Source of the DNA: a virus | Strand: one strand, 5' to 3' | IMG/VR virus record: IMGVR_UViG_3300000553_000116 | Location: 1-38,031 of that record | DNA: 38,031 bases | Shown: piece after piece, positions 1 through 38,031 of the stretch | How the letters are laid out: each line of letters opens with the position of its first letter | Position numbering within the stretch: the stretch's first letter is position 1 | Program-made: the position numbers and the translations under genes | The notes under the pieces: generated by a model | What the model was told of the DNA's origin: nothing | Databases searched by the model: none | What the model saw: only the letters and a program-made list of their open reading frames with translations

Positions 1-3000
1 ACATCTGCTGCGACAAGCAGTGCGCCTTTTGCGAACACGCCCGGCGATCCGAGTAGCTTTACAACAGGCGCTCAATACTATGAGAGCCAAGGTTATGTGC
101 CCGGCTCTACAAATTACGAGGGCGTACCAACCTCATTTCTTGACCCAACAACAGGCAAAACCGTCGCCTCTTACGGAACAATCGCTCCCGTTGGCGGCGC
201 AAGTACAGCCGTTCAATCGGGCAATTGGACTTGGAATGATGCTTCAAAAATACCGACAGGTTTTACAACCAATTTAGCTAAAGCTAAGACCGATACACAT
301 AGCTTTCAAGACTTTTTAAAAGCAGGCGCTTTAGCTGCTGCTGCCGTTGCTGCGCCTGAATTGCTTGGTGCGTTAGCGCCTGAAGCGCTTGGTGCTGGCG
401 CATTAGAAAGCGCAACAGCGGGTGAATTAGGCTTTGCAGGTGGCTCAGGCGCTATAGGCGCAGGCGATGCGGGCGCAGCATTGACTGCGGGCGGTGATGC
501 GCTTACCGCAGGCACACTCTCTGATACCGCCGCTAGTAGCTTAATGAACGCAGATTTATTGCCCGCAGAGATGCAAATACCCGCAAGTGGTGTGAATCTT
601 AGTGCTGCCGCTACGGCTGCTGCAAAGAGCGCTGCAATCAACGCCGCTGTTACCGCTGCACAAGGCGGTAGCCCAACAGATATCTTAAAAGCGGGCGCTC
701 TAGGCGCTGTAGCAGGCGGTGCAGGCGCTGCGGGCGCTGACTTGTTAGGTGGTGGCACACTCGCTCAGATTGGCGCGCAAACGGCTGTCGCCACGGCAAC
801 GGCAGCAGCGACGGGTAAAGACCCCGTGCAGGCGGCGTTAAGCGGCGCTTTAACCGCTACGGTTTCGAACATTATTCCTTCAAGCACTTCTGACATCTTG
901 AATGGGGCGGGAATTACTGACCCAAGCGTTCAAAAAGCTGTTAACTCAGCAATTTCAAGCTCTATCATCACTGCCATCAAAGGCGGCGACGTAAGCACCG
1001 CTGCGCTCATGGGCGCAGTCAACTCAGGCTTGGGCAGCGTTGCGGGCATGATTGGCAATAGTCAAGTCGTGCAGGACATCAAAGCTAGTATAAATGACAC
1101 GATTTCATCGACTGTTGATTCAATCAAATATGAGACAGGCATTACAAACGCTCAGGCGTTGCCTGTCGAGGGGTCAAATAAAGCAATAGCAGGAACGCCA
1201 TTAGATACAGCGACTCAGCCTGACGTTGTTAACAGTGTATTTCAGCAAGATGCGCAAGATGCGATGAATCGCAATGTGCCGCCGCCGTTGGTGCAAAATG
1301 CGATTGATCAGAACACGCCAAAGACTGTTGATAATGTCGTGACACCGCCGCTGATTCAGCAGGCTGTGAATCAAAGTGATTCGGAGCGCATGGCGCAGGC
1401 GTTGCTTGGCTTTCAACAAAATCCGACTGTTGGTGCGCCTTTAGCACCTACTGCAAGTGCCGCGACAAGCGATGTAAACCCTGTTCCTGTGCCAAGCAAT
1501 GACGGTTTGACAGTAAATATTTCTGGCACTGGTGATGAAGCGCTTGCTAAATATAATCAAGTCCTTGTTGCTCATGGTTACGCGCCCGTTACCATAGATG
1601 ACCCCGAATATCGTCAATGGGCTGCTCAATATTTAGAAAATCAAGCAAACATTAGCGATAGTGGTACAAGCAATCAGTCGACAATCAATGATCTATATGC
1701 GATAGCGGGTCCTAAACTTGCGCAAGAAGCGTACGATCCTGCTGTGGCGGCGTTGCAGAAAGAAGGCATACCTGTCACATTCCAGAGCATAGAAAAATAT
1801 GCTCAGGATCCCGCAGCATTGGCCGAAGCCGCTTACAAAGGTTTCTACGGTCGCGCTCCAACAGTACAAGAAGCCGACACGATTGCGTATCAGATCAATG
1901 AGATGGGCGTTAGCCCAAATGACATTATTAAGGATTTGTACGATCAATCAAAGCAAGTTGCTTGGTTAGAGCAGCCGCCCTTAACAGCAGCGCCTACTAC
2001 CGCGCCAACACCTACGCCACAACCCCCTCTGACGCCCGCTGCGCCTGTTACAACACCCACAGCGTCTGCGTCTTCGTCATCATCGGGTGACACTAAGCCC
2101 GCAGGCGGTCTAGGCACGCAAGGTGGTGCAGCAGCAGGTAACGAAGGCGCACCAGGTGCCGTGTCGCCCGCAGGTGCTGCATCCTTTGCCGAGGCTCAGA
2201 ACATTGTCTCTCAAGCGGCAAGCGCTGAGGAGCTATCCGCTGACGATATCATCATTGCTACTCAGCGCTTGGTGTTTAACTCGACAACACTTGGCGCATC
2301 TCCCGCGCAAGCAGTCGCAAGCGGTTTAGTCACCCCCGACGGCTCACTCACAGCCAAGGGTGTCAAACAGATCTCTGACGCCACGGGGCTCTCGCCCTCA
2401 GACGTCATTGCGCTCACCAATGCGTCAACGACTGCAAGAACGGGCACAGGCTCGGGCATCACCTCAACAGGTGCTGGCGCTACAACAGGCGCTGCAACGG
2501 GCGCGGCACTCGCAGGCACAGGCATCGGCGGCTCAACGGGCACAAACATCGGCGGCTTGGGCACAGGCACTGGCACGGGAGTGGGTCCGGGCGCGGGCAC
2601 GGGAACAGGCGAGGGCTCAGGCGATGGCTTAGGCATAGGCCTAGGCGGTGGCTCAGGCACTGGCACGAGCGGCGCGGGTACGGGTGGCGTTAAAGCGACT
2701 ACCGCGGCTCCAGTCGTGCAGCCGTCTTACTCGTACTCAGGCGCCGGCACTCAAGGCGAAACGGTCGGCGCACTGCCCGGCAACCTACAAGCTACATTTC
2801 TGCAAGGTGTAAACGTGAACGAATACAACCCATTTGAAAATTACGATAAATATCAGCAGTTAGCGCCTGTGCATGCAGCGCAGGGCGGCTCACCGTTACA
2901 GCTTGCGCAGATGCAGCAGGGCATCGCAGGCGTTGACCCAAGCCTCTACAACGTGTTGCAAAAACGCCAAGCACCTAGCTACTTCACTTACGGTCAAGAC

Positions 3001-3507
3001 ACGTCAGGCGGCAATCCTACGACATTTGCGGGCAGTCAGTTGCTAGGTAAACCCACGCCCGGTATCCCTGTCATCCCCACAGGTCAAAAGTCAGGCTCAG
3101 ACTGGCTCTACCAAGGCTCGGGCACGAACCCACTCGCTATGGCTGGCACAGGTATCGCAAGTCTAGGCGCGGGCACAATGGCTCAGGGCGGTCAAGCGCA
3201 CGACGGTGGCGAGGGTGAGCACATTCCTGAGTTCATCACGGGCGCAACTGGTCACTACGTCAAGGGTCGCGGCGATGGGCAGTCTGATGATATTCCCGCA
3301 ATGCTCGCCGACGGCGAGTTCGTGTTTGATAGTTCCTCAGTTTCGACATTAGGAAATGGCTCTAGTGATGCAGGGGCTAAATTGTTGGATGCTTTTAGGG
3401 AATCATTGCGGGAGCACACAAGATCAGCCCCAAAGGATAAAATACCCCCTAAGGCGTCACCGCTGATGTATATGCAAGAGGCCATGAAAAAAGTTGGTAT
3501 GAAATGA
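1..3507 (+). CDS. Large Ala/Gly-rich virion structural protein, 5' end outside window
   Basis: The reading frame is open from base 1, so the gene begins upstream; a GTG at 97 is not needed as a start. In window-numbered residues, about 95-330 are Ala/Gly-rich and possibly amphipathic. A segment near 605-650 (GFYGRAP...QINEMG) resembles DUF4214 repeats found in surface and tail proteins. A Pro/Thr/Ser linker lies at about 660-700 and a near-pure Gly/Thr/Ser repeat at about 815-895. The C-terminal 90 residues carry a motif ([20 protein letters not shown], then [11 protein letters not shown]) that I recall at the ends of many uncharacterised phage structural proteins. The length, low complexity and position at the head of a late gene cluster fit a tail-associated or internal virion protein. 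The exact role is unknown. The stop overlaps the next start by ATGA. Confidence 0.72.
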
Positions 3508-4091
3508 ACAAATTGCCGTACATGTCTTTGCCCGCACAGCGTATTGCTCACAATCGTGGCTTGCGCCATGAGGCGAAGTTGCGTGGTGAAGTTCATTACT
3601 TTACTGGCAAAGAATGCAAAAACGGACATATTGAAAAGCGCCTTGTGAGCAGTGGCAGTTGCATGGAGTGCGTGCGTTTAAAAGCCGCACAGTTAAGATT
3701 AAAAAGATCTCCCGAAAAAAAAGCACAAGATCGTGCATATTCACGCATCAATGCAGCCCAATGGCGTATAGCCAATCCTGACCATGAAAACACAAAAATT
3801 GTTAAACGACGGTGGGCGAGTGAGCATCCAGAGCAAAAAAATGCAGATACTGCTAAACGCCGCGCAGCAAAATTACAACGCACTCCGCTTTGGTTGACAC
3901 CAAAACACCATAAGCAAATTGGTCAGTTTTATTGGGAAGCGGCTGAGGTCTCGAAATTGGTTGGTGAGTTTTATCACGTTGATCATATTGTCCCACTACA
4001 AGGCAAGACAGTATCGGGCTTACATGTGCCTTGGAATTTGCAAATTTTGCATGCGAAAGAAAATTTAAGTAAAGGAAATAATTATGGCTGA
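3504..4091 (+). CDS. HNH endonuclease, probably free-standing homing type
   Basis: This 195-residue protein has an N-terminal zinc-knuckle-like set (C38, H42, C53, C56), a Lys/Arg-rich middle (about 60-135) and a C-terminal HNH signature: [10 protein letters not shown] at 158-167, the asparagine of WNLQ near 178, and [11 protein letters not shown] after it. Proteins of this type cut double-stranded DNA and often act as homing endonucleases inserted between phage genes. The gene starts inside the stop of the preceding virion gene (ATGA) and ends inside the start of the next one (8-nt overlap), so it sits seamlessly in the late operon. Its base composition looks more A/T-rich than the flanking structural genes, which suggests separate acquisition. 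HNH assignment is confident; homing activity is inferred. Confidence 0.85.
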
Positions 4092-5118
4092 TCCAGCACT
4101 CACAGCAGCACCCGCTAACTATGTGACGCCCCCATCGCTGGGTACGCCGTCCACGCCTACTGGTGGCTCGTTCACTCAGGGCGCGGCGCTGCCTAACATC
4201 ACGACTACGCAACAGCAGGCAACCGCCGCTCCCGCGTGGTACATGGATTACCTGAACAACTTGGCAGGCACGAGCACGCAAGCGGGTGCCAATGCTCAAT
4301 ACATCGGTGCGCAGCCTCTGCAGCAACAAGCGTTTGATCAGACTGCTGCGAACGTGGGTAACTATCAGCCAGACTTAAACGCTGCTAACGCGCTCACGAT
4401 GAATGCTGCGACGACTGCTGCGCCGAGCTTAGCGGGTCAGTACATGAACCCCTACATCGGCAGCGTCGTGGACGAGGCGGGGCGTCTTGGGATGCAAAAC
4501 ATCCAAAACACGCTTGCCCCGCAAGCCACAGCAGGCGCTGTCGGTAGTGGTCAATTCGGTTCAACTCGCGGCGCTAATGTGCTCGGTCAGAACATCACAA
4601 GTGCTCTGCAGAACTTAGGCGGTCAGCAACAAGGCTTGCTCGCAAGCGGCTATCAAAACGCAATCACGCAAGCGCAAGCTGATCTGCAACGTCAAATGGC
4701 CGGCGGCTCCCAGATGGGTGCTTTGGGCACCACGACGCAACAGCTCGGCATGGGCGACGTGAATGCATTGAGCACGATGGGCGGTCAGCAGCAGCAAATC
4801 GCTCAGAACGAGCAATTGTTCCCGTTGCAGGTCGCAGCCCAACAAGCAGCGTTGATGAAGGGGTTCACGATCCCAACGTCTGTGTCGTCTACCTATACGG
4901 GTCCGATTCCGGGCGCGTATCAGTCTTCGCCGTTGCAACAGGTCGCATCGCTTGGTGCAGGCATTACCGGGCTGTTTACTACGCCTACTGGTGGCGGCAA
5001 TACAGTTGCGCAGAACTTAGGCAGTTGGCTTAGCGGTTTGGGCGGCTCAAACAACGTCGGTGGTAGTGCAAGCAATCCTTTGCAGGGTGACATTGCATCC
5101 ATAATCAACGGCGCTTAA
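4084..5118 (+). CDS. Probable virion structural protein, Gln/Ala/Gly-rich
   Basis: This 344-residue protein is rich in Gln, Ala, Gly and Thr and has no transmembrane segment or signal peptide. The core ([17 protein letters not shown] near residue 120, then a [14 protein letters not shown] stretch, then a Gln-rich helical region at about 170-260) has the look of a widespread but uncharacterised phage protein type with an 'NPY...G..GGSR' pattern in virion clusters. A Gly-rich tail (about 285-340) ends it. AAAGGA lies eight bases before the ATG. Neighbours are structural genes in the same direction, so a role as internal or tail-tip virion protein is likely but unproven. Confidence 0.6.
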
Positions 5119-5133
5119 TTTAAGGAGTAAATC

Positions 5134-6696
5134 ATGGTCACAGAAGTTAAAGGCGCGCCGTTATCAGGTGGAGTGATGGCACCTCCGTTAGGTATCAGCA
5201 CTGACCAAGAGGCGCTTGCTAAATATAACCAAGCAATTGATGCCCAATTAAAAGCGCTTGAAAATCGTGGTGGTACAAACTGGTTTCAAATTGCTGGCGC
5301 GTTAGCCAATCCGGGTCGCACGGGTAATGCTGGCGAAGCTTTCGGACGTGCAATGGATGTTGTCGGCAAGCAACGTGAAGAGGAAGAAGCACGCGCCTTA
5401 CCGATTGCCCAGATGCGTGCTCAGTTAGCAGGGCAAAAGTACGAAGTGGCTAAAGAAGCTCAGGGGCTTGATATTGTTGGGAAAATATTTAACAAGTCAC
5501 CCGGTGATGCAATAGCAGGGCTGCAATCGACAGCTGGCGGGATTGATCTTGGTTTAATGCCTAAGCTGGCACAAGCTCACGCTGCTCTCGTAAACAATCC
5601 AAAACTACGCACTTTTGTTACAGAACAAATGAAAATGCAAGAGCAGTTGATTAACACTGCAATGGAGTTAAGAAAAGAAGGGATGAGTATTTTTGAAATT
5701 AACGATCGAATCCCCGGAGCTGCTAATTACTTTAAATCATTGGGTGGTCCTAACGTAACAACATCAAGCGCTAACCCGGTTGTAAACCCCGAACCAAGTG
5801 CACCGGGGACAGTTCCTATGGGCACACCGCCTGTACGAGCTCCCGGCGAGGAGTCTGATTTTCACGGTACGACAACGCACCCGGCACCTGCTGCGGCACC
5901 TGCACCTGCGCCTGCACCTGCACCTGCTGTGGCACCTGCACCTGCACCGAACGAGGCAACCTCCTACACCGATCCGGTCACTAAAATCACAACGGATTTA
6001 AGTCGTTTGAGTGGTGCTGAAAGACGTAAGTTTTTAGCAGAAGCTGCGTTAAAAGAAAACGAACGTGCAAGTGTTAATTTGGCGGCTCGTGGTAAAGAAG
6101 CCGAACCAACACGAGCAGCCATTTTGTCTTTTAGGCCAAATACAACTGACACAATGGCCGCTGATGCACAAGACCTTCTTAAAATTGCCGCGCGTAGTCC
6201 AAAAGTGTTTGATATCCTGCGTAACAATAATGATATCCGCGATATCGTGAACACGGCCATCAATGAGGGTATACCCCTTGGCAGTTTTGGCTCGCTTCGT
6301 TTACCGGTCAAAGAATATATTTTGGCTAAGATGGAAGACACCGAACGCACTGATTACCAACGTGCACGTATGATCTTGGCGCAACAATTCTTTGCCGCTG
6401 CGATGGCTAATAAAGCTGCGATTCCGGGCACCATCAGCAACAATGAGGATAAGTTATTGCAAGCACCGTTGGCAAGCATGGACGATACCGTAAAGGCTGT
6501 TGAAGACTATGTAAAACGCGCGCTTGTTCAAAACCGCCACCGGGCTGAAATATATAAAGCTTTTACTGAGTTTGAACAAAAGAATAAAGGTTCGGGCTTA
6601 GAAACATTCTTTGATCCAGACAACCCTCAATCGCGATATCATCAAGTCAATAGCCACTTTAGTAACTTGTATCGAACTGTGATAGGTGAGCAATAA
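5134..6696 (+). CDS. Probable virion protein with Ala-Pro linker
   Basis: This 520-residue protein is preceded by a strong AAGGAG. The N-terminal third is charged and helical. An Ala-Pro repeat linker at about 250-272 separates it from a C-terminal helical domain (about 280-520) with no motif I recognise. Near residue 28 it carries EALAKYNQ, which also occurs in the large protein at 1-3507, with closely matching DNA. Its stop and the next start share one base (TAATG), showing tight co-expression with the next late gene. The function is unknown; a place in the virion is inferred from context. Confidence 0.6.
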   Translation: MVTEVKGAPLSGGVMAPPLGISTDQEALAKYNQAIDAQLKALENRGGTNWFQIAGALANPGRTGNAGEAFGRAMDVVGKQREEEEARALPIAQMRAQLAGQKYEVAKEAQGLDIVGKIFNKSPGDAIAGLQSTAGGIDLGLMPKLAQAHAALVNNPKLRTFVTEQMKMQEQLINTAMELRKEGMSIFEINDRIPGAANYFKSLGGPNVTTSSANPVVNPEPSAPGTVPMGTPPVRAPGEESDFHGTTTHPAPAAAPAPAPAPAPAVAPAPAPNEATSYTDPVTKITTDLSRLSGAERRKFLAEAALKENERASVNLAARGKEAEPTRAAILSFRPNTTDTMAADAQDLLKIAARSPKVFDILRNNNDIRDIVNTAINEGIPLGSFGSLRLPVKEYILAKMEDTERTDYQRARMILAQQFFAAAMANKAAIPGTISNNEDKLLQAPLASMDDTVKAVEDYVKRALVQNRHRAEIYKAFTEFEQKNKGSGLETFFDPDNPQSRYHQVNSHFSNLYRTVIGEQ

Positions 6697-7877
6697 TGGG
6701 ATTACCAACTCTTGATGAAGTATTGGCACCTGTTAAAAAAGTAGAACCTGATACTAAGGGTTTACCCTCACTTGATGATATTCTTGGCACAATGCCCAAG
6801 GTTACGCCTGAGATTAAGCGTGAGGAAGCGACCGGTGATTACTTAGCCCCGACAGCGGCAGGTGCTTCCGTTGGCGTGGCCAAAGAACTACTCAGAACAG
6901 TCCGTAATAGGCCGCCCGCGCCGTTTGGACCGCCCGGCCTTAGCTCAGCGCGCGAGGCCGCGTTGCAAGCCGAGACCGGCGTGACATCAGCTTTAAACAA
7001 TTATCGCGCGCAACAACTTCCGTACTTCACTGCTACGGACATCGCGCACGCTAACCTTGGTGCCACAACCGCGGCGGCTGAAGAGGCCGCACAACGGTTA
7101 GCTGCAGCGCAGGCTGCCGCGCGGCCCTATGGCACGCCTGTTGAGCGCACGCCGGTGGTTAACTGGGCAACCGGTAAAAATACAAGCCAAGGCATGACGC
7201 CCTTGCTGACTTCTTTAGAAGCAAGTATGCAGCCAAGCATGGAAGCGGCTTATGCGCACAATCGAACTTTGCAGGCTACGCCCGGGTACCGCGCCGGCGA
7301 GCACTTTGTATTGCCCATACGGATAGCTAATGAAGAGGTGCCTGCAATACGGGCGCTACAGGCTGCACAGCAAGCACATGACGATGCTCAAGCCGCTCGC
7401 GCAACAGCGCATGCTCATTGGTTAAATTTAACAGGCAACGCGCCAGCAGAGTTTGCCAGAGCGCAGACGGCCTATCAGGGTGCAACAAACACTGCTGCAC
7501 AGACGGCAGAAGAGCTTGCACGTCTTGAAGCTCAACGGCCCGGCCCGCTCGCGCAAGTTGGCCGAGGGATTGCCAAGACGCTCGGACCTCTGCTACCAAT
7601 CGCAGGTGGTGCATTAGCCGGCCATGATCTTGTAAAAGCAGTTGCCGAAACGCAACACCAGATGAAGCAAAAAGAGCCTAATTACACGGAAGCTGCAATG
7701 AACGCATTAAGCGGTGCAGGTGGTGCACTCATGCTAAGCGGAAATCCGTACGCCGTAGGCGCAGGTGCTGCAATGAGCGCCATCCCTGTTGGGCGCTCAT
7801 TGGTCAATCAATACTCTAAGGCCATTACCCCGATTTTGGAACGCGACCCGCGAGACGCTCGGTTTTTAATACCGTAG
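6696..7877 (+). CDS. Ala-rich probable virion protein
   Basis: This 393-residue protein starts in the stop codon of the previous gene (TAATG). The N-terminus holds an imperfect duplicated motif: GLPTLDEVLAPVKKVEPDTK at residues 2-21, followed at once by GLPSLDDILGTMPKV. Long Ala-rich helices follow (about 90-260). The last 100 residues have two Gly/Ala-rich hydrophobic stretches (GPLLPIAGGALAGH and GGALMLSGNPYAVGAGAAMS) that could interact with a membrane, as some ejected internal proteins do. This is the last plus-strand gene of the block. Its 3' end overlaps the last gene of the minus-strand operon tail to tail by 53 bases, with no terminator hairpin visible between them. I do not recognise the family. 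Confidence 0.58.
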   Translation: MGLPTLDEVLAPVKKVEPDTKGLPSLDDILGTMPKVTPEIKREEATGDYLAPTAAGASVGVAKELLRTVRNRPPAPFGPPGLSSAREAALQAETGVTSALNNYRAQQLPYFTATDIAHANLGATTAAAEEAAQRLAAAQAAARPYGTPVERTPVVNWATGKNTSQGMTPLLTSLEASMQPSMEAAYAHNRTLQATPGYRAGEHFVLPIRIANEEVPAIRALQAAQQAHDDAQAARATAHAHWLNLTGNAPAEFARAQTAYQGATNTAAQTAEELARLEAQRPGPLAQVGRGIAKTLGPLLPIAGGALAGHDLVKAVAETQHQMKQKEPNYTEAAMNALSGAGGALMLSGNPYAVGAGAAMSAIPVGRSLVNQYSKAITPILERDPRDARFLIP

Positions 7878-7989
7878 CCTGCTCCCACGCGGTAAGCCAG
7901 ATGTTGTAGGGGTCTTCGAGTAAATCGTTGGCGTTGAGATGCTCTAGCAATTTGAGCCAGTCTTTGTATGCCTTTTCACATTCGTTCAA
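7825..7989 (-). CDS. Small hypothetical protein at end of small-gene operon
   Basis: This is an acidic, Leu/Trp-rich protein of about 54 residues (NECEKAYKDWLKLLEHL near the start). I chose the TTG at 7989 because CTGGAG lies eight bases upstream and it overlaps the XRE-type gene by only 14 bases. An in-frame ATG at 8019 lacks a ribosome binding site and would overlap more. The 3' end runs 53 bases into the convergent virion gene. It is the last gene of the minus-strand operon. No known domain is recognised. Confidence 0.5.
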   Translation of the reverse strand: MNECEKAYKDWLKLLEHLNANDLLEDPYNIWLTAWEQATVLKTERLAGRVPKSG

Positions 7990-8197
7990 GGTATTTCTCC
8001 AGTTTGGTAAATTTATCATCACTTGGGGTGTACTTGCCCAAGAACCACGCGTACACCGCGGTGCGTGATACACCGAGATGCTCGGCAATATCCACGATGC
8101 TCACGTCACGCTCGATGGCCTTCATGGCCAAGCGTGTGAACGGCGTGAAGGCTGTGTCGTTGATCTGCTTAATCAGCGATAGCGAATATCCCGCCAT
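7976..8197 (-). CDS. XRE-type helix-turn-helix DNA-binding protein
   Basis: This 73-residue protein has a clear Cro/CI-type helix-turn-helix, about residues 30-60: DVSIVDIAEHLGVSRTAVYA followed by WFLGKYTPSDDKF. The ATG at 8197 is preceded by AGGGAG and shares bases with the stop of the upstream 47-residue gene (TAATG). Earlier in-frame ATGs would overlap that gene. Proteins of this size usually bind operators as dimers. It sits at the far end of the small-gene operon, so it could feed back on early transcription. No operator is visible beside it. The target is unknown. Confidence 0.75.
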   Translation of the reverse strand: MAGYSLSLIKQINDTAFTPFTRLAMKAIERDVSIVDIAEHLGVSRTAVYAWFLGKYTPSDDKFTKLEKYLERM

Positions 8198-8340
8198 TAC
8201 GTGCTCCCTTGTTCCGCGATCATCTTTTGCGCCATCTCGTTGGCCAACTGCGGGATCAGATCCCAAGGCACCTTAGCGGCCGTTATGAGGGCCTGCATCG
8301 CCATGCCGGCGTACAGCTTCATTAGCTCGTCGTCATTCAT
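8197..8340 (-). CDS. Small hypothetical protein (47 aa)
   Basis: This short gene has good junctions on both sides. The ATG lies inside the end of the DUF3310 gene (8-nt overlap, GAGGTGAGTG just before it), and its TAA shares a base with the ATG of the XRE-type gene. The product starts MNDDELMKLYAGMAMQ and is a mostly helical, Met/Ala-rich peptide with no charged cluster or transmembrane segment. Its function is unknown. The exact fit between two real genes in phase with the operon's overlap pattern is the main support. Confidence 0.65.
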   Translation of the reverse strand: MNDDELMKLYAGMAMQALITAAKVPWDLIPQLANEMAQKMIAEQGST

Positions 8341-8542
8341 CACTCACCTCAATTAACTTGTCTAGGTAATGCCGCGCTTTTTTGAGGTCCTCAACACCGC
8401 CCTTGTCCTTCCACCGGCTGACGTACTTCACGATGTTGCCCTCAAGGTAGCCGAGGTTGTTGCCGACGATGTAGTCCCACGGCTGGATGGCCTTGGTGGC
8501 GTAGTGCGAGCCGCCTACCTGCTGTTCGTTTGCTGTGCTCAT
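8333..8542 (-). CDS. DUF3310 family protein
   Basis: The 69-residue product matches the DUF3310 pattern throughout: VGGSHYATKAIQPWDYI, then NLGYLEGNIVKYVSRW, then GGVEDLKKARHYLDKLIE. The family includes relatives of phage T7 gene 1.7, a nucleotide kinase, but the short form is generally of unknown activity. I chose the ATG at 8542 because AAGGA stands nine bases upstream and the ATG overlaps the preceding stop (ATGA). An earlier in-frame ATG at 8560 would lie inside the previous gene. It is translationally coupled to both neighbours in the small-gene operon. Confidence 0.88.
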   Translation of the reverse strand: MSTANEQQVGGSHYATKAIQPWDYIVGNNLGYLEGNIVKYVSRWKDKGGVEDLKKARHYLDKLIEVSDE

Positions 8543-8853
8543 ATCGGGTTCCTTAACCATGCTGCTGCCTCATCAAGGCGGGGTATGAAGTCTTGCTTGT
8601 TAATGACAGGCTCTTTTGCATCATCGCCATCGCCCCACACCCACACTTGCGACAGCTTGCCGCGCTTGCTTAACTCGTAGTTGCCGATGTGAACCTTGTT
8701 ACTCACGTATAAAGTTTTAAGTGCGCTTCGCACCACCTTTATGTCCTTGCCTGTTAGCTTGACCAATGCGCTAACCGTAGCCCGGCCGGTCTTCTGTAGG
8801 GCCTGACCCACGGTTATGTTTTTGGGTACTACAAATTGAGGTAAGTCGCTCAT
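8539..8853 (-). CDS. Small winged-helix-like protein
   Basis: This 104-residue protein resembles a winged helix-turn-helix. ITVGQALQKTGRATVSALVK is followed by KDIKVVRSALKTLYVSNKV, and then by a wing-like segment that reads IGNYELSKRGKLSQVWVW. This order (helix, recognition helix, beta-hairpin) is typical of small phage DNA-binding proteins, but no precise family is recognised. Both ends overlap neighbours by ATGA. A regulatory or replication-accessory role is possible; the evidence is only the fold pattern. Confidence 0.65.
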   Translation of the reverse strand: MSDLPQFVVPKNITVGQALQKTGRATVSALVKLTGKDIKVVRSALKTLYVSNKVHIGNYELSKRGKLSQVWVWGDGDDAKEPVINKQDFIPRLDEAAAWLRNPI

Positions 8854-9131
8854 TTTTTGGTCCTGTTGCGAATTTGTGATGCAAGCTGCTCAAGCGCCAC
8901 GTCGAGCACCATCGGGGTGTCGGTGCCTTCAAGGCCTTTGCGCATCACGTCAACGAGCTTTGCGCACTCGTCGCGCTCGATTGCGATGGCGGTCTTGGTC
9001 GTGTCAATTGCAATTTGCATGATCTCTGCACGAGCAATCGCTAGTGCGTTATCGAACTCTTCCTGCGTGAACAGCGTAGCGCCTGTGCCACGGGCAAAGA
9101 ATTTCTTTTGAAAATCGGTTAGTTCTTTCAT
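8850..9131 (-). CDS. Hypothetical helical protein (93 aa)
   Basis: This is a charged, largely alpha-helical protein (LTDFQKKFFARG at the start, then a long amphipathic stretch with repeated Ala/Glu/Ile at about 27-60). No motif, cysteine pair or membrane segment is seen. The ATG overlaps the stop of the 27-residue membrane peptide upstream (ATGA) and its stop overlaps the winged-helix-like gene. The function is unknown. Confidence 0.65.
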   Translation of the reverse strand: MKELTDFQKKFFARGTGATLFTQEEFDNALAIARAEIMQIAIDTTKTAIAIERDECAKLVDVMRKGLEGTDTPMVLDVALEQLASQIRNRTKK

Positions 9132-9211
9132 TTTTTAAATATCCATAAAATTAAAACGATTGTGCCGTAGAAGTAGAGCATCCATTCGCCTAGCTGGTGG
9201 GGAATGTTCAT
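9128..9211 (-). CDS. 27-residue predicted single-span membrane peptide
   Basis: This very short gene begins MNIPHQLGEW and continues with a strongly hydrophobic aromatic stretch (MLYFYGTIVLILWIF, about residues 11-25) ending in two lysines. That is the pattern of a small single-pass membrane peptide with a positively charged inner end. Both junctions are exact ATGA overlaps, with the genes at 9208-9423 and 8850-9131, which supports it as a real gene. Small phage membrane peptides can be holin-like, superinfection-exclusion or inhibitor proteins. No specific assignment is possible. Confidence 0.6.
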   Translation of the reverse strand: MNIPHQLGEWMLYFYGTIVLILWIFKK

Positions 9212-9423
9212 TCCTTTACCCCATCAATCCACGCATCCAGTTTGGTGTGCATCCATGCGCGGCGATTCTCTGCCGTGGTGATGACCTTATCATCGACAAT
9301 TACTTTCTGCTTATTTGCCATCTCTGCCTCAAACTGCTCACCTTTCTCAAACGTGATTTTTTCAGGATGGCTGATCACGTCAACGACTACGCCATTTATG
9401 TTTATTGCGACTTCATGGTTCAT
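9208..9423 (-). CDS. Hypothetical protein (71 aa)
   Basis: The product opens MNHEVAININGVVVDVISHP, likely two beta strands, followed by a charged helical part (EKGEQFEAEMANKQKVIVDD) and an Arg/Trp/His-containing end. I recognise no family. It is joined by ATGA overlaps to the genes on both sides of the operon. Confidence 0.62.
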   Translation of the reverse strand: MNHEVAININGVVVDVISHPEKITFEKGEQFEAEMANKQKVIVDDKVITTAENRRAWMHTKLDAWIDGVKE

Positions 9424-9857
9424 GTGTTTAATTCCTTTAGTTTGGTTTGAATTTCTTTTGCATAAAAGTTAAATGGCTGGTCTTTGCAAAAGTTTGCGAT
9501 TTCATAAACTTCATCATCCGTCAGCCCGACCCACGTCTTGCGTGGTGGTGCGTTCAAATCTACACGCATACCAACCTGATTCAACGTCACCATGCCAGAC
9601 CCCTTGGGATATAACGTAAATGGGTCTATATTTGTATCTGCACCTGCGTCAGTTAATTTAGGCGCTTGCTCAGGTTGTGCGGCATCATGTATATGCCCAT
9701 ATTCGTACATTGGAGACAATTTCAAAGGCTTATCTTGCTCAGGCTCGGCTAACTCTGCTTCAAGGGCTGTGATGGCTCTTTGAATAGCAGTATCGTCACG
9801 AGAATCTTTCATTGGCTTTAAAGCATCCAACGCTTGCTGCATAATTGCACGGCTCAT
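9420..9857 (-). CDS. Hypothetical protein with conserved KTWVGLTDDEV tail
   Basis: This 145-residue protein has three parts. The N-terminal helix pair (MSRAIMQQALDALKP ... AIQRAITALEAELA) is of a kind common in small phage early proteins. A variable Pro/Asp-rich middle follows. The C-terminal segment (RKTWVGLTDDEVYEIANFC, about 105-123, then FYAKEIQTKLKELN) resembles a tail I recall on many otherwise unrelated proteobacterial phage proteins. This modular build suggests domain shuffling. Its start overlaps the EVTK-coding junction of the upstream gene (GAGGTGACGAAATGA). Its function is unknown. Confidence 0.68.
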   Translation of the reverse strand: MSRAIMQQALDALKPMKDSRDDTAIQRAITALEAELAEPEQDKPLKLSPMYEYGHIHDAAQPEQAPKLTDAGADTNIDPFTLYPKGSGMVTLNQVGMRVDLNAPPRKTWVGLTDDEVYEIANFCKDQPFNFYAKEIQTKLKELNT

Positions 9858-10324
9858 TTCGTCACCTCCATAGATTTACCAATCTCTGCCGCTGCTCTCA
9901 CGATTGCCCTGCGTGTTGCGGCGTAAGGATCATGTTTAACAAACGATTCGCTGTACTCAGGGAATCGAGAAACCTTTTCTTCCAACCAACTGCCGTCCGC
10001 AGTTTTTCTGAGTTTTGAAACGGCAGGAAGTTGGCAGCGTTCGTTAAAATAAACATACGGGCAAACATCAAGTTGCAACTTCACCGCCAGTCGCAGAGCA
10101 TCACCGTCATCAATGAGGGGGTTCCAACCAAGTTCTGCAACAGCGTCACGCAACGTTGGTTCGTTGGTTTTTTCGCCGCTGTACGCATCAAATGGAACCC
10201 AATCTCGACAACAGACGTGTTTATTGTCATGGGGGTCGGTCACATTTAAATAGCCGTGTTTGCTTTGCCAACAAGACCATCCCGCAGCTTTCGCCGCAAG
10301 TTCTAGCAGTTCACGGTCTGTCAT
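9854..10324 (-). CDS. Phage ABA-sandwich domain protein
   Basis: This 156-residue protein contains the signature LGWNPLIDDGDALRLAVKLQ (about residues 85-104), flanked by a WSCW...GYLNV N-terminal part and a C-terminal helix ending YAATRRAIVRAAAEIG. The pattern fits the phage ABA-sandwich/DUF2591-like group, small proteins of unknown activity common in phage accessory regions. It ends EVTK, which is encoded by the shared junction sequence that also supplies the next gene's ribosome binding site and start. Confidence 0.72.
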   Translation of the reverse strand: MTDRELLELAAKAAGWSCWQSKHGYLNVTDPHDNKHVCCRDWVPFDAYSGEKTNEPTLRDAVAELGWNPLIDDGDALRLAVKLQLDVCPYVYFNERCQLPAVSKLRKTADGSWLEEKVSRFPEYSESFVKHDPYAATRRAIVRAAAEIGKSMEVTK

Positions 10325-10482
10325 TTCGTCACCTCGTCTAAATGGTCAGTAATCAATTGCGCTTTCACGATTTCAAGCACACCCAACACAGTCGCTAAGT
10401 ACAGCGACTCATCGTATTGGTGTATCAGCGCAAGCATTTCATCTGTCAAACCTTGGGCTAACTTGCCTTGGTTAAGGTTCAT
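10321..10482 (-). CDS. Small hypothetical protein (53 aa)
   Basis: The ATG at 10482 is preceded by GAGGTGACGAA, and the TGA overlaps the start of the ABA-sandwich gene (ATGA). The product (MNLNQGKLAQGLTDEMLALI... then YLATVLGVLEIVKAQL) is helical and ends LDEVTK, the same ending as two other genes in this operon. The exact coupling at both ends supports it. Its function is unknown. Confidence 0.62.
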   Translation of the reverse strand: MNLNQGKLAQGLTDEMLALIHQYDESLYLATVLGVLEIVKAQLITDHLDEVTK

Positions 10483-10613
10483 TTCGTCACCTCGTCTAGT
10501 GCGTAGAGTGGTATGGTATATATACCCTCGCCATCGGTTTCGCTTGCTGAAATCACATCGCCGTACTCAGGCAACATCCACGCCACAGGCTGCAACGCTT
10601 TCAGTTCACGCGC
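10478..10613. repeat. Perfect 136-bp direct repeat, copy 1
   Basis: Every base matches 10995-11130. The repeat covers the 3' half of the 78-residue gene, its stop, and the first bases of the next start. Identity ends abruptly at the left end (GG|TTCATT) and at the right end (TTCACGCGC|AGCGG). Such sharp edges indicate a recent copying or gene-conversion event, not slow divergence. Confidence 0.95.
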
Positions 10614-10715
10614 AGCGGCGAGGGCTTTTTCTACAATGTGATACTGAAAGTTTGCTTTATTAGAATTGTCTGACGCAAACTCTAAAGCCGCGATAATTGT
10701 TTCAATCTTGTTCAT
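10479..10715 (-). CDS. Hypothetical protein (78 aa), paralogue of the gene at 10996-11262
   Basis: The product starts MNKIETIIAALEF and ends in a 48-residue segment (ALAAARELKALQPVAWMLPE ... YALDEVTK) identical in sequence to the end of the 88-residue protein at 10996-11262. The underlying DNA is a perfect 136-base repeat, while the N-terminal halves differ. Segments like LQPVAWM..EYGD occur in many small phage proteins of unknown role. It is coupled by ATGA to both neighbours. Confidence 0.68.
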   Translation of the reverse strand: MNKIETIIAALEFASDNSNKANFQYHIVEKALAAARELKALQPVAWMLPEYGDVISASETDGEGIYTIPLYALDEVTK

Positions 10716-10879
10716 GTGTTCTTCCCCATCAATCCTTTACCAAGGCGGTCTTTTTCCATTTCACGCCTGTCCTGTTTGATGCGCCGTTCGGTAGCCCAAT
10801 GTTCTTTCATTGTGATGCCACTGCGATACATTTCGCCATAACCATTCAAGTTGTTTTTACGTTCTTTACGTTCGTTCAT
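10712..10879 (-). CDS. Small basic/charged hypothetical protein (55 aa)
   Basis: The product begins MNERKERKNNLNGYGEMYRS and is very rich in Arg, Lys and Glu (ERRIKQDRREMEKDRLGKG), so probably a charged helix. TGAGGATGAGAA precedes the ATG and the TGA overlaps the next ATG (ATGA). It lies between the two halves of a duplicated gene block, so it may be a later insertion. The function is unknown; an RNA- or protein-binding role is only a guess. Confidence 0.62.
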   Translation of the reverse strand: MNERKERKNNLNGYGEMYRSGITMKEHWATERRIKQDRREMEKDRLGKGLMGKNT

Positions 10880-10888
10880 TTCTCATCC

Positions 10889-10999
10889 TCAAAAAAAATA
10901 ACTGACTTTGCGAAAAATAACTTTGCGTCTGTGCGATTTCATAAACACGCCAAGCTCAGTAAAAAACCAAAATTGTTTACGGTAGTGGCGCATTTTCAT
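10889..10999 (-). CDS. 36-residue basic aromatic protein, copy A
   Basis: The gene begins in the stop of the 88-residue gene (ATGA) and runs for 36 codons. The product (MKMRHYRKQFWFF..., then ELGVFMKSH, ending RKVSYFF) is strongly basic and aromatic. A second copy lies at 11272-11382. The two proteins differ at only three or four residues, while several differences in the DNA are silent (for example CGTAAACAATTT against CGTAAGCAGTTT). Silent change with conserved protein is good evidence that this tiny frame is translated and under selection. I recognise no family. Confidence 0.72.
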   Translation of the reverse strand: MKMRHYRKQFWFFTELGVFMKSHRRKVIFRKVSYFF

Positions 11000-11130
11000 T
11001 TCGTCACCTCGTCTAGTGCGTAGAGTGGTATGGTATATATACCCTCGCCATCGGTTTCGCTTGCTGAAATCACATCGCCGTACTCAGGCAACATCCACGC
11101 CACAGGCTGCAACGCTTTCAGTTCACGCGC
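10995..11130. repeat. Perfect 136-bp direct repeat, copy 2
   Basis: Identical to 10478-10613. It spans the 3' part and stop of the 88-residue gene and the start of the 36-residue gene A. The repeat contains the GAGGTGACGAAATGA junction, so homologous exchange between copies would leave both reading frames and coupling intact. Confidence 0.95.
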
Positions 11131-11262
11131 TGCTGCTAGGGCTTTAATTGATGCCTCTAATTCTTCTTCAAGATACACAGCGCCACCGTCTTGACGGTTG
11201 TACAACTTGCAAGCGTTGATTACTTTATCAAGCGCATCAATAATTAAATCAATCTTGTTCAT
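10996..11262 (-). CDS. Hypothetical protein (88 aa), paralogue of the gene at 10479-10715
   Basis: The product starts MNKIDLIIDALDKVINACK. Its N-terminal 40 residues differ from the 78-residue paralogue, and its last 48 residues are identical to it. AAGGGTGAAAA precedes the ATG. The upstream neighbour is the 36-residue gene copy B and the downstream one is copy A, so the gene is flanked by a duplicated pair. It may be a small regulator or inhibitor; no function is known. Confidence 0.68.
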   Translation of the reverse strand: MNKIDLIIDALDKVINACKLYNRQDGGAVYLEEELEASIKALAAARELKALQPVAWMLPEYGDVISASETDGEGIYTIPLYALDEVTK

Positions 11263-11271
11263 TTTTCACCC

Positions 11272-11382
11272 TTAAAAAAAATAACTGACTTTGCGAAATA
11301 TAACTTTGCGGTTGTGCGATTTCATAAACACGCCGAGTTCAGGAAAGTACCAAAACTGCTTACGGTAATGGCGCATTTTCAT
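11272..11382 (-). CDS. 36-residue basic aromatic protein, copy B
   Basis: A 36-codon frame starting in the stop of the upstream gene (ATGA) and ending TAA nine bases before the next ATG. The product (MKMRHYRKQFWYFPELG..., ending VIFRKVSYFF) is nearly identical to copy A at 10889-10999; the differences are F/Y, T/P and R/N exchanges. It is strongly basic with an aromatic core and no cysteine. Its function is unknown. Confidence 0.72.
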   Translation of the reverse strand: MKMRHYRKQFWYFPELGVFMKSHNRKVIFRKVSYFF

Positions 11383-11621
11383 TTCGTCATCTCTTCAATC
11401 GCATCCATCATTTCATTGCTGATGCCGCACATCCAACCTGTGTCTGACGGGTGAAAGCGCAGGATGTAATTGTCGCCAATCAAGACTTCTCTAAACGCTT
11501 TCAACTCACGCAAATAGTCTTGGCGCACTAACTCGGCAAAGCGTTCAAGTTCTGTATCCTCCCAAATTAAATTTGGGCTTGGCTTGGCTTGTTGTACCAA
11601 TTCTTTTATTCGTTCGTTCAT
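11379..11621 (-). CDS. Hypothetical protein (80 aa)
   Basis: Begins MNERIKELVQQAK and continues with a helical part (ELERFAELVRQDYLRELKAF) typical of small phage early proteins, ending MMDAIEEMTK. The MNE(R/Q)xKEL start is shared with the next gene upstream (11618-11830). Both ends are ATGA junctions. Its function is unknown. Confidence 0.68.
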   Translation of the reverse strand: MNERIKELVQQAKPSPNLIWEDTELERFAELVRQDYLRELKAFREVLIGDNYILRFHPSDTGWMCGISNEMMDAIEEMTK

Positions 11622-11830
11622 ACCTCACCCCTCAATGATTTAGCAATCTGCATACACAGGTCAATGTGTTCAGCATAGTCATCGCTTAAAAATACTCTCA
11701 ACAATTTGCCCTCTTTGTCTTTGAGCATCCCGATTGCAATACAGATGGCTTCAGCCCAAGATGTTGTAGTGTTTTCTGCCATGAGGTGCTTGATACCGCT
11801 TTCAGCCAACTCTTTTAATTGTTCGTTCAT
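11618..11830 (-). CDS. Hypothetical protein (70 aa)
   Basis: Begins MNEQLKELAESGIKHLMAEN, probably helical throughout, with a single cysteine near the middle and one near the end. The N-terminus resembles that of the 80-residue neighbour, so they may share an origin. The start overlaps the upstream stop by ATGA and is preceded by GGGGGTGAGAA. Its function is unknown. Confidence 0.66.
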   Translation of the reverse strand: MNEQLKELAESGIKHLMAENTTTSWAEAICIAIGMLKDKEGKLLRVFLSDDYAEHIDLCMQIAKSLRGEV

Positions 11831-12039
11831 TTCTCACCCCCAAGTTTTTTGTTTAGCACCGCCCATTGCTCTTGATTGATTGACCACCAAGGCATACGAC
11901 CGCCTTCTTTGAAGGCTGCATCCCAAATACGTTTGGCATCTTTCTTGCGAACATCATCACGCAACTTAATAAACCACGGCAGCTCATCATCTTCAATTTT
12001 CCACCACGCCTCAAAAGCATCGTCACGTTCTTTGCTCAT
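11827..12039 (-). CDS. Hypothetical protein (70 aa) with FEAWW motif
   Basis: The product opens MSKERDDAFEAWWKIEDDEL, and a later KKDAKRIWDAAFKEGGRMPWW completes a pattern (F-x-x-W-W ... A-x-x-I-W-x-A-A-F) seen in many small phage proteins of unknown role. It is Trp-rich for its size (six). ATGA junctions lie at both ends. Confidence 0.68.
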   Translation of the reverse strand: MSKERDDAFEAWWKIEDDELPWFIKLRDDVRKKDAKRIWDAAFKEGGRMPWWSINQEQWAVLNKKLGGEK

Positions 12040-12284
12040 TTAGCACCCCTCAAAATTTCAATCGCAGCTTTAACATCTAACTCGGTACCGGACTGCAACG
12101 CGGCCAGAGCAGCACGACCGCGTGAGCGCATGCGCACGATGTCAGCGGCGTAGTCGTGGATGTTCTCATGCAGCACCTTGATTGACTTCTCTTGATCGCG
12201 AATCAGCGCGGCGGCCTCAGCCTGCTCTTGATGGGTCATGAAGAACCCGTGGTCCAAGTTTCTCAGTATTTTTTCAGGTGTCAT
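12036..12284 (-). CDS. Hypothetical coiled-coil-like protein (82 aa)
   Basis: Begins MTPEKILRNLDHGFFMTHQE and continues as a long Ala/Glu/Ile helix (about 20-75). No motif or membrane segment is seen. It is coupled by ATGA to the genes on both sides. Its function is unknown. Confidence 0.64.
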   Translation of the reverse strand: MTPEKILRNLDHGFFMTHQEQAEAAALIRDQEKSIKVLHENIHDYAADIVRMRSRGRAALAALQSGTELDVKAAIEILRGAK

Positions 12285-12643
12285 TGCAGCCTCATGAACT
12301 CAATGATGTTGTTCTTGATGGTGCTCATGACCGAACCGTTGCCCCACAGCTTGCACCCACGCGACACGGCCGCAGATCGCAACGACTCGGCGTCAAACTC
12401 GCCGGGTTCAAGCAAAAACACGTCACCAACCTTCATCCCGTCAAAGCCTTTACCGGTTAAAAAGGCGCTGTACGTGCCGTAGGGCACCGTCATCTGACGC
12501 CTCTTACGCTCGCGCGGTACGACCACCTCGATCGAGCCCTCGTTAATCATCGGGGCGTCTGGTATCTGGATGACGTACTCGGCCTTGAGGGCCTTTAACA
12601 ACACGATGGCCTTGGCCAGTACAACCTTAGAAATTTCGTCCAT
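12281..12643 (-). CDS. Hypothetical protein (120 aa)
   Basis: The N-terminal helix (MDEISKVVLAKAIVLLKALK) is followed by a beta-rich part with a basic stretch (VVPRERKRRQMTVPYGTYSA), a segment reading GMKVGDVFLLEPGEF, and a C-terminal part (LRSAAVSRGCKLWGNGSVMS). The basic run and the late beta strands could suit a nucleic-acid-binding protein, but no family is recognised. AAAGGATT precedes the ATG. The gene starts two bases after the previous stop and overlaps the next start by ATGA. Confidence 0.66.
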   Translation of the reverse strand: MDEISKVVLAKAIVLLKALKAEYVIQIPDAPMINEGSIEVVVPRERKRRQMTVPYGTYSAFLTGKGFDGMKVGDVFLLEPGEFDAESLRSAAVSRGCKLWGNGSVMSTIKNNIIEFMRLQ

Positions 12644-12646
12644 GAT

Positions 12647-12826
12647 TTAATCCTTTTTAATGTGCAGGGCGGTTTCTGATAACAACGAGAGACTCTTGTA
12701 GTAGTCCCACTTGGCGATGGTTTCTGCATCCTTTGAGGGGGCGATCCAACCGTATTTTTTCCAAGTGCGCTGCACGTTGGTGGCCGAGGCTGGGGCGTAG
12801 GGCTGGTGTTCTTCTTTGAGTTCCAT
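12647..12826 (-). CDS. Hypothetical protein (59 aa) with VQRTWKKYGW motif
   Basis: I chose the ATG at 12826 (MELKEEHQPYAPASATNVQR). A longer version from 12877 would run back into the 30-residue gene. The central WKKYGWIAPSKDAETIAKWD followed by YYKSLSLL forms a Trp/Tyr-rich pattern I recall from short phage proteins of unknown function. The upstream gene's last codons (GGGATGTGA) supply a weak ribosome binding site, so the two are probably coupled. Confidence 0.64.
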   Translation of the reverse strand: MELKEEHQPYAPASATNVQRTWKKYGWIAPSKDAETIAKWDYYKSLSLLSETALHIKKD

Positions 12827-12828
12827 GA

Positions 12829-12921
12829 TCACATCCCGTAAGAAATAACAAAATACAGAATGGCAATGGCATAACAAAAAATTAGAAATTTAATTACTGC
12901 GGCAAGATATCGTGTAAGCAT
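12829..12921 (-). CDS. 30-residue predicted single-span membrane peptide, first gene of operon
   Basis: A short gene with a strong ribosome binding site (GGAGAAACAC before the ATG at 12921). The product starts MLTRYLAAVIKF and continues with an uninterrupted hydrophobic stretch (LIFCYAIAILYFVISYG) to its end, so one membrane span. It lies directly behind a sigma70-type promoter and is the first gene of the small-gene operon. The same leader (ACACGGAGAAACACA) precedes the gene starting at 17069, which supports real translation. Its role is unknown. Confidence 0.6.
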   Translation of the reverse strand: MLTRYLAAVIKFLIFCYAIAILYFVISYGM

Positions 12922-12935
12922 GTGTTTCTCCGTGT
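12921..12935 (-). promoter_or_regulatory. Shared leader/RBS ACACGGAGAAACACA, copy 1
   Basis: The minus-strand 15-mer ACACGGAGAAACACA also occurs at 17071-17085. In both places it places GGAG at Shine-Dalgarno distance from the first gene of an operon. Two early operons therefore share one translation-initiation leader. Confidence 0.75.
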
Positions 12936-12938
12936 GAA

Positions 12939-12972
12939 TTGACAATGTAAACCTTTTTTTTAACTGAGTCAA
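12939..12972 (-). promoter_or_regulatory. Sigma70-type promoter with two overlapping 13-bp dyad operators
   Basis: On the minus strand TTGACT (12972-12967), a 17-base spacer and TACATT (12949-12944) form a promoter for the small-gene operon. Two copies of the dyad TTnACnnnGTnAA lie here: TTGACAATGTAAA at 12939-12951 and TTAACTGAGTCAA at 12960-12972 (plus-strand reading). One covers the -10 and the other the -35. Their centres are 21 bases apart, about two helical turns, so two repressor dimers could bind the same face. The distal site overlaps the polymerase stop codon. Confidence 0.68.
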
Positions 12973-14702
12973 TAAAGTTTATGCAGACCTACGTCTATCA
13001 GAATCTTTACCGCCTCGCTCATGTACCACTGATAGTCAATATCAGTAGGTAACACCTCTGGCAGCTCCATAATTGGCACTGCGTTGTCTGACTTGGGCAC
13101 CTTGTTGCCGTTCTTCTTGTAGCGGATGAAGTCGCCCTCGGTGCCCCTGTACCAGCGCACCACCTTGCCCAAGTACTCGCCCCTGTAGATGGCGCCCGCA
13201 CGCACCGCACGCACCGTAGCAAAGAGCGTGATGTCCTCGCAGCCGTAGATGGTCTGCCTGATCGGTGTGCCCTCTGCCAAGTACTTGACAGCCGCGATCG
13301 AGCATATCTCGTTGGCCGGGCTCTTTGAGAGCGTGGTGGTGGCGTACGCGCCCTTGAGCTTGACGCGGCCGTCTGGCTTGATGGCCACGTAGCTGTTCAC
13401 GTCACGCGAATGCAGCGCGCGGTACGAGGCCTCCTCGGTCACAAAGCCTGTGTGGCGCTCCCACGCGGCTACGGCAGCCTGTACGGCCGCGTAGCGCGTC
13501 TTCTTGCCGCGTATCACGATGCCGTCGGTGTTCGCACTCACCACCTGCGCACCTGTGGCCTCGACCATCGCGATCAGGTCGAGCAGCGCGAGCTGGCCGG
13601 TGAGTGTGACCTGCACGAGCAGCCCCGGCGAGTACAGGCAGCTGTACCTGCTACCGAGCTTACCGAAGGTGCCGTTGAGCGCGATCTTGAGCGTGTCAGC
13701 GGTCACCTTATCACCCGCGGCCTTGGCGGCCAGCCTGCGGTCGTAGATGGTCGTGTACACGTCGAGGAAGGCCTTGCCCATCGTCTCGGGGTACAGGCCG
13801 CACTGCAGGATGATCGACGGGTAATACGAGGCCACGTCGCGCTCGATCAGGAACTCGTCCTCGGCCACGATGTGCGAGACCGCGCTCTCGGTGCTGTGCA
13901 GGCCGCCAATCCCCATGCGGTAGGTGCCTGCCTTGTAATTATCCAGCGCCTCGCACTTGGGTGAGCCGCTCTCGGCGATCACGAAGTCGCACGAGCGCAC
14001 GAAATCGAGCGTGGCGCTGTCTTGGATGAATGCTGGGGGTTGGTACTTGAACACCTTGCCGATCGTCACACGGGGCTTGCCAACGGGCTTGCCGGTCACG
14101 TTGTGCACCTCGGCCTTGATCACGGCCTCGGCGATCTGGGCGTCGGACTTGCTGCGCAGGTCTTGGCCGTACTGGTCGCCCAGCATCTCGCGCAGCGCGA
14201 TCTGGGGCTGCAGGCGCTTAAAGAGCATCAACGTCACGTCGAGGTCGTTCTCGCAGTACTCGCGCAGTGCAGCACGGTCATCAGGCGTGATGCTGGCCGA
14301 GGGCTCGATCGGTAGATCCTGCATCTTGGGTGCGCCCATGCGCCCCGCGTAGGTCTTGAGCCCCGTGAGCCCCGGCGCGACCTCGATCAGGTCGATGTGG
14401 TTCACGCCCTTGGGCGCGCGCAGGTCAAGCTCCCACGCGCGCATGTCGTGCACGATGATGTTGTCCGAGTACTCCTTGAGCTCGTGGCAGCTCGCGCCCT
14501 CGAGCGCCGCGTTCAGGAGCGGCATGTCGTAGTCGTTGCCGTTGAACGTCACCACGCAGACCTTGCCCAGCACGCTGCGCAGTGCGTCGCGGTTCAGGTC
14601 GTGGCCTTCGTACATCTCGTAGTACATCGTCTTGCGCTCGTCTTTCAGCATGACGAGGAAGTAGTCCCTGTAGACTTCAATATCAAGTGCAACCGTTTTC
14701 AT
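12969..14702 (-). CDS. Family B DNA polymerase with 3'-5' exonuclease domain
   Basis: This 577-residue protein is compact for the family. Exonuclease motifs: I, LDIEVYRDYF (D7, E9); II, FNGNDYDMPLL (N54, D59); III, YCENDLD (Y149, D153). Polymerase motifs: A, DVASYYPSII at 289-298 (D289); B, KIALNGTFGKLG at 339-350; C, VSANTDGIVI near 388-397. In motif C the usual D-T-D is N-T-D, so the first aspartate is missing while the main metal ligand (D393) remains. The enzyme copies DNA and proofreads. AGGA precedes the ATG. It is the last gene of the minus-strand replication block, separated from the ssDNA-binding gene by a structured, gene-free interval. Confidence 0.93.
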   Translation of the reverse strand: MKTVALDIEVYRDYFLVMLKDERKTMYYEMYEGHDLNRDALRSVLGKVCVVTFNGNDYDMPLLNAALEGASCHELKEYSDNIIVHDMRAWELDLRAPKGVNHIDLIEVAPGLTGLKTYAGRMGAPKMQDLPIEPSASITPDDRAALREYCENDLDVTLMLFKRLQPQIALREMLGDQYGQDLRSKSDAQIAEAVIKAEVHNVTGKPVGKPRVTIGKVFKYQPPAFIQDSATLDFVRSCDFVIAESGSPKCEALDNYKAGTYRMGIGGLHSTESAVSHIVAEDEFLIERDVASYYPSIILQCGLYPETMGKAFLDVYTTIYDRRLAAKAAGDKVTADTLKIALNGTFGKLGSRYSCLYSPGLLVQVTLTGQLALLDLIAMVEATGAQVVSANTDGIVIRGKKTRYAAVQAAVAAWERHTGFVTEEASYRALHSRDVNSYVAIKPDGRVKLKGAYATTTLSKSPANEICSIAAVKYLAEGTPIRQTIYGCEDITLFATVRAVRAGAIYRGEYLGKVVRWYRGTEGDFIRYKKNGNKVPKSDNAVPIMELPEVLPTDIDYQWYMSEAVKILIDVGLHKLY

Positions 14703-14849
14703 CGTGTGTCCTGTGTGTTAGTTGTTGGCATACTACTCGCTGCACTGCCCCTGTGATCAGCAGGCGCTTAGATGGCGGGTGCCGTAGCCACCGATGTTAG
14801 AGTATCGGTTAAGGTTCTTAGGCGCTCCAACAGCATCCGCTTTCACATA

Positions 14850-14998
14850 CCAACACGACTGATGACTATGGCGGGATTAGAACCCTTACCGGACTCCTCT
14901 CGGCTAACAATAGCGCCTGTCCGTTTGCCTTGCGACTTTCAGAGTGTCTCCGTAGGCGCTGCTACGCCCTCACTCCTCATAATCATCATGCGTGTTGG
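14850..14998 (-). ncRNA. Candidate structured RNA with tRNA-like T-loop, about 149 nt
   Basis: The minus strand can fold into a long closing helix, CCAACACG with CGTGTTGG and then TGATGATTATG with CATAGTCATCA. The helix encloses three arms. One is GAGTG/CACTC, holding an inner CGTAG/CTACG hairpin. The second is CGGAC/GTCCG, holding GCTA/TAGC with a four-base loop. The third is GGG-TTCTAAT-CCC, a seven-base loop like a tRNA T-loop. The one imperfect position of the 11-bp helix is a G-U pair on the minus strand but a C-A mismatch on the plus strand, which favours transcription with the flanking genes. The geometry GATTATG...CCCGC-CATAGTC imitates a tRNA acceptor plus T-arm, yet no anticodon arm fits. 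The family is unknown. Confidence 0.5.
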
Positions 14999-14999
14999 T

Positions 15000-15026
15000 G
15001 CCGGGCTTTGGGTTCAGGTGCCCGGC
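15000..15026 (-). terminator. GC-rich hairpin behind the ssDNA-binding gene
   Basis: GCCGGGC and GCCCGGC form a 7-bp stem with a 13-base loop 15 bases after the stop of the DUF2815 gene. There is no U-run, so it is not a standard intrinsic terminator. It may protect the 3' end of the mRNA or belong to the adjacent structured RNA. Confidence 0.4.
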
Positions 15027-15040
15027 GACCTGTAGCTACC

Positions 15041-15604
15041 TTACCAGTCCTCGCCTGACGCCTCGTAGGCGCCCAGCTCGTTGACTGCGTCGGTCATGGC
15101 CTTGGCTGCGCCACCGAACGGTGTGCCGTCGCCGACCTTCTGCACGACGTTGAGCTCTAAGGTCACGCCACCCTTCTGTGAGGTGCCGTAGGCCTTGGCG
15201 TTCAAGCTGGCGCGCACGTAGCAGCCACCGTAGACCTCGAGCTCGTCGAGAATCTCGGCGCTCTGCGCGTCCACAATGCGTGGGCGCTGCTTGTTGCTCG
15301 CCTTGATCACCCAGTTGCCATTGGCCGCGGGATCGTCGACCTCGTCGCCGTCTGTGATGCCCCAGCGCTCAAAGTTCGTGGGCACCTTGGTTGGGTAGAG
15401 CTCCTTGATCGCGGCGTCCTGAGCGGCGCGCAGGTCGTCGATGAACTTCTTCTCGGACTTAGGCACGAGCAGGCTGATCGAGTACTTCGGGTCGCCCTCG
15501 CCTTGGAAGGCGGTCGGTTTGAAAATGTGCGGGTAGGATGCACGGGCTTTGGGTGAGTTAACTCGTGAAGAGCGTGTGACTTGGATTTTAGCGGCGGTTG
15601 CCAT
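15041..15604 (-). CDS. DUF2815 family ssDNA-binding protein (Enc34 type)
   Basis: The 187-residue product fits DUF2815: a conserved N-terminal part (PKARASYPHIFKPTAFQGEG, then PKYSISLLVPKSEKKFIDDL, about 18-58), a central W-x-I-T-D-G-D-E region near 81-88, a beta-rich C-terminal half (GGCYVRASLNAKAYGTSQKG) and an acidic end with a terminal aromatic residue (GEDW). Family members are OB-fold proteins that coat single-stranded DNA. The acidic tail is the usual partner-docking element of ssDNA-binding proteins. AAAGGTATTGAT precedes the ATG. It lies in one operon with the DUF2800 nuclease and, beyond the structured interval, the polymerase. Confidence 0.9.
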   Translation of the reverse strand: MATAAKIQVTRSSRVNSPKARASYPHIFKPTAFQGEGDPKYSISLLVPKSEKKFIDDLRAAQDAAIKELYPTKVPTNFERWGITDGDEVDDPAANGNWVIKASNKQRPRIVDAQSAEILDELEVYGGCYVRASLNAKAYGTSQKGGVTLELNVVQKVGDGTPFGGAAKAMTDAVNELGAYEASGEDW

Positions 15605-15625
15605 ATCAATACCTTTTTAACGTGT

Positions 15626-16723
15626 TTAAGAACGCAGCAGCTCGGCGAGCGCTGCATCGTGTGTGCTGAGTTCCGATCGTTTGTCTTCGATCGTTGTCAG
15701 CGTGGGTTTACCGGGCGGCTTGGTGATCAGGTCATCAAGCAGTACGGTAAATTTCTTCTTGCCAAGGAGGGTCTCGATGGCGCCTATTCCTAACAGCTTT
15801 GTAGCATAAATCTGTGCGGGCTTGAAGTCGTTGCTCAGCAGCCTGTCTGCAACCTTTGCATCGTCTGCCCAACTGCGCACGCTGCGGCCTTCAACTAACT
15901 TCAAGCCCGGTAGCTTCACGCCCGTCTCGGCACGCTTGAGCGCTTGATCTTGCAGGTCGTTTGCCCACGCGACGATGCCAGCGAGCTTGGGGTAGATGGC
16001 GGCAAGCTCTGCGTCGCCCATCAGGTCGCCCTTAGGTTGCTCGGCCACCGTTGCGATCATCATGTCAGCGCGTGCTCGGCACGAGTGGCGTGCCTTGCAG
16101 AACCGGCAGTGGTCGCCCGCGACTGGCTCGCCCTCGCCCTTGAACGCGATCGCGGCCACGGGCATAATACTCCTGCCCCATGCAAGCAAGTCGTCAATGC
16201 CAATAGTCCACGAGCTGATGTTGTTGATGCGTGGCTGCACGATGTGGAGCACGATGTCGCTAAACGTACCATAGAACAAGTCGTACTCGTTAATCGCACC
16301 CAAGCCGTAGAGCATGGCCTGCGAGTTGTTCTCGACGTCCACGGCCACACCCTTGCCGTGCTTGTAGTCAATCACGTGCAGCGTGCGATCGTCGATCAGC
16401 ACGCAGTCGCTGGTACCAAAGCCCTCTGGCACCCACGGGCTAACATCAAGCTTGACCTCGACCAGCATGTGCTCGTGCTTGATCGTGCGCACGTAGTCCA
16501 AGTAGACCTGCACCGCGTCGCGCATCTCTTGGCTGTAGTCGCCCGACATGTCATTGGCGTCCTTGCCCGTCACCAGCGCGCGTTCACCGAGCTCGTGAGC
16601 GAGGCGACCCTCGGCAGCATACGGGCTCTGCTCGTCTGGGAAGTGCGACTCGAGCCGCACGCTCGGTGTGCAGTTCAGCCACTGGTGGCTTTTTGAGCAC
16701 CCTAGGTAGGCGTGCTCACTCAT
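15626..16723 (-). CDS. DUF2800 family RecB/Cas4-like nuclease
   Basis: The 365-residue product has the family start (YLGCSKSHQWLNCTPSVRLE), the helix AAEGRLAHELGERAL with H43, the PD-(D/E)xK core (GTSDCVLIDD with D106, then HVIDYKHGKG with D119 and K121), and a cysteine set GDHCRFCKARHSCRARAD (C206, C209, C215). With an N-terminal cysteine (C9 or C18), these could hold an iron-sulfur cluster, as in Cas4 and AddB. It probably processes DNA ends during phage replication or recombination with the neighbouring ssDNA-binding protein. It overlaps the upstream gene by 8 bases. Confidence 0.88.
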   Translation of the reverse strand: MSEHAYLGCSKSHQWLNCTPSVRLESHFPDEQSPYAAEGRLAHELGERALVTGKDANDMSGDYSQEMRDAVQVYLDYVRTIKHEHMLVEVKLDVSPWVPEGFGTSDCVLIDDRTLHVIDYKHGKGVAVDVENNSQAMLYGLGAINEYDLFYGTFSDIVLHIVQPRINNISSWTIGIDDLLAWGRSIMPVAAIAFKGEGEPVAGDHCRFCKARHSCRARADMMIATVAEQPKGDLMGDAELAAIYPKLAGIVAWANDLQDQALKRAETGVKLPGLKLVEGRSVRSWADDAKVADRLLSNDFKPAQIYATKLLGIGAIETLLGKKKFTVLLDDLITKPPGKPTLTTIEDKRSELSTHDAALAELLRS

Positions 16724-17069
16724 GGCGGTTGCTCAGCTTGGCGGCCAGCTCGTCGCGCTGCTCGTCAGTCATGGCCTTGATGCCGCCTGTGCTGTAGGAC
16801 GAGATCATCGCCTTCACAGCCACGCTACCCACCTTAGCTGCTGTTGTGACGCACAGCGCCTGCAGGTCTTCCACACTGATGTGCTCGGGCTCGGCCTTCT
16901 TGCGTGGCTTGGCGACCTTGGCGGGCTTGGGTTCCTCTTGCTCTTCAACGACTGGTGGCTCGTCGGCCACTATCACTGCGTTACTAATCGTGGATATCGC
17001 GCTATTTAAATCGATTACCTTGCGGCGTAGTTCCTCAATGGTCTGGGCTTGGATGTTGATCGTAAACAT
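16716..17069 (-). CDS. Hypothetical protein of the replication operon (117 aa)
   Basis: The N-terminus is a short amphipathic helix (TIEELRRKVIDLNSAISTIS). A Glu/Pro/Lys-rich linker follows (about 38-68), and the C-terminal part (ISVEDLQALCVTTAAKVGSV ... GIKAMTDEQRDELAAKL) resembles the small helical end domain seen in phage proteins encoded beside recombination genes. It is the first gene of the minus-strand replication operon, starts behind GGAGAAACACAA and overlaps the DUF2800 start by 8 bases. The role is unknown; a partner of the nuclease is plausible. Confidence 0.68.
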   Translation of the reverse strand: MFTINIQAQTIEELRRKVIDLNSAISTISNAVIVADEPPVVEEQEEPKPAKVAKPRKKAEPEHISVEDLQALCVTTAAKVGSVAVKAMISSYSTGGIKAMTDEQRDELAAKLSNRHE

Positions 17070-17070
17070 T

Positions 17071-17085
17071 TGTGTTTCTCCGTGT
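17071..17085 (-). promoter_or_regulatory. Shared leader/RBS ACACGGAGAAACACA, copy 2
   Basis: Exact match to the leader at 12921-12935, placed two bases before the ATG of the first replication-operon gene. Confidence 0.75.
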
Positions 17086-17097
17086 TGGTGAAATTAA

Positions 17098-17125
17098 ATA
17101 GTATCACGAATTTTAACTGTGTTAA
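17098..17125 (-). promoter_or_regulatory. Promoter of replication operon overlapping a perfect 13-bp dyad
   Basis: On the minus strand TTAACA (17125-17120), 16 bases and TACTAT (17103-17098) form a sigma70-like promoter. Its -35 lies inside TTAACTGTGTTAA (17113-17125), a perfect inverted repeat of the TTnAC-nnn-GTnAA type. The site is between the divergent replication operon and the Cro-like gene, the usual place for an autoregulatory operator. A -10-like TAATAT (17123-17128) faces the Cro-like gene but has no good -35. Confidence 0.65.
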
Positions 17126-17151
17126 TATTTTCGCTCTTTCGGAGGTTTTGT

Positions 17152-17334
17152 ATGTTCAAGTTCAGTAAGTATTATGCCTCGCTGACTGCGCAGCAAAAGC
17201 GTGATCTTGCGCTTGGCGTGCACAGTAGCATGAGTTACCTAGGAATGATCGCGCACGGGAAGCGCAAACCGTCGGAGCGCTTTGCATTAGCGCTGAGTTT
17301 GGCCGCCGGTAAGAAATTCACTTACAAGGTTTGA
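17152..17334 (+). CDS. Cro-like helix-turn-helix regulator
   Basis: The 60-residue product begins MFKFSKYYASLTAQQKRDLA. Residues 17-45 (RDLALGVHSSMSYLGMIAHG then KRKPSERFA) follow the Cro/YdaS pattern: a helix, a short turn, a recognition helix with the S-x-x-Y-L-x-x-I-A-x-G-x-R/K core, then a closing helix. I chose the ATG at 17152 because CGGAGG lies nine bases upstream. It is divergent from the replication operon with a perfect dyad between them, and the primase-helicase follows after one base. It is the best candidate for the factor that binds the dispersed 13-bp dyads. Confidence 0.78.
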   Translation: MFKFSKYYASLTAQQKRDLALGVHSSMSYLGMIAHGKRKPSERFALALSLAAGKKFTYKV

Positions 17335-17335
17335 T

Positions 17336-19831
17336 ATGACTGACACGATAACGCTGCTAAAAACGATGAACGGTCGCAGGATGACCAAGCTATGGAAACA
17401 AGACGGTACGATCGATGGCTACGAGGATGCCAAGCACTTTAAGATGCGCACCGAGCAGATCGCAAGCTTAGACGATCTGGGCGCGATGCTCAAGCGGATC
17501 GAGAGCCGACCCGATGTGTGCATGATACGCGGGGCGTACGTGGGCGATGAGCTCGCCGAGCCCTCAGAGTACCCCGGCTACGTGCGCCGTACTCTGGTTA
17601 ACTTCGCTGACCAGCCGCTGCACGCGGTCATGTTTGACGTGGATAACTTCGAGCACGGTGGCTCGCCTGAGGAGGCGATCGACGCGTGGATCGAGGCCAC
17701 CCTGCCAGCGTTCGCTGGTGTGCGCTACTGGTGGCAGCTCTCGTCGTCTGCAGGCCGCACGCCCGGCGTGCTCAAGGCGCACGTCTGGTTCTGGTTGGCT
17801 GAGCCTCGCACCAGCGCCCAGCTGCGCGCGTGGGGTCTTGGCATCGATGGCCTTGACCACTCGGTCTTTAATCCCGTGCAGGCGCACTACACCGCGGCGC
17901 CCGTGTTCGAGGCTGGCGTGGATGATCCTGTGCCGGTGCGCTCTGGCATGTCGTCTGGCTGGTTCGACGAGCTTAACATCGACGTGTCGGACGTGAAGGT
18001 GCCCGAGTACGAGGGGCAGTCGTATGCGATGAGCGACCCGCGCGAGAAGCCCGGCATGGTGGGCGCGTTTTGTCGGGCGTTCAGCATCGAGGAGGTGATC
18101 GTGCGCTGGCTCTCGGACAAGTTCCGCTTCCAGATGGATGACAACGAGCGGCGCCTGACCTACAAGGCCGGTGGTGGCTCGGTTGGCGGGGCGTTTATCA
18201 GCGACGACCGCATGCACGTCATCAACAAGCACGCCACCGACCCATGTCTGGGGCGCGCGGTTAACGTATTCGATCTGGTGCGCGTGCACAAGTTCGGGCA
18301 CTTAGATGAGGGCGCTGATCCGCTCGATCTGGTGCAGATCCAGTCGCACCCCTCGCATCTGGCCATGGTCAGGATGTGCGAGGGTTTGCCAGAAATTGCC
18401 GCGGAAAAGACTGCGGCCGTCGCCAGTTGGACAGAGCGCATCGCGGCGGCCGCTTTAACAGATTTGGAGGCGCTCACAGCCGAGATCGGTTTGGACGTTG
18501 GGCAGGTTGAGCAGGCGGCGCTCGTGCAGGCGCTCAGGCGTCGCTTTGCCGAGCTGGGGGCGAACATGCCCGTGGCCGACATCCGACGCATGATGCGCCC
18601 ACGCCGTGCTCAGGTGGCGCTGCCTGACGTGAACGCTGAGGGCGCGCCCCAGCAGACGATCGAGAACGTGGCCGCCGTCTGCCAGAACGCGGGGATCGTC
18701 GTGCGTTACAACTGCATCAACAAGCACGACGAGATCCTCGTGCCCGGTGCGGGTTGGACGATGGACAACGCGGCCGAGGCCTCGCTCACGGTGATCCGGT
18801 CGATGTGCCACAAGGCCGAGATCAGGACGCAGTACCTGAAGAGCATCGTCACGACCATCGCCGACATGAACGTCTACAACCCCGTGATCGAGTGGGTATC
18901 GAGCAAGCCGTGGGACGGCGTAACTCGGCTGCAGAGCTGGTACGACACGCTGACCGAGGTCGTGGGGGCGATTGATCGGGGGCGCAAGGAGCTGCTTATG
19001 CGCAAGTGGGCGCTCTCGGCCATTGCCGCGGCCTACTCGCCCGATGGGGTGATGGCGCGTGGCGTGCTGGTGCTCCAAGGCGCGCAGTATATCGGCAAGA
19101 CGCGCTGGCTGACTTCGCTTGTGCCGGCGAACTTGAACCTAGTCAACACGGGCAAGAGCCTGAACGTGCACGACAAGGACTCGCTCATGAACGTGCTCTC
19201 GGGCTGGCTGGCTGAGTTGGGCGAGCTCGATGCGACCTTTAAGAAGAGCGACATCGCGGCACTTAAGGCGTTCCTAACCCAGACGGTAGACGAGATCCGC
19301 CGGCCGTATGCGGCGGCGTCCTCACGGTACGCGCGGCGCACGGTGTTCGCAGCCTCGGTCAATGACGATACCTTCTTGGGCGATCCGACGGGTAACACGC
19401 GCTTCTGGGTGATCCCGGTGAGCGCGACTGTGCACGACCACTCGATCGACATGCAGCAGCTCTGGGCTGAGGTGCTGGTGCTCTGGAAGGGCGGCGAGGT
19501 GCACTACCTGAGCCAGTCAGAGATGGGCGAGGTGAGCCTGCATAACAACCAGTTCGAGCAGTCTGACCCGATTACCGAGCTCGTAACCGACGGTTTGGCG
19601 TGGTCGGATTTCAGCGAGACGCGGTGTAAATGGATGAGTGCCTCAGAAATCCTGAGGTGGTTGGACGTCAGAAACCCGAGCAAGCGGGACACCAGTTTGG
19701 CGAGCGCGGCGGTGCTGAAGTTGAATGGTGGGAACAAAAAACGACTGTCTACTGGCCGCTATTTGGCCGTTCCGTTGAGCAAGGCGATGGGGTCGGTCGA
19801 TGTAGGGGGTGACATGGTGGACGAGTTCTAA
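17336..19831 (+). CDS. Primase-helicase: AEP-like N-terminus fused to VirE-type SF3 helicase
   Basis: In this 831-residue protein the N-terminal 210 residues carry a primase-like D-x-D (AVMFDVDNF, D101 and D103) and a distal histidine (KAHVWFWL, H149), suggesting an archaeo-eukaryotic primase fold. The C-terminal part fits the virulence-associated E / superfamily 3 helicase domain. It has a Walker A (LQGAQYIGKTRW, about 580-591), an acidic Walker B-like segment (WLAELGELD, 624-632), RRPYAAASSRYARR with the sensor AASVND, and DPTGNTRFW at 683-691. It should prime and unwind DNA at the fork. Its ATG follows the Cro-like stop by one base. The 3' end already carries the first GGTGACAT repeat of the adjoining cluster. 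Confidence 0.88.
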   Translation: MTDTITLLKTMNGRRMTKLWKQDGTIDGYEDAKHFKMRTEQIASLDDLGAMLKRIESRPDVCMIRGAYVGDELAEPSEYPGYVRRTLVNFADQPLHAVMFDVDNFEHGGSPEEAIDAWIEATLPAFAGVRYWWQLSSSAGRTPGVLKAHVWFWLAEPRTSAQLRAWGLGIDGLDHSVFNPVQAHYTAAPVFEAGVDDPVPVRSGMSSGWFDELNIDVSDVKVPEYEGQSYAMSDPREKPGMVGAFCRAFSIEEVIVRWLSDKFRFQMDDNERRLTYKAGGGSVGGAFISDDRMHVINKHATDPCLGRAVNVFDLVRVHKFGHLDEGADPLDLVQIQSHPSHLAMVRMCEGLPEIAAEKTAAVASWTERIAAAALTDLEALTAEIGLDVGQVEQAALVQALRRRFAELGANMPVADIRRMMRPRRAQVALPDVNAEGAPQQTIENVAAVCQNAGIVVRYNCINKHDEILVPGAGWTMDNAAEASLTVIRSMCHKAEIRTQYLKSIVTTIADMNVYNPVIEWVSSKPWDGVTRLQSWYDTLTEVVGAIDRGRKELLMRKWALSAIAAAYSPDGVMARGVLVLQGAQYIGKTRWLTSLVPANLNLVNTGKSLNVHDKDSLMNVLSGWLAELGELDATFKKSDIAALKAFLTQTVDEIRRPYAAASSRYARRTVFAASVNDDTFLGDPTGNTRFWVIPVSATVHDHSIDMQQLWAEVLVLWKGGEVHYLSQSEMGEVSLHNNQFEQSDPITELVTDGLAWSDFSETRCKWMSASEILRWLDVRNPSKRDTSLASAAVLKLNGGNKKRLSTGRYLAVPLSKAMGSVDVGGDMVDEF

Positions 19832-20088
19832 AAACTGTTTTGAAATGACACCTAGGGGGTGACATGGGTGACATGCGGTGTTCAAAGTGGGTAAAAAGGG
19901 CGTTTCATGTCACCTAGGGGTGACATGCTGGTGGGGTGACATGGATAGGTGTCATCATAGGTAAAATGACACCTATGTCACCCTATTTAACTATATTTTA
20001 TATAGGGTAAGTGTGATGGTAGGTGGTAATACACTACACACTTCCCATATAGGGTTGGCAGAGCTGGTCATGTTGTCATGGGTGACAT
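19808..20088. repeat. GGTGACAT iteron-like cluster with AT-rich segment: candidate replication origin
   Basis: The octamer GGTGACAT occurs eight times on either strand (starting at 19808, 19858, 19867, 19919, 19935 and 20081 on plus; 19907-19914 and 19975-19982 on minus). The variant GGTGTCAT occurs three times (19845-19852 minus, 19948 plus, 19966-19973 minus). Pairs form exact dyads: CATGTCACC-TAGG-GGTGACATG at 19906-19927 and GGTGTCAT...ATGACACC at 19948-19973. An A/T-rich stretch with CCCTAT/ATAGGG arms follows (19981-20006). Repeats plus an easily melted region, between the primase-helicase and nuclease genes, resemble a plasmid or phage origin. Use as an operator array is the main alternative. 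Confidence 0.6.
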
Positions 20089-20482
20089 GGAAAAAGACGT
20101 TGAAAGGCGGTTAGTGGGGGGTATAAAGCGGCTCGGCGGGCAGGCGGTTAAGTTCGTCAGCCCGGCCTCGGCGGGGTGGCCTGACCGCTTAATTTTGTTA
20201 CCCGATGGCAAGGTCATGTTCATCGAGTTGAAGACGAGCACAGGAAAACTTAGCGAGTTGCAGAAGTACCGTCTGAAGGTTTTGGGTGACTTGGGGTTTG
20301 ATGCCCGGGTTCTGTACGGACACGATGAGGTTAAAGGATTCTTAGATGAAATTGCACGACTACCAGTTGAGGATGGCCGAGCACATGGTCGAGCACCGCG
20401 GGGCGATGTGCTGGTCGGAGGTGGGCTTGGGGAAGACCGCAGCGACCCTGCAGGCGCTTCGGATGATGAAGGCAAGGGGTGA
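20078..20482 (+). CDS. VRR-NUC domain nuclease
   Basis: In this 134-residue protein the VRR-NUC core is clear: EKDVERRLVGGIKRLGG, then SPASAGWPDRLIL (D36), then KVMFIELKTSTGKLSELQKY (E50, K52) and a closing FDARVLYG. These are the PD-(D/E)xK catalytic residues. Phage members act as structure-specific or Holliday-junction nucleases. The family core ends near residue 90. The remaining 45 residues (Gly/Asp/Arg-rich) are read in another frame over the first 137 bases of the helicase gene. An ATG at 20087 is an alternative start. The gene begins within the last GGTGACAT repeat. Confidence 0.85.
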   Translation: MGDMEKDVERRLVGGIKRLGGQAVKFVSPASAGWPDRLILLPDGKVMFIELKTSTGKLSELQKYRLKVLGDLGFDARVLYGHDEVKGFLDEIARLPVEDGRAHGRAPRGDVLVGGGLGEDRSDPAGASDDEGKG

Positions 20483-21635
20483 GCCTATCCAAGTGCTGAT
20501 CGTGGCGCCTAAGCGCGTTTCTGAGCACGTTTGGGAGGCTGAGCGCGACCTGTGGGCACCCAAGATGCCGATGCTGGTGATCAAGGGCAACCAAGCGCAG
20601 CGACGTAAGGCGCTCAGGACACCGTGCGCGGTCAAGGTGATTGGGCGCGATAACGTGAAGTGGCTGGTGGACGAGCTCAGGGACCGCTGGCCGTTCAACG
20701 TGCTGGTGGTCGACGAGAGTCAGGGGTTCAAGAGCCCGTCTACGGCGCGATTTAAGGCGCTTAGGCGCGTTAAATTCGATCGGGTGATACTCCTGAGTGC
20801 CACACCGGCCTCAGAGGGCTTGCTGGGGCTCTGGAGCCAGTGCTATCTGGCCGATCAGGGCGCGAGGCTGGGCAAGACCTACACCGGGTACACCAACGCG
20901 TTCTTTGTGGGCGACTACATGGGCTGGAACCTGACACCGCGACCCAACGCCGAGAAGGAGATCCACGCGAGGGTCAAGGACATCACGGTGGCCATGCGGG
21001 CTGAGGATTACCTCGACCTGCCCGAGCGCATCAACAGCAACACGGTGGTCGAGATGCTGCCCGGCGAGTTCAAGGTGTACGAGCAGCTCAGGCGCGACGC
21101 GCTCTTGCCGATTGCAAACGGTGAGCCGATCACGGCAGCTAATGCCGCGGTGCTCTGGGGCAAGCTGCACCAGCTCTCGGGCGGGGCGATCTACGACGAG
21201 GATAAGGTGGTGCACGTATTTTCCAACGCGAAGCTTGCCGGCCTGCAGGACGTGATCACGGCAGCGAACGGCAACCCGGTGCTGGTGTTCTACGGCTACC
21301 GCCACGAGATCGAGCGCATACAGGCCGCCACGGGCGCCGAGCTGCTGGACGTTGATAGGTGGAACGCCGGCCAGCAAAAGGTCGCCTTGGCGCACCCTGA
21401 CTCGTGCGGGGCGGGGCTGAACCTGCAGCATGGGGGAAGCATCGCGGTGTGGTTCACACTGCCGGCAAGCCTTGGCCAGTACATTCAGGCCTGCGGGCGG
21501 TTGCACCGGCAGGGGCAGAAGCGGCCGGTTTTTATTCACCACCTCATCGTGGCCGGTACGAGTGACGAGGTGGTGTTGGCGCGGCTGGGGGAGAAGAACA
21601 CAACTCAGGTCGAGTTGCTGCGCGCGATGATATAG
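20346..21635 (+). CDS. SNF2-type superfamily 2 helicase
   Basis: In this 429-residue protein the motifs run in order: motif I CWSEVGLGKTAATLQAL (Walker A, residues 25-31), motif Ia LIVAPKRV, motif II VVDESQGFK (DESQ, 123-126), motif III LLSATPASEG (151-154), motif V-like CGAGLNLQHGG, and motif VI QACGRLHRQGQ (381-391). Members use ATP to move along DNA and remodel forks or protein-DNA complexes. It is the last gene of the plus-strand replication block and ends before a bidirectional terminator. Its first 137 bases are shared with the end of the VRR-NUC gene in another frame. Confidence 0.92.
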   Translation: MKLHDYQLRMAEHMVEHRGAMCWSEVGLGKTAATLQALRMMKARGEPIQVLIVAPKRVSEHVWEAERDLWAPKMPMLVIKGNQAQRRKALRTPCAVKVIGRDNVKWLVDELRDRWPFNVLVVDESQGFKSPSTARFKALRRVKFDRVILLSATPASEGLLGLWSQCYLADQGARLGKTYTGYTNAFFVGDYMGWNLTPRPNAEKEIHARVKDITVAMRAEDYLDLPERINSNTVVEMLPGEFKVYEQLRRDALLPIANGEPITAANAAVLWGKLHQLSGGAIYDEDKVVHVFSNAKLAGLQDVITAANGNPVLVFYGYRHEIERIQAATGAELLDVDRWNAGQQKVALAHPDSCGAGLNLQHGGSIAVWFTLPASLGQYIQACGRLHRQGQKRPVFIHHLIVAGTSDEVVLARLGEKNTTQVELLRAMI

Positions 21636-21638
21636 AAA

Positions 21639-21660
21639 AGCCCCCGAAGGGGCTGCTGGT
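21639..21660. terminator. Bidirectional intrinsic terminator, C(UUCG)G hairpin
   Basis: AGCCCCCGAAGGGGCT (21639-21654) forms a 6-bp stem. Read on the minus strand the loop is UUCG closed by C-G, a very stable tetraloop, followed by TTTTCT behind the 21661-22098 gene. On the plus strand a T-run lies at 21661-21670, behind the helicase. The two genes converge here. The same 16-mer recurs at 22356. Confidence 0.82.
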
Positions 21661-22098
21661 TTAATTTTTTACAACCGAGAATATTTTTTCTAATTTCCCG
21701 GCTTTGTCTAGCTCTGACAGGATTGTCAGTGCCGATGCAGTCCTCTCAAGCAGGAGCACATACCGCTCCAGCTTGTCAAAGTTGGCCATTTTTTCAATTG
21801 CTTGCAACCCAGTCATAAGCTCGTGCGTTGATTTACGTACGTTACCGCTCACTTTTTTTGTTTTTTCTGAAACGTCCTCGTGTCTTTTAATTAAATTTTC
21901 AATTGAATGGTCAAGCATGTTGTTGAACTCATCCATCACTTTTTTTGCATTTTCAAGGTCTTTAGACATGTCGTTTGCTCTCCTAGTTAAGTACCCAAAA
22001 TCTATATTCATTTCGCCAACGATATACTTGTTGATCTTATCTCTCGCATACCATTCGCCCTTGCTATCTTGTTTTACTGGTCGTAGTCCTCTTTCCAT
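21661..22098 (-). CDS. Coiled-coil protein of unknown function (145 aa)
   Basis: The N-terminal 45 residues are charged and may form a small basic domain (GEWYARDKINKYIVGEMNID). Residues about 45-140 look like a long coiled coil with heptad-like Leu/Val/Met spacing (DLENAKKVMDEFNNMLDHSI, then LMTGLQAIEKMANFDKLERY). No signal peptide or membrane segment is seen. The DNA is clearly more A/T-rich than the neighbouring replication genes, which suggests recent gain. AAGGAATCGTT precedes the ATG. Its function is unknown. Confidence 0.62.
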   Translation of the reverse strand: MERGLRPVKQDSKGEWYARDKINKYIVGEMNIDFGYLTRRANDMSKDLENAKKVMDEFNNMLDHSIENLIKRHEDVSEKTKKVSGNVRKSTHELMTGLQAIEKMANFDKLERYVLLLERTASALTILSELDKAGKLEKIFSVVKN

Positions 22099-22112
22099 AA
22101 CGATTCCTTTAA

Positions 22113-22126
22113 CCCCCCGAAGGGGC
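22113..22126 (-). terminator. Intergenic CCCC(UUCG)GGGG hairpin
   Basis: The second of three copies of the CCCCCGAAGGGGCTG element, between the 22133 gene's stop and the ribosome binding site of the 22098 gene. Its stem is shorter (4 bp), so it more likely attenuates or marks a processing site than fully terminates. Confidence 0.5.
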
Positions 22127-22132
22127 TGTTGG

Positions 22133-22342
22133 TTAGACCCGCTTGATTGCCAGAACCGGCTGCAGGTCGTCGATTAGTTTAAAAAGCACAGACGCGGTTG
22201 AGTAGTTACCGGCTTCGGTGGCCTTGGCAATCTGATCCAAGATCGCATTAAGCATAACTGTGTTGGCTGCATTCCAACCTTGGCGCATTGTGTGCTTGGC
22301 GATGTCGTCGGGGTAAGTCTCGAGGAGTTGTTCGTAGTTCAT
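22133..22342 (-). CDS. Hypothetical protein (69 aa)
   Basis: Begins MNYEQLLETYPDDIAKHTMR and is helical with alternating Ala/Leu, ending LQPVLAIKRV. No motif or membrane segment is seen. AAGGAACCCAAC precedes the ATG. It is flanked on both sides by the UUCG hairpin element. Its function is unknown. Confidence 0.62.
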   Translation of the reverse strand: MNYEQLLETYPDDIAKHTMRQGWNAANTVMLNAILDQIAKATEAGNYSTASVLFKLIDDLQPVLAIKRV

Positions 22343-22355
22343 GTTGGGTTCCTTG

Positions 22356-22371
22356 AGCCCCCGAAGGGGCT
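22356..22371 (-). terminator. Intergenic AGCCCC(UUCG)GGGGCT hairpin
   Basis: Exact copy of the 16-mer at 21639-21654, eight bases after the stop of the 22379-22681 gene and immediately before the next ribosome binding site. As no T-run follows it inside the operon, it may be a partial terminator or an mRNA-stabilising hairpin. Confidence 0.58.
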
Positions 22372-22378
22372 GGTGAGT

Positions 22379-22681
22379 TTACTTGCGGGCTTTAACGCGG
22401 ACTTGGAACGAGGCAGACTGCTTGGTGTACTTGGCGTACTCGGCCTCGCCAAACTGCTTGACGAACTTTTCCTTGTCGAAGATGGTGCTGTTAAATTCGC
22501 TGTACGTTGCGCGAAACAACGAGCCTTCGACGAACGCGACGCCGTCGGCATCGACTTCGAGGTTGCCGTCGGCACCGGCTTCTTTAACGGCTTTCTTGAT
22601 GGCGTCTGCCTGCTTGGTGAGGTCAGAGATTTGGGCGAGGAGGAGACCGAGTTGGTCGACTGCTGAGGGGGTGAAGTTCAT
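22379..22681 (-). CDS. Hypothetical protein (100 aa), type common in proteobacterial phages
   Basis: The N-terminal helix (QLGLLLAQISDLTKQADAIK) precedes a beta part (VAFVEGSLFRATYSEFNSTI) and an end reading SFQVRVKARK. This order, a helix followed by an E-G-x-L-F-R-A-T strand and a V-R-V-x-A-R-K end, is a pattern I recall in many small phage proteins of unknown function. It is the first gene behind a perfect 13-bp dyad and shares its 5' leader with the 23839 gene. Its function is unknown. Confidence 0.68.
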   Translation of the reverse strand: MNFTPSAVDQLGLLLAQISDLTKQADAIKKAVKEAGADGNLEVDADGVAFVEGSLFRATYSEFNSTIFDKEKFVKQFGEAEYAKYTKQSASFQVRVKARK

Positions 22682-22691
22682 TTTTAAAGCT

Positions 22692-22706
22692 CCGTGTTTG
22701 TCGTGT
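22692..22706 (-). promoter_or_regulatory. Shared early leader ACACGACAAACACGG, copy 1
   Basis: The minus-strand 15-mer recurs at 23848-23862. The similarity extends: CTCAGTA(A)CC lies upstream and a GCTT ribosome-binding context downstream in both. Two early transcripts thus share about 30 bases of 5' leader. Confidence 0.75.
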
Positions 22707-22725
22707 TTGGGTACTGAGACTACAG

Positions 22726-22738
22726 TTTACATTGTAAA
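22726..22738. promoter_or_regulatory. Perfect 13-bp dyad TTTACATTGTAAA
   Basis: This is the most symmetrical member of the TTnACnnnGTnAA set: arms TTTAC and GTAAA around ATT. It stands 45 bases upstream of the 22681 start and just upstream of the shared leader, so it is placed to control that operon. No convincing -35/-10 pair is visible next to it. Confidence 0.65.
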
Positions 22739-22754
22739 GCTGTTGGATGCAAAT

Positions 22755-22768
22755 GGGGCCGCGGCCCC
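22755..22768. terminator. GGGGCCGCGGCCCC palindrome behind DUF932
   Basis: A perfect 14-base palindrome eight bases beyond the DUF932 stop. It folds into a short, very GC-rich hairpin. On the plus strand it is followed by TGTTGTTTTT; on the minus strand there is no T-run. It may end or protect the DUF932 transcript before the next promoter. Confidence 0.45.
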
Positions 22769-22776
22769 TGTTGTTT

Positions 22777-23592
22777 TTACGCCGCAAGCTTGGCGTATTC
22801 GTCGGCCAGCGTCCAGAGCGCCTTGTTGAGCTTGACGTTCTCGGTTACGCCGCCCACAGCGCGCGTTGACATGCGACGACCTGAGGCAGAGCGACCGTGC
22901 ACGCCGCCCTTGATCATGTTCTCCTGCACGCGATTGAACGTCGTCCAGAGGTTGTCTTGGTTGTCGTCCCAGCGACGCAGGGTGAGCAGGCGATTGGCAT
23001 CGATGGGGGCCGCACCGTCGTCGTAGCGCAGGGCGAGTGCCGCACGAGCAAAGAGCTCTTGGTGGGGGCGATCCATCGTCACGGCCTTGTAGTCGTTGAT
23101 GCGCGAGCCCACAGCGTTGAGCTCGTCGATCACGCGGTAGGACGCATCGATCACATCGTCAACCACGCGGCCGGTGTGACGCACGCGGCAGTCTGCGGCC
23201 ACGTCGCCGGCGATGATGCCGTTTGAGCACACCATGCGAAAGAACCCCGACATCAGCTGGAACGAGCTCGTGCCGTCGTGCGAGTTCAGCAGGATGATCT
23301 CACCACAGCCTTCGTCGGTCTTAAGCGCTGTGGGATGACGCAGGCGCAGCAGGTGCTTGGTGTGTTCGCGCTTGTTGAGATCACGCACGCGAGTCTGGCG
23401 AACCTCGTAGGGCTCAAAGCCCTCAGCGCGCAGGCCGTCGAGCACATCGCTGGTTGGGATGAAGGCGTAGCGCTCTCCACGGCTGTCGTGGGCTTCCTGA
23501 GCGAAGACAGAGGGCGCGTAGCGCGCGATCATTGCGTTGTCAAGCGGGCTCTGTGAGCGAAAGGCGGTAGGGGCAGACATTTTGATGTTCAT
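22777..23592 (-). CDS. DUF932 phage/plasmid-like protein
   Basis: The 271-residue product fits DUF932: RYAFIPTSDVLDGLRAEGFE near 40-60, then LRLRHPTALKTDEGCGEIIL, NSHDGTSSFQLMSGFFRMVC (103-122) with SNGIIAG directly after, and a helical C-terminal half ending in ALWTLADEYAKLAA. DUF932 proteins are common on plasmids and phages; their activity is not established. AAAAGGAAAACACC precedes the ATG. It lies between the 77-residue gene and the dyad-controlled 22681 operon. Confidence 0.88.
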   Translation of the reverse strand: MNIKMSAPTAFRSQSPLDNAMIARYAPSVFAQEAHDSRGERYAFIPTSDVLDGLRAEGFEPYEVRQTRVRDLNKREHTKHLLRLRHPTALKTDEGCGEIILLNSHDGTSSFQLMSGFFRMVCSNGIIAGDVAADCRVRHTGRVVDDVIDASYRVIDELNAVGSRINDYKAVTMDRPHQELFARAALALRYDDGAAPIDANRLLTLRRWDDNQDNLWTTFNRVQENMIKGGVHGRSASGRRMSTRAVGGVTENVKLNKALWTLADEYAKLAA

Positions 23593-23605
23593 GGTGTTTT
23601 CCTTT

Positions 23606-23839
23606 TTAATAAACGTTACGGTTAAGCAATTTGTTGAGGTTTAAACCCAGCTCTTCGGCGCGTGAACCAGCGCTATTGCAAAGTGATGCACACATCTTCT
23701 GCCAAAACTCAGGATGATCATGAGGGACTGCTGCGTTTTCTTGGTCAACGCATGAATCGGTCAGGTACGCGTTGTTGTGTGCGCGAGCAATCTCATCAAT
23801 CTCGGCGAGCAGCTTGTAGTAATCGTCTTTTGTTTTCAT
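23606..23839 (-). CDS. Hypothetical protein (77 aa)
   Basis: Begins MKTKDDYYKLLAEIDEIARA and contains two cysteines about 32 residues in (TDSCVDQ) and near 51 (KMCASLCNSAG), with a His/Asp/Pro-rich middle (VPHDHPEFW). The set C, H, H, C, C could bind a metal, but the spacing matches no family I know. It is the first gene behind the bidirectional promoter at 23879-23923 and precedes DUF932. Confidence 0.64.
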   Translation of the reverse strand: MKTKDDYYKLLAEIDEIARAHNNAYLTDSCVDQENAAVPHDHPEFWQKMCASLCNSAGSRAEELGLNLNKLLNRNVY

Positions 23840-23847
23840 CTGAAGCC

Positions 23848-23862
23848 CCGTGTTTGTCGTGT
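23848..23862 (-). promoter_or_regulatory. Shared early leader ACACGACAAACACGG, copy 2
   Basis: Exact copy of 22692-22706, in the 5' leader of the 23839 gene, about 10 bases before its start. Confidence 0.75.
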
Positions 23863-23878
23863 TGGTTACTGAGCCTCC

Positions 23879-23923
23879 ACTATAATCCCGTTATGTTGAC
23901 AATGTAAACATTTATTTTATTAT
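23879..23923. promoter_or_regulatory. Divergent promoters sharing one 13-bp dyad
   Basis: Plus strand: TTGACA (23896-23901), 16 bases, TATTAT (23918-23923), facing the terminase genes. Minus strand: TTTACA (23908-23903), 18 bases, TATAGT (23884-23879), facing the 23839 gene. Both -35 elements lie within one dyad, TTGACAATGTAAA (23896-23908), identical to the site at 12939-12951. One bound protein would block early leftward and late rightward transcription together. Confidence 0.72.
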
Positions 23924-23986
23924 CGGAAACCCTAATGCAAAAATACAACACTGGTATAAAATCGCGAGAATAACGGGGAGTTAGCT

Positions 23987-24460
23987 ATGGGAAGGCCTAA
24001 GGGATCGGGAAGTTTGTACACGCAAGAGCTCGCGGCTCACATCTGCGAGCGCTTGGCGATGGGTGAGACGCTGGTGAGTATTTTGCAGTCGCCGGGGATG
24101 CCAAAGCGCTCTACCGTGCAGCACTGGATTACCGACCTGCCCGAGTTCGGGGAAATGTACGCGCGCGCGAGAGACGCAGGCTTCGATGTTTTGGCCGAAG
24201 ACACCATCAGAATCATCGACGAGGAGCCCGAACGCATCACCGGCGAAGGCGGCACCCGGCGCGACAGCGCTTACGTGCAGTGGCAAAAGAACCGCGTCGA
24301 GCTCAGGCTGCGCCTGCTCAAGAGCTGGTGCCCCAAGCGCTACGGCGACCGGCAGGTGCTGGCCGGCGAGGCCGAGAACCCGCTGGCAGTCACCTTCACC
24401 CCCGAGACGCTCATCTCGCTGGCCGACGGCCTGCAGACCGAGCGCCAAGATGGCAAGTAG
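23987..24460 (+). CDS. terS: Terminase small subunit
   Basis: The 157-residue product begins MGRPKGSGSLYTQELAAHIC, a typical small-terminase start with a basic GRPKG arm. A helix-turn-helix follows (SILQSPGMPKRSTVQHWI, about 40-57), then a helical oligomerisation region (DVLAEDTIRIIDEEPERI) and a basic segment (WQKNRVELRLRLLKSWCPKR) before YGDRQ. The small subunit recognises phage DNA and feeds it to the large subunit. GGGGAG lies seven bases before the ATG. The end overlaps the large subunit start by 11 bases. Confidence 0.85.
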   Translation: MGRPKGSGSLYTQELAAHICERLAMGETLVSILQSPGMPKRSTVQHWITDLPEFGEMYARARDAGFDVLAEDTIRIIDEEPERITGEGGTRRDSAYVQWQKNRVELRLRLLKSWCPKRYGDRQVLAGEAENPLAVTFTPETLISLADGLQTERQDGK

Positions 24461-25871
24461 CCTCGCCAAGAAGCTGCTCGACCCCGCGTTTCAGCGCGAG
24501 TACGCAGCGTACCCACCCGAACACCGCGCGGCCTTTGAGGCCCGCGTCGCGTGGCTCAAGCGGGCCCACGCGCACCAAATCCTGCCGGCCGGCGACTGGT
24601 GGTCGATCTGGCTGCTGCTGGCCGGCCGCGGCGCTGGCAAGACGCGCACCGCGGCCGAGCAGGTCTGGTGGTGGGCGTGGACGCAGCCCAACACGCGCTG
24701 GCTGGTATCCGCCCCCACATCGGGTGACGTGCGTGGCACGTGCTTTGAGGGCGATAGCGGCATCTTAAACGTGATGCCTAAGCTCTTGCTTGCCGACTAC
24801 AACAAAAGCCTCTCAGAGATCGTCCTGACCAACGGCAGCCTGATTAAGGGCATCCCGGCCAGCGAGCCCGAGCGGTTCCGCGGGCCGCAGTTCCACGGCG
24901 CGTGGCTCGACGAGCTGGCCGCGTGGGAGTACCTCGACGACGCGTGGGATCAAATTCAGTTTGGCGTAAGGTTGGGTAAACGCACGACCATCATCGCCTC
25001 GACCACGCCGCGCCCCAAGGACTTGATCATCTCGCTGGCCGACCGCGACGGCGAGGACGTGTACCTGACCACGGCCAGCACCTACGCCAACCTTGACAAC
25101 CTCGCGCCAAGCTTTCGCGACCAGATTCTGCAGTACGAGGGCACGCGTCTGGGCGACCAAGAGATTCACGCCTCGATCCTTTCGAGCGAGGACACCGGCA
25201 TTGTCAAGCGCTCGTGGTTCAAGCTCTGGGGTGCCGAGAAGCCCCTGCCGCAGTTTGAGTATGTGGTTCAAAGCTACGATTGCGCGACCAGCACCCGCAC
25301 GGCCGCAGACCCCACCGCGTGCGTGGTGCTTGGCGTGTTCAAGCCCAGCGAGGACAAGGGCATGAGCGTCATGCTGATCGACTGCTGGAGCGAGCGCATC
25401 CAGTACCCCGAGCTGCGCCCCAAGGTGATCAGCGAGAGCGAGGAGATTTACGGCGACGAGAACGAGTTCGGCAACGGCAAGAAAGTCGACCTGATCCTGA
25501 TCGAGGACAAGTCGGCCGGCATCGTGCTGCTGCAGGACTTACAACGTGCCGGGCTGCCGGTGCGCAGCTACAACCCGGGCAACGCCGACAAGACCATGCG
25601 GCTAAACATCGTGAGCCCGTTGATCGCGCGCGGCCGCGTGTACCTGCCCGAGTCGACGGTCAACCCGGGCTGCGCGCGCGACTGGTGCGACGCATTCCTC
25701 AGTCAGGTCTGCAGCTTCCCCGACAGCAAGCACGATGACTACGTCGACGCGCTCAGTCAGGCGCTCAGGGTGCTGCGCGATATGGGCTTCGTAAACATTG
25801 ACCCGGTTGCAGACCCTGACCTATACTACGCCGACGACCGCCCCAAGCGCGACAACCCCTACGCAGCGTGA
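24450..25871 (+). CDS. terL: Terminase large subunit (ATPase and nuclease)
   Basis: This is a 473-residue protein. ATPase: Walker A LLAGRGAGKTRTA (59-65 core), Walker B FHGAWLDELAAWE (153-155), coupling motif IIASTTPRPKD (184-187). RNase H-like nuclease: QSYDCAT (D277), LILIEDKSAG (E352, D353) and SKHDDYVDAL (428-434). It cuts concatemeric DNA and drives it into the prohead through the portal. The start is the ATG at 24450 inside the end of terS. Longer in-frame starts would run through terS. The next gene follows after six bases. Confidence 0.95.
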   Translation: MASSLAKKLLDPAFQREYAAYPPEHRAAFEARVAWLKRAHAHQILPAGDWWSIWLLLAGRGAGKTRTAAEQVWWWAWTQPNTRWLVSAPTSGDVRGTCFEGDSGILNVMPKLLLADYNKSLSEIVLTNGSLIKGIPASEPERFRGPQFHGAWLDELAAWEYLDDAWDQIQFGVRLGKRTTIIASTTPRPKDLIISLADRDGEDVYLTTASTYANLDNLAPSFRDQILQYEGTRLGDQEIHASILSSEDTGIVKRSWFKLWGAEKPLPQFEYVVQSYDCATSTRTAADPTACVVLGVFKPSEDKGMSVMLIDCWSERIQYPELRPKVISESEEIYGDENEFGNGKKVDLILIEDKSAGIVLLQDLQRAGLPVRSYNPGNADKTMRLNIVSPLIARGRVYLPESTVNPGCARDWCDAFLSQVCSFPDSKHDDYVDALSQALRVLRDMGFVNIDPVADPDLYYADDRPKRDNPYAA

Positions 25872-25877
25872 GCGACT

Positions 25878-27641
25878 ATGCCTAGATTCCTGACCGATAA
25901 AGAAATCGCCTATATCCACGCTGCCGAGCTTGCGCGCAAACCGGTGCCCATGAGCGAGGCGCTTGGCAACCAGCAGGGCAAGACGCTCAAGCTGCTGCAG
26001 TACGACCGCATGCGCACCGACCCGTTCGATCCAAGCCAGCGCGGCGGCCCGTGGTTCTCGTGGCTGCAGAAGGTGCACCCCGAGTACGAGAACGTGGGGG
26101 CGGCCTTCACCAACGCAGGCGGCGCACGCGCCAAGGCCAAACGCTCGGGCGAGGACGTGGTCTGGGCTCCGTTCCTAGGCGCACGCGAGCAGCACAAGAG
26201 CAACACCCCCATGTTCAACAAGTTCATGGATCAATTCGATGAACAGCTTGCACAGGGCAACATTAGTGACGAGCTGTTAGCTGCGATCAACAATCGTATC
26301 GGCAATATGCCTAAGCCCAAGGGCAAGAAGGTGCGCCCGTTCCCTGAAGAGCACGAGTACAACATCACCGACCCGTGGTTTCGCGAGCTGGTCGATACTT
26401 ACGACCGGCGCGGGGCGATCGCTGAGATGCTTAAGGGTCAAGGCGTGGGCGGTAAGACCAAAGGGCGTTCGGTCGACGTCGAGGGCTTACTTGCCCAGCA
26501 CCTTGAGCCCTCAGCGGCCGACGTGCCTAACTGGTCGATTGGCGACAGGTTAGTTAAGCTTGACAAGAAGATCGGCTACCGCCCAGACCTGCACCAAGCA
26601 TACCCTTGGGTGAATTATGGCGAGGACTTGGGCGTGAAGTACAAGCATGCACCGGCCGAGATCGCGCTGCGAGACTTCAACCAAAATATCCGCGATACCC
26701 TTGACCGCGATCCAATGCAGATTGACTGGCGCACCAAAAACCCTACGCAGTTCATTGACGAAGATTACTTGAAGTACTTGCAAATGCATGGCTACAAGGC
26801 GGGCGGCATGGTCGACTCGTTGCCTGAAGAGGCGATCAGCAACACTGTTCGCGATCCCGGAGCTGCCAAGATGCTGAACATGGACTTGGCCAAGTTGGCG
26901 TTATTGCGTCAGCAACCTAAGCGCATGGCAAAAGGCGGCCGTGCTGAGGTGCGCGAGATTGGCATCGATCCCAACCACAAGAAGGTGACCGAGCGCAATC
27001 CCGAGCTCACGTTGGCTGCGCAATTGGTAGCTGCTGGCAAAATGCCACGCGAAGAGTACTGGCGCTTAGCTGACAAGCTTAAGCCCGTAAAGCCTTACGA
27101 CTTCGTGCCCAAGCCCGCGAGCGCCGAACGAGTCACCAGCGCGCTTAAAGAACCCCAGCGCGAGCGCTACGGTACCGGGTCAATCCCGGAAGGTCGCAAG
27201 GTCGGCTTGCGCTTAGACATCCCGGCGTACAGCAATCACGGTGTGTGGGTGAACTCCGTGCACGACGAAGAAGACAAGGGTAAGGCGTACTACGAGCCTG
27301 TGTCGCACATCACTGACGCGGTGTTTGATCGTTTTGAAAACAAAGCCCTGAATGTGGCTTCTGGTACGGCCAAAGCTCCGTTTGCGCGTATCACCGGTAA
27401 TTGGAAACCTATCCATCAAGATGAGGCCGTTGAGCGCGCGCAGGAGTACTTGGCGCACCCCGAGTGGCGTCAGGTGGGCATGGATCCGACCCGGCGCGGG
27501 CACTTCTACGACCGCGAATCAATGCAGCCAATCCATAGCGCCGCTGAGGTAATTCAAATCGGCCCGCTTGTGCTTGCAAAAAACCCCATCTATGGCAAGC
27601 AAGAAGAGTACAGCTACGCCAAAGGGGGCAAGATTAAATGA
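25878..27641 (+). CDS. Large polyvalent-type protein with KGG motifs (587 aa)
   Basis: The N-terminal 220 residues (MPRFLTDKEIAYIHAAELAR..., GGPWFSWLQKVHPEYENVGA) have no recognised family. The C-terminal third (YGTGSIPEGRKVGLRLDIPA, then YSNHGVWVNSVHDE and KAPFARITGNWKP) resembles a polyvalent-protein-associated domain found in large phage and plasmid proteins. Three Gly-Gly basic motifs are spread through it: YKAGGMVDSL near 306, MAKGGRAEV near 350 and YAKGGKIK at the extreme C-terminus. It stands between terminase and portal, so a head-associated or injected protein is likely. The stop overlaps the next start by ATGA. Confidence 0.68.
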   Translation: MPRFLTDKEIAYIHAAELARKPVPMSEALGNQQGKTLKLLQYDRMRTDPFDPSQRGGPWFSWLQKVHPEYENVGAAFTNAGGARAKAKRSGEDVVWAPFLGAREQHKSNTPMFNKFMDQFDEQLAQGNISDELLAAINNRIGNMPKPKGKKVRPFPEEHEYNITDPWFRELVDTYDRRGAIAEMLKGQGVGGKTKGRSVDVEGLLAQHLEPSAADVPNWSIGDRLVKLDKKIGYRPDLHQAYPWVNYGEDLGVKYKHAPAEIALRDFNQNIRDTLDRDPMQIDWRTKNPTQFIDEDYLKYLQMHGYKAGGMVDSLPEEAISNTVRDPGAAKMLNMDLAKLALLRQQPKRMAKGGRAEVREIGIDPNHKKVTERNPELTLAAQLVAAGKMPREEYWRLADKLKPVKPYDFVPKPASAERVTSALKEPQRERYGTGSIPEGRKVGLRLDIPAYSNHGVWVNSVHDEEDKGKAYYEPVSHITDAVFDRFENKALNVASGTAKAPFARITGNWKPIHQDEAVERAQEYLAHPEWRQVGMDPTRRGHFYDRESMQPIHSAAEVIQIGPLVLAKNPIYGKQEEYSYAKGGKIK

Positions 27642-30600
27642 ACGAGTTTGACGACGAAGCGCCCCCATCGGGGTATCACTACGTCTACTCAGGCATGCCC
27701 GGCGGGGGCGGTGTTCGCTACATAGAGCCCGATACGTCCACACCCCCAGCAGATGTACTTAACCGGCCGATCGCCCCACATCGCCCTGTTGCAGGCGAGG
27801 TGCCGTCAGTTGATCAGATGCGCTTTGAATTAGCCCAGCAAAAGCCACCATCACCCGTGCCCCCGCTGCCAGAGTACTTGGCCAACATGCCGCGCGAGAT
27901 TCGCGATCAGTTTATGGCGTTAGGCGAAACGGGCATGGGGGTTCTTGGTGGCATGGTGTCGCCTGTTGTAGCGGCAGCCACCGGTGTGGGCAAGAACATA
28001 TACGACTACTTTACCAACGGGCAAATCAATCCTCAGGCCAGCAATGCAGCGGCCAACCGGGCTGCGGAATTAACTTCGTACCAGCCTGTGATGCCAAGCG
28101 CGCAACACGCATTGCAAGTTATGGGCGAAGCACCTGCCGACATCATGGGCACAGGGCAAGGTCTGCCCCCGATCGTGTCGGGCATCAACCCACGTGCCGT
28201 GCAGATGCCCCAAGGCGCGCTGGGTGCGCTGGGTGCCGGCGTTAAGCGCGACGTTGGTCAGTTCAGTAACGACGTGTACAACGCTCAGCGCGGCATCACA
28301 CCGGGTTACCCAACAATGGGTACTGAGTTCCAGCGCGCGTTTGTTGAGCCCCGGCCAACGATCAGCGACATGCTGACAGGCCTCGAACCATCCAATATAC
28401 CGAGCACGGCCTCAGCCGCGGTCAAACCTAACATTAAGGGCACGTGGCTGTACGACTACACAGAGGGTAAACCCCTTGCTAGTGATGGCTCAATCCTTGG
28501 CACGGTGCTCGAGCGTGCATCTAAGAAGTTTGACATTGACGAGTGGCAAAGATACGCAGGTGACGTGCTGCCAAGCTGGGGTAAAGAGCTGTATACGCAG
28601 CGAATAAATGCTGCCGAACAAGCGTTTATAAATGCAGATACGCCTGTGACTGAGCGTAACAAAATACGCATGCACGCAATAAATCAATTTATTGACGAAT
28701 ACAACCCATTGGCTGTCGCGCAGGGCGAACCACCGTTATTACCAATCGGGCCTCAGGTTGACAGAATCGAGGCTTACAACGAGTGGTTGCGCAAGCCGCA
28801 CCTGTCGTATATCCAGAAACAGATGGGTACGGGCTTAGCGACCGATCCCGTGGTCAAGGCCGCCGAGGCCAAAACACCGTTGGTCGCCGAGGGCACCGAC
28901 GTGCTGCGGCTCGGTGGATCACAAGGCCTTGAGAACCGTAATACGGCGCTGCAGCTGCGCAACGCTATCCCCGGCATGGCTGAGAAGTACCCCGACGTGG
29001 GCAACCTTACCGCGACGACCGATATGGGCAAAGCGATAGAAGGTTTGATTGACCGCGAGATATCCATGGTGCGTAAGGGCGACATCGACGTCGCTCAGGA
29101 ACCAAACTACGCCGGGATACCTGAGCAGGTTAGCCCTGACACACCGATCTATGACCTAAGCAGCTACAACCAAAGCAAGTTGTCGGGCCTGCCGGAAATT
29201 CAAAAATACGTATGGGAGAATCTCGAAAGCGGCAAGTTCGATCCTAAGAAACTCGGCAACGTGTCAGTTGAACAAGTCGCCAAGCTGATGGCTGAGGATA
29301 TTAAGAAAACTCAACGCGCAGCGGCTAACAACGCCAAAATGTATGACAGCTGGCGCTACAAGCGGCACCAAGAGCTACCAAGCGTGACCGAGTACGACGA
29401 TGGCTCAAAGATGGTGCGTTTTGACCAAGAACGTGTTTTAGACGATCCGCATGCGTTTATCCGTGATGTATCGGTTGATACCAAAGATTTAAATCACTGC
29501 ATTTCAAAGTGTGGGCATAACGTAACAGGTGCCGAGCCAGAGTACGCGGGTAAGTATTTGCCAAGCGTAGAACCACACACGGGATTGCGGCCTAAGGGCG
29601 CGCCCAAGCCACCAGAGGGTCAGGAATACCACCAGACAGAGTACACCGAGGGTATTTTAAACGGCTCGCAAATTCACTACACCCTGCGTGGCCCGAACGG
29701 CCAAGCGCAGGCGACGATCGGCACGTACCCTAAAAACAAATCTTGGGATACGATTAAAGTTAAAGAGATCATGGGTTACGATGATAGTTACATCAAACCC
29801 GAGTTTGTGCCTCATGTTGTTAAATGGCTTAATGAAAATGCCGACCGTATCGTAGACATTAGTCGCCAAAATGGGTTAAATAATCTCAGGGGAGTTTTTG
29901 ATGCGCGAAACGACACGGTCGTCGACATTATGGGCATCAGTCCTCTTTGGGAGTCAAACCCTGTTAGAGCTGCGGTAAACAAGATTAGAAACGACCCAGA
30001 CGCTCCGCGGTTCATGACTCCGCCAATGTTTGCTGAGTATGCGCGCACAAACGGTATCAACTTGTTAGAAGCACCGCACTTACCTGTAAACGAAAAAGAT
30101 GCCCTCAAGGTGCTAGAGGATTACCGTGACCGTTACATCGGCGCGCTTGCAGACAAGAATGAATTTGCAACGCCTGAAGAGCTGCAAACACGGATTGATC
30201 AGACTACAAAGGCCATTGAACAGATTAAAACCAACTTGGCTAACCGCATTGCAAGTAACGCACAAACGGTTCAGCATGCCTTGTTGCCAGTTGTGCACGG
30301 GCTTGAGAAGTTTGACCCCTTGTCTGTGCCACGCACATTAAGAACGGTGGCCTACGATCTGTTAGGTAACACTGATCCAGAAGCACGTTTACCCGCCGAT
30401 GTGCACGCACGCGCAATACAAGAACTTGTTACCGCAGGTGAAAAAGCAGGCGAGCAACGATTTCTTCAGAACAAGCTTGATAGCATCGAGTTAGATTCTG
30501 AATACAAAGATTTGACCCCCGAGCAACGAACTAACCTTAAAAATATTTACAAAGACTTTTCAAAAACAATCAAGATCAACTCAGAATTTACAGCGGCGCA

Positions 30601-31621
30601 CATACCATTACCCGAGTTGCCCGGTCACAACGTGCGTGAAGAGATGCGCACGTTTACCGAACTGGCAGGTAAGAACAACGATCTAATTGAACGCTTATCA
30701 ACCAACCCAAATAGGCAAGAGTTAGATCAAGTTCAAGCGAATTTAAAAGCGCGCGATGAAATACTAGCGCCGTATGTTGAACAAGAGTTTAATAAATGGC
30801 TTGCTGAAGGACCGACCGCGTATTGGCAGGACACGCCAATACCAAAACCGTTAGAGCCGTTTTTTTTAAGATTGACCGGTGAGGCGACAGGTTCTAAAAT
30901 CCCACCCGACTTGCATAGGTCGTTGGTTAAGATGTTGATTAGTCCAGACCTTACTCCTGAAAAACTAAAACAACTTGTTAGCAATCGGATACAAGATTCA
31001 ATACCCGAGTTTGAAAACGCGTCGTTTATTGATAAAGTCAATGCTCAAGCCATTGCTAAAGAGTACGGTAAACAACGTTTTGCCCTGAGTAACAAACTTG
31101 AAAACATCGAACATCATATTAAACAAAACGAAGAGCTTTCGTCTACATTAGGGGTTAATGTTAACCAAGGACGAACCCAACCCATTGCGATAAACTGGGG
31201 TGTTGCAAACGAATTGCGCGACGCGTTTGTAAATTGGAATGAGGTTGGCACTGCAGCTTATGAGGCATCGCCGTTTACATTTTCATCGCCAGAAATAGCT
31301 CGCCTTGCCGACATACTTATTGGCGAAAGAAATAGCCCGCAAGGGCACTTACCTGAAGCCGCTCACTGGGACATTGTTCGCACGTTAGCCGACCCGAGTA
31401 CTACACACCAAGAAGTACGTGAGTTGCGAGCCAAATACGGACCTGCAAACCAGACACTTAGAAACCCACAAAAGCTTAACGCCTTACACATCATTAACCA
31501 GTTTATGGATATGCAGGGCATACCAGTTCGGGTTAATGCAGAACATCCGTCTTACGGGTTTGCTAAAGGCGGCCATGTGTCGCTTGATAACATGCGTTAT
31601 GAATTACTACAAAGGCACTAA
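27638..31621 (+). CDS. Giant multidomain protein with PcfJ-like segment (1327 aa)
   Basis: Near residues 600-770 is a segment (DVSVDTKDLNHCISKCGHNV ... SQIHYTLRGPNGQAQATIG ... IKPEFVPHVVKWLNENAD) that resembles PcfJ-like domains of polyvalent proteins. These show H-C-V near the start, S-L-R-D-x-x-G-x-P-H-V-T-I, and then Y-x-P-x-V. A hydrophobic stretch at about 92-115 (GMGVLGGMVSPVVAAATGVG) could be a membrane segment. The second half is mostly helical. The motif SVDQMRFELAQQ near 57-68 returns as SLDNMRYELLQRH at the C-terminus, directly after FAKGGHV. The size and place between terminase and portal suggest an ejected or internal virion protein. Confidence 0.66.
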   Translation: MNEFDDEAPPSGYHYVYSGMPGGGGVRYIEPDTSTPPADVLNRPIAPHRPVAGEVPSVDQMRFELAQQKPPSPVPPLPEYLANMPREIRDQFMALGETGMGVLGGMVSPVVAAATGVGKNIYDYFTNGQINPQASNAAANRAAELTSYQPVMPSAQHALQVMGEAPADIMGTGQGLPPIVSGINPRAVQMPQGALGALGAGVKRDVGQFSNDVYNAQRGITPGYPTMGTEFQRAFVEPRPTISDMLTGLEPSNIPSTASAAVKPNIKGTWLYDYTEGKPLASDGSILGTVLERASKKFDIDEWQRYAGDVLPSWGKELYTQRINAAEQAFINADTPVTERNKIRMHAINQFIDEYNPLAVAQGEPPLLPIGPQVDRIEAYNEWLRKPHLSYIQKQMGTGLATDPVVKAAEAKTPLVAEGTDVLRLGGSQGLENRNTALQLRNAIPGMAEKYPDVGNLTATTDMGKAIEGLIDREISMVRKGDIDVAQEPNYAGIPEQVSPDTPIYDLSSYNQSKLSGLPEIQKYVWENLESGKFDPKKLGNVSVEQVAKLMAEDIKKTQRAAANNAKMYDSWRYKRHQELPSVTEYDDGSKMVRFDQERVLDDPHAFIRDVSVDTKDLNHCISKCGHNVTGAEPEYAGKYLPSVEPHTGLRPKGAPKPPEGQEYHQTEYTEGILNGSQIHYTLRGPNGQAQATIGTYPKNKSWDTIKVKEIMGYDDSYIKPEFVPHVVKWLNENADRIVDISRQNGLNNLRGVFDARNDTVVDIMGISPLWESNPVRAAVNKIRNDPDAPRFMTPPMFAEYARTNGINLLEAPHLPVNEKDALKVLEDYRDRYIGALADKNEFATPEELQTRIDQTTKAIEQIKTNLANRIASNAQTVQHALLPVVHGLEKFDPLSVPRTLRTVAYDLLGNTDPEARLPADVHARAIQELVTAGEKAGEQRFLQNKLDSIELDSEYKDLTPEQRTNLKNIYKDFSKTIKINSEFTAAHIPLPELPGHNVREEMRTFTELAGKNNDLIERLSTNPNRQELDQVQANLKARDEILAPYVEQEFNKWLAEGPTAYWQDTPIPKPLEPFFLRLTGEATGSKIPPDLHRSLVKMLISPDLTPEKLKQLVSNRIQDSIPEFENASFIDKVNAQAIAKEYGKQRFALSNKLENIEHHIKQNEELSSTLGVNVNQGRTQPIAINWGVANELRDAFVNWNEVGTAAYEASPFTFSSPEIARLADILIGERNSPQGHLPEAAHWDIVRTLADPSTTHQEVRELRAKYGPANQTLRNPQKLNALHIINQFMDMQGIPVRVNAEHPSYGFAKGGHVSLDNMRYELLQRH

Positions 31622-31623
31622 TA

Positions 31624-34176
31624 ATGGCAACTGAATATCCGATTCCTCAAGAATTTAATCGCTTTGTGCCATCACAGGCGCAGGGTGATGATGAGTTTGC
31701 CGACACCGCAGAAGTCGATCTGTTTGATCAGGCTGAGGTCGAAGAGCAAGAAGACGGCTCAGCCATCGTGCGCTTAGAAGACGATGATCTGCTTGGACCC
31801 GAAGACTCGCCTGACTTCTACGAGAACCTCGCCGACGTTATTGACTCCTACGACCTGTCGGGCATTGCGCTCAAGTACCTTGAGCTCGTTGATAAAGACA
31901 AGTCAGCGCGTGAGGGGCGAGATAAGCAGTACGAAGAGGGCTTGCGCAGGACAGGGCTTGGGCAAGACGCCCCCGGCGGTGCCTCGTTCATGGGTGCCTC
32001 AAAGGTCGTGCATCCGATCATGGCTGAGGGCTGTGTGGACTTTGCTGCTCGTGCGATCAAAGAGCTCTTCCCGCCTGATGGTCCTGTTCGCTCAAAGATT
32101 CTAGGCGAAGTAACTGAGCAGAAGACTGCGATTGCTGAGCGCAAGCGCGATTACATGAATTATCAGTTGACTGAGAAGATTGAAGAGTACCGCGACGAGG
32201 AGGAGCAGCTCTTAACCCAGTTGCCCTTGGGTGGCTCGCAGTACATGAAGATTTGGTACGACGAATCTAAGAAGCGCCCCTGCGCTGAGTTCCTGCCGAT
32301 TGATAACGTGTACCTGCCCTTTGCTGCTGCGAACTTCTACACCGCAAGTCGTGTGACTGAGGTCAACGACATCACGCAAGAGGACTTTGAGGCTCGCGTG
32401 TCATCGGGGCTTTACGTTGACTTGGACATCTATCGCGCATCGCAAGAGCCCGAAGAGTCAAAGCCTGAGAAAGCGAACAACAAGATCGAGGGTCGCAAGT
32501 CAGAGCAAGAGAACATTGACGGCATTCGTCGCGTGTTTCATATCTACACTTGGATGGAGCTTGAAGACGACAAGAAGTCTAAGGGCGAGCGTGCGCCTTA
32601 CATCTTAATGATTGACGAGCTGTCATCTGAAGTTGTGGGCCTGTATCGCAATTGGGAAGACGGCGACAAACTCATGTCAAAGCTCGACTGGATCGTTGAG
32701 TTCAAATTCATTCCTTGGCGAGGTGCGTATGCTGTCGGTTTGCCTCATCTTATTGGCGGCTTATCTGCCGCTCTTACTGGTGCTCTGCGTGCTTTGCTTG
32801 ACTCTGCGCACATTAACAACGCCCCCACGATGCTCAAGCTCAAGGGCGGAAAAGTCTCAGGGCAGTCTATCGTCGTTGAGCCGACTCAGGTTACGGAGAT
32901 TGAAGGCGCGCCGGGCGTTGACGACGTAAGAAAGATCGCAATGCCGATGCCGTTCAATCAACCAAGCGCCGTGCTGTTTCAACTGCTTGGTTGGCTCACA
33001 GATGCTGCTAAGGGCGTCGTGACTACTGCTGAAGAGAAGATTGCAGACGTTACGAGCCAAGCGCCTGTAGGCACAACGCAAGCGCTCATCGAGCAAGGCG
33101 CAGCAGTGTTTAGCGCAATTCACGCACGACTGCACACGAGCCAAGCTAGAGTGCTCAAGATTATCGGTCGCTTGAACCGCTGGTACTTGGACGATAACCC
33201 CGACGAGATGAGCGAGGAGCTTGGCGTCACGTCCAAGGACTTTGAGAAGAACTCGGACGTCGTGCCCGTCTCTGACCCACACATCTTTGCGGAGTCACAA
33301 CGCTATGCTCAAGTACAGGCTCTCGCCGCACGCGCGCAGGCGAATCCAGACCTATACAATCGATTGGCTGTTGAGAAGCGAATTCTTAAGCAGATCAAGC
33401 TTCCTGATATCAATGAAGTGTTACCTGATCCGCAAGACGTTAAGGAGATGAACCCTGCGCTTGAGAACGTTGCCATGACGCTCGGCAAGCCTGTTGGTGC
33501 GTTTCCGAACCAAGAGCACCTAGCGCACCTGCAAGTCCACTTAGACTACGCAAAAGACCCGATGTACGGTGCAAGTCCCATCATGGCGCCTGTGTTTATT
33601 CCTGCGATGCTTGAGCATTTGAAGCAGCACCTGACGCTTTGGTACTTAAACTCGATGGATCGCTATGCGTCTGATGCGCTAGGTGAGCGTTTTGACATCC
33701 TGAAAGTGCAGCCAATCATCCAAGAAGCTCAGAAACTACTTGCAGCGAGCTCGCAGCACGTGCATCAAGACACGCAGCAGCAGTTCTCGGGCGTGGTCCC
33801 CGTCATGCAGCAGATGATTCAGACGATTCAGCAGCTCAAAGCGCAGCAGCAACCGACTGATCCGTCAGTACAAGCGCTTGTGCAGACTCAGATGGCTGAA
33901 ACGCAACGCAAAACGCAAGCAGATCAAGCTCGCTTACAACTTGATGGTGCAAAATTAGCTGCTGACACTCAAGCTAAGCAAGAGAAAAACGTCGCTGACG
34001 AGCAGATGAAAGCAGCAGAGCTCACGCACGACGTCAATCTACTGACGCTTGAGCAGCAGCACGAGATGCAACGTCAGCAATTGCAAGCGCAGCAACAGCA
34101 ACAACTCGCAGCACAGCAAGCAGCACAACAATCCCAACCTCAAGCAGTACCACCCGAAGGAGCACCAAATGTCTGA
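31624..34176 (+). CDS. Portal protein
   Basis: This is an 850-residue protein. The portal-type core spans about 90-600: GASFMGASKVVHPIMAEGCV, then DFAARAIKELFPPDGPVRSK, and FIPWRGAYAVGLPHLIGGLS followed by alpha-helical stem-like LTGALRALLDSAHINNAPTM. The N-terminal 70 residues are very acidic, and the last 200 are Gln-rich coiled coil (QMIQTIQQLKAQQQP ... QQQQLAAQQAAQQSQP), as in P22-type portals with long barrel helices. Twelve copies form the DNA channel at the head vertex and hold the terminase. It follows the giant protein after two bases and overlaps the small KGG protein by 8 bases. Confidence 0.85.
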   Translation: MATEYPIPQEFNRFVPSQAQGDDEFADTAEVDLFDQAEVEEQEDGSAIVRLEDDDLLGPEDSPDFYENLADVIDSYDLSGIALKYLELVDKDKSAREGRDKQYEEGLRRTGLGQDAPGGASFMGASKVVHPIMAEGCVDFAARAIKELFPPDGPVRSKILGEVTEQKTAIAERKRDYMNYQLTEKIEEYRDEEEQLLTQLPLGGSQYMKIWYDESKKRPCAEFLPIDNVYLPFAAANFYTASRVTEVNDITQEDFEARVSSGLYVDLDIYRASQEPEESKPEKANNKIEGRKSEQENIDGIRRVFHIYTWMELEDDKKSKGERAPYILMIDELSSEVVGLYRNWEDGDKLMSKLDWIVEFKFIPWRGAYAVGLPHLIGGLSAALTGALRALLDSAHINNAPTMLKLKGGKVSGQSIVVEPTQVTEIEGAPGVDDVRKIAMPMPFNQPSAVLFQLLGWLTDAAKGVVTTAEEKIADVTSQAPVGTTQALIEQGAAVFSAIHARLHTSQARVLKIIGRLNRWYLDDNPDEMSEELGVTSKDFEKNSDVVPVSDPHIFAESQRYAQVQALAARAQANPDLYNRLAVEKRILKQIKLPDINEVLPDPQDVKEMNPALENVAMTLGKPVGAFPNQEHLAHLQVHLDYAKDPMYGASPIMAPVFIPAMLEHLKQHLTLWYLNSMDRYASDALGERFDILKVQPIIQEAQKLLAASSQHVHQDTQQQFSGVVPVMQQMIQTIQQLKAQQQPTDPSVQALVQTQMAETQRKTQADQARLQLDGAKLAADTQAKQEKNVADEQMKAAELTHDVNLLTLEQQHEMQRQQLQAQQQQQLAAQQAAQQSQPQAVPPEGAPNV

Positions 34177-34456
34177 AGCAATCAATATGCACAAACGCAT
34201 CGCCATGGGCGGCGAAGGCGAAGCCAATCACCTTAAAAAGGGCGGCAAAGTCGCTAAATTCGCCAAAGGCGGCGCTGTTATGAGCGAAAAAGGCGTTGAT
34301 AAGTTACCCGCTAAGGGCGCGCCTAAGGCGCCCATGAAAGCGAGTGGCGAAAAGATCGCAACGTACAAAAAAGGCGGCATGGCTGCTAAAAAAGGCGTTG
34401 GTTTAACGATTGCAATCGGAATTCCTGTACGCAAAGCAGCGGGCCGTGGTCGTTAA
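34169..34456 (+). CDS. Small basic KGG-repeat protein (95 aa)
   Basis: The ATG at 34169 has GAAGGAG just upstream and overlaps the portal stop by 8 bases. The product is very basic and repetitive: LKKGGKVAKFAKGGAV near 23-37, then KASGEKIATYKKGGMAAKKG near 57-76, and an Arg-rich end (VRKAAGRGR). The KGG motifs match those ending the two large proteins upstream of the portal. A basic Gly/Lys-rich protein beside portal and scaffold could bind packaged DNA or other head proteins. The function is not known. Confidence 0.66.
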   Translation: MSEAINMHKRIAMGGEGEANHLKKGGKVAKFAKGGAVMSEKGVDKLPAKGAPKAPMKASGEKIATYKKGGMAAKKGVGLTIAIGIPVRKAAGRGR

Positions 34457-34637
34457 CCCAGTCAGCGAGCTGATCGGCAAGATAAAAACACAGCGCTTAG
34501 AGCTTGCGCTGTCGCTTGCTGACGGCTACGCGATCAACATCGAGTCGTACCATCGAATGGTGGGGCGTTATCAAGGCTTGGGCGAGGCTTTGGACATTTT
34601 GGATGAAATCCTAAGCGAAAAAGACGAGGATTTATGA
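34446..34637 (+). CDS. Hypothetical protein (63 aa)
   Basis: I chose the GTG at 34446, giving an 11-base overlap with the KGG protein. A start at 34410 would overlap more. The product (VNPVSELIGKIKTQRLELAL, then MVGRYQGLGEALDILDEI) is helical and amphipathic with an acidic end. It overlaps the next gene by ATGA. The ribosome binding site is weak (CGGGCC), so translation is probably coupled. Its function is unknown. Confidence 0.58.
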   Translation: MVVNPVSELIGKIKTQRLELALSLADGYAINIESYHRMVGRYQGLGEALDILDEILSEKDEDL

Positions 34638-34855
34638 TCAAAATCAAAGAAGTCGCAATCAAGACGCATGATGGCAAGATTCACCGCGGCAAGCCCGGTC
34701 AGCACCACGACGATCTTAAAGTCGAAGGTCAACACGGTTTCATCACTTCTACTGGCGAGTTCGTAGGGCGGCGCAAAGCTGCTCGTTTCGCATTCCTGTC
34801 AGGTCAAACAACAAAGCTGCATAACAAGTTGCACTCGCACGATCTTTGGAAGTAG
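34634..34855 (+). CDS. Hypothetical protein (73 aa)
   Basis: A His/Lys-rich small protein (VAIKTHDGKIHRGKPGQHHD near 8-27) followed by a segment GFITSTGEFVGRRKAARFAF, a pattern (G-F-x-T-S-x-G-x-F-V-x-R-x-x-A-x-x-A) seen in many short phage proteins of unknown role. It ends LHSHDLWK. The ATG overlaps the preceding stop. A terminator-like hairpin follows. Confidence 0.66.
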   Translation: MIKIKEVAIKTHDGKIHRGKPGQHHDDLKVEGQHGFITSTGEFVGRRKAARFAFLSGQTTKLHNKLHSHDLWK

Positions 34856-34863
34856 TACCATCC

Positions 34864-34881
34864 GCGCCGAATGGCGCTTTT
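34864..34881 (+). terminator. Intrinsic terminator GCGCC(GAAT)GGCGC-TTTT
   Basis: A 5-bp GC-rich stem with a GAAT loop followed by four T residues, nine bases behind the 34855 stop. A second, weaker copy follows at 34890-34904. Together they may reduce read-through between portal-side and capsid-side genes. Confidence 0.62.
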
Positions 34882-34889
34882 AACTAAGT

Positions 34890-34904
34890 GCCGAATGGCG
34901 CTTT
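34890..34904 (+). repeat. Second copy of GCCGAATGGCGCTTT
   Basis: The 15-mer GCCGAATGGCGCTTT is present at 34866-34880 and again at 34890-34904. In the second copy the outer stem pair is lost, so the hairpin is weaker. It lies directly before the AAGGAG of the GroES-like gene, so it may affect access to that ribosome binding site. Confidence 0.7.
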
Positions 34905-34915
34905 AAGGAGTAAGT

Positions 34916-35326
34916 ATGAAGGACTTTGAAACGCTTGAAGAGGCGTTCCCGCAGTGCGTGCATGGCGTCACACCGCTCGGCGCTCGTGTGCTGTTACAGC
35001 TCAAGGGTGTTAAAAAAGCAAGCAAGGGCGGCATCATCTTAGTTGACGAAACACGCGAAACTGAGCGTGCGCAGTCAATGATCGGCAAAGTGCTTGCGCT
35101 TGGCCCGATCGCATTTAAGAATCGTGACACGTTATCCGAATGGGGCGAGGGCATTTGGTGCGCTGTCGGCGACTACGTGCGCGTGCCGCGTTGGTCGGGC
35201 GATCGGTTCACGGTGCCCAACCCAAACGATGCGGATGATCAGATATCTCTACAAATACTTAATGACTTCGAGTTGTGGGCGAAGGTTGACCCTGACCAAG
35301 TCTTGACTATGAGGCAATTCGTATGA
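34916..35326 (+). CDS. GroES-like co-chaperonin
   Basis: The 136-residue product follows the GroES order: PLGARVLLQLKGVKKASKGG (20-39), IILVDETRETERA (40-52) covering the mobile loop with the GroEL-binding GIIL tripeptide, MIGKVLALGPIAF (55-67) and GDYVRVPRWSGDRFTV (85-100). The last 35 residues (DDQISLQILNDFELWAKVDP) are an extension. Phage co-chaperonins such as T4 gp31 replace host GroES so that GroEL can fold the capsid protein. Position beside scaffold and capsid fits that. AAGGAG precedes the ATG, and the stop overlaps the scaffold start by ATGA. Confidence 0.83.
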   Translation: MKDFETLEEAFPQCVHGVTPLGARVLLQLKGVKKASKGGIILVDETRETERAQSMIGKVLALGPIAFKNRDTLSEWGEGIWCAVGDYVRVPRWSGDRFTVPNPNDADDQISLQILNDFELWAKVDPDQVLTMRQFV

Positions 35327-36279
35327 CACCCACAGACAAAATGGAAATGCAAGTCGCTGAAGAGCAAGACGGCTCTGCTGTTGCGCAGTTGCCCGAGAGC
35401 GAAGCGCCTGAGCCTGTTGAGCTCGCCGAGGGCGGCGAAGTCAATGACTCAAATGATGGCTTAGACTCTGACCCTGATCGCGAGCAGATTCGTGCTGCGC
35501 GACGCGAAGAGCGCAAGCTCAAAAAGCAGATTCATCGTGAAAAGACGAAAGAGTCTAGCCATCTAATCAACAACTTACGCACACAAAATCAGCAACTTGC
35601 TGAGCGTTTAGCGCATCTTGAAAAGCGCACCTCTGGCGCCGAACTCGCTCGCGTTGACAAAGCGATCGATGACACAGAAGTGCAGATTGAGTACGCAAAG
35701 ATGAAAATGCGTGAGGCTGTTGCTAACCAAGACGGTGACGCAGTCGTCAAAGCGCAAGAGCTCATGTACGAGTCACAGCGCAAAGTTGAGTCGCTTAAAT
35801 CTATCAAAGATCAAGCAACACGACAGATGTCGCAACCGCCCAAGCCCACAATGAATGTGCCTGATCCTTCTGTGCAGCGCAACGCAGCAGCTTGGATGGA
35901 GCGCAACAAGTGGTACGACCCGCAAGCAAAAGACATGGACTCTGAGATTGCTCAGCGCTTAGACAAAAAGCTCACTGACGAGGGCTATGACCCCTCGACC
36001 CAAGAGTACTGGGAAGAGCTCGATGATCGAGTCGCTAAGTACTTACCCCACCGCATGGAGTCCGACATGGGCAAAAAGAAAGACAAACCGAAGTATCGCT
36101 CAATTCAGACTAGCTCAGGGCGTGAATCTGCATCATCAAGCGGCGGCGTGGACTTCAGACTTTCCGCAGATCGGGTGCAGGCAATCAAAGACATGGGTGC
36201 ATGGGATAACCCCGATCAACGTGCAAAAATGATCAAATCCTACGCAAAATATGACCGTGAAAACAAAAGGAACGCATAA
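35323..36279 (+). CDS. Probable scaffolding protein
   Basis: The 318-residue protein has an acidic N-terminus (about 1-50), a long charged coiled coil (about 55-170; REERKLKKQIHREKTKESSH, NLRTQNQQLAERLAHLEKR), a Trp-rich central part (AAWMERNKWYDPQAKDMDSE) and a basic C-terminus (SYAKYDRENKRNA). High helix content, charge and a basic end immediately upstream of the capsid genes are typical of head scaffolds, which organise capsid subunits and then leave. Near residue 36 is a LAEGGEV motif. It starts in the stop of the GroES-like gene. Confidence 0.72.
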   Translation: MTPTDKMEMQVAEEQDGSAVAQLPESEAPEPVELAEGGEVNDSNDGLDSDPDREQIRAARREERKLKKQIHREKTKESSHLINNLRTQNQQLAERLAHLEKRTSGAELARVDKAIDDTEVQIEYAKMKMREAVANQDGDAVVKAQELMYESQRKVESLKSIKDQATRQMSQPPKPTMNVPDPSVQRNAAAWMERNKWYDPQAKDMDSEIAQRLDKKLTDEGYDPSTQEYWEELDDRVAKYLPHRMESDMGKKKDKPKYRSIQTSSGRESASSSGGVDFRLSADRVQAIKDMGAWDNPDQRAKMIKSYAKYDRENKRNA

Positions 36280-36806
36280 TGGATAACCGTTTAAAACGTA
36301 GTGCCGGCGACAGCCGTAGCAACCGCACGGAGCAGGATGCCTCCCGCGCAGCGCCTGAAGAGGGCTTTCCGTTAACTCGTGAGCGTCGTCGTGCGCGTAA
36401 TGAGTTTCAGCAGACGGTGTTGCCGAATATCCCCGATATCCCCGGTTACCACCTCTGTTGGCTCGCTACAAACAGCCAGTACGACCCGATTCACCGTCGT
36501 TTCTCGCTCGGTTACACGCCTGTGCGTGCTGATGAGATGCCCGGCTACGACATGTACAAAGTCAAAGAGGGCGATCAATCGGGGCACATCATGTGCAACG
36601 AGATGCTGCTGTGCAAGATGCCGATGGATGTGTATCAAGACATCATGCTCGAGCATCACCACTACCAACCGATGGACGAAGCCGACAAGATTCGCGTCGA
36701 TCAAGAGCAATTGGTGAGCCAACGCGACCGCACGGGCAAGGCTGTGGGCGCTATCGAGGGCGGTTTGCCTGATGAAAGTGGCGTTAAGTTACCGACTTTT
36801 AATTAA
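36279..36806 (+). CDS. Probable structural protein (175 aa)
   Basis: The stop of the scaffold gene and this ATG share one base (TAATG). The product has a basic, disordered N-terminus (MDNRLKRSAGDSRSNRTEQD), a central compact part (LPNIPDIPGYHLCWLATNSQ, then YDPIHRRFSLGYTPVRADEM, then GHIMCNEMLLCKMPMDVYQD) and a helical end. I recall the GYHLCWLAT-like core in uncharacterised head-region proteins of aquatic phages. A head-assembly role is likely from position. No transmembrane part is seen. Confidence 0.68.
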   Translation: MDNRLKRSAGDSRSNRTEQDASRAAPEEGFPLTRERRRARNEFQQTVLPNIPDIPGYHLCWLATNSQYDPIHRRFSLGYTPVRADEMPGYDMYKVKEGDQSGHIMCNEMLLCKMPMDVYQDIMLEHHHYQPMDEADKIRVDQEQLVSQRDRTGKAVGAIEGGLPDESGVKLPTFN

Positions 36807-36847
36807 GTTGTTTTATTTTTTGTAAATATGCTTTAAAATTAACCCAA

Positions 36848-36877
36848 GGTCGCCCGTTTTGCATAAAACGGGTGGCC
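36848..36877 (+). terminator. Long 13-bp hairpin upstream of capsid genes
   Basis: GGTCGCCCGTTTT and AAAACGGGTGGCC pair fully (two G-U pairs on the RNA) around a GCAT loop. AACAAAAATTT follows, so there is no direct T-run. It may be a weak terminator or stabilise the 5' end of the capsid transcript. Confidence 0.6.
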
Positions 36878-36895
36878 AACAAAAATTTAGTCCTA

Positions 36896-36919
36896 AAAAT
36901 CACGTTATTTGGTGATTTT
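36896..36919 (+). terminator. AAAATCAC/GTGATTTT hairpin
   Basis: An 8-bp stem with an 8-base loop, ending in TTTT, 60 bases upstream of the 36979 gene. It resembles an intrinsic terminator with an A-tract on the 5' side and could work in either direction. Confidence 0.55.
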
Positions 36920-36938
36920 GCCTGTAGCTTTGTATAAA
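36909..36938 (+). promoter_or_regulatory. Possible capsid-gene promoter
   Basis: TTGGTG (36909-36914), 18 bases and TATAAA (36933-36938) could form a weak promoter 40 bases upstream of the capsid-side genes. The -35 is poor and overlaps the hairpin before it. The gene-free stretch of 172 bases (36807-36978) supports some regulatory content. Confidence 0.4.
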
Positions 36939-36978
36939 GCGAAAACATTATCCCTTAAACCGTTTTTAGGAGCATCCT

Positions 36979-37566
36979 ATGAGTGCAACCTCTGCACCTT
37001 TTGGCCTGCGACCTGCGTATTTCCCAACAGGGTTGGAACGCGCACAAGCACTGGCTAACGGCATTACCTCGGGCTATGGCACTGCCATCCTGAAGGGCCA
37101 AGCTGTTCAGTACTCACCTAACGCTGGCGTGATTCTGCCAGTTCTTGACACCACAACCAACAGCGGTTTAGTCTCCGGCGCCTTCGCAGGTGTTGAGTGG
37201 ACTGACACAACTGGTCGTCGTCGCGTATCGAACTATTGGCCTGCAGGCACTACTGCAATTGCCGGTAGCATCATCGCCTATTTCTACAACGATCAACAGA
37301 TCGTCTATGAAATTCAAACTGACGGCACTATGGCTCAAACAGCTATCGGCAACGAAGCCAACTTGAGCAACTTTACTGCAGGCTCTACCACCACCGGTCT
37401 GTCACAGCTGACTCTGTCGGCATCGCTCGTTGGCTCAGGCAGCGCTGGTCAGTTCCGTATTGTTGACATCGCACCGTACACGGATAACAACTGGGGTGAC
37501 GCCTACGTTATCGTGCGCGTACAGGTCAGCAAGCCTCAGTTCATCGCAACTGTTAACGCAATCTAA
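36979..37566 (+). CDS. Capsid-associated structural protein, possible decoration protein
   Basis: A 195-residue beta-rich protein (APFGLRPAYFPTGLERAQAL at the start, then GYGTAILKGQAVQYSPNAGV and VSGAFAGVEWTDTTGRRRVS). The order, a kinked N-terminus followed by G-x-x-x-x-I-x-x-G-x-x-V and an F-A-G-V-E-x-x-D strand, resembles proteins encoded just before the major capsid gene in many environmental phages. These are probably head decoration or stabilising proteins. TTAGGAGCATCCT precedes the ATG. The capsid gene follows after 13 bases. Confidence 0.72.
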   Translation: MSATSAPFGLRPAYFPTGLERAQALANGITSGYGTAILKGQAVQYSPNAGVILPVLDTTTNSGLVSGAFAGVEWTDTTGRRRVSNYWPAGTTAIAGSIIAYFYNDQQIVYEIQTDGTMAQTAIGNEANLSNFTAGSTTTGLSQLTLSASLVGSGSAGQFRIVDIAPYTDNNWGDAYVIVRVQVSKPQFIATVNAI

Positions 37567-37579
37567 GGGGAGATGACAA

Positions 37580-38031
37580 ATGGCAGCTCCAATGAGAAGT
37601 ACTGACTTCCGAAGCATCGTTGAGCCAATTCTCAATGAATGTTTCGACGGTGTCTATGACCAACGCTCTGATGAGTGGAGCCATGTGTTCCGCGAACAGA
37701 TGGGCATCCCACGCAACTACCACGAAGAACCCGTCCTGTACGGTTTCGGCGCGGCTCCTCAGTTACCTGACGGCACTCCCGTCTCGTATCAGCAGGGCGG
37801 CGTGCTGTTCCTCCAACGCTATGTGTATAACGTGTATGGCTTAGCCTTTGCGTTGACCAAAGTGTTGGTTGAGGATGGCGATCACATCCGCATCGGTCAG
37901 GTCTACGCTAAGCACTTAGCGCAGTCGCTGGTTGAGACAAAAGAACTGCTCGCAGCTAACGTATTGAACCGTGCGTTCAATAGCAGCTACACCGGCGGCG
38001 ATAACGTCTCGCTCACTAACACTGCACACCC
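37580..38031 (+). CDS. Major capsid protein, 3' end outside window
   Basis: The frame starts at the ATG at 37580 (GGGGAGATGACAA upstream) and is open to the end, giving 150 codons. It begins MAAPMRSTDFRSIVEPILNE and contains EWSHVFREQMGIPRNYHEEP, a beta-hairpin region (GTPVSYQQGGVLFLQRYVYN) and a long helix (HIRIGQVYAKHLAQSLVETK, ELLAANVLNRAFN), ending in a GGDNVSLTNTAHP segment. The last two features, a spine-like helix and a G-G-D-x-x-x-L-x-x-x-x-H-P element, resemble HK97-fold capsid proteins of the Mu gpT-like type. It directly follows the scaffold-like and decoration-like genes, which supports the assignment. Confidence 0.8.
   Translation, partial: MAAPMRSTDFRSIVEPILNECFDGVYDQRSDEWSHVFREQMGIPRNYHEEPVLYGFGAAPQLPDGTPVSYQQGGVLFLQRYVYNVYGLAFALTKVLVEDGDHIRIGQVYAKHLAQSLVETKELLAANVLNRAFNSSYTGGDNVSLTNTAH

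Follow-up and report, generated by a model that had tools for sequence, protein, structure and literature searches.

A repeated C-terminus, ribosome-binding-site, and start junction between small genes of an environmental phage, and gene exchange at its copies

Genes and junctions at the locus

The DNA analyzed here, referred to as the window, is the whole 38,031-nucleotide stretch of IMG/VR virus record IMGVR_UViG_3300000553_000116; it encodes a DNA polymerase (phrog_1252), a gp2.5-like protein, a primase/helicase, and a terminase. A run of small genes lies on its minus strand. Read in the direction of transcription, these are an 80-aa gene (11379 to 11621), a 36-aa gene (copy a), an 88-aa gene (10996 to 11262), a second 36-aa gene (copy b), a 78-aa gene (10479 to 10715), a 53-aa gene (10321 to 10482), a 156-aa gene (9854 to 10324) assigned to PHROG 5086, whose function is not known, and a 145-aa gene (9420 to 9857) whose product ends in KLKELNT. 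The 88-aa and 78-aa genes are copies a and b of one family, which we refer to by its PVAW and PLYALDEVTK segments; the N-terminal half of the 80-aa gene is fused to the tail of this PVAW family in two other contigs (L133 and L303). Domain searches with the small proteins returned weak matches or matches of unknown function only. A search of INPHARED with the 88-aa protein gave no match, and one with the 156-aa protein found only remote relatives in Pseudomonas, Acidovorax, and Aeromonas phages.

Five junctions in this run carry GAGGTGACGAAATGA, four of them without change and the fifth with a single mismatch; all five are minus-strand copies and fit within 1.5 kb. In dinucleotide shuffles searched with up to three mismatches, the mean was 0.79 matches and the maximum 3, and five were never reached. 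The exact copy at 9854 to 9868 comprises the end of the 156-aa gene (SMEVTK) and the ribosome-binding site (RBS) and start of the 145-aa gene. Three copies have the 20 nucleotides TAGACGAGGTGACGAAATGA in common: at 10321 to 10340 they hold the end of the 53-aa gene (HLDEVTK) and the start of the 156-aa gene, at 10479 to 10498 the end of the 78-aa gene (ALDEVTK) and the start of the 53-aa gene, and at 10996 to 11015 the end of the 88-aa gene (ALDEVTK) and the start of 36-aa copy b. The copy with one mismatch, GAGATGACGAAATGA at 11379 to 11393, joins the end of the 80-aa gene (EEMTK) to the start of 36-aa copy a. The upstream products accordingly end in EVTK four times and in EMTK once, as the preliminary description of this DNA had noted in speaking of EVTK-like ends. 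The copy at 10321 also forms the right edge, and that at 10479 the left edge, of the cassette containing the 53-aa gene that is gained or lost among relatives.

In all five copies the stop of the minus-strand upstream gene (TGA) and the start of the next gene (ATG) overlap as ATGA behind a strong, properly spaced Shine-Dalgarno (SD) sequence, and the reading frames leave no intergenic space. Within the junction, GAGGTGA is able to base-pair with the 3' end of bacterial 16S RNA, so a single piece serves as C-terminus, RBS, and start; this claim of the preliminary description holds for every copy. The overlap, and the coupling expected from it, are those of termination-reinitiation at ATGA as treated in PMC6728339. 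Coupling alone, however, does not account for unrelated genes having the same spacer and the same bases upstream: an SD sequence with ATGA coupling predicts GAGGTGA...ATGA but neither the CGAA spacer nor the bases further upstream. CGAA is the spacer at 8 of 20 GAGGTGA-N4-ATGA boundaries, a set that is free of retrieval bias but includes the window's own copies; every other spacer occurs at most twice.

The preliminary description had called the genes at the five junctions otherwise unrelated, which requires amendment. The genes upstream of 10479 and 10996 have their last 151 nucleotides in common (10478 to 10628 and 10995 to 11145; 98% identity), and the genes downstream of 10996 and 11379 are the 36-aa paralogues, contained in 140-nt blocks at 10874 to 11013 (copy b) and 11257 to 11396 (copy a) with 89% identity. 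Counted by kind, the five junctions therefore have four different upstream ends and four different downstream genes. The two homologies have their limits on opposite sides of the junction, no more than a few bases from it: the first ends at the junction and the second at its far edge. A simple tandem duplication was considered and rejected, because the duplicated halves differ in identity and stop on opposite junction sides; this is unlike the product of a single tandem event but is the outcome expected of exchange at the junction.

Gene gain, loss, and replacement in related phages

A near-identical contig (99.6% over 10.6 kb) has the gene order of the window. More distant relatives were IMG/VR contigs retrieved by protein and by the 20-mer. 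In four of them (L125, L133, L128, and L045) the 53-aa gene is absent, and the 156-aa gene comes straight after a PLYALDEVTK-type tail; the window has the 53-aa gene between the two, with the 20-nt junction on each side. An alignment of six contigs places the edges of the insertion or deletion inside the junction, the empty site carrying one junction copy. The contigs are metagenomic and some are short, and the event is accordingly described as gain or loss without direction. The 53-aa gene was found with other neighbors in two contigs. In L022 it has the same downstream junction with a different gene behind it. In L303, which was retrieved by protein and not by the motif, it follows the same 15-nt core with another gene upstream, and its own end, CATTTAAACGAGGTGA, leads into a PVAW-family gene, with the switch directly after the SD sequence.

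Across nonredundant contigs, the junction links tails ending in PLYALDEVTK, AKAEVTK, SMEVTK, and HLDEVTK to at least 10 kinds of downstream start, so that the flanking genes differ between phages while the boundary sequence stays. The residues of the tail vary in relatives (EDTK, EATK, EITK, EVKK, and EVLK); ATGA is kept, and GAGG usually is. The 20-mer occurs in 23 IMG/VR stretches. Of 19 distinct instances, 18 lie at a gene boundary where both reading frames are open, and the reading frame is retained in all 19. The preliminary description had proposed a search of related phages for the motif: the relatives do carry it, and gene order changes exactly there instead of remaining fixed. We rejected the 15-mer as a specific marker on its own, since it is present in at least 118 IMG/VR stretches that are mostly unrelated to the window and mostly represent SD-driven boundaries. 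Exchange was also seen at blocks within genes.

Recurrent gene ends and the frequency of exchange

The EVTK junction is one of several. A second type, CTNAARGAGAARAACACATGA, encodes a KEKNT end and occurs in at least 120 IMG/VR stretches before a very wide range of genes, with up to three copies per contig and the reading frame kept in 133 of 136 cases among the matches listed. The window itself contains a KELNT-type junction at 9420 to 9443 on the minus strand, where the KLKELNT end of the 145-aa product is encoded by a sequence finishing in AAACTAAAGGAATTAAACACATGA; the same 20 nucleotides occur with unrelated upstream genes in contigs L133 and L300. With the retrieving instances removed, twelve 12-mers recur at three or more boundaries whose genes are pairwise unrelated on both sides, against a mean of 0.6 and a maximum of 4 under a position-specific null. 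The recurrent ends are KEKNT, KERNT, KEKNA, KDKNT, KENT, ARGQA, ARGEK, ARGNT, and GESK; together with EVTK they form a small repertoire, in which the EVTK junction is one of about a dozen tail-RBS-start pieces. Because about a dozen other tails behave alike, the EVTK junction is not special to this site.

Several synonymous third positions outside the SD sequence are nearly fixed in these pieces. The Thr codon of EVTK is ACG in 9 of 10 cases (background, 0.19), and the Gln codon of RGQA is CAA in 18 of 18 (background, 0.64); further examples are Ser AGC (11/13) and Asn AAC (27/31 and 12/12), with backgrounds over the whole set of 0.19 to 0.64. This favors shared DNA over convergent or selected peptides.

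Protein-level adjacency was low at every boundary (0.06 at "other" boundaries) and did not set the EVTK junction apart; the comparison was therefore made at the DNA level. Using 60-nt blocks, and with pair counts that are not independent of each other, neighbors were kept in 4 of 25 comparisons at the EVTK junction and 6 of 44 at the KEKNT junction, versus 204 of 218 inside genes; the corresponding values were 92 of 231 at boundaries with rare cores and 26 of 40 at other recurrent cores. The last value means that recurrence alone is no predictor of shuffling. Breakpoints are gene boundaries in general. With pairs biased by motif retrieval excluded, we found 55 families of DNA-similar downstream genes that stand behind unrelated upstream genes. 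These come from ORF pairs called mechanically, and the count covers boundaries with an ATGA overlap and an SD-like sequence. The 11-nt RBS/spacer was kept at 9 or more of 11 positions in 12 of the 55 families, where 1.4 were expected; about one fifth of the families thus keep the piece, roughly eight times the expectation. The other 43 (about 78%) show no shared junction, the switch falling at the start codon, and a fixed junction is therefore not required for swapping. Shared junctions are strongly overrepresented, yet they account for a minority of the exchanges in this gene group.

The preliminary description had proposed that a fixed junction lets single genes be swapped or lost, and this idea is partly supported. 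The edges of the 53-aa gene, the many genes found behind one tail, and the homology switches within the window all agree with it; the swaps that proceed without a junction, and the similar behavior of about a dozen tails, narrow its reach.

Proposed mechanism and competing explanations

Each copy can be regarded as a compact adaptor that combines the last codons of one gene (EVTK) with a near-perfect SD sequence (GAGGTGA) and an ATGA overlap, such that the downstream gene would be translated by coupling to whichever gene stands upstream. Crossing over or single-strand annealing within the adaptor, or within a longer shared tail, could swap, insert, or remove whole genes and would keep reading frame, stop, and RBS. 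Since the adaptor holds frame, stop, RBS, and start together, any exchange within it would give a working coupled pair, and the identity of the adaptor at several sites, both in this phage and in other freshwater phages, is what would make such exchange possible. The anatomy, the homology switches at the junction in the window, the junction-exact gain or loss of the 53-aa gene, and the differing gene pairs around the adaptor are direct observations. On balance we favor the reading that the adaptor serves as a recombination site, as one of about a dozen such adaptors that together account for a minority of exchanges, and regard it as reasonably probable.

Use of the adaptor as homology by the recombination machinery is suggested by these sequences. 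Candidate enzymes are a gp2.5-like single-stranded-DNA-binding and annealing protein (15041 to 15604, minus strand; phrog_112, E=4e-48) and a putative partner exonuclease (15626 to 16723, minus strand; phrog_69, E=3e-119), which could exploit short identity. Phage recombinases that carry out relaxed homologous recombination (De Paepe et al. 2014, PMC3945230) would be plausible agents; that paper lists the Gp2.5 type as untested for this property, and its assays used longer, diverged homology. The minimal pairing segment is 23 to 27 bp for Red-beta and 31 to 34 bp for RecA (PMC3945230). At the best-documented event, that of the 53-aa gene, the uninterrupted shared run is 20 nucleotides, below the Red-beta minimum, so annealing aided by longer imperfect similarity would be more likely than strict RecA-type exchange. 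The ALDEVTK tails have up to 35 nucleotides in common.

The most serious competitor supposes illegitimate recombination anywhere, with selection keeping the products that have a working RBS, so that the upstream tail is retained without acting as homology. The 43 families that exchanged upstream genes with a switch at the start codon fit it well, as does the abundance in these operons of ATGA overlaps with strong SD sequences. It explains most other boundaries and may account for some of those considered here. What it does not predict is the pair of 20-nt copies flanking the 53-aa gene, the empty site with one copy, the fixed synonymous bases outside the SD sequence, or 12-mers that recur between genes unrelated on both sides; as an account of the adaptor it has an appreciable but minor chance. 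We consider it unlikely that the motif is simply the best SD sequence and the commonest overlap, multiplied by local gene duplication in the window. GAGGTGA does match the anti-SD sequence, duplication accounts for two of the upstream ends and two of the downstream genes, and the 15-mer lies mostly at gene boundaries in unselected IMG/VR contigs (86 of 115 among the matches listed). Yet the copies at 9854 and 10321 lie outside the duplications, which themselves differ in identity and stop on opposite sides; an SD sequence needs neither the CGAA spacer nor the upstream TAGAC; the combinations recur in other phages; and the presence/absence alignment of the 53-aa gene disfavors this explanation as well.

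Alternatively, different proteins could have acquired the shared tail for the sake of its peptide, as a C-terminal tag or binding end, with the RBS role secondary. Near-constant retention of the reading frame at both the EVTK and KEKNT junctions would suit such a peptide, but selection for coupling predicts the same retention. The fixed synonymous positions, and the variation of residues in relatives while ATGA and usually GAGG stay, make this explanation very improbable. Least credible of all, to the point that we give it hardly any weight, is a dedicated mobile element or site-specific recombinase that moves genes at the junction: the junction-exact edges of the 53-aa gene would agree with it, but domain searches recognized no recombinase or transposase among the small genes, and about a dozen unrelated junction sequences behave in the same way.

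The adaptor reading has precedents. The preliminary description knew of no named element of this kind, but the idea is named in the literature: short conserved boundary sequences at the edges of lambdoid modules were proposed as places of homologous recombination (Clark 2001, phage HK620; Susskind and Botstein 1978; both as cited in PMC3029335). Both those sequences and the present junctions are short conserved edges proposed as exchange points, and for lambdoid phages this idea is established. The junctions differ in repeating up to five times per genome, between single genes, and in being C-terminus, RBS, and start in one piece. Clark et al. are said to have reported in 2001 that boundary sequences mark a few module edges per genome. 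Judged by the genes named at the outset (DNA polymerase, gp2.5-like protein, primase/helicase, and terminase) and by the window's distant DNA similarity to Bordetella phage BPP-1, the present phage is not lambdoid, and the junction was therefore not placed in the lambdoid set. The T4-type mobile regulatory cassettes, which Arbiol et al. reportedly described in 2010 as an intergenic promoter with an early stem-loop, are likewise repeated short regulatory sequences between genes that are thought to permit shuffling; the junction, a coding overlap, does not belong among them. The other close precedent is gene 68 of mycobacteriophage Island3, which, in the account of Pope et al. (2011, PMC3029335), was gained or lost beside a repeat encoding a C-terminal end that two neighboring genes have in common (18 residues, about 50 bp), an event ascribed to recombination in the repeat. 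The 53-aa gene likewise lies between two copies of a shared end, LDEVTK, with RBS and ATGA. Island3 is one isolated case with a longer repeat, for which the passage concerned describes no RBS or start role, whereas the junctions here provide many cases, a family of adaptors, and pieces of 15 to 35 nucleotides.

Four features are new: the junction recurs within one genome, it separates single genes, each piece has three roles, and environmental phages contain a set of such pieces that can be counted. It has long been asked whether short conserved junctions or random joining with selection give rise to phage mosaicism, and Pope et al. (2011, PMC3029335) note that no boundary sequences can be found at most mosaic boundaries. 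In the present phage group such sequences can be identified and counted, and boundaries without them serve for comparison; the group is a natural data set ready for use, and a simple test in the laboratory is possible. More tentatively, freshwater phages may share a set of standard adaptors (EVTK, KEKNT, KERNT, ARGQA, ARGEK, and GESK) as interchangeable connectors by which phage annealing recombination assembles single accessory genes into coupled operons across unrelated phages; this we hold to be a genuine possibility, short of an even chance. The label "freshwater" rests on one named record (Manatee Spring), one MAG title, and the usual sources of such collections, and applies to the phages as a group rather than to singly checked contigs. 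A match to one MAG contig suggests a possible beta-proteobacterial host.

Mosaic proteins in a hypervariable block

When compared with the related contigs L125 and L136, the window at about 9200-12050 is a hypervariable block of small genes; the flanks on both sides show 81-89% identity in these relatives. Three genes in this block (10479-10715, 10996-11262, and 11379-11621) encode members of a small-protein family which, together with its members in the related stretches L133, L045, and L303, is an in-frame mosaic of blocks in varying combinations. Two N-terminal blocks occur, one with MNKIDLIIDAL and one with MNERIKEL; LRELKAL-PVAW forms the middle block, and the end is the PLYALDEVTK tail. 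The blocks join at LRELKAL.

Junction sequences and the genes beside them

A tail of the form ..AIEAKLKEKNT, followed by an RBS and ATGA, has very many different genes behind it (stretches L180-L299), and the protein upstream often contains WVGLTDEE. Among the matches listed, this adaptor is even commoner than the EVTK type.

Relatives of the 53-aa protein (10321..10482, minus strand) as a rule have an acidic tail of the EEDDD kind and are preceded by differing RBS sequences (L305-L336); the LDEVTK end was found only in the window, the near-identical contig L028, and L022. The 36-aa protein (MKMRHYRKQFW..), present in two window copies (10889-10999 and 11272-11382), is also encoded at 2502-2612 of MW202520.1 (L365), a complete circular phage (Manatee Spring, deposited as Myoviridae sp.). 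In that phage a spacer shorter by one base causes the gene upstream of it to run on through the junction.

A helicase-like protein

The 429-aa helicase-like protein (20346-21635) aligns with no more than the central part (695-1135 of 1881) of phrog_62, a very long phage helicase family, and may be a split-off piece.
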